The notes beneath the pieces are model-generated. The model worked only from the letters and a program-made list of their open reading frames with translations, was not told the origin of the DNA and ran no database searches. Of a stretch of 64,000 nt of DNA, positions 1-64,000 are shown piece by piece; the stretch's first letter is position 1, and each line of letters starts with the position of its first letter. The translations under genes and the position numbers were made by a program. The DNA comes from Lachnospiraceae bacterium MD329 (GTDB lineage Bacteria > Bacillota > Clostridia > UBA1381). Location: assembly GCA_010206265.1 (NCBI GenBank), contig VIQV01000026.1, positions 124,001-188,000 of the forward strand, given 5' to 3'.

Positions 1-54
1 GGAATTTACCTTTCTGCTGAAAAACATAAGCGCTTTTTGTTTTACATTAATTAG

Positions 55-68
55 ACACACAAGTGTGT
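55..68. repeat. Short inverted repeat upstream of the first gene
   Basis: ACACAC and GTGTGT are perfect inverted arms separated by AA. The repeat lies about 30-40 bases upstream of the weak promoter candidate for the DUF4474 gene. It could be an operator, but nothing else in the window repeats it, so this is only a positional guess. Confidence 0.3.
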
Positions 69-97
69 TGTTTGGTTCAAAAAATAATAAAAAATTT

Positions 98-125
98 TTG
101 AATACAATGCCGTTAAGGCTATTAT
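98..125 (+). promoter_or_regulatory. Weak sigma-A promoter candidate for the DUF4474 gene
   Basis: TTGAAT and TATTAT are separated by 16 bases and lie 60 bases upstream of the start codon. The spacing is one base short of the 17 seen in most promoters of this window, so the call is tentative. Confidence 0.3.
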
Positions 126-184
126 ATCACATTTTTACTGCGGCTGAATAGTATATCATAGAAAACTTTTATGGAGGTAAGAAT

Positions 185-1420
185 ATGGAAAAATATATTA
201 TAATTGCGTCAATCGCGGTTATACTTATAGCGCTGGGACTTGTATTCTTTATAAGAATGAAGAACTTCAAGCCGAATCCCGATAAGGCTAAACAGCTAAG
301 GGATTTAAACAGTGACTTAAAGTCTGCCGGATTTGCGTATGACTATAAAAATGATTATTTTTATTCACTAAGGAACTGCTGGCAGCGTGACGCTGGCTAT
401 TGCAGTATATATGATGAAGGTTCGCCGTTTTTTAATATGATAATGGACTGTGAACCGATAACGTTTTCCTATAACGGTAAACGGTGGCTGATTGAGCTGT
501 GGAAGGGACAGTATGGAATTACGACAGGTGCGGAAATCGGCGTTTATAATACCACTCGTGAGGATATACAGTCGGAGCGGTTTACAGGTACGTTTTATGA
601 GGCGATAAGCGACGCGGAACAGCTTGATTTGTCGTTTGTACTTTTAAAGAACGGTAAAAAACTGTTAAAGCGTAAGGCGCATCATTGGTGGCTGACAGCG
701 TTTAAGCTTGGTGAGTTTTCTGAGAAGGACTCGCTTGTGATGAACGCTAAAATAAAATTTCCTACTCAGAATATGGCAAAACGGTTTGTTGACGCGCTTA
801 TCGCAACAGGCTACAGCCGTAAGGAATTTTCAGCGCACGGAGCGACGGTAAAGGTCAAGTATACAACTCCTCATTCTAAGCAGCCTGTTTCGCAGGAGGG
901 AATACAGGAGGACGCAGTACAGCTTGTCAATAAAAATAACTGTTCTGCGTATCGGTTTGCAACGGCAAAGTATACCGATACTTTGGATAAACTTGAATAT
1001 TTGAAAGCGTTTGCACCTGAACTGTATGAGTTTATGTTACATTCTTTATATGCAAAGGGATTTTTCAAGGCATTTGACTGGCTGATTAAGCTTGTATACG
1101 GCGGACATAAGCCAAAGCCCGAGCCGCCGTGCTGTGAGCCTGAACCGCCGTGCTGTGAACCCGAACCACCGTGCTGTGAGCCCGAACCGCCGTGCTGTTG
1201 GCCCGAGCCGCCGTGCTGCGAGCCTGAACCACCGTGTTGTGAGCCCGAGCCGCCTTGTTGTTGGCCCGAGCCACCGTGCTGTGAACCCGAACCACCGTGT
1301 TACGAGCCCGAGCCGCCGTGCTGTGATTGCTGTTGCTGCTGTGACCCGTATGACGAATGTCGTCACACCCGTATGAATATTACGGATTTGAACGATGAGT
1401 GTGACGAAAAAGACTTCTAA
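185..1420 (+). CDS. Membrane-anchored DUF4474 protein with Cys-rich heptad-repeat tail
   Basis: One N-terminal membrane segment (about residues 5-23) is followed by a globular region of about 230 residues. Its motifs (Cys-Glu-Pro-Ile, Tyr-Asn-Gly-Lys-Arg-Trp-Leu-Ile-Glu, Lys-Gly-Gln-Tyr-Gly-Ile-Thr-Thr-Gly) are those I associate with DUF4474, a clostridial family of unknown function. Residues 311-380 are ten tandem seven-residue units of the form EPEPPCC, with Trp replacing the first Glu in two units and Tyr replacing one Cys. Five consecutive Cys and more Cys close the chain, giving about 26 Cys in the last 100 residues. The start has a GGAGG site eight bases upstream. The metallophosphoesterase gene begins inside its 3' end, so the two are probably co-translated. 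The tail suggests metal binding or disulfide cross-linking, but no function is known. Confidence 0.75.
   Translation: MEKYIIIASIAVILIALGLVFFIRMKNFKPNPDKAKQLRDLNSDLKSAGFAYDYKNDYFYSLRNCWQRDAGYCSIYDEGSPFFNMIMDCEPITFSYNGKRWLIELWKGQYGITTGAEIGVYNTTREDIQSERFTGTFYEAISDAEQLDLSFVLLKNGKKLLKRKAHHWWLTAFKLGEFSEKDSLVMNAKIKFPTQNMAKRFVDALIATGYSRKEFSAHGATVKVKYTTPHSKQPVSQEGIQEDAVQLVNKNNCSAYRFATAKYTDTLDKLEYLKAFAPELYEFMLHSLYAKGFFKAFDWLIKLVYGGHKPKPEPPCCEPEPPCCEPEPPCCEPEPPCCWPEPPCCEPEPPCCEPEPPCCWPEPPCCEPEPPCYEPEPPCCDCCCCCDPYDECRHTRMNITDLNDECDEKDF
1115..1324 (+). repeat. Ten 21-bp coding tandem repeats (PEPPCC units)
   Basis: Ten in-frame units of 21 bases encode (E/W/K)-P-E-P-P-C-C. Units differ mainly at third codon positions (ccg/cca, gag/gaa, tgc/tgt), so they are older than a recent slippage expansion and the peptide seems to be maintained by selection. 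Confidence 0.9.
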
Positions 1421-2312
1421 GATGTCTGCGACTGCACGAAAACTGCGGTGTGTATATAACACCGCGGAGGTAATACCGTTTGACGAGTGCTCAAAATTTA
1501 TAATTATGAGCGATTGTCACAGAGGACAGGGCAATACAGGCGATAATTTCACACAAAATCAGGCATTGCATTTTGCAGCGCTTGAATATTATTATAAGAA
1601 CGGTTTTAATTATATTGAACTGGGCGACGGCGATGAATTATGGGAGAACAGAAAAATACAGCCTATTATTGAGGTGCATAGTGATATTTTTTGGATAATG
1701 TCAAAATTCTATGATGAAAACAGACTGCGTATGCTGTACGGCAATCACGATATAGTAAAACGCCGTAAACAGGTTGCAAACAGAGTATTTAATAATTTCT
1801 ACTGTGACAGTGAGGAATGTAAGCTGTTTCCGGGGATAGAAATGCCCGAAGGACTTGTACTTGAGGATATAAAGACAAAGCGGAAAATATTGCTTGTTCA
1901 CGGTCATCAGGGAAGTTTTCTCAATGACACCATATGGCCTGCGGCAAGGTTTCTTGTACGTTATTTCTGGCGTCCGCTTGAACTGGTCGGCTTTACTGCG
2001 CCTACGGGCGCGGCACGTAATCACGGCAGAAAAGAGTCGATAGAGAAGAAACTTTCGTCTTACGCCAACTCAAATCAGATTATGCTTATAGCAGGTCATA
2101 CACACCGTCCAGCATATCCCAAACCCGGTACAGGATTGTATTTTAATGACGGCAGCTGTGTGCACCCGAGGAGCATTACAGGAATTGAGATAGAAAACAG
2201 AAAGATTTCTCTTGTGAAATGGTCGGTTTCATCTGATGAAAATTTGAATCTCTATGTAGAAAGACGGATTTTGGAAGGACCAAATTGTATAGATGAATTT
2301 TATATTGATTAA
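1395..2312 (+). CDS. Calcineurin-like metallophosphoesterase
   Basis: This is a binuclear metal phosphoesterase with the standard ordered motifs: Asp40-x-His42, Gly-Asp-Gly-Asp-Glu around residue 78, Gly-Asn-His118-Asp, Gly-His-Gln-Gly, and Gly-His235-Thr-His237. All metal ligands expected for the family are present, so it should be active; the substrate cannot be read from the sequence. The ATG at 1395 overlaps the previous gene by 26 bases and has no clear Shine-Dalgarno site. An alternative ATG at 1422, just after the upstream stop, is equally possible because conservation starts near residue 18. Either way it follows the DUF4474 gene directly and ends at a strong terminator, so the pair forms one unit. 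Confidence 0.85.
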   Translation: MSVTKKTSKMSATARKLRCVYNTAEVIPFDECSKFIIMSDCHRGQGNTGDNFTQNQALHFAALEYYYKNGFNYIELGDGDELWENRKIQPIIEVHSDIFWIMSKFYDENRLRMLYGNHDIVKRRKQVANRVFNNFYCDSEECKLFPGIEMPEGLVLEDIKTKRKILLVHGHQGSFLNDTIWPAARFLVRYFWRPLELVGFTAPTGAARNHGRKESIEKKLSSYANSNQIMLIAGHTHRPAYPKPGTGLYFNDGSCVHPRSITGIEIENRKISLVKWSVSSDENLNLYVERRILEGPNCIDEFYID

Positions 2313-2335
2313 GGGCTGTGTATTCAGCCCTTTTT
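2311..2335 (+). terminator. Intrinsic terminator after the metallophosphoesterase
   Basis: AAGGGCTG and CAGCCCTT form a stem followed by a T run; it begins at the stop codon. Confidence 0.85.
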
Positions 2336-2337
2336 AC

Positions 2338-2366
2338 TTGATAAAATAACAGTAAAGTATTATAAT
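2338..2366 (+). promoter_or_regulatory. Sigma-A promoter of hydE
   Basis: TTGATA and TATAAT are 17 bases apart, just after the preceding terminator and about 19 bases before the hydE ATG. Confidence 0.75.
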
Positions 2367-2384
2367 ATTATTGGAGGATTAATT

Positions 2385-3401
2385 ATGGATATACATTCAA
2401 TAAATAAACAAGAGCTTACAGAGATAATAGAAAAAAATAAATTAAACCCATCGGAGGAGCTTTTAAGCGCCGCAAGGTCTGTGCGCAATAAATATTACGG
2501 CAACAGAATATTTGTACGAGGACTTATAGAATTTACAAACTACTGCAAAAATAACTGTTTTTACTGCGGTATAAGAGCAGGAAATAAAAATGCCCGACGC
2601 TACAGGCTGACGGAGGAGGAGATAATGCAATGCTGTGATGAAGGTAACAGACTGGGTTTTAATACCTTTGTTTTGCAGGGCGGTGAGGACGGATATTTTA
2701 CAGACGAAAAAATATGCGGTATTGTAAGCCGTATTAAATCCAAATATCCTGATTGCGCGGTTACGCTTTCAATAGGAGAAAAGACTCGTGAAAGCTATAA
2801 GGCTTACCGTGACGCAGGCGCCGACAGATATCTCCTGCGCCACGAAACTGCAAACAACGGTCATTACAAAAGACTTCACCCGAAGGAAATGTTGCTTGAA
2901 AACCGTAAACAGTGCTTATATACCCTGCGTGAACTCGGATTTCAGGTAGGAGCAGGATTTATGGTGGGTTCACCGTATCAGACGAGCGAAATGCTTGCGG
3001 AGGATTTAATATTCCTGCGTGAACTTCAACCGCATATGGTAGGGATAGGACCTTTTATTCCGCATTGTGACAGTATATTTGCGGACAGGCAGGCAGGCAC
3101 GTTACAGCTTACGCTTACAATGCTTGCGCTTGTAAGGCTTACATTGCCTAAAACGTTGCTTCCGTCTACAACTGCGCTTGGAACAATAGACCCCGAAGGT
3201 AGGGAAAAGGGCTTTGACGCAGGCGCAAATGTTGTTATGCCGAATTTGTCGCCAACTTCTGTACGCGGAGATTATGCTCTTTATAATGATAAAATATGTA
3301 CAGGCGATGAATCGGCGCAGTGCGTAAAATGCCTGCGCGGACGTATTGAACGCGCGGGATATGTTATGGATATGGGGCGCGGAGATTCCCTGACCATCTG
3401 A
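2385..3401 (+). CDS. hydE: [FeFe] hydrogenase H-cluster maturase, radical SAM HydE
   Basis: HydE is a radical-SAM enzyme that, with HydG and HydF, builds the diiron subcluster of [FeFe] hydrogenases. Cys54-x3-Cys58-x2-Cys61 (with Phe-Tyr before the last Cys) is the radical-SAM iron-sulfur motif. The segments Leu-Gln-Gly-Gly-Glu-Asp, Arg-His-Glu-Thr and Gly-Phe-Met-Val-Gly are typical of HydE. A C-terminal Cys-x2-Cys is also present. The length of 338 residues is close to the family norm. A GGAGG site precedes the ATG. hydF, hydG and the hydrogenase itself are not in this window, so the gene is an orphan relative to its partners. BioB and PylB are related radical-SAM families, but the motif context favours HydE. 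Confidence 0.9.
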   Translation: MDIHSINKQELTEIIEKNKLNPSEELLSAARSVRNKYYGNRIFVRGLIEFTNYCKNNCFYCGIRAGNKNARRYRLTEEEIMQCCDEGNRLGFNTFVLQGGEDGYFTDEKICGIVSRIKSKYPDCAVTLSIGEKTRESYKAYRDAGADRYLLRHETANNGHYKRLHPKEMLLENRKQCLYTLRELGFQVGAGFMVGSPYQTSEMLAEDLIFLRELQPHMVGIGPFIPHCDSIFADRQAGTLQLTLTMLALVRLTLPKTLLPSTTALGTIDPEGREKGFDAGANVVMPNLSPTSVRGDYALYNDKICTGDESAQCVKCLRGRIERAGYVMDMGRGDSLTI

Positions 3402-3454
3402 TTTTGTTATAAATTATAGTATAAGCGGTTACAATAAAATACGAGGTGTGAAAG

Positions 3455-3712
3455 ATGAGAGAGTTTAATTTTACGGTGACCGACTCGCTTGGTCTGCACG
3501 CGCGTCCGGCTGGTATTATTGTAAAAGAAAGCGGTAAATACAGTTCAAAAATTAATGTTATACACAATGGAAAAATTGCGGACGCAAAACGTATATTTTC
3601 CGTGATGGGGCTTATGGCTCAGCATGGTGATACTGTGACAGTCAGAATACAGGGCGAGGACGAGGAAAAGGCGTCGGAGAGAATAGAAAAGGTTTTTCAA
3701 ACATATTTGTAA
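3455..3712 (+). CDS. HPr-family phosphocarrier with Ser46 replaced by Arg
   Basis: This 85-residue protein has the HPr fold signature, with the phosphorylated His15 in the motif Gly-Leu-His-Ala-Arg-Pro-Ala-Gly. It could therefore accept phosphate from enzyme I of the sugar phosphotransferase system. The regulatory site contacted by HPr kinase in Firmicutes is altered: residue 46 is Arg instead of Ser (Ala44-Lys45-Arg46-Ile47), and Ser49 replaces the usual Gly. It can thus probably not serve as the P-Ser-HPr corepressor of CcpA. No enzyme I, HPr kinase or PTS permease gene is in the window. It may be a second, PTS-like or regulatory paralogue. The ATG is preceded by GAGGTG. Confidence 0.85.
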   Translation: MREFNFTVTDSLGLHARPAGIIVKESGKYSSKINVIHNGKIADAKRIFSVMGLMAQHGDTVTVRIQGEDEEKASERIEKVFQTYL

Positions 3713-3714
3713 AA

Positions 3715-3755
3715 AGAACGGCTTAGCTGATTATTCAGCTTTAAGCCGTTCTCTT
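3715..3755. terminator. Bidirectional terminator between HPr and flippase genes
   Basis: AGAACGGCTTA and TAAGCCGTTCT flank an inner GCTGA/TCAGC pair, giving a long hairpin with A-rich and T-rich ends. It overlaps the last codons of the leftward flippase gene and serves both converging genes. Confidence 0.8.
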
Positions 3756-5209
3756 CTTATAATTAAAAAATATATACAAGGTACATAAATCAGCGTAATA
3801 ATTGCCGCGCCTGAAATTACCGATATAATTCCGTCTTGGGAAAAATGTCTGAAAATGATAACTGCGATAACGGTTGGTATAAACGCAGGCAGTAATTTAA
3901 GCGTACTGCGCCAGAAATAAAGTATATTAAGACCGACGCGCGTGTGATAGTATATGTTCATAATAATAATATTTCCAATGACAAGACCGATACAGGTGCC
4001 TGCTGCACAGCCAAGTTCACCGAATTTTATGCATAGCGGAATGCTTATCAGTATATTAAATGCGGCAATCAGAATATATACAACCGAACGGAATTTATGT
4101 AAATCTTTTGCGCGCTGAATTTCTATTCCGATAGACTGTGCTGACGTTATCAGTAACGGTGAAATCAGAATTATTGCTGTGTAATAAGGAATATCACTGT
4201 CCAGCCCTGACCATAACCGTATAAAAGGCTTTCCTACAGCGGTAAGCATTAAAAATACATATGTCATTATAATAAGCTGTAACCGTGAAAAACGGGTGAA
4301 AAAGCGTGTAAGATATACATTACTCTTACCCTGAGCAACAAGAGTATGCGCGCGAGGAGTAAACAGAGAGCAGAGAGCATAAGAAAACGTAAGGAAATAA
4401 CCGTTTAGCTGTGAACCGATGGAATAAAACGTTACGCTTTCAGAGCCTTTAAAAATACCGAGTATTGTTTTATCAACATTCCAGTTTATTTGGTCGCTTA
4501 TAATATTTAAAAATATAAAAAACGAGAAAACAGAAATCTGTTTAAAAATGGTTCTGTCAATATTAAATGAGAATCTCATATTGAGATGTTTTATACAGTA
4601 AAAAGCGCTTGAAACAAGTTTTACTGCGCTAATAGCTACAATACATACAGCGGCGGCGCTGCTGCCGAAACCGCATAACAAAAGAGGTAGTGTAATAAGC
4701 GGATTTAAAACCGCGGTTATTATAACGAGAAGTTTTTGAAATGTGAAACGTTCCTGTGACGCAATATGCATATCAAATATATTAAGCGGAAACGTAAGAG
4801 CTATGTTTACTGTCATTATTGCAAGCAGGCGTTTTAAATCTGCAATTTCCGTTTCGGTCATTGAATGCGTGAATAGAAGTTCGGCGTTAAGAGTAATAAC
4901 GGTTCCTGCAATCATCGAAAGCAGCGACGCGGCAAGAAAAATTATCAGAAACATTCCGTTAAGACCCGGGAGCATATTAAATTCACCTTTTTCGCGGTAC
5001 GGAGCGCAAAAACGCATATATGAACCTGTAAATCCAAAGCTTAAAATACCGAGATTTGCAATTGTTGATATGGCAAGCTGTAAAAGCCCGTAATCTGCAC
5101 TGCCGAGAAGGCGCAGAAGTACGGGAGTGTAAATAAGACTTATAAGACTTTGAATACAGATGGCAGTGTATGACAGAATCATTCCTGCCTTTAAATGATT
5201 ATTTTTCAT
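3731..5209 (-). CDS. Polysaccharide flippase (Wzx/MOP superfamily)
   Basis: This is an integral membrane protein of about 492 residues with 12-14 hydrophobic segments, and an N-terminal Tyr-Thr-Pro-Val-Leu-Leu-Arg-Leu-Leu-Gly-x3-Tyr-Gly-Leu motif typical of oligosaccharide flippases. Such proteins move undecaprenyl-linked oligosaccharides across the membrane. The chosen ATG (5209) has an AGGTG site; a longer frame to 5275 would overlap the upstream glycosyltransferase far more and has no ribosome site. The start overlaps the stop of the glycosyltransferase gene by 11 bases, implying translational coupling in one leftward operon. It most likely exports the glycan assembled by the adjacent glycosyltransferases and pyruvyl transferase. 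Confidence 0.85.
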   Translation of the reverse strand: MKNNHLKAGMILSYTAICIQSLISLIYTPVLLRLLGSADYGLLQLAISTIANLGILSFGFTGSYMRFCAPYREKGEFNMLPGLNGMFLIIFLAASLLSMIAGTVITLNAELLFTHSMTETEIADLKRLLAIMTVNIALTFPLNIFDMHIASQERFTFQKLLVIITAVLNPLITLPLLLCGFGSSAAAVCIVAISAVKLVSSAFYCIKHLNMRFSFNIDRTIFKQISVFSFFIFLNIISDQINWNVDKTILGIFKGSESVTFYSIGSQLNGYFLTFSYALCSLFTPRAHTLVAQGKSNVYLTRFFTRFSRLQLIIMTYVFLMLTAVGKPFIRLWSGLDSDIPYYTAIILISPLLITSAQSIGIEIQRAKDLHKFRSVVYILIAAFNILISIPLCIKFGELGCAAGTCIGLVIGNIIIMNIYYHTRVGLNILYFWRSTLKLLPAFIPTVIAVIIFRHFSQDGIISVISGAAIITLIYVPCIYFLIIRRERLKAE

Positions 5210-6251
5210 TTTTTTCACCTGATATTTTCTGAATGAATCGTGTAACAGTAATTCCTGCGGCAAGTAAAAGTACATTTTTCTTCATAACAAGCTTGAAATA
5301 CAGGCGGTGTATAAAAGATGACAGGAATAAATCTGATAAAAATCCATTTTGGGAGGAAAATTCGCATATTTCCTTTATAGAACGAAGTTTTTTCTTAAAC
5401 GGTTCCGTGTTTAACGGGCGCAGTTCATTACTAATTGCAACTTTGGTAAGGTATGCAAAATAATAGTCAAGCTGACCTGCATACGGCGACGCCGCAAAAT
5501 CTGAGTTTATGAAAAAATCGTAAAGCAGTTTAAAGCGTTCAAAATGCATTTTATCAAATACGGCAGTCATTTGATTTTGAGAGTGACGGTAATGGTACAG
5601 CGATCTGTTTTCCATAAAATACATACTGTTGGACGACAGAATATAAGGATAGACGCAGGCAGCGTCTTCTCCGACATTAATACCGTCGTAAACGTCAAGC
5701 TGAAATTTTATAAGCTTGTCGCGCCGGTACAGCTTGTTCCAGATTACGGGATAAACACCAAATTTATAAAATTCTCCTGTATAAAGCATATTCGGGAAAA
5801 TTTCAGTTTCAAGTCTGGTTCTGTCATAGAAACCTCCTTTTAAGCCAAGATGTGTACCGCCTGTGGAAAGCGGTTTTGAGGAGGTGTTGTGCTCAACGTC
5901 GCACATCACAAGGTCACAGCCGTATTTGTCCATATACGAAATCATTTCCTGATACATAGTTTTTTCAATGCGGTCATCTCCGTCAACATAACCTGCGTAT
6001 ATACCGCGCGCCGTTTTAAGACCTGTTTTTCTGGCGCTGACAACACCGCCGTTTTCCTTGTGAATAACTTTAATCCTGTTGTCAAGTTCGGCAAATCTAT
6101 CGCATATTACACCGCTGCCGTCGGTTGAACCGTCGTCAACAAGAATAAGTTCAAAATCTGTAAAAGTCTGCGCGAGAATACTTTCCACACATATTTCAAG
6201 AAATCTGCAAACATTGTATACAGGTACTATAATGCTTAATTTCGGGTTCAT
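5199..6251 (-). CDS. Glycosyltransferase family 2
   Basis: A GT-A fold glycosyltransferase of about 350 residues. It begins with the nucleotide-sugar binding strand (Leu-Ser-Ile-Ile-Val-Pro-Val-Tyr-Asn) and continues with Val-Asp-Asp-Gly-Ser-Thr-Asp and the metal-binding Asp-Gly-Asp-Asp motif. The real start is the ATG at 6251, which has a perfect AGGAGG eight bases upstream; the frame extends to 6317, but that part overlaps the promoter. It transfers a sugar, of unknown identity, to a lipid-linked acceptor and is coupled to the flippase downstream. Confidence 0.9.
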   Translation of the reverse strand: MNPKLSIIVPVYNVCRFLEICVESILAQTFTDFELILVDDGSTDGSGVICDRFAELDNRIKVIHKENGGVVSARKTGLKTARGIYAGYVDGDDRIEKTMYQEMISYMDKYGCDLVMCDVEHNTSSKPLSTGGTHLGLKGGFYDRTRLETEIFPNMLYTGEFYKFGVYPVIWNKLYRRDKLIKFQLDVYDGINVGEDAACVYPYILSSNSMYFMENRSLYHYRHSQNQMTAVFDKMHFERFKLLYDFFINSDFAASPYAGQLDYYFAYLTKVAISNELRPLNTEPFKKKLRSIKEICEFSSQNGFLSDLFLSSFIHRLYFKLVMKKNVLLLAAGITVTRFIQKISGEKNEK

Positions 6252-6284
6252 ATTCTGCGCCTCCTTTGTAAAAATTTCAATATA

Positions 6285-6313
6285 AGTATACCACTCTTTA
6301 AAGTTGCAGTCAA
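6285..6313 (-). promoter_or_regulatory. Sigma-A promoter, leftward glycan operon
   Basis: On the minus strand TTGACT and TATACT are 17 bases apart, about 35 bases from the glycosyltransferase start. Its -35 box lies only nine bases from the -35 box of the divergent promoter. Confidence 0.85.
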
Positions 6314-6322
6314 TCATAAGTA

Positions 6323-6351
6323 TTTACAAAATAAGGCTTGTGTGATAAGAT
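6323..6351 (+). promoter_or_regulatory. Sigma-A promoter, rightward glycan operon
   Basis: TTTACA and TAAGAT are 17 bases apart, 25 bases before the GTG start of the second glycosyltransferase. Confidence 0.7.
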
Positions 6352-6375
6352 ATATCCGTTAAGGGGGATAAGGCT

Positions 6376-7338
6376 GTGGACATTGCGGTAAGCGTTATTG
6401 TGCCCGTGTTTAACGGCGCAGATACAATAATAAGGTGTATAAATAGTATAGCGGAACAAACGCTTGAAAATATTGAAATTATAGTTGTGGACGACGGCTC
6501 TGAAGATAATACGGCAGAGCTTGTGCGCGATTTTTGTGACGCGCGTATACATATTATTTCTCAGGAAAATTCGGGTCAGGGCTTTGCGCGAAATACAGGA
6601 CTTGACTCGGCAAAAGGGAAGTATATAGCATTTGCGGACGCAGACGATACAATGGAAAAGGATATGCTGAAGGAGATGTTTGAACGCGCCGAAAAGACAG
6701 GCGCGGATATGGTTCAGTGTAATATATGCGACGTTTTTTTAGACGGACGCAGAGTGACGCAGTTAAAACCGATTGATAAAACAATGGATATAACAAATAC
6801 GGTGAAGTATGCTGATATTTATTTTGCGCGCTGCCGTCACAGCTATGAGGTATGCAATAAGATGATAAACAGAGAATTTTTTGTAAAAAGCGGGGTTCGG
6901 TTTTGTGATACTCGAAAGTATTTTTCAGAGGACTTGATGTTTAATATGTGTCTGTTAAAGTATTTAAGGAGAATCAGTTTTATTTCAGAGTCTTATTATA
7001 ATTATTATCAGCATAGCGGAAGTCATTTTCATTCCGACGCCGAACAGAGATGTAAGAAAATATACGGCTTGTTTTATGACTATATGACAAATGAGGATAA
7101 TACGGAAAATTTAATGTCTTATACGGCGGCAATGGTAATATTGTTTAATCTCGGATTTTGTATTGAAACTGATACCGCGCGGCAGATTATAGAAGATAAA
7201 TTTTTCAGAAAGTGTGTGAAAGACGCACTTTTCAGACGGTGCTCTGTAAAACACAGGATATTTCTCACAGCGGTGTATCTGCTGCCGCTGAGAGAGAAAC
7301 TAAAATTAATCGGTAAATACAGTACGAGGTGGACGTGA
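6376..7338 (+). CDS. Glycosyltransferase family 2
   Basis: A second GT2 enzyme of 320 residues. It has Val-Ser-Val-Ile-Val-Pro-Val-Phe-Asn at the N-terminus, Val-Val-Asp-Asp-Gly-Ser-Glu-Asp near residue 38 and Ala-Asp-Ala-Asp-Asp near residue 88 as the metal site. The start is GTG, with AAGGGGG upstream. It is divergent from the other glycosyltransferase/flippase pair and coupled to a pyruvyl transferase-family gene. Donor and acceptor are unknown; the setting suggests exopolysaccharide or wall glycan assembly. Confidence 0.9.
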   Translation: MDIAVSVIVPVFNGADTIIRCINSIAEQTLENIEIIVVDDGSEDNTAELVRDFCDARIHIISQENSGQGFARNTGLDSAKGKYIAFADADDTMEKDMLKEMFERAEKTGADMVQCNICDVFLDGRRVTQLKPIDKTMDITNTVKYADIYFARCRHSYEVCNKMINREFFVKSGVRFCDTRKYFSEDLMFNMCLLKYLRRISFISESYYNYYQHSGSHFHSDAEQRCKKIYGLFYDYMTNEDNTENLMSYTAAMVILFNLGFCIETDTARQIIEDKFFRKCVKDALFRRCSVKHRIFLTAVYLLPLREKLKLIGKYSTRWT

Positions 7339-8306
7339 TGAAAATTTTGCTTGACGGTTATATTGACAGCAATCTCGGTGATGATTTAATGCTTGCGCTT
7401 GCGGCGCGTGGACTGACGGACAATGAGCTTTATACAACCTCGGAAAAACTTAATATTGAAAATGTGCGTTTTACAGGTAAACGCAGGGGATACGATTATT
7501 GTCTGAAAGTAATCGGGTCGGGATTTCTCCTGCATAACAACAGGGGAATACCGTATCGTTTGCGTGAAATGTCGGAAGAGCGTCGTAGCGCGAAAAAACT
7601 CGCTGTTATAGGCTGTTCGCTGAGTGCGTTTACAGGTAAGGCGGCAGAAATGGTAATACGCCGTCAGCTTTCCGACTATGATTTTATAACTGTACGCGAC
7701 AATTTTTCATATGATTACATAAAAAAGAATGTGCCAAGAGCGAATTGTGAAAAGTATCCAGATATGGCATTTTCACTGCCCGACGAGTGGATACCTGACA
7801 TTAAGAGCGAGGGTATGCTCGGAATAAGCGTACATAATTCAGTATCTCCGTATATGCTTGCTGCTGCGGCTGACGGCTATATTGAAAAAACAGGCAGGGG
7901 AGCAATACTTATGTGTTTTAATACAGGCGCGGAAAATGACAGTCTGGCGGCGGAAAATGTGCTTAAGGCGGTAAGGAATAAGGATAATGTGGAAATTGTC
8001 CGATATACAACGATTCAAAATATGCTGTGTAATATGAAAAGATGCGGTGTAATTATGGGAATAAGACTTCATTCAATAGTGCTTGCCGCAAGAATGGGGA
8101 TTCCGTTTGTTCCTGTATCATATTCCGAAAAAACAACTAGAGTTTTGGAGGATATCAATTATACAGGTACTGTTTACGGTGCAGATTGCCGCGGTATATT
8201 AAAAAGTCTGCTGTTGCCGCCGCCGTTTACGCTTGATACGGCAATAATAAATTCTGCAAAAAAGCATATAATTCGTTTTAATGAGCATATAAACAAAGGA
8301 CGTTAA
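7338..8306 (+). CDS. Polysaccharide pyruvyl transferase family protein
   Basis: The N-terminus Leu-Leu-Asp-Gly-Tyr-x3-Asn-Leu-Gly-Asp-Asp and the C-terminal Gly-Ile-Arg-Leu-His-Ser-Ile-Val-Leu-Ala motif are those of the pyruvyl transferase superfamily (PF04230), which includes CsaB. These enzymes add ketal-linked pyruvate to wall or capsule sugars. The ATG at 7338 shares one base with the stop of the upstream glycosyltransferase (TGATG) and has GAGGTGG six bases upstream; an in-frame GTG at 7329 is less well placed. Some family members catalyse other transfers, so the pyruvylation role is inferred. Confidence 0.8.
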   Translation: MKILLDGYIDSNLGDDLMLALAARGLTDNELYTTSEKLNIENVRFTGKRRGYDYCLKVIGSGFLLHNNRGIPYRLREMSEERRSAKKLAVIGCSLSAFTGKAAEMVIRRQLSDYDFITVRDNFSYDYIKKNVPRANCEKYPDMAFSLPDEWIPDIKSEGMLGISVHNSVSPYMLAAAADGYIEKTGRGAILMCFNTGAENDSLAAENVLKAVRNKDNVEIVRYTTIQNMLCNMKRCGVIMGIRLHSIVLAARMGIPFVPVSYSEKTTRVLEDINYTGTVYGADCRGILKSLLLPPPFTLDTAIINSAKKHIIRFNEHINKGR

Positions 8307-8316
8307 GTCCTTTTTT
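8295..8316 (+). terminator. Intrinsic terminator of rightward glycan operon
   Basis: AAGGAC and GTCCTT flank a GTTAA loop that includes the stop codon, followed by a T run. Confidence 0.8.
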
Positions 8317-8343
8317 ATGTGATTTACAAAGGAAGTTTACTAT

Positions 8344-8365
8344 TGTCTTGACAGGTGCCTTTACA
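8344..8365 (+). promoter_or_regulatory. Candidate NiaR operator on nadA promoter
   Basis: TGTCTTGACA and TGCCTTTACA are direct half-sites matching at 8 of 10 positions, with starts 12 bases apart. They cover the -35 box of the nadA promoter. The niaR repressor gene is the last gene of the same operon, so a nicotinate-responsive autoregulatory site is expected here. The match to the published NiaR consensus was not tested. Confidence 0.6.
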
Positions 8366-8376
8366 TATGATACAAT
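8348..8376 (+). promoter_or_regulatory. Sigma-A promoter of nadABC-niaR
   Basis: TTGACA and TACAAT are 17 bases apart, about 30 bases before the nadA ATG, with a GAAGGGG ribosome site between them. Confidence 0.9.
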
Positions 8377-8406
8377 GGTAAAAACATTTAGAAGGGGTAT
8401 ATAATT

Positions 8407-9315
8407 ATGGATACTGTGAAAAAGGAAATAGAGCGTCTGAAAAAAGAAAAAAATGCAGTGATTCTCGCGCATTATTATGTAAATGATGAAGTTCAGGAAA
8501 TTGCTGATTATATAGGTGATTCTTATTATCTTGCTAAACTTGCAAAGACGGTTGATGCAAAGACAATTGTATTTTGCGGAGTATCGTTTATGGGAGAGAG
8601 CGCTAAAATATTAAATCCCGAAAAGACAATTCTTATGCCTGATATGTCTGCAGACTGTCCTATGGCTCATATGGCTGAGGCTGAGAAAATTCAGGAAATG
8701 AGGGAAATGTATGATGACCTCGCCGTTGTCTGCTATATCAACTCAACCGCTGAATTAAAGTGTCTGAGCGACGTATGTGTAACTTCGTCAAATGCCGTTA
8801 AAATAGTTAAATCACTGCCGAATAAGAATATATTCTTTATTCCTGATGAAAATCTCGGACGTTATGTTGCAGAACAGGTTCCCGAAAAGAATGTAATTTT
8901 AAACGACGGATTTTGTCACGTTCATATTTCGGTAACGGCTGATAATGTAAAGGCAATCAAAGAGAAGTATCCAAATGCGCTTGTGCTTGCTCACCCCGAA
9001 TGTAAAAATGAAGTTCTTGCGCTTGCAGATTATATAGGCAGTACGTCGGGAATAATTGATTACGCGTCAAAAAGTGATAATACAGAGTTTATTATATGTA
9101 CGGAAAGCGGTGTAGGCTATAAGCTGAGAGAGCAAAATCCCGATAAGAAATTTTATTTTGCAGGAACAAAGCACTTCTGCCCGAATATGAAACTCAATAC
9201 ACTGGAAAAAGTGCTTAGAGTTCTGGAAACAGGAGAAAATGCGGTGGAGGTAAGCGAGGAAAAACGCAGGAATTCGCTCGCGCCGCTTGACAGAATGCTT
9301 GAACTCGGCAAATAA
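8407..9315 (+). CDS. nadA: Quinolinate synthase NadA
   Basis: NadA condenses iminoaspartate with dihydroxyacetone phosphate to give quinolinate, using a [4Fe-4S] cluster. The three cluster ligands are visible as Cys84 (Asp-Cys-Pro-Met-Ala), Cys170 (Gly-Phe-Cys-His-Val-His) and Cys258 (His-Phe-Cys-Pro-Asn-Met), with spacing close to that of the Thermotoga enzyme. The 302-residue length is normal. It opens the nadA-nadB-nadC-niaR operon and is followed by nadB after ten bases. Confidence 0.97.
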   Translation: MDTVKKEIERLKKEKNAVILAHYYVNDEVQEIADYIGDSYYLAKLAKTVDAKTIVFCGVSFMGESAKILNPEKTILMPDMSADCPMAHMAEAEKIQEMREMYDDLAVVCYINSTAELKCLSDVCVTSSNAVKIVKSLPNKNIFFIPDENLGRYVAEQVPEKNVILNDGFCHVHISVTADNVKAIKEKYPNALVLAHPECKNEVLALADYIGSTSGIIDYASKSDNTEFIICTESGVGYKLREQNPDKKFYFAGTKHFCPNMKLNTLEKVLRVLETGENAVEVSEEKRRNSLAPLDRMLELGK

Positions 9316-9325
9316 GGAGATAATA

Positions 9326-10600
9326 ATGAAAACAGATATAGTTATTGCAGGCTGCGGTGTTGCAGGACTTTACTGCGCACTCAATCTTCCTCGCGATAAA
9401 AGTATAATTATAATAACAAAGGACGACGCTGATAAAAGTGATTCATTTCTCGCGCAGGGCGGTATATGCGTTTTGAAAGACGACAGTGATTATGACAGTT
9501 ATTTTGAGGATACAATGCGCGCAGGTCATTATGAGAATAACAAAGAATCCATTGATATAATGATACGCTCGTCAAGTGATGTTATAGACGACCTTATAAA
9601 AGCAGGAGTGCGTTTTGAGAGAAATAACGGTGAGTTTGTTTATACAAAGGAAGGCGCTCATTCAACACCGCGTATACTGTTTCATAAGGATATAACGGGT
9701 AAAGAGATAACAGAGCACCTTCTGGAGAGAGTAAGAGAGCTTAAGAATGTAACCATAATCGAACACTTCACAATGGTTGATATTATAGAAAAGAATAATG
9801 AATGTTGCGGAATAATCGGTCACGACAGCGACGGCGTATATACCGCTATACAGGCGGACTATACAGTTATGGCAACCGGCGGTATCGGGGGACTTTATAA
9901 ACATTCAACGAATTACAGCCATCTTACTGGCGATTCGATAGCCATTGCGTTAAAGCACGGAATACGGCTCCAAAATCCCGATTATATACAAATTCACCCG
10001 ACAACGCTTTATTCGCGTAAAAAAGGCAGACGTTTTTTAATATCAGAGTCGGTAAGAGGAGAGGGCGCAGTACTGTTTAATTCTCATATGAGAAGATTTG
10101 TAGATGAACTTTTGCCGCGTGATATTGTGGCGAAAGCGATATACGACGAAATGAAAAAGGACGGAAAACCGTATGTGTGGCTGTCTATGAAACCAATACC
10201 GACAGAAAAGATAAAAAGTCATTTCCCGAATATCTACCGACGCTGTCTGGAAGAGGGATTCGACGTGACAAAGGAGTGTATTCCCGTCGTGCCTGCTCAG
10301 CATTATTTTATGGGCGGAATTGATGTGGACAGATACAGTAAAACGTCAATGGAAAGATTATATGCGGTGGGCGAAACGGCTTGCAACGGAGTGCACGGCA
10401 GAAACAGACTTGCAAGCAATTCACTTCTGGAAAGCCTTGTGTTTGCAAAACGGGCGGCAAATAATATAACCGGCGTATATACAAAAAGCGGTTTTGACGG
10501 TGAAACAGAGGTTAATAAGTCCCAATACCGCGGATATGAAAAAGCGTATAAAAAAGCAGTGCTTGCTGAAATAGAAAAGGAGAAAAGTAATAATGAATAA
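9326..10600 (+). CDS. nadB: L-aspartate oxidase NadB, short form
   Basis: This flavoprotein oxidises L-aspartate to iminoaspartate for NadA; in anaerobes fumarate is the usual electron acceptor. It has the FAD-binding Gly-Cys-Gly-Val-Ala-Gly-Leu-Tyr near the N-terminus, the Leu-Ala-Gln-Gly-Gly-Ile motif, His-Pro-Thr-Thr-Leu-Tyr, and Ser-Glu-Ser-Val-Arg-Gly-Glu-Gly. At 424 residues it lacks the C-terminal helical domain found in ~540-residue enzymes such as that of E. coli. The ATG at 9326 has AAGGAG upstream; an in-frame upstream start at 9287 lies inside nadA and lacks a site. It overlaps nadC by eight bases. Confidence 0.94.
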   Translation: MKTDIVIAGCGVAGLYCALNLPRDKSIIIITKDDADKSDSFLAQGGICVLKDDSDYDSYFEDTMRAGHYENNKESIDIMIRSSSDVIDDLIKAGVRFERNNGEFVYTKEGAHSTPRILFHKDITGKEITEHLLERVRELKNVTIIEHFTMVDIIEKNNECCGIIGHDSDGVYTAIQADYTVMATGGIGGLYKHSTNYSHLTGDSIAIALKHGIRLQNPDYIQIHPTTLYSRKKGRRFLISESVRGEGAVLFNSHMRRFVDELLPRDIVAKAIYDEMKKDGKPYVWLSMKPIPTEKIKSHFPNIYRRCLEEGFDVTKECIPVVPAQHYFMGGIDVDRYSKTSMERLYAVGETACNGVHGRNRLASNSLLESLVFAKRAANNITGVYTKSGFDGETEVNKSQYRGYEKAYKKAVLAEIEKEKSNNE

Positions 10601-11444
10601 TATAACAATGGCGCTTAATGCCGACGAGCTGATTATGAATGCGCTTAAAGAAGATATAACAAGTGAGGATATAACAACTAATTCTGTTATGCGTGAATTT
10701 CAGATGGGCGAGGTTGAGCTTATCTGTAAACAGGACGGTATTATTGCCGGGCTTGATGTGTTCAAACGTGTTTTTGAACTGCTTGACAGCTCTACAGAAG
10801 TCAGTTTTAATGTAAAAGACGGTGATTTTGTAAAAAACGGCGATAAAATCGGAATAGTGCGCGGTGATATACGCGTATTGCTGTCAGGCGAGAGAACTGC
10901 GCTTAATTATTTACAGCGTATGAGCGGTATTGCCACTTATACACGGTCAATAGTTGATTTGCTAAAAGGCGGTAAGACAAAGCTTCTTGATACCAGAAAG
11001 ACAACGCCGAATATGCGTATATTTGAAAAATATGCCGTAAAGGTAGGCGGTGGCTGTAATCACAGATATAATCTTAGTGACGGAATATTGTTGAAGGATA
11101 ATCATATAGGCGCGGCAGGCAGTGTAAAAAAGGCGGTTGAAATGGCGAAGGAATATGCTCCGTTTGTCAGAAAAATTGAGGTTGAGGTTGAAAACCTTGA
11201 TATGCTCCGTGAGGCGGTTGACGCAGGCGCGGATATAATAATGCTGGATAATATGAGCGTTGAGGATATGAAAACTGCCGTGGCTATGGTGCAGGGGAAG
11301 GCTGAAACAGAATGCAGCGGTAATGTTACGCGTGAGAATATTGAGAGATTGAAGGATATTGGAGTTGACTATATTTCAAGCGGCGCGCTTACGCATTCTG
11401 CACCTATAATGGACTTGTCGCTTAAGAATCTTCATTCGATTTAA
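10593..11444 (+). CDS. nadC: Quinolinate phosphoribosyltransferase NadC
   Basis: NadC converts quinolinate and PRPP to nicotinate mononucleotide with loss of CO2. The 283-residue protein has the family segments Asp-Thr-Arg-Lys-Thr-Thr-Pro, Gly-Gly-Cys-Asn-His-Arg-Tyr-Asn-Leu-Ser-Asp, Leu-Lys-Asp-Asn-His, Val-Glu-Val-Glu and Met-Leu-Asp-Asn-Met. The gene overlaps nadB by eight bases with AAAGGAG upstream, so it is translationally coupled. The next step, NadD, is encoded separately at 38.4 kb. Confidence 0.97.
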   Translation: MNNITMALNADELIMNALKEDITSEDITTNSVMREFQMGEVELICKQDGIIAGLDVFKRVFELLDSSTEVSFNVKDGDFVKNGDKIGIVRGDIRVLLSGERTALNYLQRMSGIATYTRSIVDLLKGGKTKLLDTRKTTPNMRIFEKYAVKVGGGCNHRYNLSDGILLKDNHIGAAGSVKKAVEMAKEYAPFVRKIEVEVENLDMLREAVDAGADIIMLDNMSVEDMKTAVAMVQGKAETECSGNVTRENIERLKDIGVDYISSGALTHSAPIMDLSLKNLHSI

Positions 11445-11458
11445 GAGAGGTTAGTTAA

Positions 11459-11971
11459 ATGAACGCAATCGAAAGACGTGAAAAAATATTAAGACTTATA
11501 ACCACCTCAAACGAGCCTGTTTCAGGCAGTTCACTTTCAAAACAGCTTGAAGTGTCAAGGCAGATAATAGTGCAGGATATTGCGCTTTTAAAGGCGTCGG
11601 GGTATGAGATACTTTCTACGAATAAGGGTTATATTTTAAATAACCCTTCTGCTTGTTCGCGCGCGTTTAAGGTGCGTCATACCGACGCTGATACTGAGGA
11701 CGAGCTTAATACAATTGTAGATATAGGCGGTACGGTAGTAAGCGTGTATGTGTGGCACAGGGTTTACGGTAAAATCGAAACAAAGCTTGATATCTCGTCA
11801 AGACGCAATGTGCAGCAGTACATTGACGGACTGAGGAGCGGCAAATCAAGTGAGCTTATGAATATAACATCTGGCTATCATTATCATACCGTACGTGCGG
11901 ACAGTGAGGAAACTCTTGACCTTATAGAAAAAGCGCTTGGTGAAAAAGGTTATCTGGCGCCTGAAATCTGA
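11459..11971 (+). CDS. niaR: NAD-biosynthesis repressor NiaR (HTH plus 3H domain)
   Basis: An N-terminal winged helix (residues about 3-60) is followed by a 3H domain. His74, Glu82, His141 and His143 have exactly the spacing of the metal-binding residues of Thermotoga TM1602, the structural model of the family. NiaR binds nicotinic acid and represses NAD synthesis or niacin uptake genes in Firmicutes. It is the last gene of nadABC-niaR, with 14 bases to nadC and a GAGAGG site, so it probably represses its own operon through the direct repeat at the nadA promoter. Confidence 0.92.
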   Translation: MNAIERREKILRLITTSNEPVSGSSLSKQLEVSRQIIVQDIALLKASGYEILSTNKGYILNNPSACSRAFKVRHTDADTEDELNTIVDIGGTVVSVYVWHRVYGKIETKLDISSRRNVQQYIDGLRSGKSSELMNITSGYHYHTVRADSEETLDLIEKALGEKGYLAPEI

Positions 11972-11973
11972 TA

Positions 11974-12010
11974 AAGACTGACTATATTTTGATATAGTCA
12001 GTCTTTTTAT
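11974..12010 (+). terminator. Intrinsic terminator of nad operon
   Basis: AAAGACTGACTATA and TATAGTCAGTCTTT form a perfect 14-bp stem followed by T residues. Confidence 0.92.
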
Positions 12011-12019
12011 ACATAGACC

Positions 12020-12048
12020 TTGAAAAAAAGTGAAAAATATGATAGAAT
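12020..12048 (+). promoter_or_regulatory. Sigma-A promoter of aroC
   Basis: TTGAAA and TAGAAT are 17 bases apart with TG before the -10 box, 36 bases upstream of the aroC ATG. Confidence 0.8.
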
Positions 12049-12084
12049 AGTTCTATATGCAAATGCACAGGATGGAGGAAAATT

Positions 12085-13230
12085 ATGTTAAGATATTTTA
12101 CAGCAGGCGAAACGCACGGAAAATGCCTTACAGTAATAGTGGAGGGTATGCCTTCTGGAGTTAAAATAAGCATAGATAAAATAAACGAGCAATTAAAGAG
12201 AAGGCAAAAAGGCTATGGAAGAGGCGGCAGAATGGCTATTGAGAGCGATACCGCTGAAATATTGTCAGGTGTTCGCGGAGGTTTTTCGCTCGGCAGTCCT
12301 ATTGCAATAAAGATTGAGAATAAGGACTGGCAAAACTGGGAGAAAATTATGGGCGCTGAAACGGCAAACAGTGAACGTACGGTTGACTGTCCTCGTCCGG
12401 GTCACGCTGACCTTACGGGCGGTATGAAATATAATCATAAGGACTTCCGTAATGTGCTGGAGCGCGCAAGTGCAAGGGAAACGGCGGCGAGAGTGGCTGC
12501 AGGGGCGCTTGTAAGACAAGCTCTTGAACCTTTTGGAATAGAGTTTTTAAGTCACGTTAAGAGAATAGGAGAAGTTGAGGATACGGCAGACGTGAACGAA
12601 ACGGATTTTTTTGAAAGGGTAAGCGAGTCGCCTGTCAGTTTTGGTGATGAAACGGCGGCAAAACAAGCTATGGAGTATATTGACAAAATAAAGGCTGACG
12701 GAGAAAGCTGCGGCGGCGTTGTTGAAATAATTGCAAAAGGAGTTCCTGCGGGATTGGGCAGTTATGTTCATTACGACAGAAAGCTTGACGCGAATATAGC
12801 TTTTTCTGTTATGAGCGTGCAGGCGATAAAAGGTGTGGAACTTGGTATGGGCTTTGGTGTAAGCGAGGTCAGCGGTTCAAGGGTACACGATGAAATAAAA
12901 TATAAAAACGGGTTTTCAAGAATGACAAATAATGCAGGCGGTATAGAAGGCGGAATGTCAAACGGTGAGCCGATTGTCGTAAGAGCGGCTATGAAACCTA
13001 TACCGACACTGTATAATCCGTTAAGAACAGTTAATATCAAAGATAAATCAGAACACACTGCAACGGTGGAACGAAGTGACGTATGCGCAGTGCCTGCTTG
13101 TGCGGTAGTGGTAGAATCAGTAGTTGCGTTTGAGATAACGAAAGCGTTTCTTGATAAATTCAGCGGCGACTGTATTGATGATGTTAAATCATATTATGAT
13201 GTGTATATGGAAAGAATAAGCAAATTTTAA
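12085..13230 (+). CDS. aroC: Chorismate synthase AroC
   Basis: AroC makes chorismate from 5-enolpyruvylshikimate 3-phosphate, using reduced FMN. Family signatures include the N-terminal Gly-Glu-Thr-His-Gly, Arg-Pro-Gly-His-Ala-Asp, Glu-Arg-Ala-Ser-Ala-Arg-Glu-Thr and Gly-Gly-Ile-Glu-Gly-Gly-Met-Ser-Asn-Gly. Length (381) is typical. GGAGG lies eight bases before the ATG. No other shikimate genes are nearby. An ECF sigma factor gene follows after 37 bases without a terminator, so read-through into it is possible. Confidence 0.97.
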   Translation: MLRYFTAGETHGKCLTVIVEGMPSGVKISIDKINEQLKRRQKGYGRGGRMAIESDTAEILSGVRGGFSLGSPIAIKIENKDWQNWEKIMGAETANSERTVDCPRPGHADLTGGMKYNHKDFRNVLERASARETAARVAAGALVRQALEPFGIEFLSHVKRIGEVEDTADVNETDFFERVSESPVSFGDETAAKQAMEYIDKIKADGESCGGVVEIIAKGVPAGLGSYVHYDRKLDANIAFSVMSVQAIKGVELGMGFGVSEVSGSRVHDEIKYKNGFSRMTNNAGGIEGGMSNGEPIVVRAAMKPIPTLYNPLRTVNIKDKSEHTATVERSDVCAVPACAVVVESVVAFEITKAFLDKFSGDCIDDVKSYYDVYMERISKF

Positions 13231-13267
13231 ACTGTTAAAATGACGGTATAAAGGTGGTGAAGGGGAT

Positions 13268-13834
13268 TTGACTGAAAACGATATGATAAAACAATGCAAA
13301 CAGGGTAACCGTGATGCATTTAATGTACTTTTTGAAAAGTATCAGAGCAAGGTAATAAACCTTGCGTATAATATGCTTTCTGACCGTGAAGACGCGTTTG
13401 ACGCGGCTCAGGAGGTATTTGTAAAGGTGTACAAAAATATGGAATCGTTTAAAGAAAATTCCTCATTTACCACGTGGCTTTACAGAATAACCTCAAATGT
13501 CTGTGCGGATATGCTGAGAAAACGTCAGCGCAGCGCAAAATCGGTAAGCATAGATAAAATGTCGGAGGAGTTTGGAGGAACAGATATTCAGGATACTGCT
13601 CCGACGCCTGAGGAAAATGCATTTCTGACAGAAAGACAGAGAGCGGTGCGAGAGGCTATTAATGAACTTAAGGACGAATATAAAATTGTAATAACGCTTT
13701 GTGATATTGAAGAAATGAGCTATGACGAGATAGCTGAGATATTAAAATTGCCCAAAGGTACTGTAAAATCCCGTATAAACAGGGCGAGAACATCATTAAA
13801 GAAAAATTTAGAGAAAAAACGGGAACTTTTTTAG
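13268..13834 (+). CDS. ECF RNA polymerase sigma factor
   Basis: A 188-residue sigma-70 family protein containing only region 2 (about residues 10-75, with Asp-Ala-Phe-Asp-Ala-Ala-Gln-Glu-Val-Phe) and region 4 (about 120-180, helix-turn-helix Met-Ser-Tyr-Asp-Glu-Ile-Ala-Glu-Ile-Leu). This is the RpoE/SigW-like ECF architecture. The start is TTG at 13268, chosen because GGTGG and GGGG lie just upstream; an ATG at 13283 is the alternative. The next gene encodes a zinc-finger anti-sigma factor, its expected partner. Confidence 0.9.
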   Translation: MTENDMIKQCKQGNRDAFNVLFEKYQSKVINLAYNMLSDREDAFDAAQEVFVKVYKNMESFKENSSFTTWLYRITSNVCADMLRKRQRSAKSVSIDKMSEEFGGTDIQDTAPTPEENAFLTERQRAVREAINELKDEYKIVITLCDIEEMSYDEIAEILKLPKGTVKSRINRARTSLKKNLEKKRELF

Positions 13835-13890
13835 CATATTTTTCGTCTAATATAATGTACAGAGAAAATATAAGGAAAGGGGGAGTAAAA

Positions 13891-14925
13891 ATGGATTGCG
13901 AGAACTTTGAAAAAAATCTGGATAGTTTTGAGGATTTAACAGATGATGAGATTGCTGAAATGAATATTCACGCATCGGAATGCGAGCGGTGCGCGAAAGA
14001 AATGGATTTTATGCGTTCAGTTCGTGAAACGCTGAAATCGCTCCCCGAAATAGAAGTACCTGCCGATTTTATGGCAAGTCTTAATGCAAGGCTTGACGCA
14101 GAGGAAAGAAGGATAGGTCTTGTTTCAAGGGTGGCATTGGGAGCGCGGCGAAACTGGAAACAGTATACTGCTGCGGCAGCGTGTCTTGCACTTGTAGCGG
14201 TAATTACCGCAAACGGAAAACTTCTTACCGACAGAATGTCGGGCGACGGCGGCGAAGTTATAAACGATATACCGGTTACAGACAATACGATACCGTCGGT
14301 ATCACCAGCTGTAGTTGCAGAGGTTACAGAGTCTGTAACGAAGGATAATGCCGAAACTGAAAAGCCGATACAGAAGGTGGCTGAAATATCCAAAACACCG
14401 GAAAGAACGGTTAATGATACTGTAACAGTTTCATCAAAGCCGCAGAAACGCGCGGCAAAGATACAGTCAAGCGAGCAGATTGTACACGCTGAAAATGAAA
14501 CGGTTCAGAATAAACAGCCGGCAGCCAATGATGACTTGCAGGCAAGTATTCAGACTGCAAGCGCTGAGGGTAATGAAAATCAAATAGCTGTTTTAAGTAT
14601 GGAACCTGCTGAATCAGATATGAGCAGAAATGCGAGAAATATGCCTGAGGCATATACAGTATCGGGAAAACCTGTTATGGAGCTTGCGGCTTATGATTCG
14701 GAAGAAGGCGGACAAATAGGACGTTTAAAGATTCCGCCCAAAGATGAAACAGACGCAATGGATGTCATAATGAAGTATTCGTATGAGGTAGACGGCGATT
14801 ATTATGTAACAAGTCCTGATAAGATGGTAAATATATTCTGTGACTTGGTTGACCGCGGTGTAAATTATTCGGATTACATTCCTGATTATGAAGGAACTAT
14901 AAAGTTCCAGCTTGTTATAGGATAA
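13891..14925 (+). CDS. Membrane anti-sigma factor with ZAS zinc finger
   Basis: The N-terminal cytoplasmic domain carries His27-x3-Cys31-x2-Cys34, the zinc motif of ZAS anti-sigma factors that sequester ECF sigma factors. One membrane segment follows at about residues 91-107. The remaining ~235 residues lie outside: a long Thr/Ser/Pro/Glu-rich, low-complexity stretch, then a small C-terminal folded segment from about residue 265. The ATG at 13891 has AAAGGGGGAG upstream and is preferred over an in-frame ATG at 13855. The extracytoplasmic part presumably senses an envelope signal and may be cleaved by proteases; the signal is unknown. An M50-type protease is encoded at 54.9 kb, but nothing ties the two together. 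Confidence 0.88.
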   Translation: MDCENFEKNLDSFEDLTDDEIAEMNIHASECERCAKEMDFMRSVRETLKSLPEIEVPADFMASLNARLDAEERRIGLVSRVALGARRNWKQYTAAAACLALVAVITANGKLLTDRMSGDGGEVINDIPVTDNTIPSVSPAVVAEVTESVTKDNAETEKPIQKVAEISKTPERTVNDTVTVSSKPQKRAAKIQSSEQIVHAENETVQNKQPAANDDLQASIQTASAEGNENQIAVLSMEPAESDMSRNARNMPEAYTVSGKPVMELAAYDSEEGGQIGRLKIPPKDETDAMDVIMKYSYEVDGDYYVTSPDKMVNIFCDLVDRGVNYSDYIPDYEGTIKFQLVIG

Positions 14926-14938
14926 AAAGGGTAAATAG

Positions 14939-14965
14939 AAAGCTCCGGCATTAGCCGGAGCTTTT
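14939..14965. terminator. Bidirectional terminator after anti-sigma gene
   Basis: AAAGCTCCGGC and GCCGGAGCTTT form a stem with T residues on one side and A residues on the other, between two converging genes. Confidence 0.88.
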
Positions 14966-14970
14966 ATGGT

Positions 14971-15471
14971 TCAGCCGATTATTTGTTTAATAATTCCGAA
15001 GGATAAAAGAGACATAATCAGTCCTGCTGTCATAACGCCGAGAAGTATAAACAGAAACGACTTTTTCGGTTTCAGTCCAAGCAGTACGGCAAGCAGACTG
15101 CCGGTCCAAGCGCCTGTACCCGGAAGGGGTATTGCAACAAACAGGAAAAGTCCAAGATACCCGTATTTTTCTATTTGAGCAGACTTTGACATTGCTTTTT
15201 TCTCAATCCATTCGGGGATTTTGTGAAAATGCCTGCTTTTTTTCAGCCAATTAAATATTTTTTCAATGAACAGTAATATAAACGGTATCGGCAGCATATT
15301 ACCGAGTACCGCCGCGATATAGGTAGGCAGGAAAGTGGTATGCATAAAGCCTGCGGCTAAAATACTTCCGCGCAGTTCCAGCAGGGGTATCATTGAAACA
15401 ATAAAAACAATAACATTTTTTGACAGCTTGCCTGCAAGCGCGCTGACAATTGACTGAACAATAGAACTCAT
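14971..15471 (-). CDS. Small multi-drug export family membrane protein
   Basis: A 166-residue, very hydrophobic protein with about five membrane segments. The motifs Pro-Leu-Leu-Glu-Leu-Arg-Gly-Ser and Pro-Leu-Pro-Gly-Thr-Gly-Ala-Trp-Thr-Gly are hallmarks of PF06695/COG2426, annotated as putative small multi-drug export proteins; the function is not well established. AAGGAGA precedes the ATG. It lies 40 bases downstream of the lipid kinase gene on the same strand and is probably co-transcribed with it. Confidence 0.82.
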   Translation of the reverse strand: MSSIVQSIVSALAGKLSKNVIVFIVSMIPLLELRGSILAAGFMHTTFLPTYIAAVLGNMLPIPFILLFIEKIFNWLKKSRHFHKIPEWIEKKAMSKSAQIEKYGYLGLFLFVAIPLPGTGAWTGSLLAVLLGLKPKKSFLFILLGVMTAGLIMSLLSFGIIKQIIG

Positions 15472-15511
15472 AACTTTTCTCCTTAAAATATACTTACTAA
15501 TTCATATGACG

Positions 15512-16432
15512 TTAAACCTCGGATATTACCGTATCATTATTTACAATATAGGTCATTGCTGACGGAATCACGTCTATTACGGCATTGGCAGGGTCACCGC
15601 CGTATTCGCCGTCGAGAGTCCACTTGATATTCTCCTTACATTCAAATTCAAAATGAGAAGATTTAATAATGCAGTATGCGTCAGATGACGCGTCGCCTTT
15701 AAGCAGTCCTGTAAATACATTTTGTATTTCGGCAATACTTGTAGGATGTTTAAATACGAGCATTTCAAACAGACCGTCGTTAAGGTTTACATCAAGCAGT
15801 TTATTTTTGTTGTGTATTCCGGCTATTGATGTAGCATTCATAACAATACATAAAAAAACCTTTTCTTCTATTTCACCGCCGTCATATTTGATTTTAACGT
15901 CATAAGACGGCAGACTGGACAAACGTTTAATACCTTCAAGAATATAAGCCATATGACCGAGCGCATTTTTTGTACCCTGCGGCGTGTCATAGGAAACGTC
16001 GGTAAACGCGCCGAAAGCAGCTACATAATTAAAGGTCCTGTCGCCAAACCGTCCCGTATCACATTGAAATTCCGAGCCTTCTACCGCAATACGCGCAGCG
16101 TCAAGCATATTTTTAGGAATATTCAGAGTAGCGGCAAAATCATTCGCGGTGCCTGCCGGAATATAACCCATAGGCATACGTTTGTCGGGAGTGAACGTCA
16201 TAAGACCTTTCACTGCCTCGTTAAGTGTACCGTCACCGCCAGATACGACAAGTCTGTCATATTCACTGCCGTTTTTACTGATATATTCAAATGCGTCCAT
16301 AGGCGCCTGTGTAGGGTGCGCGGTGACATCATATCCTGCACGTGTGAAAATATCAATAATATCCATAAGATTGTTTTTAATTTGTGCTTTACCTGAATGA
16401 GGATTAAAGATAAACAAAAGTTTTTTTGGCAT
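15512..16432 (-). CDS. Diacylglycerol kinase-family lipid kinase (YegS/DgkB-like)
   Basis: A soluble lipid kinase of the DAGK catalytic family. Visible are the N-terminal Phe-Asn-Pro-His-Ser-Gly-Lys motif, the ATP-binding Gly-Gly-Asp-Gly-Thr-Leu-Asn-Glu, Gly-Thr-Ala-Asn-Asp-Phe, and the C-terminal Leu-Asp-Gly-Glu metal-site motif. It may phosphorylate diacylglycerol released during wall-polymer synthesis. The start is uncertain: ATG 16432 fits the family N-terminus, while ATG 16444 and GTG 16459 lie upstream in frame. A strong minus-strand promoter about 110 bases upstream leaves a leader of about 100 bases. Confidence 0.88.
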   Translation of the reverse strand: MPKKLLFIFNPHSGKAQIKNNLMDIIDIFTRAGYDVTAHPTQAPMDAFEYISKNGSEYDRLVVSGGDGTLNEAVKGLMTFTPDKRMPMGYIPAGTANDFAATLNIPKNMLDAARIAVEGSEFQCDTGRFGDRTFNYVAAFGAFTDVSYDTPQGTKNALGHMAYILEGIKRLSSLPSYDVKIKYDGGEIEEKVFLCIVMNATSIAGIHNKNKLLDVNLNDGLFEMLVFKHPTSIAEIQNVFTGLLKGDASSDAYCIIKSSHFEFECKENIKWTLDGEYGGDPANAVIDVIPSAMTYIVNNDTVISEV

Positions 16433-16540
16433 AATAGTTCCCATAGCCTTTCCGCCCACAAATTGTAATCATAAACATTAAACACCTGCCGTGGGAAGGG
16501 AAGTGTTTAAAATAATCCTATAGTTGACTGCTCAACATAG

Positions 16541-16569
16541 ATTATACAATTTATTATGTGCATAGTCAA
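16541..16569 (-). promoter_or_regulatory. Sigma-A promoter of lipid kinase operon
   Basis: On the minus strand TTGACT and TATAAT are exactly 17 bases apart. GTTGA and TCAAC form an inverted repeat around the expected start of transcription (about 16523-16536), a possible operator. The rest of the ~100-base leader holds only a weak AAACAC/GTGTTT hairpin. Confidence 0.82.
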
Positions 16570-16581
16570 GGGAAAAAAGTA

Positions 16582-16610
16582 TTGATTTTTAACAGAAATC
16601 AATGTATAAT
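16582..16610 (+). promoter_or_regulatory. Sigma-A promoter of MATE-ruvX unit
   Basis: TTGATT and TATAAT are 17 bases apart, 36 bases before the MATE start; divergent to the lipid kinase promoter 13 bases away. Confidence 0.8.
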
Positions 16611-16645
16611 AAAATTTAATACACAAAAAGATGAGGAGGAGAGCA

Positions 16646-18028
16646 ATGCAGATAATAAAAGAAAAAAGATTTTATAAAAATATTGCGGCGATAACAATAC
16701 CGATTGCGCTGCAAAACCTTATAACATTTGCAACAAGTATGATGGATACTGTAATGCTCGGACGTGCGGATAATACAGGAGTGTTCCTGTCGGCGTCATC
16801 ACTGGCAAATCAGCCGTTTTTTATATTGTCGCTCATATGTTTCGGACTTGCCGGCGCGTCAACGGTATTAAGCGCGCAGTATTGGGGTAAGAGAGATGTC
16901 GCCTCAATACGTTCGATATATTCAATTGTACTGAAAATAGCGTTTGTGCTGTCACTGTTGGTAGCATTAGCGGTACTGCTGTTTCCGCGGACAATTATGG
17001 AGCTTTATTCAAATAATGATGAAATAATTGAGGCAGGAATATCGTATCTTAAAATACTCGGTTTTGCGTATGTGCTTTTTGGATTAAGCAATACGCTGAT
17101 ATGCTGTATACGAAGTATTGAGCTGGTTAAAATATCGGTAGTTGTGAATATAACGTCGTTCTGTACAAATGTATTTCTGAACTGGGTATTGATATTCGGA
17201 AATCTCGGAGCGCCTGCGCTTGGTATACGTGGCGCGGCAATTGCGACGCTGACGGCGCGTGTTATGGAATTTATAATAACGTTTACATACGTCTTTTTTG
17301 TTGACAAGCGTCTTAAATTCCGACCGAAACACCTGCTTTTGATGAACAAGGTGTTTGCGCTTGACTTGTTTAAACACGGCTTGCCGGTATTTATAAATGA
17401 GGTTATGTGGTCTCTCGGAATAACCATACAGGCGGCTGTACTCGGTCATATAGCCTACAGCGCAGGCGACCCTGTAGCGGCAAATTCAATCGCGTCAATG
17501 GTTCAGCAGCTGTCAACTGTCGTAATATTCGGTATAGCAAATGCCGCAGGAATTATTATAGGAAAATCTATAGGTTCGGGAAATATTGAACGCGCTCAGA
17601 CTGAGGCAATTACGCTTAAATATTTAAGCTATATAGTGGGACTGATAGCCTGCGGAATGATTTTGCTCCTGAAGAACTTTGTAATAGATTTCTATACCAT
17701 AGCCGAAGAAACAAAAATTCTTGCACATCAGTTAATGATAACAATTGCATTTATAACAGTGTTTGTTTCTGTTTCTTCGATATCTATAGTCGGAATATTG
17801 CGCGGCGGCGGAGATACACGTTTTTGTATGGTGGAGGAGATTATTGCCCTGTGGGGTATTGCAACACCGCTTGCAATAGTGTCGTCACTGCTGCAAATGC
17901 CTGTTCCTGTGGTGCTTATAATGATGAAAATAGACGAGCCTATTAAGAGTGTGATTTCTGTAATAAGAATTAACAGCCGTAAGTGGATTAAATCGCTTGC
18001 GCGTGATTTCGGAAAGGATAAAATATGA
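16646..18028 (+). CDS. MATE family efflux transporter
   Basis: A 460-residue protein with about twelve membrane helices in two homologous halves. It starts with the MATE pattern (Ile-Pro-Ile-Ala-Leu-Gln-Asn-Leu, Met-Asp-Thr-Val-Met-Leu-Gly). MATE proteins export cationic drugs or metabolites using Na+ or H+ gradients; the substrate is unknown. The ATG at 16646 follows AGGAGGAGA. An in-frame ATG at 16631 overlaps that ribosome site and is rejected. It overlaps ruvX by four bases (ATGA), so the two are coupled. Confidence 0.92.
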   Translation: MQIIKEKRFYKNIAAITIPIALQNLITFATSMMDTVMLGRADNTGVFLSASSLANQPFFILSLICFGLAGASTVLSAQYWGKRDVASIRSIYSIVLKIAFVLSLLVALAVLLFPRTIMELYSNNDEIIEAGISYLKILGFAYVLFGLSNTLICCIRSIELVKISVVVNITSFCTNVFLNWVLIFGNLGAPALGIRGAAIATLTARVMEFIITFTYVFFVDKRLKFRPKHLLLMNKVFALDLFKHGLPVFINEVMWSLGITIQAAVLGHIAYSAGDPVAANSIASMVQQLSTVVIFGIANAAGIIIGKSIGSGNIERAQTEAITLKYLSYIVGLIACGMILLLKNFVIDFYTIAEETKILAHQLMITIAFITVFVSVSSISIVGILRGGGDTRFCMVEEIIALWGIATPLAIVSSLLQMPVPVVLIMMKIDEPIKSVISVIRINSRKWIKSLARDFGKDKI

Positions 18029-18435
18029 GAATACTTGGTATAGATTACGGCGACGCACGCGTCGGAGTGGCAGTCAGCGACGCGTTGGGTTTTATGGCAC
18101 AGGGTGTTAAAACAATAAAAAATACGGGAATTAAACAGCTTTTGAATGAGCTTAATGAGGTGCTTACGGAATATAAGCCCGAAAAAATCGTTATAGGACT
18201 TCCCAAGAATATGGACGGCACCGAGGGTTTCCGCGCTGAGGCTACTTATAAATTTGCAAATAAATTAAAAACAATTTATGAAGGTGAAATAATATTCTGG
18301 GACGAACGTTTGTCGTCTGTTGGAGCCGCGCGTTATCTTAATGAAACCAACACACGCGGTAAAAAACGAAAGAATGTTTTGGACACTGTTGCGGCTTGTA
18401 TAATACTCGAAGGTTATTTAAACAAAAACAATTGA
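18025..18435 (+). CDS. ruvX: RuvX/YqgF, RNase H-fold pre-16S rRNA nuclease
   Basis: The 136-residue protein starts with Ile-Leu-Gly-Ile-Asp-Tyr-Gly-Asp-Ala-Arg-Val-Gly, has Ile-Gly-Leu-Pro-Lys-Asn-Met-Asp-Gly-Thr in the middle and Trp-Asp-Glu-Arg-Leu-Ser-Ser near residue 95, the YqgF signature with its acidic active-site residues. The family is annotated as a Holliday junction resolvase and is linked to 16S rRNA 5' maturation. The start overlaps the MATE stop. A DUF1292 gene follows, a common Firmicutes neighbour. Confidence 0.94.
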   Translation: MRILGIDYGDARVGVAVSDALGFMAQGVKTIKNTGIKQLLNELNEVLTEYKPEKIVIGLPKNMDGTEGFRAEATYKFANKLKTIYEGEIIFWDERLSSVGAARYLNETNTRGKKRKNVLDTVAACIILEGYLNKNN

Positions 18436-18460
18436 CTTTTTTACTGTCATATATTACAAT
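18432..18460 (+). promoter_or_regulatory. Sigma-A promoter of DUF1292 gene
   Basis: TTGACT and TACAAT are 17 bases apart; the -35 box overlaps the ruvX stop codon. Confidence 0.75.
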
Positions 18461-18493
18461 GTAATCAATAAATACAGAAAGGAATATTTTAAA

Positions 18494-18769
18494 ATGGAAA
18501 ACAACATAATAATGTTAGAAGATGAACACGGCTGTATGATAGAATTCGAGGCAATAGATATATTCGAATTTAACGGTGTCACTTATTTTGCGCTTTTAGA
18601 GGTAATGCCTGAAGAGGAGCAGAATGACGAGGTACTCATTATGCAGGTTGAAGGCGATATTGAGAGCGAAGAGGCAGAACTTGTAATGGTAGAAGATGAC
18701 GCTCAGCTTGAGGCGGCATTTAATGAGTTTTTAAGACGCGATGAAGAAATGAACAGCGAAGAAAACTAA
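18494..18769 (+). CDS. DUF1292 family acidic protein
   Basis: A 91-residue, strongly acidic protein with the DUF1292 pattern (Glu-Asp-Glu-His-Gly, Tyr-Phe-Ala-Leu-Leu, then Asp-Asp-Glu-Val-Leu-Ile-Met). It usually sits beside ruvX and ireB in Firmicutes. Function is unknown. AAAGGA lies upstream of the ATG. Confidence 0.88.
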   Translation: MENNIIMLEDEHGCMIEFEAIDIFEFNGVTYFALLEVMPEEEQNDEVLIMQVEGDIESEEAELVMVEDDAQLEAAFNEFLRRDEEMNSEEN

Positions 18770-18790
18770 AGAAAAAAATTATTTTTTCTA

Positions 18791-18819
18791 TTGAATTTTT
18801 TCAAAAAAGATGTTATAAT
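18791..18819 (+). promoter_or_regulatory. Sigma-A promoter of 6S RNA
   Basis: TTGAAT and TATAAT are 17 bases apart, about 20 bases before the terminal helix of the RNA. Confidence 0.8.
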
Positions 18820-18825
18820 AATTAT

Positions 18826-19064
18826 AGAAAATTAAATAGCAAAACCCCCTGAGATTTCACGTTAAAAAGTCTTTTTTTTACCAACACATCTTAAACGGGA
18901 TATTTACTCCGATTGTGGCGTATAAGCCTCCTTTCCTTCGGGAATGTCAGTGGACATATAAAGCAATTGGGAAATAACCCACCTGCTGAAGCAGGTAGAA
19001 ACTCGACTTTTCAATGACGGCTATCTCGGGGTATTTTTTTGTCCGCATAAGCGGACTTTTTTTT
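18826..19064 (+). ncRNA. ssrS: 6S RNA
   Basis: No protein gene fits this 400-base gap. ACCCCCTGAGAT (from 18844) can pair with ATCTCGGGGT (to 19032), the terminal helix of 6S RNA; its CTGAGAT and ATCTCGG are also in the E. coli molecule. Inside, AAAAGTC (near 18865) pairs with GACTTTT (near 19005), then a large central bubble follows. ACCTGCT/AGCAGGT forms the small hairpin on the 3' side of the bubble, and TTGTGGCG matches another conserved stretch. The mature RNA is about 18841-19036. 6S RNA mimics an open promoter and binds housekeeping RNA polymerase in stationary phase. Its position directly before the sporulation sigma operon is notable. Confidence 0.85.
19041..19064 (+). terminator. 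Intrinsic terminator of 6S RNA
   Basis: GTCCGC and GCGGAC flank ATAA, followed by eight T residues. Confidence 0.92.
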
Positions 19065-19092
19065 GTTTCGACAAAGGTTCTTAAATTTCAAC

Positions 19093-19121
19093 AAAGGATT
19101 TACAGAGGAAGGGAGCGAAAT
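19093..19121 (+). promoter_or_regulatory. Candidate sigma-H promoter of spoIIA operon
   Basis: AAAGGATTT, 14 bases, then CGAAAT resembles the sigma-H consensus (AGGA-A/T-A/T-T with GAAT). The spoIIA operon is transcribed by sigma-H holoenzyme with Spo0A in model sporulators. No good sigma-A promoter is seen in this gap. Confidence 0.6.
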
Positions 19122-19167
19122 ATAAATAGATAGAATTATACCAATATATTACAGGAGAGTGATAAAA

Positions 19168-19515
19168 ATGGAACTATACTTATGGGGAAAATACCGAACG
19201 CTTGTAGTAAAGCTCGGCGGTGATTTAGACCATCACGCGGCTACGGAGATTAGTATGAGTGTTGACAGGGAGCTTATGAAAACAGGAGCAATAAATGTTG
19301 CGTTTGATTTTTCATCTGTTGCGTTTATGGATTCTTCGGGAATAGGCGTGATAATGGGCCGCTGTAAAAAAGCGCGCGCGCTCGGTGGTAAAGTTATAAT
19401 ATACGGAGCGTCGGACGCGGTAAAGCGTATAATAAAAATGTCGGGCATTGACGGAATTGTGGTTGTCGCCGACACTGTAGAACGCGGTATAAAGGAGGCG
19501 GCTTTGAATGTATAG
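19168..19515 (+). CDS. spoIIAA: Anti-sigma F factor antagonist SpoIIAA
   Basis: A 115-residue STAS-domain protein. The phosphorylated serine lies in Met-Asp-Ser-Ser-Gly-Ile-Gly-Val at residues 55-58, aligned with Ser58 of B. subtilis SpoIIAA. When dephosphorylated it frees sigma-F from SpoIIAB in the forespore. Starts at 19159 (GTG) and 19168 (ATG) are both in frame; the ATG is preferred from the position of CAGGAGAG. It overlaps spoIIAB by eight bases. Confidence 0.93.
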   Translation: MELYLWGKYRTLVVKLGGDLDHHAATEISMSVDRELMKTGAINVAFDFSSVAFMDSSGIGVIMGRCKKARALGGKVIIYGASDAVKRIIKMSGIDGIVVVADTVERGIKEAALNV

Positions 19516-19927
19516 AAACAGTATGAAGGTAGAATTTCCGAATCAGTCTGATAACGAGAGGTTTGCAAGAACCGTTGCGGCGGCGTTTGTGCTGGAGCTT
19601 GACCCGACGATAGACGAGCTTTCGGAAATAAAAACGGCAATATCAGAGGCAGTAACAAACGCAATCATTCACGGCTACGATAAGTCGGACGGAATTGTTA
19701 CTATGGAGGGAACGATTTTCGACGATACTGTAGAATTTGTAATCTCTGACAGCGGTGTCGGAATACCCGACATACGCAGGGCAAGGGAACCTCTTTTTAC
19801 GGGGAAACCGGAAATGGAGCGTTCAGGAATGGGATTTACGATAATGGAAACCTTTATGGACAGTATTGACGTCGAAAGTGAGGTCGGCAAAGGCACGCGA
19901 ATCACTATGTCCAAAAAGTTAAAGTAG
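19508..19927 (+). CDS. spoIIAB: Anti-sigma F factor / serine kinase SpoIIAB
   Basis: A 139-residue GHKL ATPase/kinase. The N box (Glu-Ala-Val-Thr-Asn-Ala-Ile-Ile-His-Gly-Tyr), the G1 box (Asp-Ser-Gly-Val-Gly-Ile) and the G2 region (Gly-Met-Gly-Phe-Thr-Ile-Met) are intact. It binds and inhibits sigma-F and phosphorylates SpoIIAA. Overlap with spoIIAA and direct abutment to sigF indicate coupled synthesis that fixes stoichiometry. Confidence 0.95.
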   Translation: MYRNSMKVEFPNQSDNERFARTVAAAFVLELDPTIDELSEIKTAISEAVTNAIIHGYDKSDGIVTMEGTIFDDTVEFVISDSGVGIPDIRRAREPLFTGKPEMERSGMGFTIMETFMDSIDVESEVGKGTRITMSKKLK

Positions 19928-19936
19928 GTGACTGAC

Positions 19937-20653
19937 GTGCGAGATAATGCTGCTTTAATTGAACGCGTGCGGGAGGGGGACAAGCAGGCGGAGAACATTA
20001 TGGTGGAGGAAAATATGGGGCTTGTATACAGCATTGTAAAGCGATATGCGAGCCGTGGTTATGACTGTGAGGATTTAACTCAGATAGGCGCTATCGGACT
20101 TATCAAGGCAGTTAAAAAATTCAATCCGGAATTTAAAGTACAGTTTTCTACATATGCGGTGCCTATGATAACAGGTGAAATAAAACGTTTTCTGCGTGAC
20201 GACGGAATAGTTAAAATAAGCCGTACATTAAAAGAAAATGCAATGAAGGGCTGGAGGTGTGAGGAGATACTGCGCCGCCGTCTGGGACGTGAACCGACGA
20301 TAAACGAAATATCGGAGGAATGCGGAATCGACGCAGATGTACTGCTTGAATCGTTTGACGCGGCAATGCCGCCCGAAAGCATATATGAAAGTATTTATGA
20401 TAACGGCGATAAGGAAATTCAGCTGCTTGATACGATAGCGGGAGCTGAAATTGAGGACGGTGTTGTTAATAAAGTTATGATTGACGACATTCTGTCAAGA
20501 CTGAAACCGAGAGAGAAAGAAATAATTTTACTGAGATATTTCAGAGGTAAAACGCAGTCTGAAATAGCTAAAATTATAGGGGTTTCGCAAGTACAAATTT
20601 CAAGGATAGAGAAAAAGGCGATAGAGAGAATAAGGGAAAGTGTAAAAGGCTGA
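19937..20653 (+). CDS. sigF: Sporulation sigma factor SigF
   Basis: A sigma-70 factor of about 238 residues with regions 2, 3 and 4. Region 2 includes Asp-Leu-Thr-Gln-Ile-Gly-Ala-Ile-Gly-Leu; the region 4 helix-turn-helix is Lys-Thr-Gln-Ser-Glu-Ile-Ala-Lys-Ile-Ile-Gly-Val-Ser-Gln-Val-Gln-Ile-Ser. Placement after spoIIAA-spoIIAB identifies it as the first forespore sigma factor. GTG codons at 19928 and 19937 are possible starts; 19937 is preferred because TAGGTG lies six bases before it. Confidence 0.94.
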   Translation: MRDNAALIERVREGDKQAENIMVEENMGLVYSIVKRYASRGYDCEDLTQIGAIGLIKAVKKFNPEFKVQFSTYAVPMITGEIKRFLRDDGIVKISRTLKENAMKGWRCEEILRRRLGREPTINEISEECGIDADVLLESFDAAMPPESIYESIYDNGDKEIQLLDTIAGAEIEDGVVNKVMIDDILSRLKPREKEIILLRYFRGKTQSEIAKIIGVSQVQISRIEKKAIERIRESVKG

Positions 20654-20682
20654 AAAACGCACCTCATTGAGGTGCGTTTTTT
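20653..20682. terminator. Terminator after sigF (bidirectional)
   Basis: AAAAACGCACCTCA and TGAGGTGCGTTTTT form a perfect stem with A and T flanks, between sigF and the converging transglutaminase gene. Confidence 0.92.
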
Positions 20683-20683
20683 A

Positions 20684-22336
20684 CTAATTAAATTCACGTT
20701 TTGTCACATTTGCGAGAGGTGATAACAGATATTTATTCCATATAAGAATTTTGATGGTTTTACAGTTATTGCCGTACACAAATTGCTCTTGTCCGCCGTC
20801 TGTTTCTGCTGCGTTTACGGCAAAGCCTATAAAAATTCCGTGTTTGTCGTATTGAGCAACATAAACCTCAGTTGTATCTTTAATATCTTCGGGAATGTCT
20901 GCAGTAACAAAAAATCCGTTTTGTACTGTGCCGTCAGTTATTTCAGACGAACAGGGTAAGTATGGCGTTGATTCGGCAATCATCATAAGAGTGGGTTCGT
21001 TGTTGGGGTTTTCACTGTATTCTGCATACATTTTGTTGTCAATAACCCGTAAACCGTAGAAATATGTGTTCGATATGTCTGTTTTGCCGTCATATGTGCG
21101 GAAAATTTCTGCCTTATTTGTCTTCGTATCGAATTTGTATATTTTATCGGGGGAGTTGAAGTATATATCTCCGTCAAATAAAACAGGAGTGCTGAACGAC
21201 GCCGCATACATTGATGCGGTCTGACCATATGGCAGCCATTTGCTGTCTGCAACTGTATTACATACAGGTTTAAGAACATTCTTTTCAAAATCTATTGTGC
21301 ATAAATTATTATCGCTGTCAAAGCAATAGAACTTTTCGTCTTTGTAAACAGTCAGTGAATTGATAGAGCGGAGAATGGAATCACTGTAGCTGTCGTCGTT
21401 GGCTACGCAGTAATCTTCATTATTCCACACATAATGGTATTTACAACTAAGAGGGTCAGTATCTTCTTTTTCGGAAAAGGATTTCAGCTCGTTGTCTGAA
21501 ACAAGAAAATGTGTACGCTTGTTGCCTGCTGAATAATCTATAAGGGTATTGTTTTGCTTGGGGTCGTCGTGCGTAACGTCAATGTTATACCATTCGCCGT
21601 CAAGCTGTACCTTGTTCCATATATGTCTGCATTCTTCGCTCGGTACGTTAATGCAGGGAATATCAAGCTGTGCCATAATGTGATAGAAAAGGTACGCATA
21701 TCCCTGACAAACACCTGTTTTATCAATTATCATACTGTCCAGAGAGGAACTGTTGTAGGAGTAATCATATGTATAATTTGCGACAATATAGTCGTGAACA
21801 ATAAGAACTTCTTGAAGAGGCGTCATATTATCGTCAACGAGCGACAGAATATGATTTGTTTCCTTGTCAATACTTGCCTGACGTCTTGCTATTTCTTCTT
21901 TGTCCATCGTATAAGGCATTTCTTGTATAATATTTCCGTTACTGTCGATAACATCAACGGGTTCATTCATAATAATATCTGTAAGAAAACCGTCATAAGT
22001 GTAGCTGTATTTAAAATAAGCCGACAAATAGAAAAGTTCAGGGTGTTCAAAAAGTATTGAATTTTTAAACTTTGAAATAAACTCATTTGTCTGGCTGTGC
22101 GGGTCGTACGGAATTTTAAATTTTGAAATATCTATTATATCAGGTTGATTTTCAGCAATTTCAGCTATTACATATTCAACTGCGCTGTCAATGTTGTTGT
22201 CCGCGTTACTAAAAGTTGAGAAATCATATTGTTCGTAGCTGTCAAATGTACTAACGCTGTCGGTATTTTCCGCGAATACCGCGGTGGGGGAAATAAGAGC
22301 GCATATAAGCGCCAAGCATAAAATTTTTCTATGCAT
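20684..22336 (-). CDS. Secreted transglutaminase-like protein
   Basis: A signal peptide of about 22 residues (Met-His-Arg-Lys then a hydrophobic core ending Ala-Val-Phe-Ala) starts this 550-residue exported protein. The middle is a transglutaminase-core domain with an intact triad: Cys210 (Gly-Val-Cys-Gln-Gly-Tyr), His238 (Arg-His-Ile-Trp-Asn-Lys-Val) and Asp253 (Asn-Ile-Asp-Val-Thr). Such domains in bacteria act as cysteine proteases or cross-linking enzymes, often on the wall. The C-terminal half, from about residue 330, resembles repeated beta-strand segments (Tyr-x-Phe-Asp patterns). GGAGG lies seven bases upstream of the ATG. The substrate is unknown. Confidence 0.85.
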   Translation of the reverse strand: MHRKILCLALICALISPTAVFAENTDSVSTFDSYEQYDFSTFSNADNNIDSAVEYVIAEIAENQPDIIDISKFKIPYDPHSQTNEFISKFKNSILFEHPELFYLSAYFKYSYTYDGFLTDIIMNEPVDVIDSNGNIIQEMPYTMDKEEIARRQASIDKETNHILSLVDDNMTPLQEVLIVHDYIVANYTYDYSYNSSSLDSMIIDKTGVCQGYAYLFYHIMAQLDIPCINVPSEECRHIWNKVQLDGEWYNIDVTHDDPKQNNTLIDYSAGNKRTHFLVSDNELKSFSEKEDTDPLSCKYHYVWNNEDYCVANDDSYSDSILRSINSLTVYKDEKFYCFDSDNNLCTIDFEKNVLKPVCNTVADSKWLPYGQTASMYAASFSTPVLFDGDIYFNSPDKIYKFDTKTNKAEIFRTYDGKTDISNTYFYGLRVIDNKMYAEYSENPNNEPTLMMIAESTPYLPCSSEITDGTVQNGFFVTADIPEDIKDTTEVYVAQYDKHGIFIGFAVNAAETDGGQEQFVYGNNCKTIKILIWNKYLLSPLANVTKREFN

Positions 22337-22370
22337 AAAAGAACCTCCATAATTGAATTATTCATAGGTA

Positions 22371-22399
22371 AGTATATTATAATTTTGATGTGAAGTCAA
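22371..22399 (-). promoter_or_regulatory. Sigma-A promoter of transglutaminase gene
   Basis: On the minus strand TTGACT and TATACT are 17 bases apart, about 35 bases from the start codon. Confidence 0.82.
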
Positions 22400-22407
22400 T
22401 CAAAATC

Positions 22408-22436
22408 TTGAAAAGAAGTACAAAAAATGCTAAAAT
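22408..22436 (+). promoter_or_regulatory. Sigma-A promoter of GH36 gene
   Basis: TTGAAA and TAAAAT are 17 bases apart, 32 bases before the GH36 start and divergent from the transglutaminase promoter. Confidence 0.72.
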
Positions 22437-22468
22437 AAATTTAATAATAAAAATGGAGCGCAGCAATT

Positions 22469-24547
22469 ATGATAAATGAGATTTTTTCAACAGTATTAAA
22501 TGATATGCGTATAACATATACGCTTGACAGTGAAACAGGATTGGCAGGACTTTTCATAGAACCCGACAAAGCGGAAAAATACGGAAAACGCCGTGTAAAA
22601 GTAAATTCACTTGCAGAGGCGAAAATCATAGGCGATAACTATTCGGGGAGCTATCTTGGTGGCACATCTATGAAATACAGCGATACTACATATTCTCTGA
22701 AATATGACCATCTTGAAAATGAAGAGCTTGACGGTGATACTGTAATAACAACATACCTGAAATCGGACGCAGGTATTGAGGCACGGCATACGCTCAGTCA
22801 CAGGCAAGGACGCGAATATCTGACAGTGTCGACGGAGATTATAAACAATTCCGAAGATAAAATACATCTTGAAATGCTGTCTTCATTTTCACTATACAAT
22901 ATTTCGCCGTACAGTGACGGGGCAGGTGAGAATACAATGACACTGCACAGACTGAGGAGTAAATGGAGTCAGGAGGGACGTCTTGTAAGTGAAACCTTTG
23001 AGGATTTACAGCTTGAGGAGTGCTGGTGTTATGCCAATTCAAACAGTGTTCGATTCGGACAGGTCGGGTCAATGCCTGTTAAGGGATACTTCCCGTTTGC
23101 AGCGGTAAGCGACGATAAAAACGGAGTAATCTGGGGCGTTCAGATGGGTTGTCCTTTATCGTGGCAGATGGAGGTGACGCGCGCAGATGACGGTGTATGT
23201 ATTTCAGGCGGATTGGCAGACAGGGAGTTCGGTCACTGGGTAAAGACAGTAGACTGCGGGGAAAACTTTACTGCGCCAACTGCTGTAATAAGCGTATGTA
23301 AGGGTAATCTCGACGATATTTCAACACGGCTTGTATCGGCTCAGGAAGATAATCTTGATATTCCGCAATCGGAGGAAACGTTGCCTGTAATATTTAATGA
23401 ATACTGCACGACGTGGGGGAATCCTTCGTATGATAATATTAAAAATATACTTTCCGCAATAAAGTGTAAGGGTATTGACTATTTTGTGGTTGACTGCGGC
23501 TGGTTTAAAGAGGACGGTGTACGCTGGGATATAAGTATGGGTGATTATATACCGTCTAAAACGCTTTTCCCGAATGGAATCAAGGAAACAGCGGACTTGA
23601 TAAAGTCATACGGTATGAGAGCGGGAATCTGGTTTGAATTTGAAAATGTAGGCAGAGCGTCAAAGGCATATCATAATACAGACCACCTGTTAAAGCGTGA
23701 CGGAATCCCCCTGACAACTCAGAACAGACGTTTCTGGGATATGAATGATGAATGGGTGATTAATTATCTTGACGAGCGTGTAATCGGATTTTTAAAGAAA
23801 AATGGTTTTAGTTATATAAAGGTTGATTATAATGAAACAATCGGAATAGGCTGTGACAATAATGACAGTCTTGGAGAAGGATTAAGACAAAATATGCAGG
23901 GTACGGCAGATTATTTCAGAAAAATCAAGCGTGAACTGCCCGATATGGTAATAGAAAACTGTGCCTCAGGCGGTAACCGTCTTGAACCGTGCTTTATGTC
24001 GCTTTCGTCTATGGCGTCATTTTCCGACGCGCACGAGTGCGTTGAAATACCGATTATAGCGGCGAATCTGCATAGGGCAATATTACCGCGTCAAAGTCAG
24101 ATATGGTGTGTTATAAGGCGCGGTGATAGTTTAAAGCGTATCGCCTATTCGGTTTCAGCAACTTTTCTGGGGAGAATGTGTTTATCGGGCGACGTTGAAG
24201 AGCTTACCGACGAGCAGTGGAGCGTAATTGACAGAGGAATTGCATTTTATAAAAAGGCTGTGCCTGTAATAAAACACGGAAAATCAAGACGTTTCGGGAC
24301 ACGGATAAAAAGCGAACGGCACCCTGAGGGCTGGCAGGCAGTTGTGCGTGAAAACGGAGATAAGATATTGTGCGTAATACATACGTTTGAAAATGCGTCA
24401 GGTATAGTAAGTATACCTGTAGGAAATTGTACGGTTAAGGATATATATTCTCACGGAGATATGGGAGCGCGGATAGAAAATGGTATGCTTATTTTAGACG
24501 TCTGTGAGGATTTTTGCGGCTGCGGAATATTGCTGGACAGAATTTGA
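22469..24547 (+). CDS. Alpha-galactosidase, glycoside hydrolase family 36
   Basis: A cytoplasmic (no signal peptide) 692-residue GH36 enzyme that releases terminal alpha-galactose from raffinose-type oligosaccharides or galactomannan fragments. The N-terminal beta-sandwich is followed by a TIM barrel with Asp-Cys-Gly-Trp-Phe near residue 345, the nucleophile Asp453 (Lys-Val-Asp-Tyr-Asn-Glu), Glu-Asn-Cys-Ala-Ser-Gly-Gly, and the acid/base Asp520 (Phe-Ser-Asp-Ala-His-Glu). The acid/base context differs from the common Ser-Asp-Asn-Thr-Asp form, so substrate range may differ. It is a single gene with no transporter next to it. Confidence 0.88.
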   Translation: MINEIFSTVLNDMRITYTLDSETGLAGLFIEPDKAEKYGKRRVKVNSLAEAKIIGDNYSGSYLGGTSMKYSDTTYSLKYDHLENEELDGDTVITTYLKSDAGIEARHTLSHRQGREYLTVSTEIINNSEDKIHLEMLSSFSLYNISPYSDGAGENTMTLHRLRSKWSQEGRLVSETFEDLQLEECWCYANSNSVRFGQVGSMPVKGYFPFAAVSDDKNGVIWGVQMGCPLSWQMEVTRADDGVCISGGLADREFGHWVKTVDCGENFTAPTAVISVCKGNLDDISTRLVSAQEDNLDIPQSEETLPVIFNEYCTTWGNPSYDNIKNILSAIKCKGIDYFVVDCGWFKEDGVRWDISMGDYIPSKTLFPNGIKETADLIKSYGMRAGIWFEFENVGRASKAYHNTDHLLKRDGIPLTTQNRRFWDMNDEWVINYLDERVIGFLKKNGFSYIKVDYNETIGIGCDNNDSLGEGLRQNMQGTADYFRKIKRELPDMVIENCASGGNRLEPCFMSLSSMASFSDAHECVEIPIIAANLHRAILPRQSQIWCVIRRGDSLKRIAYSVSATFLGRMCLSGDVEELTDEQWSVIDRGIAFYKKAVPVIKHGKSRRFGTRIKSERHPEGWQAVVRENGDKILCVIHTFENASGIVSIPVGNCTVKDIYSHGDMGARIENGMLILDVCEDFCGCGILLDRI

Positions 24548-24572
24548 CTTTGTGAGAAATTTATGGTATAAT
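24544..24572 (+). promoter_or_regulatory. Sigma-A promoter of DUF6273 gene
   Basis: TTGACT and TATAAT are 17 bases apart; the -35 box overlaps the end of the GH36 gene. Confidence 0.83.
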
Positions 24573-24611
24573 TACTATATATAAATAATGTAATCAGAGG
24601 TGGATTGGCAA

Positions 24612-27173
24612 ATGAAACAAAAAATCGTATCGCTGCTTACAGCGGCTGTAATGCTTGTACCTGTGACAGTCATAATGCCGATAACGGCAAATGCTGAGAA
24701 TACGCCGATAGAATTGGGCGAATTTGTTCAAATGGGTACATACGACATAAATGAAGACGGTATGGCAGAGCCGATTAAATGGCGCTGTGTTGCTTTTGAA
24801 AAAGTGACGGGTACCGATGAAAACGGTAATCCGATAATCGACTCAACACAAACTTCAATGAAGTATAGGGAAGGTTATCTGCCGCTTATGATTGCAGATA
24901 ATTCAATCTGTGAAAAAGTATTTGACGCAGGCGGAGATAATACAGACAGTTCACACGGCAGGTCTGAAAGCAGACCTTCGCGCGGTTCCAATTACTGGGC
25001 TGACAGTAATATAAGAGATTGGCTTAATTCTTCGGATACAGCGGGGAACATAGTGTGGACTTGCGGAAATCAGCCGCCATACGCAGATGAGGCAGGATTT
25101 TTGAGCAATTTTACAGCCGAAGAAAAAGCCGTAATAAATACAGTTACTCAAAAATCAATTTTAACAACTTACGATAAAGACACTGAAGGCGCAACAGGCT
25201 CGGAAAGACATACATATAACAATTCTGTTTCAGATGTTGTACAGAATTACAGCAAAGCATATTCAGAACAGGTTACTGATACAATGTTCCTGCTGGATGT
25301 ACAGCAGGTGAAAAACGTATATGATAATGTGGGAGATTATTATGAGCCGTATTATCATCCTATTTATTACTGGCTCCGTACACCTAATGCAAATCACGAC
25401 TATCTTGCTCGTATAGCATCTCTGTCGGGCGAGGTTAACGAACATTTGGTTGAAGTCGGTAAAGCAGGTGTACGCCCTGCATTTTATCTGAATCCGTCTG
25501 CAGTTTTATACGGAGAGGGGTCAAGATACTATCCGTATACGGTTGTACCTACGCATACTCATTATATGACTGCGGAATATAATTATGAAAATGCAGTAAC
25601 CTTTGATAAGGAGCTGACAGGGGCGGACGGCAGATTGTATATTGACGGTAATGCAATTGAACCTGTAGAGGAATCGGGTTCTTCGTGCCTTGAACTTCCC
25701 GACGGCAATTATTATCTTGCAGAGAATGTATTTATTGATAAATCTATAGAAATCAAGGGAAATGTAAATCTTTGCTTGAACGGTAAAACACTTGATATGG
25801 GCGAGAGCGGAATTACGGTCAGCGGAACATTTAACCTGAGTGACTGCGGTGAGAGCGGAACACTTACTTCTTCATATCATACAGGGTTTATAGAATCAGG
25901 TTTAGTAACTGTAAATGAAAACGGAGTATTTTCACTTTACAGAGGAAAGGTAATTAACACCTCGGATAAAAAATATAGTTATAAGCAGACGATTGCTGTC
26001 ATTGAAGGAAATATAAAGCTTTACGGAGGTGAAGCTGTTTCAGCGGATGATAACGCTGTTTATTTCGGCAGTCAGGCTGAAAATGTAATACTGTCAGGCG
26101 CGCCGAAAATAAAAGGCGCAAGCGATAAGGCGGATATTTATTTGAGGAATAGCGGCAGTGAAAAGCTTATAGCAATTGACGCGCCTTTAACTAATACAGA
26201 GCCATACAGAATTAAGGCGCTCAGAAATGATGTATTCACAATCGGCTGGAATAAGCATATGTCAGAAAGAAATGTTAATAATTACTTTGTCAGCGCTGAA
26301 AAGGGAAAATTTATCAATAAAAATGATAACTCAGAGCTTGAATTCTGTGATTATGCAATAACCGAGCAGGTATCTGATTCAAACGGTTATACTGTCACTG
26401 CGAACGGAACTCCCGTTTCGTATGTGTGGTATCCGGTAACTGTAACAGTATCGGAAGTGACAGATAAAAATGCGGAGGCATACGAGCATAATTCTCAAAT
26501 AAGCGCTTATGACAGCGAAAACGGCTGGAGCGGTATAAATGATGTAAATATGAATTATTTTAAAATCAGTTTGTCTGAGGGAGATATATTAAAGGTAAAA
26601 CCTGCCTCGCCGTTAGATGAATTTTCTATGGTATCGCTTACAAATGTGGTTACTGAGGAGTTTCAGGACGTATGTAATGCAAATTCAGACGGTGAATATG
26701 TCTTTACTGCAGAGGCTGACGGAGAGTATTTTCTTTCTATTGCAGGAGTAAAAACAATGACATTTCCGACTGTTACTGCAACGACAATCAAAACTGTTTT
26801 AGGCAGTGCGGTTGAAGGACAGACAACAAATAAATTTACCGGCGGCAAAGGCTCGTATCTTTGCGAGGTGACATATGAGGACGGAACTGTTTTACGAAGT
26901 GATGTGATACAAACAGAATCCGTTGAATATGATTACAGTATTAAATACGAAAATGGTCAGGCGGTTGTAACTGTTCCTGAGGACGGTACATATGCTGTGG
27001 TATTCGCGTCATATGACGGCGGCAGGCTTGTAAGTATCAGTGCAAGGGATATATCTCTTATAAAAGGTGAGAATACAGTATCTCCTGACGGTGGTTTTAC
27101 TCCGTTAGGGGCTGTCAGGCTTATGCTCTGGAACAGCTTAGAGGGTATGAAACCGTTGGATATGTCAAAATAA
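24612..27173 (+). CDS. Large secreted protein with DUF6273-like domain
   Basis: A signal peptide (Met-Lys-Gln-Lys then a hydrophobic core ending Ala-Asn-Ala) starts this 853-residue protein. Residues about 30-310 fit DUF6273: Ile-Arg-Asp-Trp-Leu-Asn, a Phe-Leu-Leu-Asp segment, Tyr-Trp-Leu-Arg-Thr-Pro, and Gly-Val-Arg-Pro-Ala-Phe-Tyr-Leu. The middle (about 360-560) looks like a short right-handed beta-helix, with repeats such as Leu-Cys-Leu-Asn-Gly-Lys-Thr-Leu. The C-terminus carries beta-sandwich-like stretches. No sortase signal or S-layer domain is seen. ATG 24612 with AGAGGTGG upstream is preferred over a GTG at 24600. The role is unknown; extracellular glycan or surface binding is a guess. 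Confidence 0.72.
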   Translation: MKQKIVSLLTAAVMLVPVTVIMPITANAENTPIELGEFVQMGTYDINEDGMAEPIKWRCVAFEKVTGTDENGNPIIDSTQTSMKYREGYLPLMIADNSICEKVFDAGGDNTDSSHGRSESRPSRGSNYWADSNIRDWLNSSDTAGNIVWTCGNQPPYADEAGFLSNFTAEEKAVINTVTQKSILTTYDKDTEGATGSERHTYNNSVSDVVQNYSKAYSEQVTDTMFLLDVQQVKNVYDNVGDYYEPYYHPIYYWLRTPNANHDYLARIASLSGEVNEHLVEVGKAGVRPAFYLNPSAVLYGEGSRYYPYTVVPTHTHYMTAEYNYENAVTFDKELTGADGRLYIDGNAIEPVEESGSSCLELPDGNYYLAENVFIDKSIEIKGNVNLCLNGKTLDMGESGITVSGTFNLSDCGESGTLTSSYHTGFIESGLVTVNENGVFSLYRGKVINTSDKKYSYKQTIAVIEGNIKLYGGEAVSADDNAVYFGSQAENVILSGAPKIKGASDKADIYLRNSGSEKLIAIDAPLTNTEPYRIKALRNDVFTIGWNKHMSERNVNNYFVSAEKGKFINKNDNSELEFCDYAITEQVSDSNGYTVTANGTPVSYVWYPVTVTVSEVTDKNAEAYEHNSQISAYDSENGWSGINDVNMNYFKISLSEGDILKVKPASPLDEFSMVSLTNVVTEEFQDVCNANSDGEYVFTAEADGEYFLSIAGVKTMTFPTVTATTIKTVLGSAVEGQTTNKFTGGKGSYLCEVTYEDGTVLRSDVIQTESVEYDYSIKYENGQAVVTVPEDGTYAVVFASYDGGRLVSISARDISLIKGENTVSPDGGFTPLGAVRLMLWNSLEGMKPLDMSK

Positions 27174-27182
27174 AATTTAGTC

Positions 27183-27211
27183 TTGACAAACTTTTTTTGC
27201 TGTGCTACAAT
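27183..27211 (+). promoter_or_regulatory. Sigma-A promoter of glnA
   Basis: TTGACA and TACAAT are 17 bases apart. Predicted transcription start is about 27218, immediately before the first hexaloop hairpin of the leader. Confidence 0.88.
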
Positions 27212-27218
27212 ATCAGTT

Positions 27219-27262
27219 AAGAACAAGGGCGTTTCTTCCAACAGGATAGGAACGCCCTTTTT
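27219..27262 (+). promoter_or_regulatory. ANTAR-type antiterminator/terminator leader of glnA
   Basis: Hairpin P1 pairs AAGAAC (27219-27224) with GTTTCTT (27231-27237, one bulged T) around the six-base loop AAGGGC. Hairpin P2 pairs CCA with TAGG (one bulged A) around the loop ACAGGA (27241-27246). Both loops have A at position 1 and G at position 4, the hallmark of RNAs bound by ANTAR proteins. A terminator pairs AAGGGCGTT (27225-27233) with AACGCCCTT (27251-27259) and ends in five T. It uses the loop and 3' arm of P1, so P1 and the terminator exclude each other. Binding of the ANTAR protein to P1-P2 should therefore allow glnA transcription. Confidence 0.82.
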
Positions 27263-27309
27263 AGGTAGTATAGTAAAAAGAATATTATATAAATGAAAGG
27301 AAAAAGGCT

Positions 27310-28638
27310 ATGCTTACGAAACAGGATATTTTTAATTTGGTTGAAGAAGAGGACGTGCGCTTTATTCGTCTGCAATTTACGGATATGCTCGGTTCAATGC
27401 GTAATATGGCAATAACCACCTCAAAGCTGTCTGACGCGCTGGATAATCTATGTATGTTTGACGGTTCAAGTGTAAGAGGTTTTGTCGGTGTTGAAGAGAG
27501 CGATTTGTACCTTCACCCTGATTTGGACACTTTTACAATTTTTCCGTGGCGTCCTCATCAAGGTAAGGTTGCAAGGCTGATATGCGACGTATGTACTCCT
27601 GACGGCAAACGTTTGGAAAGCGACCCACGTTATGTTTTGCAGAAAGTAATTGAAGAGGCTGCGGAAATGGGCTATACGTTTGAGGTTGAGCCTGAATGTG
27701 AGTTTTTTCTCTTTAACACTGATGAACGAGGGAATCCGACTGCTGAACCGCACGACAGCGCAGGCAGTTTTGACCTCGCTCCGCTTGACAACGGAGAAAA
27801 TTGCCGAAGGGAGATATGCCTTACTCTTGAAGAGATGGGCTATGCGATAGAGGCGTCGCACCACGAAACAGCGCCGGGACAGCACGAAATAAGATTTAGA
27901 AGCGCAGAAGCGCTTAAAACTGCCGACAGGATTGTTACATTTAAAACAGTAGTAAAAACAATCGCAAAAAGAAACGGACTTCACGCAACCTTTATGCCGA
28001 AACCCATTGCAGGTGAAAGCGGCAGCGGTATGCACCTTACTATGTCTTTGAAGAAGGACGGTAAAAATGTGTTCTTTGACGGAAACAGTCAGACGGGTCT
28101 TTCCGACACGGCATATAAATTTACGGCAGGAATTTTAAAGTATACTCCCGATATGGCGTGTCTTACAAATCCGACTGTAAACTCATATAAGCGTTTTGTT
28201 CTCGGATATGAGGCGCCTTGTTATATCTCGTGGTCGGAGAGAAACAGAAGTTTACTTGTGAGGATACCTTCAAGCAGAAAAGACGGTGACACACGCATTG
28301 AACTGCGTTCGCCTGACCCTACGGCTAATCCATATCTTGCAATAGCGGCGTGCCTTAAAGCAGGGCTTAACGGTATCAGGGACAACGAAACACTTCCGCC
28401 GAGTATTGACGTTAATATATATAACCTGTCCGATAAGGAAAGAGAGTCGCTCGGAATTAAAAATCTGCCGATAAGTCTTAATGAGGCGGTAAGAATAGCA
28501 AAGAAATCGGATTTTATAAATGAACTTTTGGGAGAAGGATTTGCAGTGCGTTATCTTTCGGCAAAAGAACAGGAATATGATGAGTATCGCTGTACTATAA
28601 ATCAGTGGGAGATTGAAAAATATCTGATACAGTATTAA
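27310..28638 (+). CDS. glnA: Glutamine synthetase, type I (GSI-alpha)
   Basis: GlnA makes glutamine from glutamate, ammonia and ATP. The 442-residue protein has Phe-Asp-Gly-Ser-Ser-Val-Arg-Gly near residue 50, the Val-Glu-Pro-Glu-Cys-Glu-Phe-Phe metal motif, Gly-Ser-Gly-Met-His-Leu, and Asn-Arg-Ser-x2-Val-Arg-Ile-Pro. Its length and lack of the adenylylation Tyr loop fit the GSI-alpha type of Firmicutes. It is followed after 34 bases by an ANTAR regulator and further on by dapF-dapL and gltBD. Expression is likely controlled by antitermination in the leader; no GlnR-type site was noticed. Confidence 0.96.
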   Translation: MLTKQDIFNLVEEEDVRFIRLQFTDMLGSMRNMAITTSKLSDALDNLCMFDGSSVRGFVGVEESDLYLHPDLDTFTIFPWRPHQGKVARLICDVCTPDGKRLESDPRYVLQKVIEEAAEMGYTFEVEPECEFFLFNTDERGNPTAEPHDSAGSFDLAPLDNGENCRREICLTLEEMGYAIEASHHETAPGQHEIRFRSAEALKTADRIVTFKTVVKTIAKRNGLHATFMPKPIAGESGSGMHLTMSLKKDGKNVFFDGNSQTGLSDTAYKFTAGILKYTPDMACLTNPTVNSYKRFVLGYEAPCYISWSERNRSLLVRIPSSRKDGDTRIELRSPDPTANPYLAIAACLKAGLNGIRDNETLPPSIDVNIYNLSDKERESLGIKNLPISLNEAVRIAKKSDFINELLGEGFAVRYLSAKEQEYDEYRCTINQWEIEKYLIQY

Positions 28639-28672
28639 AAGTTACTGACTATCGGATAAAGGAGGGCGGACG

Positions 28673-29197
28673 GTGGAACGAGTAGTGCTGGCTTTTTCGA
28701 AATATGAAACAGCCGATAAGATAAAAATAATGCTTGATGGCAGCGGCTATGAAGTATATGCCGTGTGCCAATCAAAGGCAGAGCTGCTGCGTGCCGTAGT
28801 CGATTGTGACGAAGTGCTTGTAATTATGGGGTATAAACTCCCTGACGCAGTGGCAGATGATGTTTTTGAGGATTTAAGAGATGGTCAGAAACTTATGAGC
28901 ATAGTCAAGGCTGAACGTCAGGGAGAAATATATAATCAGGATATATTTGTTGTAACCCTCCCTGTAAACAGACAGATATTAATAAATTCAATAGAAACTT
29001 TTGTAGGTATAATAGAACGGCGTAAGCACAGAAAAAAGCGTACCTTTGAAGAAGAAAAAATTATTGAAAGCGCTAAGGCATATCTTATGGAAAACCACTT
29101 GATGACAGAGGAACAGGCACATCGTTTTATCCAGAAACGAAGTATGGACACGGGCGCGAAATTTATAGATACGGCAAAGGCGATTTTAAATATTTAA
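28673..29197 (+). CDS. ANTAR-domain antiterminator with degenerate receiver
   Basis: The C-terminal ~55 residues form an ANTAR three-helix domain (Glu-Ser-Ala-Lys-Ala-Tyr-Leu-Met, Met-Thr-Glu-Glu-Gln-Ala-His, Arg-Ser-Met-Asp). ANTAR domains bind tandem hexaloop RNAs and prevent termination, as in EutV, NasR and AmiR. The N-terminal ~115 residues align with a response-regulator receiver, but the phosphoacceptor Asp is replaced by Gly (Val-Ile-Met-Gly-Tyr-Lys-Leu-Pro) and the acidic pocket is missing. Phosphorylation is thus unlikely; sensing by protein or metabolite contact is inferred. The start is GTG with GGAGGG upstream. The glnA and gltB leaders are its obvious candidate targets. Confidence 0.9.
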   Translation: MERVVLAFSKYETADKIKIMLDGSGYEVYAVCQSKAELLRAVVDCDEVLVIMGYKLPDAVADDVFEDLRDGQKLMSIVKAERQGEIYNQDIFVVTLPVNRQILINSIETFVGIIERRKHRKKRTFEEEKIIESAKAYLMENHLMTEEQAHRFIQKRSMDTGAKFIDTAKAILNI

Positions 29198-29215
29198 TAA
29201 AATGGAGATGGGAAA

Positions 29216-30058
29216 ATGCAGACATTTAATTTCACTAAAATGCACGGCGCGGGAAATGACTACATATATGTGAATTGTTTTGAAGAAAATATTAAGGATA
29301 TAAATGCTACTGCAAAAGCAGTAAGCAACAGGCATTTCGGTATAGGTTCTGACGGTCTTGTTCTTATATGTCCGTCAGACAAGGCGGATTTTCGTATGGA
29401 TATGTATAACAGTGACGGAACTCAGGCGGAAATGTGTGGAAACGCTACGAGATGTGTCGGTAAATATGTTTACGACAGAGGGCTTACAGAAAAAACTCAA
29501 ATTACGCTTGAAACGCTTGCAGGAATTAAGATTCTTGACCTTAACGTAAAGGACGGAAAAGTTCAGACAGTTTGTGTAAATATGGGAACGCCAGAGCTTA
29601 CGCCGAAGAACATACCGATTGATTCTCTGCTTGACAGATTTATAAATGAGCCTGTCGAGGTTCTCAAAAACACCTACGGCGTGACAGGCGTATCAATGGG
29701 TAATCCGCACGCGGTGACTTTTATTGACGATACTGACAGTCTGGAAATTGAAAAGATAGGACCTTATTTTGAAACGCATAAACTGTTTCCGAGCAGGATA
29801 AATACTGAGTTTGCTAAGATTGTTGACAGAAATACAATTAAAATGCGCGTATGGGAACGCGGAGCAGGAGAAACTCTTGCTTGCGGTACAGGCGCGTGTG
29901 CGACGCTTGTGGCGGCGAGCCTGAACGGTCTGACTGAGGACGAGGCGGATTTAATACTTCTGGGCGGTACGCTGCATATAAAATGGGACAGAGAAGAAAA
30001 TAAAGTTTATATGACAGGTCCTGCGGAATTTGTTTTTGACGGAACAATAACAATATAA
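29216..30058 (+). CDS. dapF: Diaminopimelate epimerase DapF
   Basis: DapF interconverts LL- and meso-diaminopimelate, the peptidoglycan and lysine precursor. Both catalytic Cys are visible: Met-Cys-Gly-Asn-Ala-Thr-Arg-Cys (residue about 75) and Ala-Cys-Gly-Thr-Gly-Ala-Cys (about 222). The N-terminal Lys-Met-His-Gly-Ala-Gly-Asn-Asp is typical. It lies 18 bases after the ANTAR gene and 24 before dapL, in one operon, so the two final DAP-pathway steps are linked to nitrogen genes. Confidence 0.97.
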   Translation: MQTFNFTKMHGAGNDYIYVNCFEENIKDINATAKAVSNRHFGIGSDGLVLICPSDKADFRMDMYNSDGTQAEMCGNATRCVGKYVYDRGLTEKTQITLETLAGIKILDLNVKDGKVQTVCVNMGTPELTPKNIPIDSLLDRFINEPVEVLKNTYGVTGVSMGNPHAVTFIDDTDSLEIEKIGPYFETHKLFPSRINTEFAKIVDRNTIKMRVWERGAGETLACGTGACATLVAASLNGLTEDEADLILLGGTLHIKWDREENKVYMTGPAEFVFDGTITI

Positions 30059-30082
30059 TTGATACGGAAAGGAAGAAATATA

Positions 30083-31294
30083 ATGGCAAAAATTAATGAA
30101 AACTATTTAAAACTGCCGGGAAGCTATCTGTTTTCAACAATAGCAAAGAAAGTTGCGGCATATTCTGAGCAGAATCCCGATAAGGAAATTATAAAAATGG
30201 GAATAGGCGACGTTACAAAACCGCTTGCGCCGTCAGTTACGGAGGCTATGCACAGGGCAGTTGATGAAATGGGCACAGCTGAAGGATTTCACGGTTACGG
30301 ACCCGAGCAGGGCTATGACTTTTTACGAGAAAAGATAGTTGAGAAGGATTATAAGGCGCGAGAAATGGATATAAAGCCTGATGAAATATTCGTTTCTGAC
30401 GGAGCAAAATCAGATTGCGGAAATATCGGAGATATTTTTGCAAAGGATAATAAGGTTGCCGTATGCGACCCTGTTTATCCCGTATATGTTGACACTAACG
30501 CTATGGCAGGACGCGCAGGAGATTTTGTAAACGGGCATTGGACAAATCTTTACTATATGCCGTGTACGGAGGAAAACGGATTTATGCCTGAATTGCCTGA
30601 AGAAAAGGTTGATATAATATATTTGTGTTTCCCGAACAATCCGACAGGCGTAAGCGCAACGCGCGAACAGCTTAAACCGTGGATTAAGTATGCAAAGGAA
30701 AATGGTTCTGTAATCCTTTACGACAGCGCTTATGAAGCGTTTATAACAGACCCTGACGTACCGCACAGTATTTATGAACTTGACGGGGCAAAGGAAGTGG
30801 CAATTGAGTTCAGGAGCTTTTCAAAGACCGCCGGTTTTACAGGTACACGCTGTGCCTATACTGTTGTACCGCACGAATTGAAGCTTAACGGTACAGAGCT
30901 TAACGGTTTATGGAACAGACGTCAGTGTACGAAATTCAACGGTGTTCCATATATAATTCAGCGAGGCGCGGAGGCGGTCTACAGTGACGAAGGTTATGCT
31001 GAAACACGTGAGGCAATCAGGTATTATCTTGACAATGCTAAAATTATACGCGACGCGCTGACAGAGGCGGGGCTGACGGTGTACGGCGGTGAAAATGCGC
31101 CGTATATATGGGCAAAAACTCCTGACGGTATGAAGTCGTGGGACTTCTTTGATAAACTGCTTGAGGAGGCAGGCGTTGTTACAACTCCCGGTGCAGGTTT
31201 CGGACCGAGCGGAGAGGGGTATATAAGACTTACTGCATTTTCAACTAAGGAAAATACCATAAAAGCAATGGAAAAAATTAAAAAGATTTTGTAA
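30083..31294 (+). CDS. dapL: LL-diaminopimelate aminotransferase DapL
   Basis: DapL converts tetrahydrodipicolinate directly to LL-DAP, using glutamate as amino donor. The 403-residue PLP enzyme starts [17 protein letters not shown], has Phe-Pro-Asn-Asn-Pro-Thr-Gly and the PLP-lysine segment [10 protein letters not shown]. The ATG at 30083 with AAAGGAAG is chosen; the frame runs up to a TTG at 30059 without a site. Its use of glutamate gives a plausible reason for clustering with glnA and gltBD. Confidence 0.96.
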
Positions 31295-31303
31295 TATTTA
31301 TAG

Positions 31304-31332
31304 TAGACAAAACGGTAAATATATGGTAGAAT
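31304..31332 (+). promoter_or_regulatory. Sigma-A promoter of gltBD
   Basis: TAGACA and TAGAAT are 17 bases apart. Predicted start about 31339 leaves a leader of about 130 bases before gltB. Confidence 0.7.
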
Positions 31333-31364
31333 AATTATTAGCTTAAGATAACAAAATAATTTGA

Positions 31365-31431
31365 CGAAACAAAGGTGTTTCGATTAGTACATATTTTCAA
31401 GAGGAATATGTATTGATTGAAACATCTTTTT
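31365..31431 (+). promoter_or_regulatory. ANTAR-type antiterminator/terminator leader of gltB
   Basis: CGAAAC (31365-31370) and GTTTCG (31377-31382) form a perfect six-pair stem around the hexaloop AAAGGT, with A at position 1 and G at position 4. A second hairpin pairs TACATATT (31388-31395) with AATATGTA (31405-31412) around a nine-base loop. A terminator pairs the 15 bases 31371-31385 with 31415-31429, every position paired if G-T wobbles are allowed, followed by T residues to 31431. Its left arm takes the loop and 3' arm of the hexaloop hairpin, so the two structures exclude each other just as in the glnA leader. The second loop is not a clean hexaloop, the weak point of the assignment. 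Confidence 0.75.
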
Positions 31432-31467
31432 AGTTTGTTAACAGTAAAAACGAAAGGACTGAACAAA

Positions 31468-34400
31468 ATGGAGTATAACGGTTTACCTGAAAAACAGGGG
31501 ATGTATGACCCGCAGTTTGAACACGACGCCTGCGGTATAGGTTTCATTGCAAATATAAAAGGAAGAACCTCGCATACGATTATAAATCAGGCAATTCAGA
31601 TTTTAAAAAATCTTGCTCACCGCGGAGGAGTAGGCTCGGAGCTTGATACCGGCGACGGTGCAGGAATACTTATTCAAATGCCTCATAGTTTTATGAAAAA
31701 AGTATGTAAAAATGAGGGCATAAAATTGCCTGCAAAAGGTGAGTACGGCGTGGGTATGCTGTTTTTGTCGCCCGATATTGATACGCGTAATCAGAGCCTT
31801 GAAAAGCTTGGCGCTATTATTGAGGGTGAAGGACAAAAATTGCTCGGCATACGAGAGGTGCCCGTGTATGAGGTCTGCATAGGAAACAGCGCAAGGGAGG
31901 CAATGCCGCATATTGTGCAGGTGTTTATTGCCAAAGGCTCCGACAGCCTTGACGCTGATTCGTTTGAGCGTAAGCTGTATATTATAGGAAAGATAGCTGA
32001 GAAGGAAATAAGAAAAAGCGGTCTGGACAATTACTTCTATTTTGCGTCGCTGTCTGCGCGCACACTTGTTTATAAGGGTATGCTTACTCCCGAACAGGTA
32101 AATGAGTTTTATCTTGATTTAAAAGATGTGGATATGAAAACCGCTATTGCGCTTGTACATTCGCGTTTTTCGACCAACACGTTCCCGTCTTGGGAAAGAG
32201 CGCACCCGAACCGTTACATTATCCATAACGGTGAAATCAATACAATACGCGGTAATGTAAACTGGGTAAAGGCTCGCGAGAGAATGTTTGCAACTCCTGA
32301 ATTTGAGGGGGATATGGATAAAATCCTTCCTGTAATAAATGAGGACGGTTCGGATTCTGCAATGCTTGATAATTATTTGCAGTTTTTACATCTTTCGGGC
32401 TTTTCACTGCCTCGCGCAGTTATGATGACAATTCCTGAACCGTGGGAAAACAACAAGGATATGGACCCTGCAATGAAATCGTTTTACGAGTACCATTCCT
32501 GTATAACCGAACCTTGGGACGGACCTGCCGCAGTTGCGTTTACCGACGGACGGTATGTCGGCGCTACGCTTGACAGAAACGGATTAAGACCGGCTCGCTA
32601 TTATGTGACGTCTGATGATATGATTATTCTTTCGTCAGAGGTAGGCGTAACAGACATTGACCCGTCTGCAATTATCAAAAAGGAACGTCTGCACCCCGGA
32701 AAGATGTTTCTGATTGATACGCAGGAGGGGAAAATCATCTCAGATGAAGAAATTAAAAAAACGGAGGCTCTGCATAAGCCGTACAGCGAGTGGGTGGAAA
32801 AAACTCTTACGGAGCTTGACGACCTGCCTTCGGATACGGGTAAAAAAGGCGATTCGTGGCACGACCTTGTACAGCATTTAAAGGACGGCGCAAAGGGGAA
32901 TGTAAACGAGCATTTGCTGTCGAGAAACTTTATTGTGCTTGAGAATATGTTTGTGAACCGTGAAAACGGAGAGGATTCACTGCCTTTGCTGACGCGTCAG
33001 AAAGCGTTCGGATATACTTGGGAGGACGTAAATTCAACTATAAAGTCAATTGTTGAAAAAGCAGATGACCCGATAAGTGCAATGGGTACGGATATACCTC
33101 TTGCGGTACTGTCGGAAAAACCGCAGTTAATGTATAACTACTTTAAACAGCTTTTCGCGCAGGTAACAAATCCTCCGATTGACGCTATCCGTGAACAGAT
33201 AGTAACATCTACTTACACGCTTTTCGGCTGTGAGCAGAACCTTTTAACGTCGTCGGAGCTGAACTGCCGTAAAGTACGTGCGTTAAGTCCGATACTTACG
33301 AATGATGAACTTAAAAAACTCAGAAATATCGACCTTGAAGGCTTTAAATCCATAACTATTCCGTCACTGTTTAACGTAAAGCAGGAGAATGATATGGAAA
33401 CGGCTATGGAAACCATATTTGAGGCGGCGGACATAGCGATTGAAAACGGCTATAATATAATTATTCTGTCAGATAAGGGAATGGATAAGGATAAAGCCCC
33501 GATACCTGCGCTTTTGGCGGCGTCGGGACTGCACCATCATCTTATAAGGCGCGGTACGAGAATGAAAGCCTCAATTGTGCTTGAATCCGGCGAACCGAGG
33601 GAGGTACATCATTTTGCGTGCCTTATCGGTTACGGTGTAAACGGCATAAATCCGTATATGGCTTATGAGGCGATAGAAGAGCTGTATCAGAATAAACTGA
33701 TTGAATATACGACGGAAGAGGGAGTTAAGAGGTTTAATAAGGCTTGTACAAAGGGCATTGTAAAGGTTATGTCGAAAATGGGCATTTCCACTATTCAGTC
33801 ATATCAGGGCGCGCAGATATTCGAGGCTCTGGGAATCGCGCAAAGCGTGGTGGATAAATATTTTACAGGTACGGCGACGCGTATCGGCGGAATCGGACTT
33901 GAGCATATACAAAAAGAAGTGCTTATCCGTCACGCGGAGGCGTTTGACAAGGTGGACGGAAAAAAAGCGCTTAAAACAGGCGGTGAATATAAGTGGAGAG
34001 CCAACGGCGAATATCATATGTTCAATCCCGAATCAATATATAAACTGCAAATGGCTTGCCGTACAGGCAATTACAAGCTGTATAAGGAATATGCGGACGA
34101 AATGAACGAGCATAGTCAAAAACAGTGTACAATACGCGGAATGCTTGACATTAAAACGATAGATAAGCCGATTGCGATAGATAAGGTTGAAAGTGTAGAA
34201 AGTATTGTAAAACGTTTTAAAACGGGAGCAATGTCCTATGGTTCAATTTCGCAGGAGGCGCACGAGTGTCTTGCAATTGCAATGAACAGGCTTGGCGGTA
34301 AATCAAACAGCGGTGAGGGCGGAGAAAACCCTGAACGCTATATTCCGGACGAAAACGGCGACAGCCGTTCAAGCGCGATTAAGCAGGTTGCGTCGGGACG

Positions 34401-36165
34401 TTTCGGTGTGCATATACACTATTTGCAGAATGCGAAGGAAATACAGATAAAGATGGCGCAGGGCGCAAAACCTGGTGAGGGCGGACATCTTCCGGGCGGA
34501 AAGGTATACCCGTGGATTGCAAAGGCAAGACATTCAACTCCGGGCGTCGGACTGATTTCACCGCCGCCGCACCACGATATATATTCAATTGAGGATTTGG
34601 CGCAGTTAATACACGATTTAAAGAATGCCAACCGTGACGCGCGCGTAACCGTAAAGCTTGTTTCGGAGGCAGGTGTCGGAACAATAGCAGTAGGCGTTGC
34701 AAAGGGCAGAGCGGACGTAATTCTTGTATCGGGCTATGACGGCGGTACGGGAGCGGCTCCGAAAACAAGCGTTCGGCACGCGGGACTTCCTTGGGAACTT
34801 GGAGTTGCGGAGGCACATCAGGCGCTTTTGATGAACAATTTGCGTAACAGGGTTGTTATCGAAACGGACGGTAAGCTTTTAACAGGACGTGATGTTGCAG
34901 TAGCGGCGCTTCTGGGCGCAGAGGAATTTGGATTTGCGACAGGTCCGCTGATTGCCATAGGCTGCGTAATGATGAGGGTATGTAATCTTGACACTTGCCC
35001 TGTCGGCGTTGCGACGCAGAATCCGAAACTTAGAAAACGTTTTTGCGGTAAGCCTGAATACGTTGAAAACTTTATGCGTTTTATAGCGCAGGATTTACGC
35101 GAATGGATGGCTAAAATCGGTGTAAAGACCGTTGACGAGATGATTGGACATGTTGAAAGACTGACCCAGAAAACAATTGAGGACAACTGGAAAGCAAAGA
35201 CCGTAGATCTGTCTTCGCTCCTGTATCAGCCGAAAATCTGTTCAAACGACTATGAGCGTTATCATAATGAAATGCAGGATCACGAGCTGTATAAAACTCT
35301 TGATATGAATACGTTGTTAAAGCTTTGCGAGCCTGCCGTGCATAGCGGTAAAAATATCGAGGCGAAACTGGAAATTACAAACATAAACCGTGTAACGGGA
35401 ACAATTCTTTCTTCTGAAATCGCGCGTGAACACGGTGAAAAAGGACTGAAAGAGGATAGTATACGCCTGAATTTTGTCGGCAGTGCGGGACAGAGCTTTG
35501 GTGCGTTTCTTGCACCGGGTGTTACTATGAAGCTTGAAGGCGACAGCAACGACTATATAGGCAAAGGGCTGTCGGGCGGTAAAATTATCGTAGTGCCGCC
35601 GTCAGACGCAAAATTTAACCCGAGCGAGAATGTTATTATTGGTAACGTTGCTTTCTACGGCGCTATAAGCGGTGAGGCGTATATACGCGGTATAGCAGGC
35701 GAGCGTTTCTGTGTGAGAAATTCGGGAATGACGGCAGTTGTCGAGGGTATCGGCGACCACGGCTGTGAATATATGACAGGCGGCTGTGTTGCGGTAATCG
35801 GCGGCATAGGCAGAAACTTTGCGGCAGGTATGTCAGGTGGAGTTGCTTATGTGTACGACATTGACGGTACACTTGAAAGAAAGTGTAACAAAGAACTTGT
35901 AGGACTTGAACCGCTGGATAAAAAAGACGCGGATAAGTTAAAGGAAATGCTTGAAAAGCACGTTAAATATACAAAAAGCGACGTTGCGGAAAAACTTCTC
36001 GGAAATTTTGAAAGTGAAAAAAATAAATTTGTCAAGGTAATACCGAACGATTATAAAAAGGTAATAAAGGTGCTTGACGAGGAGTTGGAAAAGGGAACAG
36101 ACCGTGACGAGGCAATGCTTACGGCATTTGAAAACGTAACGGGTAAGAAAGTAGAAATAGCGTAA
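31468..36165 (+). CDS. gltB: Glutamate synthase large subunit GltB
   Basis: GltB makes two glutamates from glutamine and 2-oxoglutarate. The 1565-residue protein has the usual order: an N-terminal glutamine amidotransferase domain with nucleophile Cys22 (Asp-Ala-Cys-Gly-Ile-Gly-Phe), exposed after removal of a short propeptide; a central domain; the FMN/3Fe-4S synthase domain with Pro-His-His-Asp-Ile-Tyr-Ser and [10 protein letters not shown]; and a C-terminal GXGXG beta-helix. ATG 31468 with AAAGGAC is the start; the frame extends to 31417 inside the terminator hairpin, which is rejected. gltD follows after 13 bases. Confidence 0.97.
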
Positions 36166-36178
36166 AGGAGGATGGAAA

Positions 36179-37633
36179 ATGGGAAAACCAACAGGATTTT
36201 TAGAATATGAAAGACAGCTTCCCGAGGACAGACCTCCGAAGGAAAGAATGAAGGACTGGAACGAGTTTCACACGCATTTTGACTTGGAAAAACTGCGTTT
36301 ACAGGGCGCACGCTGTATGGACTGCGGAATACCGTTCTGTCATACGGGAAAACAGATAGGCAGGACGTCAATCGGCTGTCCGCTGAACAACCTCATTCCC
36401 GAATGGAACGACCTCGTATACCGCGGAGATATTGACGAGGCATACAGACGGCTTTCACTGACGAACAATTTCCCCGAATTTACGGGGCGCGTATGTCCTG
36501 CGCTTTGCGAGGGATCGTGTACTCTCGGTATGCACGACCCTGCCGTTACTATAAAAAATATTGAGTGTCACATAATCGATACAATGTTCAAAGAAGATAA
36601 GGTAAAGCCGAGAATACCTGAAAAATCAACTGAAAAGCGCGTTGCTGTAGTCGGCAGCGGTCCTGCAGGGCTGGCGTGCGCTGACAGTCTTAATCAGATG
36701 GGACACCGTGTAACGGTATTTGAACGCGCAGACCGCTCAGGCGGACTGCTTATGTACGGAATACCGAATATGAAACTGGATAAATCGGTGGTAGAACGCA
36801 GGGTTGAGCTTATGGAAAAAGAGGGCGTGACATTTAAGGTCAATACGGAAATCGGTAAAAACTACCCTGCCGTAAATCTTGTGAATGAATTTGACGCGGT
36901 AGTCCTCTGTACGGGCGCGACAAAGCCAAGACCGCTTACGGTTGAGGGCGCGGACTTAAAGGGTGTTCATTATGCGGTTGACTTTTTAAAGGCGAATACA
37001 AAGAGCCTTTTGGATTCTGAACTTAACGACAGAATGTATATCAACGCTGAGGGTAAAAATGTAATAGTTATAGGCGGTGGCGACACGGGCACGGACTGTG
37101 TGGGAACGTCGATACGTCACGGCTGTAAGAGTGTGGTACAGCTTGAAATTATGGCGGAACTTCCTGAGGAAAGACAGGAGAGTAACCCGTGGCCCGAATG
37201 GCCCAGAGTTAAAAAGACAGATTACGGTCAGGAGGAGGCTATAGAGCTTTACGGACACGACCCTCGTGAATACCTGACGACGGTTACAAAAATTGAAGGC
37301 GACGAAAAAGGGCAGGTAAAAGCCGTTCATACGGTAGAGGTTGACTGGTCAACGGGTGCGCCTGTCCCGATAAAGGGTACAGAGAAGGTCAGGGAATGTG
37401 AGCTTGTGCTTATTGCAATGGGCTTTCTCGGACCTGAACAGGAGCTTTTAAATCAGCTTACACTTGAAACTGACGCGCGCAGTAACGTAATGGCTGACGA
37501 GTCGGACCATAAAACGAGCCTCAGAGGAGTATTTGCCGCAGGCGACTGCCGACGCGGTCAGAGTCTTGTAGTGTGGGCAATCCGCGAGGGACGCGAGGCG
37601 GCTCAAGCTGTGGACGAATATCTTATGAAATAG
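36179..37633 (+). CDS. gltD: Glutamate synthase small subunit GltD
   Basis: GltD takes electrons from NAD(P)H and passes them through FAD and two 4Fe-4S clusters to GltB. The N-terminal Cys clusters (Cys-Met-Asp-Cys-Gly-Ile-Pro-Phe-Cys; Cys-Pro-Ala-Leu-Cys-Glu-Gly-x-Cys) are present. So are the FAD motif Val-Gly-Ser-Gly-Pro-Ala-Gly-Leu-Ala near residue 160 and the NADPH motif Gly-Gly-Gly-Asp-Thr-Gly near residue 300. Length 484 is normal. AAAGGAGG precedes the ATG. Confidence 0.97.
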
Positions 37634-37635
37634 TA

Positions 37636-37665
37636 AAAAGGCTGTCATTGTGACAGCCTTTCTGA
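37636..37665 (+). terminator. Intrinsic terminator of gltBD
   Basis: AAAGGCTGTCA and TGACAGCCTTT form an 11-bp stem just after the gltD stop, followed by a T-rich stretch. Confidence 0.85.
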
Positions 37666-37743
37666 TTTTTTTGTGAATATTAAAGTAATTTACGCATAGT
37701 CACGTGGTAATAAGCGGAGTAACGCATTTTTCTATATGTTTAG

Positions 37744-37764
37744 CTATGGTATTTTCAGACGCAT
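37744..37764 (-). CDS. Six-codon ORF MRLKIP after structured RNA, copy 1
   Basis: ATG-CGT-CTG-AAA-ATA-CCA-TAG is preceded by a perfect GGAGGAG five bases upstream. It lies about 30 bases beyond the terminator of the structured RNA. The second copy of the element has MQLKIP in the same place, with synonymous changes at Leu and stop. It may be a leader peptide or the start of a decayed gene. Confidence 0.45.
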   Translation of the reverse strand: MRLKIP

Positions 37765-37796
37765 AATATCTCCTCCGTTCATATGTATTTCCGTGC

Positions 37797-37957
37797 AATA
37801 AAAAATGCGTGGACAAGCCACGCATAAAAACGAGGCTTGATTTGTTACCACACAAAATTCAATTTTCCATACCCAAGCACGAAAAATAAAGCCTACATTT
37901 TTTGTAAATAAAAAAACGTACTTGGCGGATAATTTCATATTGAATTTTATGTGGTAA
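37797..37957 (-). ncRNA. Unrecognised structured RNA, copy 1
   Basis: On the minus strand transcription should start near 37955. The RNA begins with a long closing stem (37940-37957 with 37845-37862, 18 pairs including one wobble). Inside is a nine-pair stem (37917-37925 with 37873-37881) capped by a loop of U7, A6 and U-rich tracts. Loop bases 37889-37894 are complementary to linker bases 37833-37838, forming a six-pair pseudoknot. A terminator (37805-37812 with 37818-37825) and T tail end the RNA. The copy at 48.7 kb keeps all elements with different sequences in the stems. I do not recognise the family. The remaining gap bases on either side hold the gltD terminator and the yhbY promoter. 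Confidence 0.72.
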
Positions 37958-37961
37958 ATAT

Positions 37962-37990
37962 AGTATATCACATCATTTCTCCAAATGCAA
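37962..37990 (-). promoter_or_regulatory. Sigma-A promoter of structured RNA copy 1
   Basis: On the minus strand TTGCAT and TATACT are 17 bases apart; the expected start falls on the closing stem of the RNA. Confidence 0.78.
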
Positions 37991-38021
37991 TAAAAATTAA
38001 AAATGCGAGTATATGAATTGA

Positions 38022-38050
38022 TTGACATATAAGAGAAAAAATGCTATAAT
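38022..38050 (+). promoter_or_regulatory. Sigma-A promoter of yhbY operon
   Basis: TTGACA and TATAAT are 17 bases apart, a full consensus, 37 bases before the yhbY start. Confidence 0.9.
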
Positions 38051-38087
38051 ACGCTTATATAATTGTATACTCAGATAGGAGATAAGA

Positions 38088-38390
38088 ATGATTACAAGTA
38101 AACAAAGAGCGTATCTGAGAAAGCTTTCCCATACGCTTGAACCGATATTTCAAATTGGCAAAGACGGAATTTCAGACGCGCTTATTGACGGAATTAATAT
38201 GGCGCTCAATAAACGAGAAATTTTAAAGGTGCATATTCTTGAAAGCGCTCTGCTTGATACGCGTCAGACGTGTAACGATGTTGCCGCAAGGCTTAACGCC
38301 GAACCTGTTCAGGCTATCGGAAATAAGTTTATAATTTACCGTCAGGCAGACGAGGAAAAATACAGAAAAATCGAGCTGCCGAAGAAATGA
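38088..38390 (+). CDS. yhbY: Ribosome assembly RNA-binding protein YhbY
   Basis: A 100-residue CRM-domain protein that binds pre-50S particles. The pattern Leu-Arg-Lys-Leu-Ser-His-x-Leu-Glu-Pro-Ile-Phe-Gln-Ile-Gly-Lys-Asp-Gly and Lys-Arg-Glu-Ile-Leu-Lys-Val-His are diagnostic. It leads yhbY-nadD-yqeK-rsfS-leuS, the usual Firmicutes order, and overlaps nadD by four bases (ATGA). Confidence 0.95.
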   Translation: MITSKQRAYLRKLSHTLEPIFQIGKDGISDALIDGINMALNKREILKVHILESALLDTRQTCNDVAARLNAEPVQAIGNKFIIYRQADEEKYRKIELPKK

Positions 38391-38977
38391 GAACGGGAAT
38401 AATGGGCGGTACGTTTAACCCCGTGCATAACGCGCACCTTTTAATAGCGCAGAAGGCACAGGCGCAGTATGGGCTTAACCGCATAATATTTATAACAAGC
38501 GGAAATCCGCCGCATAAAACGGCTATGACAGACGCGCGCCACCGTTTTAATATGACGCGTTTGGCAATATCGGATAACAGTTCATTTATTGATGATGATT
38601 TTGAAGTAAACAGGTCTGAAAAGTCTTATACGCTTTACACGCTTGAATATTTGAAGAAAAAGTATCCTGAGGACGAACTGTTTTTTATAATAGGTGAGGA
38701 TTCTCTGGAGGATTTGCCGAAATGGTACAAGCCTGAAAAAATACTTGCTCTGGCGTCGGTTTTGGTTTTCCCTCGTAAATCGGAGAAATCGCTTTTAAAT
38801 ACGATTGCCGAAATAAAAACACGTTTTGAGGGGTATATTTGTCCTATAGACGCGCCTGTAACGGATATTTCATCAACCCAAATAAGGGAATGCATATTAA
38901 ACGGAGAAAATGTTCGGGAAATGCTGCCACGTAAGGTGCTCGGATATATTGAGGAGAACGGTCTTTATGTCAGATGA
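38387..38977 (+). CDS. nadD: Nicotinate-nucleotide adenylyltransferase NadD
   Basis: NadD adenylates nicotinate mononucleotide, the step after NadC. The 196-residue protein has the nucleotidyltransferase motif Gly-Gly-Thr-Phe-Asn-Pro-Val-His-Asn-Ala-His, Gly-Asn-Pro-Pro-His-Lys, Ile-Gly-Glu-Asp-Ser, and the C-terminal Ile-Ser-Ser-Thr-Gln-Ile-Arg. It is in the ribosome-assembly operon rather than with nadABC. Confidence 0.96.
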   Translation: MRTGIMGGTFNPVHNAHLLIAQKAQAQYGLNRIIFITSGNPPHKTAMTDARHRFNMTRLAISDNSSFIDDDFEVNRSEKSYTLYTLEYLKKKYPEDELFFIIGEDSLEDLPKWYKPEKILALASVLVFPRKSEKSLLNTIAEIKTRFEGYICPIDAPVTDISSTQIRECILNGENVREMLPRKVLGYIEENGLYVR

Positions 38978-39530
38978 ATTAAAAAACAAACTGAAAAATA
39001 ATCTTTATGAAAAGAGATATATCCATAGTCTTGGCGTAGCGGAAGAGGCGAAACGGCTTGCTGTCATTTACGGTGCAGATGAGGAAAAAGCGTATATAGC
39101 AGGACTTCTGCACGACTGCGCTAAGAAATTCACGCCTGATGAACAGCTTGATGTATGCAAAAAATTAGGTGTTGAGCTTGATGAATATGCAAAACTTTGT
39201 ATTCCGATAGTCCATAGCTTTTTGGGCGTAGAAATTGCAAGAACAGAGTATGGCATAAATGACGTCGAGATATTAAATGCAATTAAGTATCATACGGTTG
39301 GACGCGCCGGAATGACACTGCTTGAAAAAATTATATATATTGCTGATATTACGGAGGCAGGACGTGATTTTGAAGGAGTGGACGAGCTTAGACGGCTTGT
39401 TAATAAGGATTTGACAGCCGCAATTATAAAAAGTGTGGAATTTGAACTGAAAAGAAATTCACAAAGACAGAGTATAATACATCCGAATATGATTTATATG
39501 TGGAATGATATAGTTTTAAACAGAGATTAA
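38967..39530 (+). CDS. yqeK: HD-domain hydrolase YqeK (Ap4A hydrolase)
   Basis: A 187-residue HD-domain phosphohydrolase with His-Ser-Leu-Gly-Val-Ala near residue 18, Leu-Leu-His-Asp-Cys-Ala-Lys near residue 50, and a later Ile-Ala-Asp-Ile-Thr-Glu. The family hydrolyses diadenosine tetraphosphate symmetrically to ADP. The ATG at 38967 overlaps the end of nadD by 11 bases; the frame extends upstream within nadD without a site. It is coupled with nadD, as is usual in Firmicutes. Confidence 0.93.
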   Translation: MSDELKNKLKNNLYEKRYIHSLGVAEEAKRLAVIYGADEEKAYIAGLLHDCAKKFTPDEQLDVCKKLGVELDEYAKLCIPIVHSFLGVEIARTEYGINDVEILNAIKYHTVGRAGMTLLEKIIYIADITEAGRDFEGVDELRRLVNKDLTAAIIKSVEFELKRNSQRQSIIHPNMIYMWNDIVLNRD

Positions 39531-39546
39531 AAAAAGGAGTATAAGT

Positions 39547-39894
39547 ATGACGGTAAAAGAAAAAACAGAAATAATTGAAAAAGCGCTTGACGATAAAAAA
39601 GCAGGCAATATTGAAGTGATTGACGTTGCGGAGCAGACATCTCTTGCAGAATATTTTGTGATTGCCTCCTGTCAGTCAACGGTGCAGGTGCGCGCTTGTG
39701 TTGATGAGGTAGAGGAAAAGATGGAAGAGGCAGGTTTCATTGTTCACCATAAGGAGGGCTACCGCGGAGGTAACTGGATACTTATGGACTACGGTGATGT
39801 GATAGTTCACGTTATGCAGCAGGAAATACGCGAATTTTACGCGATAGAACGACTATGGGATGACGCCGGTCAAACCGCTGATGAAGAAAACTAA
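39547..39894 (+). CDS. rsfS: Ribosome silencing factor RsfS
   Basis: A 115-residue protein with Ile-Glu-Val-Ile-Asp-Val-x3-Thr-Ser-Leu-Ala-Glu-Tyr-Phe-Val-Ile-Ala, Gly-Trp-x-Leu-Met-Asp-Tyr-Gly-Asp-Val-type strand (here Asn-Trp-Ile-Leu-Met-Asp-Tyr-Gly-Asp), and Val-His-Val-Met, the RsfS (DUF143) signature. It binds uL14 on the 50S subunit and blocks joining with 30S when nutrients are short. AAAAAGGAG precedes the ATG. Confidence 0.95.
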
Positions 39895-39920
39895 ATCATA
39901 TAAAAGGAGCTTATATACCA

Positions 39921-42332
39921 ATGGAAAATTATAATTTCAAAGCCATAGAAAAGAAGTGGCAGGACAAATGGGAGGAAACAGGCGCGTTTCACGCTGAAAC
40001 CAACTCTGAAAAGCCAAAATATTTTACAATGATAGAGTTTCCGTATCCGTCGGGCGCAGGTCTGCACGTAGGACATCCCAGAAGTTATACCGCGCTTGAT
40101 ATTATAGCGCGCAAACGCCGTATGGAGGGATATAATGTGCTTTATCCTATCGGCTGGGACGCATTCGGACTGCCGACGGAGAATTTTGCGATTAAGAACA
40201 AGGTTCATCCGAAAATTGTTACTGCAAAAAATATTGAGAATTTTACAAGACAGCTAAAAATGCTCGGTTTCTCGTTTGACTGGTCGCGCGAAGTAAATAC
40301 GACTGACCCGAATTACTATAAATGGACGCAGTGGATTTTTCTGCAGTTATTTAAGCACGGACTTGCTTATAAGCAGGAAATGCCGATAAACTGGTGTACA
40401 GGCTGTAAGGTCGGACTTTCAAACGAAGAGGTTGTAAGCGGCGTATGTGAACGCTGTGGCAGCGAGGTTGTGCAGAAACGCAAGAGCCAGTGGATGCTGA
40501 AAATTACGGAGTACGCGCAAAGACTTATTGATGACCTTGATGATGTGAATTATCTTGAAAAGATAAAAACTCAGCAGAAAAACTGGATTGGACGCAGTGA
40601 AGGCGCAGAAGTTAAATTTAAGCTTTCTACAGGCGATGAGATGGTAGTGTATACTACGCGCGCGGATACGCTTTTCGGCGCAACGTATACCGTTATGTCA
40701 CCTGAACATCCGCTTATCGAAAAAATGAAAGACAGTATCAAAAATTATGATGAGGTACTTAAATATAAGGCTGAGGCGGCAAAGAAATCTGAATTTGAAC
40801 GTACTGAGCTTGCAAAGGACAAGACAGGCGTTAAGCTTGAGGGAATATATGCGGTTAACCCTGCAAACGGCGCTGAATTGCCTGTATTTATTTCCGATTA
40901 TGTGCTTGTAACATACGGAACGGGAGCAATTATGGCGGTTCCTGCTCACGACAGCCGTGACTGGGATTTTGCAAAGAAATTTAATCTGCCTATTATTGAG
41001 GTTGTATCAGGCGGTAAAAATGTTCAGGAGGAGGCATATACCGACGTTTATAAGGGTAATATGGTTAATTCCGAATTTCTTAACGGTATGCCTGTCAAAG
41101 AGGCAATTCCTGCAATGATAGACTGGCTTGAAAAACAGGGACTTGGAGAACGTAAGGTTAATTTCAAACTGCGTGACTGGGTATTCTCGCGTCAGCGTTA
41201 CTGGGGTGAACCGATTCCGCTGGTACATTGTGATAAGTGCGGCTGGGTAGCAATTCCTGAAAGTGAACTGCCGCTTGAACTGCCTGAAATAGATACATTT
41301 GAACCGGGAGATAACGGTGAATCACCGCTTGCAAAGGCGTATGACTGGATAGAAACAACGTGTCCACACTGCGGAGGCAAGGCTCAGAGAGAAACAGACA
41401 CAATGCCTCAGTGGGCAGGGTCAAGCTGGTACTTCCTGCGTTATATGGACCCTCACAATAACGACGCGCTTGCCTCAAAAGAGGCGCTTGAATACTGGTC
41501 GCCTGTTGATTGGTATAACGGAGGTATGGAGCATACAACCTTGCACCTTTTGTATTCGCGTTTCTGGCATAAGTTCCTGTATGACATAGGTGTGGTTCCG
41601 ACGAAAGAACCATATATGAAACGTACCTCACACGGTATGATTTTAGGCGAGAATAATGAAAAAATGTCTAAATCACGAGGTAATGTGGTAAATCCTGATG
41701 ATGTTGTAAACGAATTCGGCGCAGACGCGTTCAGAACGTATGAAATGTTTATCGGCGCATTTGACCAGTCAACGCCGTGGTCGCAGCAGGGGCTTAAAGG
41801 CTGTTATAAATTCCTTGAAAGAGTATGGAATTTACAGTCTATAGTAACTGATGAAGAGGGCTACAGCGCGGACTTGGAAAAGAATATGCATAAGGCAATA
41901 AAGAAGGTTGGCGATGATTTTGAAAGAATGAAGTTCAACACCGCAATTGCAACTATGATGAGCCTTGTAAACGATTTTTCAAAGAAAGGTTCGGTAACTC
42001 GCGGCGAGTATATGACGCTTATAACGCTTTTAAATCCGGTAGCTCCGCATATGACAGAGGAACTGTGGCAGATTTACGGTAATGACGGTTTGTTGTCACT
42101 TCAGCCGTGGCCGTCGTTTGAGGAGGAAAAGACGGTTGATGATGAAATTGAAATTGTTGTTCAGATAAACGGTAAAATCAAGGATAAGCTGATGATACCG
42201 GCAGGACTGGACAGAAACGGTACGCAGGAGGCGGCAATGAATACGGATAAGATAAAAGGTCTTATTGAGGGTAAAACTGTCGTTAAGGTGATTGCCGTAC
42301 CTGATAAACTTGTTAATATAGTAGTTAAATAA
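39921..42332 (+). CDS. leuS: Leucyl-tRNA synthetase LeuS
   Basis: A class I synthetase of 803 residues. The HIGH signature appears as His-Val-Gly-His near residue 50 and KMSKS as Lys-Met-Ser-Lys-Ser-Arg-Gly-Asn near residue 578. The inserted editing domain includes Thr-Arg-Ala-Asp-Thr-Leu-Phe-Gly and Ala-Val-Pro-Ala-His-Asp. A zinc-finger-like Cys-x2-Cys pair is present in the insertion near residue 155. No T-box leader precedes it; it ends the yhbY operon at a strong terminator. Confidence 0.97.
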
Positions 42333-42337
42333 ATTAT

Positions 42338-42367
42338 AAACTGCCGCTGTAAAAAGCGGCAGTTTTT
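42338..42367 (+). terminator. Intrinsic terminator after leuS
   Basis: AAACTGCCGCT and AGCGGCAGTTT form an 11-bp stem followed by T residues. It lies only 12 bases before the next start codon, so the AEC gene may need read-through. Confidence 0.88.
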
Positions 42368-42378
42368 GGGAGAAAAAA

Positions 42379-43323
42379 ATGGAAAGCTTAATTTACAGCT
42401 TAAATGCCACAATTCCTGTGTTTTTAGTGATTGCGGCAGGATACATATTAAAGCGAATAGGTATTTTAAACGACGCTTTTGTAAAAAGTGCCAACAAATT
42501 CAATTTTACAGTGACATTACCGATACTGTTATTCGTGGATTTGTCAACCACTGATATAATTGCGGATTTTGACGTAAGATATGTGATGTTTTGCGCGGCG
42601 GTAACTGTGATTGCGTGTGTATGTCTGTGGCTTGGCGCGCGGCTTTTCTTAAAGGATAAGTCACTGACCGCAGAGTTTGTGCAGGCAGGTTATCGCTCAA
42701 GCGCGGCGGTTATGGGAGTTGCTTTTATTCAGAATATGTATGGTGACAGTGGAATGGCTCCTGTTATGATAATTGGTTGTGTACCGCTTTTTAATATATT
42801 TGCCGTACTGGTACTTACCTTTGAAAGCGGCAGTGACAGCGGAGCGGCGCATATTAAGAAGTCGGTGTTGAATATAATTAAGAATCCTATTATAATAGGC
42901 ATTGCACTTGGGGTTATAGCGTCGTTTATACGGCTTGACCTTCCGGAAATTGCGGACAAAACACTTGAATCATTTGCAAAAATGGCAACGCCGCTTGCGC
43001 TTGTGGCAATCGGGGCAGGTTTTGAAGGACGTAAAGCAGTTGTAAAAATCAATACTGCAGTTATAGCGGCAGCGGTTAAGCTTGTTGTTTTGCCTGCGGT
43101 ATTTCTGACGTTTGCCGTAAAAATGCAGTTCAGTGAACAGGAGCTTGTGGCACTTATTGTAATGCTTGGTTCACCTACTACACCTTCAAGTTATATAATG
43201 GCAAAAAATATGGGACACGAAGGTGTACTCACATCAAGTACAATTGTAATAACCACTTTGCTGTCCGCTCTGACGCTTACCTTTTGGATTTTTATAGCGC
43301 GTTATATCGGATTAATCGCATAA
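42379..43323 (+). CDS. AEC family transporter
   Basis: A 314-residue membrane protein with ten hydrophobic segments in two halves, of the auxin efflux carrier (AEC) superfamily. Members move malate, malonate or other organic anions. GGGAG of the preceding terminator tail acts as the ribosome site. It precedes the indolepyruvate oxidoreductase genes, which have their own promoter; transport of an aryl acid is possible but unproved. Confidence 0.85.
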   Translation: MESLIYSLNATIPVFLVIAAGYILKRIGILNDAFVKSANKFNFTVTLPILLFVDLSTTDIIADFDVRYVMFCAAVTVIACVCLWLGARLFLKDKSLTAEFVQAGYRSSAAVMGVAFIQNMYGDSGMAPVMIIGCVPLFNIFAVLVLTFESGSDSGAAHIKKSVLNIIKNPIIIGIALGVIASFIRLDLPEIADKTLESFAKMATPLALVAIGAGFEGRKAVVKINTAVIAAAVKLVVLPAVFLTFAVKMQFSEQELVALIVMLGSPTTPSSYIMAKNMGHEGVLTSSTIVITTLLSALTLTFWIFIARYIGLIA

Positions 43324-43364
43324 ATGCTTAAAAGTGGAATTTGTTACGTTTTTCTACAATATAC

Positions 43365-43393
43365 TTGACGATAAGACTTATTTTTGTTAAAAT
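43365..43393 (+). promoter_or_regulatory. Sigma-A promoter of iorAB-paaK
   Basis: TTGACG and TAAAAT are 17 bases apart, 39 bases before iorA. Confidence 0.75.
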
Positions 43394-43431
43394 TATAATA
43401 ATGGTTAAAGAATCGTAAGGAGGATTACATA

Positions 43432-45174
43432 ATGAAAAAACTAATGCTTGGAAACGAGGCTGTAGCCCGCGGCGCATATGAGGCGGGTGTAAGCGTTGTT
43501 TCATCATATCCGGGTACGCCGAGTACCGAAATAACTGAAAATATTGTTAAATATGATGATATTTATGTGGAATGGGCGCCGAATGAAAAGGTTGCCGCAG
43601 AAGTGGCAATCGGAGCATCAATTGCAGGCGCGCGTTCAATGTCTTGTATGAAACACGTAGGACTTAACGTAATGGCAGACCCTGTATTTACGGTTAGTTA
43701 TACGGGAGTAAACGGAGGTCTTGTGCTTTGTGTGGCGGACGATCAGGGTATGCACTCGTCACAGAATGAACAGGATTCACGTCACTATGCAAAAGCGTCT
43801 AAAATACTTATGCTTGAACCGTCTGACAGCGGCGAATGTAAGGACTTTACAAAAAAAGCTTATGAACTGTCAGAGCAGTATGACACACCTGTATTTTTAA
43901 GACTTTCAACAAGAGTTTCACATTCTCAGAGCCTTGTAGAGGAAGAGGAAAGAGCAGACATACCGCTGAAAGATTATGAAAAAAATCCGCAGAAGTATGT
44001 AATGATGCCTGCCAACGCTATTAAACGTCACGTTGATGTTGAAAACAGAATAGCGGCATTGAAGGAAATGGCAGAAAATACAGAGCTTAACAGAGTTGAA
44101 AAGAACGGCGCAAAAATCGGTGTAATTGCAGGCGGTATTGCGTATATGTACGCAAAGGAGGCGCTTGGCGATAATGTTGATTATTTAAAGCTCGGCGTTG
44201 TTTATCCGCTTCCTGAGAAGAAAATTAAAGACTTTGCAGCTCAGTATGACAAGGTATATGTTATAGAGGAGCTTGACCCTGTAATAGAAGATTTTTGTAA
44301 AAGTATCGGCATTGATGTAATCGGTAAGGAAGTGTTTACATTGCTTGGCGAATATACGCCTGCAATGATTAAAAAGGCAGTGTTGGACATAGATGCGCCT
44401 GAATTTGACACTATTGATGAAAATGTCCCTGTAAGACCGCCTGTAATGTGCGCAGGCTGTCCGCACAGAGGCACATTCTATGTATTGAAAAAGCTCGGAC
44501 TTGTCGTTTCGGGTGACATTGGCTGTTATACGCTTGGCGCGGCGGCGCCGTTACAGAGCGTTGACACAACAATCTGTATGGGAGCGTCAGTAAGTGCGGC
44601 GCACGGTATGGCAAAGGCGCGAGGTGCGGAATTTAACAAGAAACTTGTTTCTGTAATCGGTGATTCGACATTTATGCATTCGGGAATTACAGGGCTTGTT
44701 GATATAGTTTATAATAAGGGAAATAACACGGTTATTATACTGGATAACTCAATTACGGGTATGACGGGTCATCAGGACAACCCGACAACGGGTTATACAA
44801 TCCGTAAGGAGGAAACAAAACAGGTAAATCTGATTGCGCTTTGCAAGTCAATCGGAATTGAAAATGTTGTTGTTGCAGACCCGTTTGATGTTAAGAACTT
44901 TGAAAAAGTAGTAAAAGAAGAAGTGGAAAGAGAGGCTCCTTCGGTTATTATAGCGCAAAGACCTTGCGCACTGCTGCCGAATATGCGTAAGCAGTATTCG
45001 GGACACTGTGAAATTAACGATAAATGCAAGAAGTGTAAAATGTGTATGAAACTTGGCTGTCCTGCAATATCGGTTGACGGGGATACCGTCAGAATTGATA
45101 CAACTCAGTGTAACGGCTGCGGATTGTGTACGCAGGTCTGCCCGTTTGGTGCAATAGACAGAAAGGAGAAATAA
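43432..45174 (+). CDS. iorA: Indolepyruvate ferredoxin oxidoreductase, alpha subunit
   Basis: IorA binds thiamine diphosphate and oxidatively decarboxylates aryl pyruvates from Trp, Phe or Tyr to aryl-acyl-CoA, reducing ferredoxin. The 580-residue protein has the pyrimidine-binding domain first (Ser-Tyr-Pro-Gly-Thr-Pro-Ser-Thr-Glu-Ile), then the TPP-binding domain (Gly-Asp-Ser-Thr-Phe-Met-His-Ser-Gly). It ends with two ferredoxin-type clusters (Cys-x2-Cys-x2-Cys; Cys-x2-Cys-x2-Cys-x3-Cys-Pro). AAGGAGG precedes the ATG. iorB and paaK follow in the operon. Confidence 0.95.
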   Translation: MKKLMLGNEAVARGAYEAGVSVVSSYPGTPSTEITENIVKYDDIYVEWAPNEKVAAEVAIGASIAGARSMSCMKHVGLNVMADPVFTVSYTGVNGGLVLCVADDQGMHSSQNEQDSRHYAKASKILMLEPSDSGECKDFTKKAYELSEQYDTPVFLRLSTRVSHSQSLVEEEERADIPLKDYEKNPQKYVMMPANAIKRHVDVENRIAALKEMAENTELNRVEKNGAKIGVIAGGIAYMYAKEALGDNVDYLKLGVVYPLPEKKIKDFAAQYDKVYVIEELDPVIEDFCKSIGIDVIGKEVFTLLGEYTPAMIKKAVLDIDAPEFDTIDENVPVRPPVMCAGCPHRGTFYVLKKLGLVVSGDIGCYTLGAAAPLQSVDTTICMGASVSAAHGMAKARGAEFNKKLVSVIGDSTFMHSGITGLVDIVYNKGNNTVIILDNSITGMTGHQDNPTTGYTIRKEETKQVNLIALCKSIGIENVVVADPFDVKNFEKVVKEEVEREAPSVIIAQRPCALLPNMRKQYSGHCEINDKCKKCKMCMKLGCPAISVDGDTVRIDTTQCNGCGLCTQVCPFGAIDRKEK

Positions 45175-45175
45175 A

Positions 45176-45736
45176 ATGAATATAATGATAGTCGGTGTCG
45201 GCGGACAGGGAACACTTCTTGCAAGCCGAATTTTAGGAAGGGTAGCTATAAAGGAAGGCTACGATGTTAAAGTCAGCGAAGTACACGGTATGAGCCAGCG
45301 CGGCGGCAGTGTTGTTACATATGTGAAATACGGTGAAAAAGTATATTCACCTATTATAGACCGCGGAGAGGCGGATTTGATACTTGCGTTTGAAATGCTT
45401 GAGGCAATGCGCGCTTTACCGTATCTTAAAAAGGGCGGTAAAATGATTGCAAACACTCAGCAGATGAATCCAATGCCCGTAATAACAGGAGCAATGGAGT
45501 ATCCTGAGGATATTCAGAAGAAATTGGAGAGTAAAATCAATTTGCAGGCGGTTGACGCGCTTAAACTTGCAGGCGAGGCAGGTAACATAAAGGCTGTAAA
45601 CGTAGTGCTTATCGGACTTCTTGCAAAAAGTATGGACGTGGATAAACAGGTATGGCTCGATTCGATTAAAGAAACAGTACCCGAAAAATTCGTGGAAATG
45701 AATTTAAAGGCGTTTGAACTGGGATATACAATGTAA
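45176..45736 (+). CDS. iorB: Indolepyruvate ferredoxin oxidoreductase, beta subunit
   Basis: A 186-residue gamma/beta-type oxidoreductase subunit starting Met-Ile-Val-Gly-Val-Gly-Gly-Gln-Gly-Thr-Leu-Leu-Ala-Ser-Arg, with Val-His-Gly-Met-Ser-Gln-Arg-Gly-Gly, the CoA-binding partner of IorA. AAAGGAG inside the iorA end drives its start; only one base separates the genes. Confidence 0.95.
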   Translation: MNIMIVGVGGQGTLLASRILGRVAIKEGYDVKVSEVHGMSQRGGSVVTYVKYGEKVYSPIIDRGEADLILAFEMLEAMRALPYLKKGGKMIANTQQMNPMPVITGAMEYPEDIQKKLESKINLQAVDALKLAGEAGNIKAVNVVLIGLLAKSMDVDKQVWLDSIKETVPEKFVEMNLKAFELGYTM

Positions 45737-45759
45737 AAAATATAAAAGGAGTGGTATAA

Positions 45760-47055
45760 ATGGGGAGATATTTCCAACCTGACATTGAATGTATGGAGCG
45801 TTCAGAGCTTGAAGGACATCAGCTTGAAAAGCTGAAATGGCAGGTAAAACGTGTTTATGAAAATGTACAGATGTACAGAGAGCGTATGGACGAAACAGGG
45901 GTAAAGCCTGAGGACATAAAAACTCTTGAGGACATATCAAAACTGCCGTTTACGACAAAGCAGGATTTAAGGGACTATTATCCGTTTCAGCTCCTTGCAG
46001 TGCCTAAAAGGGATATTGTAAGAATACAGGCGTCGTCGGGCACTACGGGAAAGCAGATTGTTGCAGGTTATACCAGAGGTGACCTTGACCAGTGGTCAAA
46101 CGGTTTTGCGCGTCAGCTTGTAGCGGCGGACGGAGATGAAAAATCTCGAGTACAGGTTTCTTACGGTTACGGCTTGTTCACCGGCGGACTCGGAGCACAT
46201 CAGGGCGCGGAAAAAGTCGGCGCAATGGTAATACCGACGTCGTCGGGAAATACAGAAAGACAGATACGTTTTATGTGCGATTTGGGAAGTACACATCTTT
46301 GCTGTACACCGTCGTATGCTATGTACCTTGGTGAAACAGTAAAGGAAATGGGAGTAAAAAATCAGCTTAAACTGAGAGCAGGTATATTCGGAGCCGAGCC
46401 TTGGACGGAGGAAATGCGTAAGCAGATTGAAGAGGCGCTCGGAATTAGAGCGCACGATGTTTACGGTCTTACTGAAATTATGGGACCGGGCGTTTCATAT
46501 GAATGTGAAATGCAGCAGGGTATGCATATTTGTGAGGATATGTTTATTGCGGAGATAATCGATCCTGATACGGGTGAGGTGCTGCCGCAGGGGTCTTTTG
46601 GCGAACTTGTAATAAGTACAATAACAAAAGAAGGTCAGCCGCTTTTACGTTACAGAACGCGCGACCTTTGTACGCTTGATTATTCACCGTGTGAATGCGG
46701 AAGAACACACGTCAGAATGAAAAAACCTGCTGGCAGAACTGACGATATGCTTATTATACGCGGAGTTAACGTGTTCCCGTCGCAGATTGAAGAGGTGCTG
46801 TTAAAGAACAGTATCGAGGTATCTCCTAACTATCAGATTATAGTTGACAGAGTTAACAATACCGATACGTTTGATATAAATGTAGAGCTTAGTCCGAAAT
46901 TCAATGGTGATGTTGAGGCGGAAAAGCATAAGCTTGAAACGCAATTGCGTTCAATGCTCGGTATCGGGGCTAAAGTTCATTTGCTCAGACCAAAGTCAAT
47001 TGTAAGAAGTGAAGGAAAAGCAAAACGCGTAATAGACAATAGAAATTTACACTGA
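45760..47055 (+). CDS. paaK: Phenylacetate-CoA ligase PaaK
   Basis: An AMP-forming CoA ligase of 431 residues with Ser-Ser-Gly-Thr-Thr-Gly-Lys near residue 93, Tyr-Gly-Leu-Thr-Glu, and Arg-x-Lys-Pro-x-Gly-Arg-Thr-Asp-Asp-Met. It interconverts aryl acetates and their CoA esters. With iorAB it forms a peptide-fermentation module in which aryl-acetyl-CoA made by IorAB can yield ATP by the reverse reaction; the direction is inferred. Confidence 0.93.
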   Translation: MGRYFQPDIECMERSELEGHQLEKLKWQVKRVYENVQMYRERMDETGVKPEDIKTLEDISKLPFTTKQDLRDYYPFQLLAVPKRDIVRIQASSGTTGKQIVAGYTRGDLDQWSNGFARQLVAADGDEKSRVQVSYGYGLFTGGLGAHQGAEKVGAMVIPTSSGNTERQIRFMCDLGSTHLCCTPSYAMYLGETVKEMGVKNQLKLRAGIFGAEPWTEEMRKQIEEALGIRAHDVYGLTEIMGPGVSYECEMQQGMHICEDMFIAEIIDPDTGEVLPQGSFGELVISTITKEGQPLLRYRTRDLCTLDYSPCECGRTHVRMKKPAGRTDDMLIIRGVNVFPSQIEEVLLKNSIEVSPNYQIIVDRVNNTDTFDINVELSPKFNGDVEAEKHKLETQLRSMLGIGAKVHLLRPKSIVRSEGKAKRVIDNRNLH

Positions 47056-47060
47056 TATTG

Positions 47061-47090
47061 AGGGGATAATGATTGCATTGTCCCCCTTTA
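47061..47090 (+). terminator. Intrinsic terminator after paaK
   Basis: GGGGATAATG and CATTGTCCCC form a stem with one T-G pair around ATTG, followed by C and T residues. Confidence 0.78.
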
Positions 47091-47126
47091 AATATAGCTT
47101 AATAATATACAGAAAGGGATTTAATT

Positions 47127-47168
47127 ATGAAACTTTGTATTGCTTTTGCTCTGCACAAGGTCTTGTAA
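47127..47168 (+). CDS. Leader peptide MKLCIAFALHKVL
   Basis: A 13-codon ORF with AAAGGGA upstream starts 124 bases before the MFS gene. Its last codons overlap the first segment of the switching hairpins. The size and setting match leader peptides of ribosome-stalling attenuators for macrolide, lincosamide or phenicol resistance genes. Translation is not proved. Confidence 0.6.
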   Translation: MKLCIAFALHKVL

Positions 47169-47250
47169 AGGCGGACTTGTACAGAGCGGATAAGAAAGTC
47201 CGCCTTTTGGACCTTGTATTCATCGAATAAATGAAAAGGAGCAAGGTCTT
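47155..47250 (+). promoter_or_regulatory. Leader attenuator of MFS exporter
   Basis: AAAGGCGGACTT (47167-47178) pairs with AAGTCCGCCTTT (47196-47207), a 12-bp stem followed by four T. ACAAGGTC at the end of the leader ORF (47155-47162) is complementary to GACCTTGT (47210-47217), which can instead pair with CAAGGTC (47242-47248) lying between the ribosome site and the MFS ATG. Three segments can therefore exchange partners. A ribosome stalled on the leader ORF would cover the left arm of the 12-bp stem and favour read-through. The short T tail leaves open whether control is transcriptional, translational or both. Confidence 0.65.
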
Positions 47251-48531
47251 ATGATTAAAACTACAATAAAAGAATTAAGATATTTTTTAATATTATGGGT
47301 TACACAATCGTTTTCAACGCTTGGCAGTTCAATTACAAGCTTTGCGCTGATAATCTGGTCATATCAGGAGCAGGAATCGGCTCTTACTACTGCGCTTTTG
47401 TCGGTATGCTCATATGCGCCGTATGTGATAATGAGTATATTTGCAGGTGCATTGAGTGACAAGTGGAGTAAAAAAGCTATAATGCTTGTGAGTGATACAT
47501 TCGCAGCAGTATGTACAGTTACTGTACTGGCGCTGTTTTGTGCAGGACAATTAAGAATATGGCATTTGTATGCGCTTAATGCACTGTCTGGGCTTATGAA
47601 TACAGTTCAGCAGCCTGCGTCAGATGTAGCAGTAAGTTTGCTTACGCCTAAGAAGTATTATCAGAAGATAAGCGGTATGCGTTCTTTTTCAAATTCTCTT
47701 AACAGTATACTTGCGCCTTCTTTGGCGACGGCAATATTTACTTTTGCAGGTTTAAAGGCGGTTATAGTGTTTGATTTAATAACGTTTGTTATTGCATTTT
47801 TGACACTGCTGTTTTTTGTGAAAATTCCTGATAATCAGAGAATAAAGAGCAATGAGAGTTTTTTGAGTTCAGCTAAATCCGGGCTGGAATACCTGTTTAA
47901 AAATCGTGGTATTCTGGATTTGATATTGTTTCTTGCAATGATAAACTTTACAGCGTCAATGTTTAATGCGGTTTTGCCTGCACGGCTTATTCCTACCGAC
48001 GGCGGCAATAATACATACGGACTTATTAATACGGTATCGGGAGCAGCAATGATGGCAGGAAGTGTGTTCGTGTCGGTACTGCCGGCACCTAAGAGCAGAG
48101 TGCGCGCAATATGTAATTCATTGCTTTTGTCAATGAGTACCGAAAATTTTATGCTTGCACTTGGCAGAAGTGTTCCTGTATGGTGTATAGGGTCAGTGCT
48201 CGGGTGGATTTGTATACCTGTTATGAATGGTAATATGGATACGCTTTTCAGAGGTTATATTCCGATACATATGCAGGGGCGCATATATTCAGCGAGGAAT
48301 ACACTGCAATTTTTCACAATACCGATTGGGTATGTTTTAGGCGGATTTCTTGTGGATAAGGTTTTTGAACCTTTTATGGCAGTTCAGCAAAGAAACAGCA
48401 TTTTTTGTGTATTATTCGGAACAGAAAAAGGCTCGGGAGCTGCATTTATGCTGCTGATACTTGGTTTTGTAGGTGTCGCTACCTGTCTGGCGTTCAGGGA
48501 AAGTAAGAATATATGGCAACTGGAGAATTAA
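47251..48531 (+). CDS. MFS exporter, Mef-like drug efflux
   Basis: A 426-residue major facilitator with twelve membrane helices. It has the motif-A-like Gly-Ala-Leu-Ser-Asp-Lys-Trp-Ser-Lys-Lys after helix 2, and Asn-Gly-Asn-Met-Asp-Thr-Leu-Phe-Arg near residue 330, as in the macrolide-efflux (Mef, MFS_3) group. AAGGAG precedes the ATG. The leader peptide and attenuator upstream support an inducible antibiotic exporter, but the substrate is inferred only. Confidence 0.82.
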   Translation: MIKTTIKELRYFLILWVTQSFSTLGSSITSFALIIWSYQEQESALTTALLSVCSYAPYVIMSIFAGALSDKWSKKAIMLVSDTFAAVCTVTVLALFCAGQLRIWHLYALNALSGLMNTVQQPASDVAVSLLTPKKYYQKISGMRSFSNSLNSILAPSLATAIFTFAGLKAVIVFDLITFVIAFLTLLFFVKIPDNQRIKSNESFLSSAKSGLEYLFKNRGILDLILFLAMINFTASMFNAVLPARLIPTDGGNNTYGLINTVSGAAMMAGSVFVSVLPAPKSRVRAICNSLLLSMSTENFMLALGRSVPVWCIGSVLGWICIPVMNGNMDTLFRGYIPIHMQGRIYSARNTLQFFTIPIGYVLGGFLVDKVFEPFMAVQQRNSIFCVLFGTEKGSGAAFMLLILGFVGVATCLAFRESKNIWQLEN

Positions 48532-48536
48532 AATGA

Positions 48537-48561
48537 GGGACTGCAATGCAGTCCCTTTTTT
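48537..48561 (+). terminator. Intrinsic terminator of MFS gene
   Basis: GGGACTGC and GCAGTCCC flank AAT and are followed by six or more T residues. Confidence 0.92.
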
Positions 48562-48622
48562 GTCCTTGTAAATGTATAATTTTATTCGTTGACACTTAGC
48601 AGTAACGTAATTTTGCTTATAG

Positions 48623-48643
48623 TTATGGTATTTTAAGCTGCAT
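48623..48643 (-). CDS. Six-codon ORF MQLKIP after structured RNA, copy 2
   Basis: ATG-CAG-CTT-AAA-ATA-CCA-TAA has AAGGAG upstream and lies about 35 bases beyond the terminator of the RNA, as in copy 1. Leu, Lys, Ile and Pro are kept while Leu and stop codons differ. Confidence 0.45.
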   Translation of the reverse strand: MQLKIP

Positions 48644-48675
48644 ATTTATCACTCCTTTTTATGTATTTCCGCGCA

Positions 48676-48832
48676 TTAAAAAATGCGTTGCAAGAGCAAC
48701 GCATAAAAATGCACTTGCTCATTGCTGCAACACAAGATTTCGGCATAATTAAAGAATGCGAAAAAAGAGCAGGCATTTTTTACAATAAAAAAACACAAAC
48801 CTCAATTATGCTATATATTCACTTGTGTTGCA
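48676..48832 (-). ncRNA. Unrecognised structured RNA, copy 2
   Basis: The minus-strand RNA should begin at 48832, the first base of an 11-pair closing stem (48822-48832 with 48726-48736). An eight-pair inner stem (48804-48811 with 48743-48750) carries a loop with U7, A6 and U6 tracts. Loop bases 48767-48771 are complementary to linker bases 48716-48720, the same pseudoknot position as copy 1 but different bases. A nine-pair terminator hairpin (48683-48691 with 48696-48704) ends it. Length is about 157 bases, equal to copy 1. Outside it, this 437-base gap holds only the MFS terminator, the MQLKIP ORF and the promoters. Confidence 0.72.
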
Positions 48833-48838
48833 ATAAAT

Positions 48839-48867
48839 ATTATATCAAATTTTTCGGAAATTGTCAA
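48839..48867 (-). promoter_or_regulatory. Consensus sigma-A promoter of structured RNA copy 2
   Basis: On the minus strand TTGACA and TATAAT are exactly 17 bases apart, a perfect consensus, seven bases before the closing stem. Confidence 0.9.
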
Positions 48868-48902
48868 ATAAAAATATATTATATCACAGTATTTTTTTAT
48901 AC

Positions 48903-48931
48903 TTGAAAAAAGCAAACGAATGTAGTACAAT
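48903..48931 (+). promoter_or_regulatory. Sigma-A promoter of rdgB operon
   Basis: TTGAAA and TACAAT are 17 bases apart, about 38 bases before the rdgB start. Confidence 0.78.
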
Positions 48932-48968
48932 AAGCATATATGGAATGAAGGGAGAACCGAGTACTGAT

Positions 48969-49550
48969 ATGAAGGTAATAGCGGCAACAAAGAATAAGGG
49001 CAAAATAAAGGAAATGCAGGAAATACTGTCACCGCTTGATATTGAGATAATCTCGCAGGAGGAAATGGGCATTGAGCTTGATGTTGAGGAAACAGGCGAT
49101 ACGTTTGAACGCAATGCGCTTATAAAGGCGAGAGCTGTGGCAATGGTGTGTGATTATCCCGTACTTGCAGATGATTCGGGAATATGTGTTGACGCGCTTG
49201 GCGGAGCGCCGGGAGTAAGGAGCGCGCGTTATGCGGGAGAGGGTGCAAGCGACAGTGATAAAATAAATAAAATGCTTGCCGAGCTTGGAAGTGCCGACGA
49301 CAGGAGCGCCAAGTTTGTTACAAGTGTAGCGTTTATTTTTCCTGACGGTACGGAAATAACCGCGCGCGGCGAGGTCAAAGGACATATAACGCAGGCTCCG
49401 TCGGGAAATAACGGTTTCGGTTATGACCCTATATTCTTTGCGGACGAACTGGGTAAAACCTTTGCCGAGAGCAGTGACGAAGAAAAAAACAGCGTCAGCC
49501 ACCGCGGACGCGCACTGAGAAATTTATATGATAAACTAAAGGAGGACTAA
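48969..49550 (+). CDS. rdgB: XTP/dITP diphosphatase RdgB
   Basis: A house-cleaning pyrophosphatase that removes non-canonical purine triphosphates such as ITP and XTP. About 193 residues with Ala-Thr-Lys-Asn-Lys-Gly-Lys at the N-terminus, Ala-Asp-Asp-Ser-Gly-Ile near residue 68, Ser-Gly-x-Asn-Gly-Phe-Gly-Tyr-Asp-Pro, and Ser-His-Arg-Gly-Arg-Ala near the C-terminus. ATG 48969 fits the family start, although GGGAG lies rather far (about 13 bases) upstream; an ATG at 48945 is the alternative. Confidence 0.94.
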   Translation: MKVIAATKNKGKIKEMQEILSPLDIEIISQEEMGIELDVEETGDTFERNALIKARAVAMVCDYPVLADDSGICVDALGGAPGVRSARYAGEGASDSDKINKMLAELGSADDRSAKFVTSVAFIFPDGTEITARGEVKGHITQAPSGNNGFGYDPIFFADELGKTFAESSDEEKNSVSHRGRALRNLYDKLKED

Positions 49551-49552
49551 AA

Positions 49553-50125
49553 ATGTTAGAGGATATTTATTTGGAGTATATGGTAAAAAAGAAAAAAACA
49601 GCAGGTCAGACGGCATTGACTGCGCTTGTCTGCGTACTGGGCGTTGTTCTGTCGTTTGCGTTGCTTGTATTTACATTTATGATAAGCGTCAGTATGCAGC
49701 AGGCAGGCACCGCCATTGGTCAGATAGCCAGCTTTATCGGTTTATTGCTTATTGCGGCGGTATGGTATGGCGTATATCTGCTTATTACAATGCAGAATAT
49801 TGAATATGAGTACATACTTACCAACAGTGAGCTTGATATCGACAAGGTTATGTCAAAAAAGGGCAGAAAACATATTATAAGCATTGACTTCAAAAATATA
49901 GTTGTCTGTGCTCCTGTTGAGGATAACGAGCATAACAATGATTACAGAAATATAAAAGCAGATAAGGTATATAATGTTGTAGGCGACGCGTCAAGAGGCA
50001 GTATATATTTTGTTGACGTTATGGGTGACAACGGCACAAGAACAAGAATTTTATTTCAGCCTACTTCTAAAATGATTACGTCTGCAAAGAAGTTTAATCC
50101 GAGAAATATTTTTGCCGAGGATTAA
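49553..50125 (+). CDS. Membrane protein, DUF6106-like
   Basis: A 190-residue protein with two membrane segments (about residues 20-45 and 55-78) and a soluble C-terminal half containing Glu-Tyr-Glu-Tyr-Ile-Leu-Thr-Asn-Ser-Glu-Leu-Asp-Ile-Asp-Lys, a pattern I associate with DUF6106 of Clostridia. Function is unknown. It lies two bases after rdgB with AAGGAGG spanning the rdgB end, so both are in one operon. Confidence 0.75.
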   Translation: MLEDIYLEYMVKKKKTAGQTALTALVCVLGVVLSFALLVFTFMISVSMQQAGTAIGQIASFIGLLLIAAVWYGVYLLITMQNIEYEYILTNSELDIDKVMSKKGRKHIISIDFKNIVVCAPVEDNEHNNDYRNIKADKVYNVVGDASRGSIYFVDVMGDNGTRTRILFQPTSKMITSAKKFNPRNIFAED

Positions 50126-50156
50126 TTCACGTTCTGTTTTGTGAAAGGAACTAAGT

Positions 50157-51704
50157 ATGAAAGTATGTTTTGCGTCGGAAATGCGCGCCGTTGATAAGGC
50201 GGCAGAGGAGATAGGCGGTATACCAAGCATTGTGCTTATGGAAAATGCCGCTGTCGAGTGCGTAACGGCTCTTTATGAGGACTTTGACAGTCTTAAAGGT
50301 AAGTATGCCGCAATATTCTGCGGTAAGGGAAATAACGGCGGTGACGGCTTTGCAATAGCGCGTCACCTTTATAAACGTGGTGTGAATGTATCAGTTTATC
50401 TTGTATGCGGAAATGAGTTTAAGGGTGACGCCAAGATAAACTTTGATATTATAAGCAAAATGAACATCAATATAGACGTTATCCACGATACCGAAAATCT
50501 TCATCATATAATACGCGCGAACGATATTATCATTGACGCTGTTTACGGTACGGGAATACACGGAACAGTCGGTGGTATAAGCTATGACGTTATAAGCGAA
50601 ATAAATGATAATTCAAAATATACGCTGTCTGTTGATGTGCCGAGCGGAATAAATTCCGACAGCGGTGAAATCTGCGGTATATGCGTAAAAGCGGACAGGA
50701 CGGTTACTTTTGCGGCATATAAGGTGGGTATGCTGATGTTTCCAGCGTCAGATTTTGTAGGACGCGTTACAGTTGCCGATATTTCAATACCCGATTACAT
50801 AATTGAAGAGCAGAACATACAAATAAATCTTATAGATAAAGAATTTGTACGAGATAATTTCCCTGTGCGTGAAAATAATTCACATAAAGGAGATTACGGT
50901 AAGCTGCTTGTAATAGCAGGTTCCGCAGGAATGACAGGCGCGGCATATTTGTCGTCGCAGAGTGCGGTGACAGCAGGCAGCGGACTTGTAACATTGGCAG
51001 TCCCTTCATCTCTTAACCCTGCTATGGAGGCTAAGACTACTGAGGTGATGACCTGTCCGGTGGAGGATATAAGCGGTCATATCTCGTTTGGAGCAGAGGA
51101 TAGAATACTTGAACTTTTGAAAAAGTCGGACGCGGTGCTTATAGGTCCTGGGCTTGGAAGAAGTGTTGACGCAGTCAGAATAACAGAATCTGTGTTGTCG
51201 TCGTCCAAAGTGCCTGTTATAATAGACGCCGATGGAATAAATGCAGTAGCGCGGAATATGGACGTTTTAAGAAAATGCACCTGTCCTGTGATTTTTACAC
51301 CGCATACTGCGGAAATGTCAAGACTGACAGGACTTGACGCTGATTATATCGAAGAAAACAGGCTCGTGGTTTCGAAAGAATTTGCCGACGAATACGGAGC
51401 GACAGTTATTTTAAAGGGACATCATACAATAGTAACAGCCGAGGACGGAACGCAATATATTAATATTACAGGCAATTCAGGTCTTGCCACGGGAGGCAGC
51501 GGTGATGTGCTCGCGGGTATACTCGCGTCCTTTGTTGCGAGAGGAATTAACGAACCCGTTGCTGCGGCTATGGCTGTATACATACACGGAACAGCAGGTG
51601 ACATAGCAAAGGAAAAATATGGGATTGAATCTGTCACGGCAACAAAAATTATGAGGGGTATCCCGTATGCGTTGAGGCAAATATTACAGGTGGAAAAACG
51701 ATAA
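50157..51704 (+). CDS. nnr: Bifunctional NAD(P)H-hydrate epimerase/dehydratase
   Basis: Nnr repairs damaged NADHX and NADPHX. The N-terminal epimerase (YjeF) domain spans about residues 1-215 (Gly-Lys-Gly-Asn-Asn-Gly-Gly-Asp-Gly-Phe; Val-Asp-Val-Pro-Ser-Gly). The C-terminal ADP-dependent dehydratase follows (Gly-Asp-Tyr-Gly-Lys-Leu-Leu-Val-Ile-Ala-Gly-Ser; Ala-Thr-Gly-Gly-Ser-Gly-Asp-Val-Leu). Length 515 is normal. alr follows after 30 bases, a common arrangement with mazEF. Confidence 0.96.
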   Translation: MKVCFASEMRAVDKAAEEIGGIPSIVLMENAAVECVTALYEDFDSLKGKYAAIFCGKGNNGGDGFAIARHLYKRGVNVSVYLVCGNEFKGDAKINFDIISKMNINIDVIHDTENLHHIIRANDIIIDAVYGTGIHGTVGGISYDVISEINDNSKYTLSVDVPSGINSDSGEICGICVKADRTVTFAAYKVGMLMFPASDFVGRVTVADISIPDYIIEEQNIQINLIDKEFVRDNFPVRENNSHKGDYGKLLVIAGSAGMTGAAYLSSQSAVTAGSGLVTLAVPSSLNPAMEAKTTEVMTCPVEDISGHISFGAEDRILELLKKSDAVLIGPGLGRSVDAVRITESVLSSSKVPVIIDADGINAVARNMDVLRKCTCPVIFTPHTAEMSRLTGLDADYIEENRLVVSKEFADEYGATVILKGHHTIVTAEDGTQYINITGNSGLATGGSGDVLAGILASFVARGINEPVAAAMAVYIHGTAGDIAKEKYGIESVTATKIMRGIPYALRQILQVEKR

Positions 51705-51719
51705 AAAGTATGATATAAT
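51691..51719 (+). promoter_or_regulatory. Extended -10 promoter of alr-mazEF
   Basis: TGA directly before TATAAT gives an extended -10 box; the -35 box TGGAAA, 17 bases upstream, is weak. It overlaps the end of nnr. Confidence 0.55.
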
Positions 51720-51734
51720 TTAGGAGAATAGAAA

Positions 51735-52892
51735 ATGGATAAAAGAACGTGGGCTGAGGTAAATCTTGATGCCATTGCCCATAACATAAAAGAAATAAGG
51801 AAAATAACTGCGCCCGGAGCGCAGATAATGGCGGTTGTAAAAGCTGACGCCTATGGTCACGGCTTTTTGGAGGTTACAAAAACACTTCTTGAAAACGGCG
51901 CAGACAGACTTGCCGTAGCCGTATTGCAGGAGGGTAAGCAGTTAAGGAGCCGCGGAGTGACTGTGCCTATATTGATTTTGGGAGCAAGCGGAGAAGAAAC
52001 GGCGGAGGAAATAATTAATTTTGATATAACTCCGAGCGTGTTTACATATGACTTCGCTAAGGCGCTTTCATATGAGGCTGAAAAAAAAGAAAAGGTCACT
52101 AAAATTCATATAAAGATAGATACCGGAATGAGCCGTATAGGTTTTTTGGCCGGTGAAAATAATGAAGAAATAGTTGAAGAAATATTGAAAATATCAAGAC
52201 TTCCGTATATTGAGATTGAGGGAATATTCTCGCATTTTGCCACTTCAGATGAATACGACAGGGAATATACTCTGCTTCAGTATTCGCGTTTTACGGACGT
52301 ATGCGATATGTTAGAGGACAGGGGGCTTAGAATCCCTATAAAACATATCTGCAACAGTGCAGGGATAATGATGTATCCTGAAATGCATCTGGATATGGTT
52401 CGTCCCGGAGTAATTCTGTATGGAATGTACCCGTCGGACGATGTGGATAAGGGAAGGCTTGACTTAATACCTGCAATGACGCTGAAATCAACAATAACAC
52501 ACGTTAAAGATGTTGAGGCAGGACGCGGGGTAAGCTATGGAAAGGAGTACATAACCGACAGGAAAATAAAAATCGCAACTGTTCCCATCGGTTATGCAGA
52601 CGGTTATTTAAGAAGGCTTGCAAAGAACGGGAAAATGATAGTAAACGGAACAAAAGTTCCAATCCTCGGAAGAATTTGTATGGACCAATGTATGATTGAC
52701 GTTACAAATGTCCATAATATTGATAAAGGCGACGAGGTAATCATTTTCGGACGCGAGGGCGTTACTGTTGACGACCTTGCGAAATGGCTCGAAACTATAA
52801 ATTATGAGGTTTCCTGCGTAATCGGCAAGCGTATACCGAGAATTTATACTAAAAACGGAGAGGCGGTGAAGATACTGAACTACCTTATGTAG
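51735..52892 (+). CDS. alr: Alanine racemase
   Basis: A fold-type III PLP enzyme that makes D-alanine for peptidoglycan. Lys36 in Val-Val-Lys-Ala-Asp-Ala-Tyr-Gly-His-Gly binds PLP; Arg-Pro-Gly-Val-Ile-Leu-Tyr-Gly and Gly-Arg-Ile-Cys-Met-Asp-Gln are further signatures. 385 residues is the usual size. AGGAG precedes the ATG. The mazEF toxin-antitoxin genes follow, as in many Firmicutes. Confidence 0.96.
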   Translation: MDKRTWAEVNLDAIAHNIKEIRKITAPGAQIMAVVKADAYGHGFLEVTKTLLENGADRLAVAVLQEGKQLRSRGVTVPILILGASGEETAEEIINFDITPSVFTYDFAKALSYEAEKKEKVTKIHIKIDTGMSRIGFLAGENNEEIVEEILKISRLPYIEIEGIFSHFATSDEYDREYTLLQYSRFTDVCDMLEDRGLRIPIKHICNSAGIMMYPEMHLDMVRPGVILYGMYPSDDVDKGRLDLIPAMTLKSTITHVKDVEAGRGVSYGKEYITDRKIKIATVPIGYADGYLRRLAKNGKMIVNGTKVPILGRICMDQCMIDVTNVHNIDKGDEVIIFGREGVTVDDLAKWLETINYEVSCVIGKRIPRIYTKNGEAVKILNYLM

Positions 52893-52952
52893 TTCCTGAC
52901 TGCGGTGTAATGTGGATATGCCGCAAGAAAGAATAAAGGGGGCCTGATTGCT

Positions 52953-53114
52953 TTGTCACGAATAGGAAAAGCCGAAAAGGAGCTGCTTATTAAACAGCTT
53001 GAAAAAGGCTATAAGGAAATGGCGGATATAAATCTTGAATTGGCGCAGACGTGTCTGGAGTCGGATAACGAGAGTCTTTCGCTGTGTGAGGAAAAACTGA
53101 CGGAGTGTGAGTAA
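52953..53114 (+). CDS. Short MazE-type antitoxin lacking the DNA-binding domain
   Basis: A TTG-initiated ORF of 53 codons, preceded by AAAGGGGG, ends two bases before the mazF start. Its [13 protein letters not shown] segment matches the C-terminal, toxin-binding half of MazE/EndoAI-type antitoxins. The N-terminal ribbon-helix-helix DNA-binding half is absent, and only 60 bases separate it from alr, too few to encode it. It probably neutralises MazF but should not bind DNA by itself. Confidence 0.72.
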
Positions 53115-53116
53115 AT

Positions 53117-53467
53117 GTGATTGTAAAACGAGGAGATATTTATTACGCCGATTTGAGTCCGGTCGTCGGAAGTGAACAGGGCGGAATACGGCCTGTGCTT
53201 ATAATTCAGAACGACATCGGTAATAAATACAGCCCCACGGTTATTGCGGCGGCGATAACAAGCCAAATCAATAAGGCTAAAATGCCTACCCATATTGAGC
53301 TTGCCGCAAAGGAATACGGACTTAACAAGGATTCGGTTATATTACTGGAACAAATCAGAACTATTGATAAAAGAAGATTGAGAGAGAGAATAGGAAGAAT
53401 AGATGACGGACTGATGGAAAGCGTAAATAATGCGCTGTCAGTAAGCTTTGGATTAGGTGAAATTTGA
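53117..53467 (+). CDS. mazF: MazF/NdoA-type mRNA interferase toxin
   Basis: A 116-residue endoribonuclease toxin of the PemK/MazF family. The N-terminus [19 protein letters not shown] holds the first conserved block; Arg-Pro-Val-Leu-Ile-Ile-Gln and Ala-Ile-Thr-Ser-Gln carry the catalytic Arg and Thr. The GTG start follows the antitoxin stop by two bases. Confidence 0.95.
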
Positions 53468-53498
53468 ATATACTGTGTAGTAGGATTGCTACATATTG

Positions 53499-53527
53499 AA
53501 AGGACTGCCGAAAGGCAGTCCTTTTTT
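53499..53527 (+). terminator. Intrinsic terminator after mazF
   Basis: AAAGGACTGCC and GGCAGTCCTTT flank GAAA and are followed by T residues. Confidence 0.92.
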
Positions 53528-53547
53528 GAGTTTTTTTGGTAAATAAC

Positions 53548-53576
53548 TTGCAAAAGTATATTATGTGTAGTATAAT
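53548..53576 (+). promoter_or_regulatory. Sigma-A promoter of GGDEF gene
   Basis: TTGCAA and TATAAT are 17 bases apart, about 45 bases before the start codon. Confidence 0.75.
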
Positions 53577-53621
53577 AAAAATAAGGAAAATGAATAAAAT
53601 TAAAAGGAAGAGGGGGAGCTG

Positions 53622-54785
53622 ATGGGAAAGTTGGGAACAGGATTTAAACGCGCATTGGAGAAAGTTAACGTTCAGGTATCGCTGCTTACCTGCGCTCTTG
53701 TTATTTTCTCTTCACTGATAATATTTTTGGTGACGTCGGGAATAATGCTTTCGATATTGACTGATGTATATGATGAACGCTCAGACCTCACCTTTGGTAC
53801 GCTTGAATCACATCTTGACGATAGTATTTTCCGAGATGACATATCGGAAAGCGCTTATATGGCTGAAATGAGTTATCTTGCAATGGTAAAGGATAATATG
53901 AAAGTTTCGGAACTATACATATTTAAAAAAGGATATTCCGACAGCATAGAGCGTGTGCTTGATACTGATGACGCAGGTAAAGCAGATTTTGAACATAACA
54001 GAATTGAAACAGGAAAAATAGAAGAAAAGGTAGAGAACATATATCAAATAGGTTATGCTCGTGCGGGTGATTTTATATATACGGACAAAGGATACAGATA
54101 TATGAGATTTTATCCTGTCAGCGCGGGAAGCAGAAACGTAAAGGGCGTTGTCGGAGTAAGTATTGACGTTCAGAAGATTTGGACAATTAAGACTATACTT
54201 CACATACTGATAGCCATAATAATTCTTCTGTGCTGTCTTATATCCATACGTTTTTCAAAAAGAATATTCAGAAAGATTTCAAATCCGCTCTATCAGGATT
54301 CGTCAAATACCGATACTCTTACAGGACTGAAAAATAAAAATTCATATACTGTGGATTTGCATAATATTGAAATGATGAATACTGAACGATACGGAGCTAT
54401 AACCGCGGACCTTAACGGTCTTAAAGAAATAAACGATACTCGCGGACATCAGGCAGGAGATTTATATATTCAGTGCGCGGCGAAAATATTGCGTGATTCA
54501 CTGGAGGGGACCGGTTGTATTGCGTATCGTGTAGGAGGCGATGAATTTACGGTGTTTGCGAAAGATAAGACGCTGGAGGAAATAAAACAGATTGTCGAAA
54601 AAATTGAAGAAACAGCGGCTAAAAATCGTGAACAGAGCGGTTCAACGCTTACAATGTCTATAGGATATGCGAAATTTGATTCGAAGATGGACAGAAATTT
54701 TGCAAAAACAATAGAACGTTCGGATAATATGATGTATGAGAATAAACGTATGTTCTATCAGAAAAAGAATAGGAATATCAGATAA
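53622..54785 (+). CDS. Membrane-bound diguanylate cyclase (GGDEF)
   Basis: Two membrane helices (about residues 19-45 and 190-207) enclose an extracellular sensor-like domain of about 145 residues. The cytoplasmic C-terminus is a GGDEF domain with Leu-Thr-Gly-Leu-Lys-Asn-Lys, Asp-Leu-Asn-Gly-Leu-Lys-Glu-Ile-Asn-Asp and an intact Gly-Gly-Asp-Glu-Phe. It should make cyclic di-GMP. The Arg-x2-Asp inhibitory site usually five residues before GGDEF is absent (Leu-Glu-Gly-Thr instead), so product inhibition through it is unlikely. It is a single-gene unit between two terminators. Confidence 0.9.
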   Translation: MGKLGTGFKRALEKVNVQVSLLTCALVIFSSLIIFLVTSGIMLSILTDVYDERSDLTFGTLESHLDDSIFRDDISESAYMAEMSYLAMVKDNMKVSELYIFKKGYSDSIERVLDTDDAGKADFEHNRIETGKIEEKVENIYQIGYARAGDFIYTDKGYRYMRFYPVSAGSRNVKGVVGVSIDVQKIWTIKTILHILIAIIILLCCLISIRFSKRIFRKISNPLYQDSSNTDTLTGLKNKNSYTVDLHNIEMMNTERYGAITADLNGLKEINDTRGHQAGDLYIQCAAKILRDSLEGTGCIAYRVGGDEFTVFAKDKTLEEIKQIVEKIEETAAKNREQSGSTLTMSIGYAKFDSKMDRNFAKTIERSDNMMYENKRMFYQKKNRNIR

Positions 54786-54788
54786 TTG

Positions 54789-54817
54789 AAAATGAGCGTA
54801 AATACGCTCATTTTTTT
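54789..54817 (+). terminator. Intrinsic terminator after GGDEF gene
   Basis: AAAATGAGCGTA and TACGCTCATTTT form a perfect stem with a two-base A-A turn and seven T. Confidence 0.9.
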
Positions 54818-54828
54818 ACGGGAAATAC

Positions 54829-54857
54829 TTTACAATTTGTCAAAAATTTTATATAAT
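54829..54857 (+). promoter_or_regulatory. Sigma-A promoter of M50-scpAB operon
   Basis: TTTACA and TATAAT are 17 bases apart, 42 bases before the M50 gene. Confidence 0.78.
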
Positions 54858-54899
54858 ATAAATAACTATGTTGGTTTGACATAAATAAAGGAGAAATAT

Positions 54900-55574
54900 A
54901 TGTTTGGATTTAACTTGATGGATATAGTAATGGGAGTTCCGATAACTCTTATAGCGCTGACAGGACACGAATTTGCACACGGCTGGGTATCGTCAAAGCT
55001 GGGTGACCCGACTCCGGAGCGTGACGGACGTCTGACGCTTAATCCAATGGCACATCTTGATGTGATAGGAACGATTCTTATGATACTGACGGGATTCGGC
55101 TGGGCAAAGCCTGTAATAGTTGATCCGAGATATTATAAAAATCAGAAACGAGGTATGGCGCTTACAGCCATTGCAGGACCTATTGCAAATCTGATTATGG
55201 CATTTATTGCAATGCTGATTTTCGCAGTGGTGTTAGTAGTACAGGTCAAGCTTAGCGGAGGTATAATGCCTGAAAATGCGTCAATGGCAGTTCAGATTGT
55301 CTGGAAATTTGCTTTTTTGCTTGCTTACAGAAATCTCTGTTTTATGGTATTCAATCTTATTCCAATACCGCCGCTGGACGGCTCAAAGGTGCTCGGACTG
55401 TTTTTGCCGAACAGAATGTATTACAGAATGTTGCAGTACGAAAGATATGCAATCATTATTATAATGCTGCTTTCAATCTCAGGTGCATTTAACAGAATAA
55501 TCGGAACAGGTGTAAATGTTGTTTTAACAGGAATGATAAATTTAATTGACTTAATAATAGGATTGATATTGTAA
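54900..55574 (+). CDS. Site-2 protease family (M50) metalloprotease
   Basis: A 224-residue polytopic intramembrane protease. His23-Glu24-Phe-Ala-His27 is the zinc site, and Asn-Leu-Ile-Pro-Ile-Pro-Pro-Leu-Asp-Gly in a later helix supplies the third ligand Asp. It has no PDZ domain, as in the short YwhC-like group often found before scpAB. Substrate unknown. AAAGGAG precedes the ATG. Confidence 0.92.
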   Translation: MFGFNLMDIVMGVPITLIALTGHEFAHGWVSSKLGDPTPERDGRLTLNPMAHLDVIGTILMILTGFGWAKPVIVDPRYYKNQKRGMALTAIAGPIANLIMAFIAMLIFAVVLVVQVKLSGGIMPENASMAVQIVWKFAFLLAYRNLCFMVFNLIPIPPLDGSKVLGLFLPNRMYYRMLQYERYAIIIIMLLSISGAFNRIIGTGVNVVLTGMINLIDLIIGLIL

Positions 55575-55585
55575 GGGAAGAAAAT

Positions 55586-56308
55586 ATGGATAAAATATTG
55601 TACAAGCTTGACAGCTTTGAGGGACCTCTCGACCTGCTTTTAACGCTGATACAAAAGAATAAGGTTAGTATTTATGATATTCCTATTGTAGAAATAACGG
55701 CTCAGTATATGGAGGCGATAGAGGGAATAGAGGATATGAACCTTGAAAATACAAGTGAATTTCTTGTTATGGCATCGCATTTGCTGTATATAAAATCGAA
55801 AATGCTGCTCCCGAAAAATGAGGAGGACGACGAAGAGGAAGACCCGCGCGAAGAACTGGCAAGACGTCTTATTGAATATCAGCAGTTTAAAGAGGCGTCA
55901 AAAGAGCTCAGAAAAAGCGAGTTTTCAACTAAATATATGGTGTTTCGCGAGGCGGAAAAGATTGATTTCCCGATTCCCGAATATAACATAAATCATCAGA
56001 CGGACGAGCTTATAGAGGCGTTTAACAGTATATTTCAAAGGCAGATAAGAAAGGCAAAGCCCGAAAAACGCGCATTTTCAAAGATTGTCGGCAGGGAAAA
56101 GGTTTCTGTTGACGATATGGTAGAAAAAATATGTAAACGTTTGAAAAAAAACAGCAGACTGCGTTTTGAAACACTGTTTCAGCCCGAGGACTCAAAACCT
56201 GAAATGATAGCTACATTTTTAGCCGTACTGGAAATGATAAAACTCGGCAGATTGTATGCAAACTATGACGAGGGTAAAAAAGATTTTATTTTGACTACGG
56301 AGAAATAA
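55586..56308 (+). CDS. scpA: Segregation and condensation protein A
   Basis: ScpA is the kleisin of the SMC-ScpAB condensin. The N-terminal Phe-Glu-Gly-Pro-Leu-Asp-Leu-Leu-Leu binds the SMC neck; the C-terminal winged helix ends near Val-Leu-Glu-Met-Ile-Lys-Leu-Gly. 240 residues is typical. One base separates it from scpB. Confidence 0.96.
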   Translation: MDKILYKLDSFEGPLDLLLTLIQKNKVSIYDIPIVEITAQYMEAIEGIEDMNLENTSEFLVMASHLLYIKSKMLLPKNEEDDEEEDPREELARRLIEYQQFKEASKELRKSEFSTKYMVFREAEKIDFPIPEYNINHQTDELIEAFNSIFQRQIRKAKPEKRAFSKIVGREKVSVDDMVEKICKRLKKNSRLRFETLFQPEDSKPEMIATFLAVLEMIKLGRLYANYDEGKKDFILTTEK

Positions 56309-56309
56309 T

Positions 56310-56909
56310 ATGGACAATATTAAATATGCAATAGAAGGGATACTGTTTGCCGCCGGTGAGCCTGTAAAAGCGGCTAAACTGGCGGTGGTACTTGATACTG
56401 ATACTGACACTGTACGTAATGCGGTTGAAGAACTGAAAGCGGAATATGAGCGTGACCGCCGCGGTTTTAATATTATTGATATACTTGAAGGCTATCAAAT
56501 TTGTTCGCGTCCCGAATATTATAGCTACATACAGGAAATATTAGGAGAGCAGAGGAATCAGCCTCTTTCCAATGCGGCAATGGAGGCTCTTGCCATAATT
56601 GCTTATAAACAGCCTATAACTCGCGGACAAGTTGAGCATATACGCGGAGTGAACAGCGACGGCTGTATAAACAGACTGTATGAACGCGGTCTTATAGAGG
56701 AAAAGGGAAGACTGGACGCTCCGGGCAGACCGATACTTTATGTAACAACGCAAAATTTTCTGCGATGTTTTGGACTTACCAATCCTCAGGATTTACCGCC
56801 GCTTGACCTGAGCAGATTAAATCTTGCGTCGGCTCAGGGACTGCAGCTTGAAATAAACGAGGAAACGGGAGAAAAGGTGTCTGAGGAAAAGACGTCCGAG
56901 GAGGAATAA
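56310..56909 (+). CDS. scpB: Segregation and condensation protein B
   Basis: ScpB forms dimers of paired winged helices that bind ScpA. The 199-residue protein has Glu-Gly-Ile-Leu-Phe-Ala-Ala-Gly-Glu-Pro at the N-terminus and Glu-Ala-Leu-Ala-Ile-Ile-Ala-Tyr-Lys-Gln-Pro-Ile-Thr-Arg near residue 90, both diagnostic. Its C-terminal ~20 residues are Glu/Lys-rich and probably disordered. Confidence 0.96.
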   Translation: MDNIKYAIEGILFAAGEPVKAAKLAVVLDTDTDTVRNAVEELKAEYERDRRGFNIIDILEGYQICSRPEYYSYIQEILGEQRNQPLSNAAMEALAIIAYKQPITRGQVEHIRGVNSDGCINRLYERGLIEEKGRLDAPGRPILYVTTQNFLRCFGLTNPQDLPPLDLSRLNLASAQGLQLEINEETGEKVSEEKTSEEE

Positions 56910-56925
56910 CAGGAGGTGAAGTGTT

Positions 56926-57525
56926 ATGATGGCAGTATATATTATACTTATAATAATTGCTGTTATAATGCTTTTAATGCTGCTGCCTGCCGACCTTGTT
57001 ATACACATATCGTATAACGATTCAAAAATTAGGAACGCTATAAATATAAGATACGCATTCCTTAAATTTAAAATTTATCCGCCCGAAAGTAAGGATAAAA
57101 AAACAAAACCGGAAGAAAAAAACGAAAAGAGCAATATACCTGTAATCAAGCCTATAAAAGCGGTTTATAAGGAGCTTAAAGACGATATAAAAAGGCTTGG
57201 AACATACATTATAAAGCGCGCATTGCGTATTAAGGAGCTTAATATATCCGCAAAATTCGGTGTGGGAGACCCTATGTACACGGGTATATTATCGGGAACT
57301 GCAAATGCTGTAGTATATAATGCGGTTGCGTTTCTGGACAGGCATATGACGCTTGATAAATGGAATGTGTCGCTTGACGCAGATTTTGACAACGCGTGTC
57401 TGGACGCAGGAGTATATATTAAAATTCGTACAAGGATTTTGTATGCGGTAAGGCTTGGAATAATGGCAGTGCCGGTACTGAGGAAACTGAAAAAAATAAA
57501 TGGGAGGATAAAACAAGATGGCTGA
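56926..57525 (+). CDS. DUF2953 family membrane-anchored protein
   Basis: An N-terminal membrane helix (about residues 3-22) precedes a beta-rich domain with Phe-Gly-Val-Gly-Asp-Pro-x-Tyr-Thr-Gly, the DUF2953 hallmark. The gene commonly lies between scpAB and ytfJ in sporulating Clostridia, suggesting a sporulation-related role that is not proved. AGGAGGTGA gives a near-perfect ribosome site. It overlaps ytfJ by eight bases. Confidence 0.83.
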   Translation: MMAVYIILIIIAVIMLLMLLPADLVIHISYNDSKIRNAINIRYAFLKFKIYPPESKDKKTKPEEKNEKSNIPVIKPIKAVYKELKDDIKRLGTYIIKRALRIKELNISAKFGVGDPMYTGILSGTANAVVYNAVAFLDRHMTLDKWNVSLDADFDNACLDAGVYIKIRTRILYAVRLGIMAVPVLRKLKKINGRIKQDG

Positions 57526-57967
57526 TAATAAGATAAGTGAAATGATAGCGGACGCGGCTAAGAGTTTCGAATGTATGATTAATGCGAACTCCGTTATAGG
57601 AGAAGTAATGAGAATGGAGGATGGAACGCTTATTGTGCCGGTGTCGAGAGTTTCGTTTGGTTTTGGCAGCGGCGGAAGTGAGTTTGACAGTAAGAAGTCC
57701 TCTGACGCACGATTTGCCGACCCTCTTTTCGGAGGCGGTATGGGAGGCGGAGCGTCGGTTAAAGCAGAGGCATTTTTGGTGATAAATAACGGAAATGTGC
57801 GGCTTATACCTATGAACGGAGGTTCATCTCCTCTCGATAAGCTTGTTGATCTTATGCCGGGAATGATAGATAAAGTCAATAACTTTATGGCGTCAAGAAG
57901 TGAAAAAAAGGCGGCTAAGCAGGCTGCCGAAAATGTAGGAGAATTTCATGATAACAACGAGGGATAA
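57518..57967 (+). CDS. ytfJ: Sporulation protein YtfJ/GerW
   Basis: The 149-residue protein has Val-Ile-Gly-Glu, Gly-Thr-x-Ile-Val-Pro-Val-Ser-Arg-Val-Ser-Phe-Gly-Phe and a Gly-rich segment (Phe-Gly-Gly-Gly-Met-Gly-Gly-Gly), as in YtfJ/GerW of B. subtilis, needed for normal spore germination. GGGAGGA precedes the ATG. Its end overlaps the next radical-SAM gene by 20 bases. Confidence 0.92.
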   Translation: MADNKISEMIADAAKSFECMINANSVIGEVMRMEDGTLIVPVSRVSFGFGSGGSEFDSKKSSDARFADPLFGGGMGGGASVKAEAFLVINNGNVRLIPMNGGSSPLDKLVDLMPGMIDKVNNFMASRSEKKAAKQAAENVGEFHDNNEG

Positions 57968-59789
57968 AATTTTATCAGCAGTAACAAAGCCTACGCGTTA
58001 TACGGGCGGTGAGCTTAATGCGGTTATGAAAGACCCGTCTGATATAGATGTACGATTCGGTTTTTGTTTTGCTGATACCTATGAGATAGCAATGTCGCAT
58101 TTGGGTCTGAAAATACTGTATCACGACCTTAACGACCGTAATGACACATACTGCGAGCGTGTGTTTGCTCCGTGGACAGATATGGAGGAGGAAATGAAAA
58201 AGCACGGTATGCGTCTTTTTGCGCTTGAAACAGGAGATGAAGTTACGCATTTTGATATGCTCGGCTTTACTCTCCAGTATGAGTTGTGCTATTCGAATAT
58301 TGTAAATATGCTTAATCTTGCTGAAATACCTGTACGTTCGAGTGAAAGGGACGAAACATATCCGCTAATCTGCGGAGGCGGACCCTGTGCGTATAATGCA
58401 GAACCTGTTGCTGATATATTTGACTTTTTTATGCTTGGTGAAGGTGAGGATATAATAAACGAGGTTGTAGACGAGTATATCAGATGGAAGAAGAGCGGAA
58501 AAAAGAATAAGCGTGATTACCTTGAAAAGATTGCGGAGATTGAGGGAATATATGTGCCGTCTTTTTATGATGTGGAGTATAACGAAGATAATACTATAAA
58601 AAGTATTACACCTAATAACATTCACGCAAAACCTAAGGTAAAAAAGCGTATTATGACAGACTTTGACGGAGCATATACTCCCGAAACGATAATTGTACCG
58701 TTTGGCGAGGTTGTTCACGACAGGGTAATGCTTGAGGTAATGCGCGGATGTCTGCGTGGCTGCCGTTTTTGTCAGGCAGGATATATTTACCGTCCGCTGA
58801 GAGAACGTAAACCTGAACGGCTTTTGGGTATTGCCGAAAAATTGCTTTCGTGCAGCGGTTATGATGAAATATCTCTGTCATCACTTTCTACAAGTGATTT
58901 CAGCGGACTGAAAGACCTTACGGACGGGCTTTTAAAAATAACAGAGGAAAAGAAAATCGGTCTGTCGTTGCCGTCGCTGAGAATAGATAACTTTTCACTT
59001 GAACTTATGGAAAAAGTGCAGAAGGTGCGTAAAACAGGAATTACATTTGCACCGGAGGCAGGAACACAAAGATTAAGAGATGTTATAAATAAAAATATAA
59101 ACGAAGAAGATATTGTGAAATCCACAGGTATGCTGTTCCGCGGAGGTTGGACAAACGTAAAGCTGTATTTTATGATAGGACTTCCTACGGAAACAATGGA
59201 GGATGTACGGGGTATAGCCGATTTGGCGCAGAAGGTTCTTGACGTTTATTTTGATATCCCCAAGGAGGAGAGGGCAAAGCAGATAAATATAACTGTAAGC
59301 ACATCAAGCTTTGTTCCAAAACCATTTACGGCTTTTCAGTGGGTAAGACAGGATTCGCGTGAAATGCTTATAGAAAAGCAGAATGAATTGAAAAGCGCTA
59401 TTAAATCAAAACGTATACGCTATAACTGGCACGACAATAAGACAAGTTATCTTGAGGGTGTGTTTGCGCGAGGTGACAGACGTCTTGGAGAGGTAATAAT
59501 CAAAGCTGTTGAAAACGGATGTAAGTTTGACGGCTGGGGAGAATACTTTGATTTTGATATGTGGATGAAAACTTTTGATGAACTTGGTATTGACCCTGAT
59601 TTTTATACGGCACGTGAACGCAGTTATGATGAAATTCTGCCGTGGGAGCATATTGATATAGGCATTACGAAAGAGTTTTTTATCCGTGAAAATGAGAAGG
59701 CTAAACAGGCGGTAACTACGCCGAATTGCCGTCAGCAGTGTGCAGGCTGCGGAATAAAGTCGTTTGGCGCGGGGGTATGTTATGAGTAA
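57948..59789 (+). CDS. B12-binding-type radical SAM protein (TIGR03960-like)
   Basis: A 613-residue protein with an N-terminal domain related to B12-binding radical-SAM enzymes. The radical-SAM motif is Cys-Leu-Arg-Gly-Cys-Arg-Phe-Cys (near residue 268), followed by Phe-Ala-Pro-Glu-Ala-Gly-Thr-Gln-Arg. The C-terminus ends with a Cys cluster (Cys-x3-Cys-x2-Cys). Family members are almost always followed by a small TIGR03936-type partner, as here; the reaction is not known. AGGAGA precedes the start. Confidence 0.9.
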   Translation: MITTRDKILSAVTKPTRYTGGELNAVMKDPSDIDVRFGFCFADTYEIAMSHLGLKILYHDLNDRNDTYCERVFAPWTDMEEEMKKHGMRLFALETGDEVTHFDMLGFTLQYELCYSNIVNMLNLAEIPVRSSERDETYPLICGGGPCAYNAEPVADIFDFFMLGEGEDIINEVVDEYIRWKKSGKKNKRDYLEKIAEIEGIYVPSFYDVEYNEDNTIKSITPNNIHAKPKVKKRIMTDFDGAYTPETIIVPFGEVVHDRVMLEVMRGCLRGCRFCQAGYIYRPLRERKPERLLGIAEKLLSCSGYDEISLSSLSTSDFSGLKDLTDGLLKITEEKKIGLSLPSLRIDNFSLELMEKVQKVRKTGITFAPEAGTQRLRDVINKNINEEDIVKSTGMLFRGGWTNVKLYFMIGLPTETMEDVRGIADLAQKVLDVYFDIPKEERAKQINITVSTSSFVPKPFTAFQWVRQDSREMLIEKQNELKSAIKSKRIRYNWHDNKTSYLEGVFARGDRRLGEVIIKAVENGCKFDGWGEYFDFDMWMKTFDELGIDPDFYTARERSYDEILPWEHIDIGITKEFFIRENEKAKQAVTTPNCRQQCAGCGIKSFGAGVCYE

Positions 59790-60435
59790 TTATATTTTGA
59801 AATATTCGCGTGATGACCGCGTAAAATACATATCACATCTTGATTTTGTGCGTTTGTTTCACCGTACAGTCCGCAGAACGGGTATGAACTTTATGTTTAG
59901 TCAGGGTTTTAATCCTCACCCTATAATGACCGTTGCTCAGCCGTTGTCCGTAGGTGTGACGTCTGACTGTGAGTATATGAAAGTTGGCTTTGACGGTGAT
60001 TATACCGAACAGGAAATAATAGATACAGTAAACGGTTCGTTTCCTCAGGGATATAGGATTTTGGCGGCAAAAAAGGTTGATGGGAAGGAAATAGACATAA
60101 CCCGTATAGACAGGGCGGTATATATCGTTGAAACTGAGTATGAGGGCAGTGCAGATATTGAAAGTCTGCTGAAAAACAGTGAATTAAAGGTTATGAAAAA
60201 ATCCAAAAGCGGAGTAAAGGAATCTGATATACGTCCGTATATATACAGTCTTGATAAAATTTCTGATGATAACGGCATTTTGACGCTTAAAATGTGTATC
60301 GCAATCGGCAGTATATATAATTTGAAACCGCAAAGTGTCATTGACGCAATGGAAACATATCTTGATGATTTTAAAGCAGGATTTATGAATGTTCATAGGA
60401 ACTGTATGACAATCGGAGGTAAAGAGCTTTTATGA
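59782..60435 (+). CDS. Radical SAM-associated protein (TIGR03936/DUF2344)
   Basis: A partner of the preceding radical-SAM protein. The N-terminus has Ile-Ser-His-Leu-Asp-Phe-Val-Arg-Leu-Phe-His-Arg and Gln-Gly-Phe-Asn-Pro-His-Pro, the family pattern. ATG 59782 overlaps the upstream stop by eight bases; the frame extends to a TTG at 59764 but GGGGG fits the ATG better. In many genomes ribonuclease G follows; it does not here. Confidence 0.9.
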   Translation: MSNYILKYSRDDRVKYISHLDFVRLFHRTVRRTGMNFMFSQGFNPHPIMTVAQPLSVGVTSDCEYMKVGFDGDYTEQEIIDTVNGSFPQGYRILAAKKVDGKEIDITRIDRAVYIVETEYEGSADIESLLKNSELKVMKKSKSGVKESDIRPYIYSLDKISDDNGILTLKMCIAIGSIYNLKPQSVIDAMETYLDDFKAGFMNVHRNCMTIGGKELL

Positions 60436-60451
60436 ATATTGTAAAAATAGC

Positions 60452-60480
60452 TTGAAAAACTTACCAAAATATGTTACAAT
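60452..60480 (+). promoter_or_regulatory. Sigma-A promoter of VOC-SDR unit
   Basis: TTGAAA and TACAAT are 17 bases apart, 33 bases before the VOC gene. Confidence 0.78.
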
Positions 60481-60513
60481 ATATATAAATAATTTACTTA
60501 GGGAGTGATATAA

Positions 60514-60903
60514 ATGGTACAGGGTATAGAGCATATTGCTATTGTGTCAAAAGATACTGCCGCGCTTAAAGACTGGTATATGAAAATGTACGGCGGAAGA
60601 GTTGTTTATGACAACGGAAAAGGAACGTATTTTTTACAGTTTGCCGACGGAAGTATGATTGAATTTGTTTCTGCGTCATCTGATAAAGCTGCTGACGAGG
60701 AGAAGCAGGCGGGAATAAGACATATAGCCTTTTCGGTAAGTCCGAAGGCTTTTGATGAAATTGTTGCAAAGCTGAAAGCTGACAGCCGTGTAACGGAAGT
60801 GCACGACGTATCTGAAAATGCAAACGGTCTTAAGACATACTGGTATAAGGATATTGAGGACAACTTCTCACATCTTATATATCGTCCTGACCCGTTGCAG
60901 TAA
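60514..60903 (+). CDS. VOC/glyoxalase-fold protein
   Basis: A 129-residue vicinal-oxygen-chelate protein with two beta-alpha-beta modules: Glu-His-Ile-Ala-Ile-Val at the N-terminus and Ile-Arg-His-Ile-Ala-Phe-Ser in the middle place the usual His/Glu metal ligands. It could be a lyase, isomerase or dioxygenase. It precedes a sugar-acid dehydrogenase gene by 81 bases and may handle a related metabolite. Confidence 0.82.
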   Translation: MVQGIEHIAIVSKDTAALKDWYMKMYGGRVVYDNGKGTYFLQFADGSMIEFVSASSDKAADEEKQAGIRHIAFSVSPKAFDEIVAKLKADSRVTEVHDVSENANGLKTYWYKDIEDNFSHLIYRPDPLQ

Positions 60904-60984
60904 ATTCACCGCATAATACTTGCGGACAAATAAACAAGTTAATATTTTTATATTAAATAAACATTAAGAGGAGGAGAATTTAAA

Positions 60985-61785
60985 ATGGGTGATTACTTAA
61001 ACTTCAGTCTTGAAGGAAAGGTAGCGTTGGTAACAGGCGCGTCCTATGGTATCGGCTATGCTATTGCGTCAGCATATGCGAAGTCGGGAGCTAAAATTGT
61101 ATTCTGCGATATTAAGCAGGAATTTGTTGATAAGGGTCTTGATTCATACAAGGCTGACGGTATCGACGCAAAGGGTTACGTTTGCGATGTAACGAATGAG
61201 GCAATGGTACAGGATATGGTTAAGAAAATCGAAAACGAAGTAGGCGTGATTGATATTCTTGTAAACAATGCAGGTATCATTAAGAGAATCCCTATGTGCG
61301 ATATGACAGCTGACGAGTTCAGACAGGTTATAGACGTTGACCTTAACGCTCCGTTTATCGTGGCAAAAGCAGTAATTCCTTCAATGATTAAGAAGGGACA
61401 CGGTAAGATTATAAACATCTGTTCAATGATGTCAGAGCTTGGACGTGAAACAGTTTCGGCATATGCGGCTGCAAAAGGCGGTTTGAAAATGCTTACAAGA
61501 AACATTTGTTCGGAATACGGCGCTGATAACATTCAGTGTAACGGTATAGGTCCGGGTTATATAGCAACACCGCAGACAGCTCCGTTAAGAGAAAAGCAGG
61601 CAGACGGTTCAAGACATCCGTTTGACCAGTTTATCTGCGGAAGAACACCTGCAGGCAGATGGCTTGAGGCAGAGGAATTAACAGGTCCGGCTGTGTTCCT
61701 TGCGTCAGACGCGTCAAACGCTGTAAACGGTCATATTTTATATGTTGACGGCGGTATTCTTGCTTATATCGGCAAACAGCCGTGA
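60985..61785 (+). CDS. SDR gluconate 5-dehydrogenase-like oxidoreductase
   Basis: A short-chain dehydrogenase of 266 residues with the NAD(P) motif Thr-Gly-Ala-Ser-Tyr-Gly-Ile-Gly near residue 17, Asn-Asn-Ala-Gly near residue 93, and the catalytic Ser and Tyr-x3-Lys (Tyr-Ala-Ala-Ala-Lys). It resembles IdnO gluconate 5-dehydrogenases and KduD-type enzymes of uronate catabolism. With the neighbouring rhamnogalacturonan lyase, a role in metabolising uronate-derived sugar acids is plausible. AGGAGGAG precedes the ATG. Confidence 0.88.
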   Translation: MGDYLNFSLEGKVALVTGASYGIGYAIASAYAKSGAKIVFCDIKQEFVDKGLDSYKADGIDAKGYVCDVTNEAMVQDMVKKIENEVGVIDILVNNAGIIKRIPMCDMTADEFRQVIDVDLNAPFIVAKAVIPSMIKKGHGKIINICSMMSELGRETVSAYAAAKGGLKMLTRNICSEYGADNIQCNGIGPGYIATPQTAPLREKQADGSRHPFDQFICGRTPAGRWLEAEELTGPAVFLASDASNAVNGHILYVDGGILAYIGKQP

Positions 61786-61802
61786 TAACAGAATAAAGTA
61801 AT

Positions 61803-61836
61803 AAAAAAACCGACGGTAAACCGTCGGTTTTTTATT
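61803..61836. terminator. Bidirectional terminator between SDR and PL11 genes
   Basis: AAACCGACGG and CCGTCGGTTT flank TAAA with A and T runs outside, serving both converging genes. Confidence 0.9.
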
Positions 61837-61839
61837 ATG

Positions 61840-64000
61840 CTATTTTGTTTTAAAATCAATTGGTATCATACTGTCAGTCCACATAAAGACTTTATCAGGC
61901 TCGAATGAAAGGTCCCATATAAAATCACCGTCTGATATATAATCATATTTTTTTATCTGTACCAACTCGTTATTTTCGCCATACTTAGCGGCAAAGACAG
62001 AAGAATTTGAAAAATTATTTAGAGTAAGACTTACTGAATTTCCGTTAATAGAGTTTATCGAACTGTATCCGTAAAGCACTGCATTTTCAATTGCAAAGCT
62101 TGCGGAAGTACCTTCTTCAGACGCTTGATTTGTGATTTCAATATATTTTAACGGATTAACCTTTTGCTTGTCGTTTGTCATATTTCTTAGTTCCAAACCG
62201 CTTGTATCAGTTATAACATTGCCGTCCAAATCGCTTATTATAAGCTGAACTAATGCGCCTTCACCTGTTGCTACTTTTGTAAGAATATATTTAAATCTGT
62301 AAGTTTCACCAAGATTTAATGTGGTTGGCTGATCGTCGTTAGAGGGGACTGTTATAGCTTTTGAGCCCTTCCAGAAAAGCTCATATTTATTGTCGTCAGC
62401 CTTTCTTATCGACCAGCCGCCGCCTGTGCCGCTGTCGGGCTGGAATCTGAAGAAAAATCCACTGCTGTCATATTTGTCGTAAGTACCGTTTGCAGGGAAG
62501 GAATTAAGCGTAAAGGTATGCTCAATTACAAATGCACCTTCATATCCTTTAGAATCTGTAATCGGTATTTTGTTTCTGGATAATTCGGCTGAAGATGTGG
62601 TATAAATGCCGTTTATATCTGAAATGCTTGCGCCTTTAACTATTGCAGTAAAAGAATATGATTTTCCGAGATAGGAGATTGTAACACGCTGTTCGCCTTC
62701 AAGTGAGCTGTCAAAACCTGATATTATATATCCCGACAGCTCCTCAGATGTGCCGTCTGAATAAATTGCAGTAACTTTGATTTTCGATTTGTCAAAGCTT
62801 TCTCCTAAAGTGAAAACATTGTTTAAAACATCAACCTTGATATTGGTCACTTGAGGTTTAAAAACTTCTTCGCTCATATAAAATCCGACGTGTGGAGGCT
62901 GATTATAAGCTGTCTGCTCAGCCGCAACACCGCTGCGGTAGACAGGGTCGTGCATAAGAGTTTTAATCTTGTAATCAGTTGGAGTGGTAGTAGTAAATAC
63001 TCTCAGGTTATTTCCGTCGGTGGTAGGGTAGATAAGTTCTTCACGCCAGTCACCGAATAAATCTGCCTGCAGTGCAGGGTTTGATTTTGTTCCGTTAATT
63101 TTTACGCAGTTATACCGTCCTGTGTTGAAAACAGACGACATACTGTTGCCGTTCCAATTTGTTATTGTAGTACCGTCAAGAAGTTCGTCATATAAATCTC
63201 CGTCCCAGAATATGCGGAAATTTGAACCGGCTCCGTTCCGTGTATATGTAAAGTTGTTATTACCGTTGCACTGATATGAGCCTACGCCTGTTATCTGATA
63301 ATATCCGCCTGAGCCTGTATTGGCCATAACACCTCTGGCAGTATCTTCTCTGTTGGGAACGTGGAATATTATATCACCATTGTTAGCGTCAATTACTGAC
63401 ATACCAAAGTCACACCATACCCCCTGAGCATTGGTATATCCATAGCCGCCTGTAGTATTGGTAGAGTCACCGTCTTCGTGTACGGTGAAAAATTCAAGAC
63501 CGGGGTGGGTAGGGTCGTAATCGCCTATATGAAGTGCGTCGCCGTGTTCTTTATATGTACACCAACGCGGTTTAAACTCGTTATCATCATTGACTTCCAT
63601 ACATAGCGCGCCTGTTATAAACTCGTCCTTGCCGTCATTGTCTACGTCCGCAACAGTACAGTTGTGGTTGCCGTTTCCTACATATTTATCAGCGCCGTCA
63701 TAATAACCGGGTTCACCTTCTTTTGTATCAAAACGGTAATCGGGTGAAAGTCTTTCTCCGTCAAAACTGATACCGGCTATACTTGTACGTTGTTTTCCGT
63801 TTCTGCCGAAGTAATATCCCCGAAGATATACAGCATAGGGTTTTATACCGTCAAGATATGCAACGTCGGCAACAAAACGGTTTGAGCGGTTTCCAAAATC
63901 GTCGCCATAATCAATACCTTTATCACTGCCGCGGGAAGTCGGTAAATCGATAGTATCAATTGCTCTGCCTGTTTCACCTTCAAATACGGTCATAAACTCC
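61840..64000 (-). CDS. Rhamnogalacturonan lyase, PL11 (partial)
   Basis: The reading frame stays open to the window edge, and its first residues (Thr-Val-Phe-Glu-Gly-Glu-Thr-Gly) match an internal beta-propeller strand of PL11, so the N-terminus lies outside. The catalytic part includes Ala-Asp-Val-Asp-Asn-Asp-Gly-Lys-Asp-Glu (a calcium-binding repeat), Asp-Leu-Phe-Gly-Asp-Trp-Arg-Glu-Glu and Met-His-Asp-Pro-Val-Tyr-Arg-Ser-Gly, as in YesW/YesX. PL11 enzymes cleave the rhamnose-galacturonate backbone of pectin. After about residue 375 come an Ig-like domain and a beta-sandwich that may bind carbohydrate. It is expected to be exported, but a signal peptide would be outside the window. Confidence 0.92.
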   Translation of the reverse strand, partial: EFMTVFEGETGRAIDTIDLPTSRGSDKGIDYGDDFGNRSNRFVADVAYLDGIKPYAVYLRGYYFGRNGKQRTSIAGISFDGERLSPDYRFDTKEGEPGYYDGADKYVGNGNHNCTVADVDNDGKDEFITGALCMEVNDDNEFKPRWCTYKEHGDALHIGDYDPTHPGLEFFTVHEDGDSTNTTGGYGYTNAQGVWCDFGMSVIDANNGDIIFHVPNREDTARGVMANTGSGGYYQITGVGSYQCNGNNNFTYTRNGAGSNFRIFWDGDLYDELLDGTTITNWNGNSMSSVFNTGRYNCVKINGTKSNPALQADLFGDWREELIYPTTDGNNLRVFTTTTPTDYKIKTLMHDPVYRSGVAAEQTAYNQPPHVGFYMSEEVFKPQVTNIKVDVLNNVFTLGESFDKSKIKVTAIYSDGTSEELSGYIISGFDSSLEGEQRVTISYLGKSYSFTAIVKGASISDINGIYTTSSAELSRNKIPITDSKGYEGAFVIEHTFTLNSFPANGTYDKYDSSGFFFRFQPDSGTGGGWSIRKADDNKYELFWKGSKAITVPSNDDQPTTLNLGETYRFKYILTKVATGEGALVQLIISDLDGNVITDTSGLELRNMTNDKQKVNPLKYIEITNQASEEGTSASFAIENAVLYGYSSINSINGNSVSLTLNNFSNSSVFAAKYGENNELVQIKKYDYISDGDFIWDLSFEPDKVFMWTDSMIPIDFKTK

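Follow-up and report, generated by a model that had tools for sequence, protein, structure and literature searches.

What is the structured RNA encoded on the minus strand between gltD and yhbY of Lachnospiraceae bacterium MD329, and what does it do? An initial annotation of the 64,000-nucleotide stretch of DNA analysed here (the window), made from the letters alone, had pointed to an unrecognised RNA of about 158 nt with its own promoter, an 18-pair closing stem, a nine-pair inner stem, a six-base complementarity between a loop and a linker, a terminator, a GGAGGAG sequence and a six-codon ORF, with all parts repeated at 48.7 kb. All of the named parts do lie on the minus strand at, or next to, the places assigned to them (Table 1). 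The 5′ arm of the closing stem (P1) of copy 1 begins at the predicted transcription start, which bears out the claim of a sigma-A-type promoter starting on this stem; its −35 hexamer is weak (3/6), and a promoter scanner does not report it because this hexamer falls under the scanner's limit. The folding z-score is −6.3 for copy 1 and −4.9 for copy 2, and in neither case do any of the dinucleotide shuffles (0/200 each) equal the native fold. The covariance model (CM) scores are 117 and 115 bits, each copy itself being in the model-building set.

Table 1. Parts of the two window copies of the RNA and the elements that follow them. Positions are those of the window unless a locus is named.
Feature	Position	Strand	Basis or remark
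Copy 1 promoter	37962..37990	-	Read from sequence; whole = −35, 17 nt, extended −10
Copy 1 −35, TTGCAT	37990-37985	-	3/6 consensus letters; weak
Copy 1 extended −10 TGATATACT, hexamer TATACT	37967-37962	-	5/6 consensus letters, TG extension
Copy 1 P1 5′ arm	37940..37957	-	18 pairs with 37845-37862; fold and covariation in 112 homologues
Copy 1 P1 3′ arm	37845..37862	-	Fold and covariation
Copy 1 P2 5′ arm (9 pairs)	37917..37925	-	Overlaps strand A
Copy 1 P2 3′ arm	37873..37881	-	Cognate pairing with P2 5′ arm
Copy 1 strand A (AAGUACGUUUUUUU)	37910..37923	-	Local pairing with B in alternative state = hairpin P3; in minimum free energy (MFE) fold
Copy 1 strand B (AAAAAAUGUAGGCUUUAUUUU)	37883..37903	-	Middle strand; partner A or C
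Copy 1 strand C (CAAAUCAAGCCUCGUUUUU), linker	37826..37844	-	Partner B (pseudoknot) or D (antiterminator)
Copy 1 strand D = terminator 5′ arm	37818..37825	-	Terminator prediction and fold
Copy 1 strand E = terminator 3′ arm and U tract	37799..37812	-	Terminator prediction and fold
Copy 1 terminator	37825-37805	-	Intrinsic, predicted
Copy 1 loop-linker complementarity	AGGCUU 37894-37889 with AAGCCU 37838-37833	-	Sequence
Copy 1 GGAGGAG	37776-37770	-	Sequence
Copy 1 six-codon ORF MRLKIP	37764-37744	-	Sequence
Copy 2, full	48679..48836	-	Same parts as copy 1
Copy 2 promoter, upstream	TTGACA 48867-48862, TATAAT 48844-48839	-
Copy 2 P1	48832-48822/48736-48726	-
Copy 2 P2	48811-48800/48754-48743	-
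Copy 2 strand A	48799-48787	-
Copy 2 strand B	48781-48767	-
Copy 2 strand C	48720-48705	-
Copy 2 strand D	48704-48696	-
Copy 2 strand E	48691-48683	-
Copy 2 GGAG and six-codon ORF	48623..48655	-	MQLKIP = 48643-48623
~120-nt element	L011:362-483, L009:563-668, G000:C6:7782-7902, beside L006, L010, L012

Is this RNA already known under another name? When the whole window was searched with Rfam 15, no family exceeded its gathering threshold on the RNA, and none reached the gathering score at copy 1 (E ≤ 10), on the RNA in 20 homologue loci (E ≤ 0.5) or in two class-wide representatives (E ≤ 10), which agrees with the initial annotation, whose author had recognised no known family. The only 6S RNA (RF00013) match in the window, of 69.4 bits, is at 18843-19036 on the plus strand, and at copy 1 there is none at E ≤ 10. 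T-box, tRNA and Gut-1 families are found in homologue loci, where they adjoin the RNA and do not lie on it; they occur in the same kind of hosts, at separate positions. One homologue locus (L054) has two sub-threshold matches to Gut-1 RNA (RF01706), at 861-942 and 963-1033, in opposite orientation and about 470 nt from the RNA. We found no description of such an RNA in the literature; the matched passages of three discovery papers (PMC8040213, PMC11109978, PMC8632094) contain none, and it may be listed unnamed in the supplement of PMC8040213.

The RNA is by no means confined to the two places first noticed. BLASTN revealed further, diverged copies in the same genome, and a covariance model of P1 and the terminator (R1), made from an alignment of 13 copies (A5), has 30 matches at E ≤ 0.01 and 32 at E ≤ 1 in this 2.74-Mb genome. 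The repetition at 48.7 kb is thus real, since copy 2 has the same parts, but the copies number about 30 and not two. R1 also has matches in 33 of 41 genomes (relatives and the own genome together). A second model (R2), built from 54 copies, matches 79/95 genomes of the order (E ≤ 1e-4) and 74/291 sampled genomes of the class, taken to be Clostridia (E ≤ 1e-6); the class-wide copy counts are lower bounds because nine candidates per genome were scored. In a phylum-wide sample the window's own genome was the only one of 299 to be matched, so that this sample doubles as a specificity control. A DNA pattern run against named genomes matched at least 120 stretches. Among the 80 matches listed, 78 bear the titles Clostridia, Clostridiales, Oscillospiraceae, Ruminococcaceae, Ruminococcus, Monoglobus, Eubacterium or Eubacteriales, with animal guts as a frequent source, and R2 matches every one of these 78; the other two, titled Psychroflexus (L203) and Sphingobacteriia (L222), have no such match. 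In one of the 78, Oscillospiraceae bacterium Zagget12 (L166), the R2 scores are 131.7 and 106.2 bits; both scores and their spacing recur in G003, a genome of the window's genus, to which Zagget12 therefore very probably belongs.

To what extent is the structure conserved? An alignment (A8) of 112 distinct copies to R2, which include the 54 copies behind that model, was fitted to P1 and the terminator and not to the pseudoknot, so the pair counts of the two former helices lean upward. All 12 modelled P1 pairs have two-sided changes, with 97.6% of cells paired, and the terminator pairs are formed in 99.1%. In the pseudoknot, pairing amounts to 97.8% for the A-U portion and to 81.6% for the ten remaining pairs, nine of which have two-sided changes. 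Taking all 36 pairs together, 93.6% are paired, 29 show two-sided change, and covariation amounts to 0.456, as compared with 0.198 ± 0.005 after shuffling and at most 0.101 in slid versions. With covariation this far above its controls, and with the folding scores of the two window copies, the view that this is an unrecognised structured RNA holds. The covariance-model search that the initial annotation had proposed has likewise produced homologues with compensatory changes in abundance; the computational grounds that it had named for giving up the RNA, a want of such homologues or a fit to a known Rfam family, do not apply, because these homologues are abundant and no Rfam family fits. A second set of 71 copies lies outside model building; it is what remained of 84 matches once duplicates, whether of earlier sequences or of one another, and copies whose terminator was cut had been removed.

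The pseudoknot suspected from six complementary bases exists, and it is longer than had been claimed: across the 112 copies the best loop-linker duplex ranges over 12–26 predicted pairs, with a median of 17, and extends through AAAAA/UUUUU. A further suggestion, that the U, A and U tracts of the loop could form a U-A-U triple helix, is unlikely to be right. In U·A-U major-groove triples the U and A strands have the same direction. Since the pseudoknot stem has the A-tract as its 5′ strand, the U-tract of the loop would run antiparallel to it. An antiparallel hairpin with the A-tract accounts for the U-tract, and a run of four or more U near that place is absent in 35/112 and 4/71 copies. Two homologous copies (L198:813-1011 and L213:4523-4722) have a linker without the pseudoknot strand and a different, more distant hairpin as terminator; they are probably damaged.

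What had been missed is that linker C also pairs with the 5′ arm of the terminator, as an antiterminator, and with it the switch logic of the RNA was missed. The predicted helices A:B, B:C, C:D and D:E make up a chain of four mutually exclusive helices over five strands, in which A is U-rich and lies upstream and B carries the A-tract. Do these alternative pairings belong to each copy, or would any strands pair as well? We compared the duplex energies of cognate strands with those of strands swapped between copies, a measure independent of column counts. In the 112 copies, cognate strands are favoured in P1 (z −30.8), P2 (z −37.2), A:B (z −13.5), C:D (z −14.3) and D:E (z −22.8), as well as in B:C when set against the whole inner region (z −14.4; a value of −18.5 was discarded, its segment having been picked by the cognate duplex), and three pairings that are not expected give z −0.3 to +0.8. 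The 71 independent copies behave in the same way for P1 (z −16.2), P2 (z −23.6), A:B (z −7.6), C:D (z −7.3) and D:E (z −16.5), with four unexpected pairings at z +0.1 to +1.4; B:C is weak there (z −1.9) because the pattern used in the search left strand B no room to vary. For the own genome alone, with 29 distinct copies, the values are −8.8 for B:C, −8.3 for C:D and −8.4 for A:B, and +0.6 and +0.7 for the negative pairings, which control in part for kinship among copies. Since the motif is conserved, B and C strands from different copies still form good duplexes (mean −13.6 as against −17.2 kcal/mol for cognate ones). Pairing of strand B with the 3′ arm of the terminator was considered as well and rejected, there being no cognate specificity (z 0.0 in the 112 and +1.3 in the 71 copies).

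The antiterminator C:D deserves separate mention. In 131/181 copies the linker and D fold better than their shuffles (z < −2), and in both window copies the nested MFE fold contains the C:D hairpin instead of the terminator. These nested folds are at −50.7 (copy 1) and −49.9 kcal/mol (copy 2); pseudoknot and terminator together come to about −59 kcal/mol, with no pseudoknot penalty included. By column counts, C:D stands out less than the other helices do: 82.8% paired as against 78.3% shuffled, 68 two-sided cells as against 40.5, and seven pairs with two-sided change, a number that 131/500 shuffles attain and that one slid version surpasses.

A chain of exclusive helices with cognate-specific pairing implies the logic of an attenuator or riboswitch, and the mutually exclusive terminator and antiterminator of an expression platform are found at the sequence level. 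Promoter, sensor-like P1-P2-pseudoknot part, antiterminator, terminator, Shine-Dalgarno (SD) sequence and gene together have the anatomy of such a device. We consider that the RNA is probably a cis-acting transcription attenuator, and as such a candidate riboswitch, of an undescribed family of about 160 nt in gut Clostridia.

How would the attenuator work? By sequence, the predicted promoter puts the transcript start on P1, and P1 and P2 enclose a loop from which strand B can pair either with A, as a hairpin, or with linker C outside P1, as the pseudoknot; C in turn can pair with B or D, and D with C or E. In the putative OFF state, P1 and P2 would be folded and the B:C pseudoknot would occupy C, so that D:E could form and RNA polymerase would stop, releasing an RNA of about 160 nt. 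In the putative ON state there would be no pseudoknot; A:B and C:D would form, the terminator would be blocked and transcription would continue into the following DNA. A signal, be it a ligand, a protein or the rate of folding, would bias the choice between the two states. Roughly half of the copies examined are followed by a gene with an SD just past the terminator, frequently one for a secreted LRR/BspA-type, another surface or a small protein; in the own genome most have only a tiny ORF or no gene at all behind them.

Does the RNA stand where a leader should stand? In a plain ORF call on the 112 copies the next gene shares the strand of the RNA in 41, faces the other way in 58 and is absent in 13, an excess of opposite strands that a pure leader should not show. 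This count missed short ORFs and was therefore replaced by an SD-based one. An ORF of at least 40 aa with SD and ATG begins no more than 80 nt beyond the end of the RNA in 42/112 and 43/71 copies, as compared with 9/112 and 8/71 on the divergent side as a control (85/183 versus 17/183 in total, where at least one ORF counted as led, that at L018 inside a ~120-nt element described below, is probably spurious). Its start is at +18 to +24 nt from the RNA end in 48/85. The remaining 98/183 copies have no such ORF; in several of these, inspection by eye reveals GTG or TTG as the start codon. Outside the own genome, then, the RNA appears often to lie directly 5′ of genes, which the initial annotation had not noticed. 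The family, its helices, the cognate specificity of their strands and this placement are demonstrated by the comparison of homologous loci.

The genes concerned are largely those of surface and small proteins. Among downstream proteins, Pfam LRR_5/BspA domains are present in 10/54 and 15/43, SLH in 3 and 1, Cu_amine_oxidN1 in 3 and 2, DUF6273 in 2 and 1, and HTH in 1 and 1, together with three zinc ribbons (DZR) in the second set. The first table covers 54 of 58 ORFs, with starts up to 190 nt away and several ORFs ending with the locus; three ORFs judged spurious (L018, L022, L113) were left out, as was the longer of two reading frames of one gene at L093. By a simple hydrophobicity rule with no background control, 19/42 and 29/43 of the proteins have a signal-peptide-like start. 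A small protein of 77–78 aa, MNIK(V/L)ELL..., is encoded directly behind the RNA at six loci (L049, L069, L088, L092, L097, L100). Viewed from the genes, the RNA is present at 9/30 LRR_5 loci from 12 RNA-bearing genomes, some loci sharing a gene; eight of the nine RNAs are upstream in the same direction, and that at L277 is opposite.

What might the signal be? AAUA or ACUA follows the 5′ arm of P1 in 84/112 and 43/71 copies, and GCAA or ACAA follows the 3′ arm in 60/112 and 69/71. Conserved unpaired stretches are thus short and leave little for a small-molecule aptamer. This would suit an attenuator in which one fold is stabilised by an RNA-binding protein and not by a small molecule, since the stem sequences vary freely and the constant parts are short junction motifs. 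The many copies per genome also resemble the regulons of RNA-binding antiterminators. However, the only regulators among the best 25 of 36 and 25 of 33 downstream families are single HTH proteins, and no candidate protein emerged, so we regard dependence on a protein as fairly unlikely.

The attenuator reading has to accommodate the copies that precede no gene. In the own genome, a convincing gene stands behind 7 of the 29 copies, the spurious ORF at L018 excluded. The other 22 keep the alternative helices (B:C −7.3, C:D −7.2, A:B −6.8, negative +1.5), and therefore the switch cannot serve a downstream protein gene alone. Some copies also stand in tandem, two or three to an array (L069, L104, L093, L119, L115; L015). 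The tandem pairs at L013 (192-605) and L015 (239-663) lie beside ORFs that by eye resemble HTH-type regulators, and the near-identical second unit in both appears to be a recent duplication. Just upstream of the RNA, the best hexamer has at least five of six −10 letters in 171/183 copies and a TGn extension is present in 145/183, counts with no shuffled control. Would the terminated RNA of about 160 nt itself be the functional product, acting in trans by protein sequestration or by pairing with mRNA, with the gene-proximal copies incidental? A promoter-like sequence and a terminator in nearly every unit, the tandem arrays and the retention of every helix in the 22 copies without a convincing gene would all be expected of such a small RNA, but it needs neither the link to genes with its favoured spacing nor a conserved antiterminator, and we hold it to be unlikely. 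The retained helix chain could also be read as a folding checkpoint that requires no signal: termination would depend on correct folding, so that folded RNAs alone are released. A strand-exchange chain with a toehold (the 3′ part of B with the 5′ part of C) would fit such a device; the placement before SD-bearing genes is then left unexplained, and this reading seems to us quite improbable.

Some copies without a convincing gene have something else behind them. An SD followed by M(K)(R/Q/K)LKI(P/T) and a stop codon is found after five copies in the own genome, namely both window copies, L002, L003 and L014. Read by eye, the Leu is encoded by five different codons in these five copies (n = 5), which hints that the peptide of six to seven codons is under selection. 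The second appendage is an element of about 120 nt (GGAGGGCAGAGAACG...CGGGGGTTCTCTC, its ends partly inverted), with six long matches in the own genome, all six of them 10–12 nt downstream of a copy of the RNA; none was found in five genomes of the same genus. With copy numbers that are high and variable among genomes, and with two kinds of 3′ appendage in the own genome (six ~120-nt elements and at least five mini-ORFs), one may wonder whether the RNA is the end or the fossil of a mobile element, and a transposon end was indeed an alternative named at the outset. The P1 arms, however, differ in sequence between copies yet remain complementary, unlike terminal repeats, and there is no transposase among the best 25 of 36 and 25 of 33 downstream families. 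The DNA pattern that had been run against named genomes had no match (0) in viral contigs, a weak argument because this pattern matches only 19 of the RNA-bearing loci. The locus of copy 1 is neutral in this respect: gltD is present in 15/16 genomes of the genus and adjoins the RNA in the own genome only, but this says nothing about mobility because other neighbours of gltD change too and some loci end early. A mobile origin is thus highly improbable.

A bolder form of the attenuator reading, which we advance tentatively and would not call probable, is that the RNA represents a new riboswitch class of gut Clostridia, which would control genes for surface and small proteins by a four-step strand exchange and would also exist as multiplied, gene-less units, in which the read-through product (the six-codon peptide ORF or the second structured element) or the terminated RNA would be the effector. 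If so, roughly one in four of the class genomes sampled carries a regulatory RNA that is absent from Rfam, with as many as about 30 copies in one genome and often before genes for host- or microbe-facing proteins, and it would offer a handle on surface regulation in uncultured gut Clostridia. Strand exchange during transcription could also be tested on a rich natural data set, the hundreds of paralogues whose mutually exclusive helices carry compensatory changes. A question of their own is raised by the gene-less copies: why is a read-through switch retained with no gene behind it?

How does this RNA compare with known systems? It resembles 6S RNA in being a stand-alone RNA of about 160–190 nt with a long closing stem, and differs from it in being multi-copy and in lacking a match to RF00013. 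It is also like the ZTP/pfl, fluoride, preQ1 and c-di-GMP-II riboswitches, which are 5′ leaders where a pseudoknot decides between a terminator and an alternative hairpin and where an SD directly follows the terminator. Unlike in riboswitches of the ZTP/pfl type, however, the present pseudoknot would reach beyond a long closing stem to the strand adjoining the terminator with its 12–26 predicted pairs, many copies are gene-less or in tandem with promoters of their own, and the genes are mostly for surface and small proteins and make up no metabolic pathway. With the trp-type attenuators of amino-acid operons it shares overlapping alternative helices that end in a terminator, whereas it has no noticed leader peptide upstream of the helices, its promoter being directly before P1, and it has five strands instead of four, plus a pseudoknot. 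We therefore rate the RNA family as new and the type of device as already known, with a topology and a multi-copy, partly gene-less lifestyle that are unusual for it.
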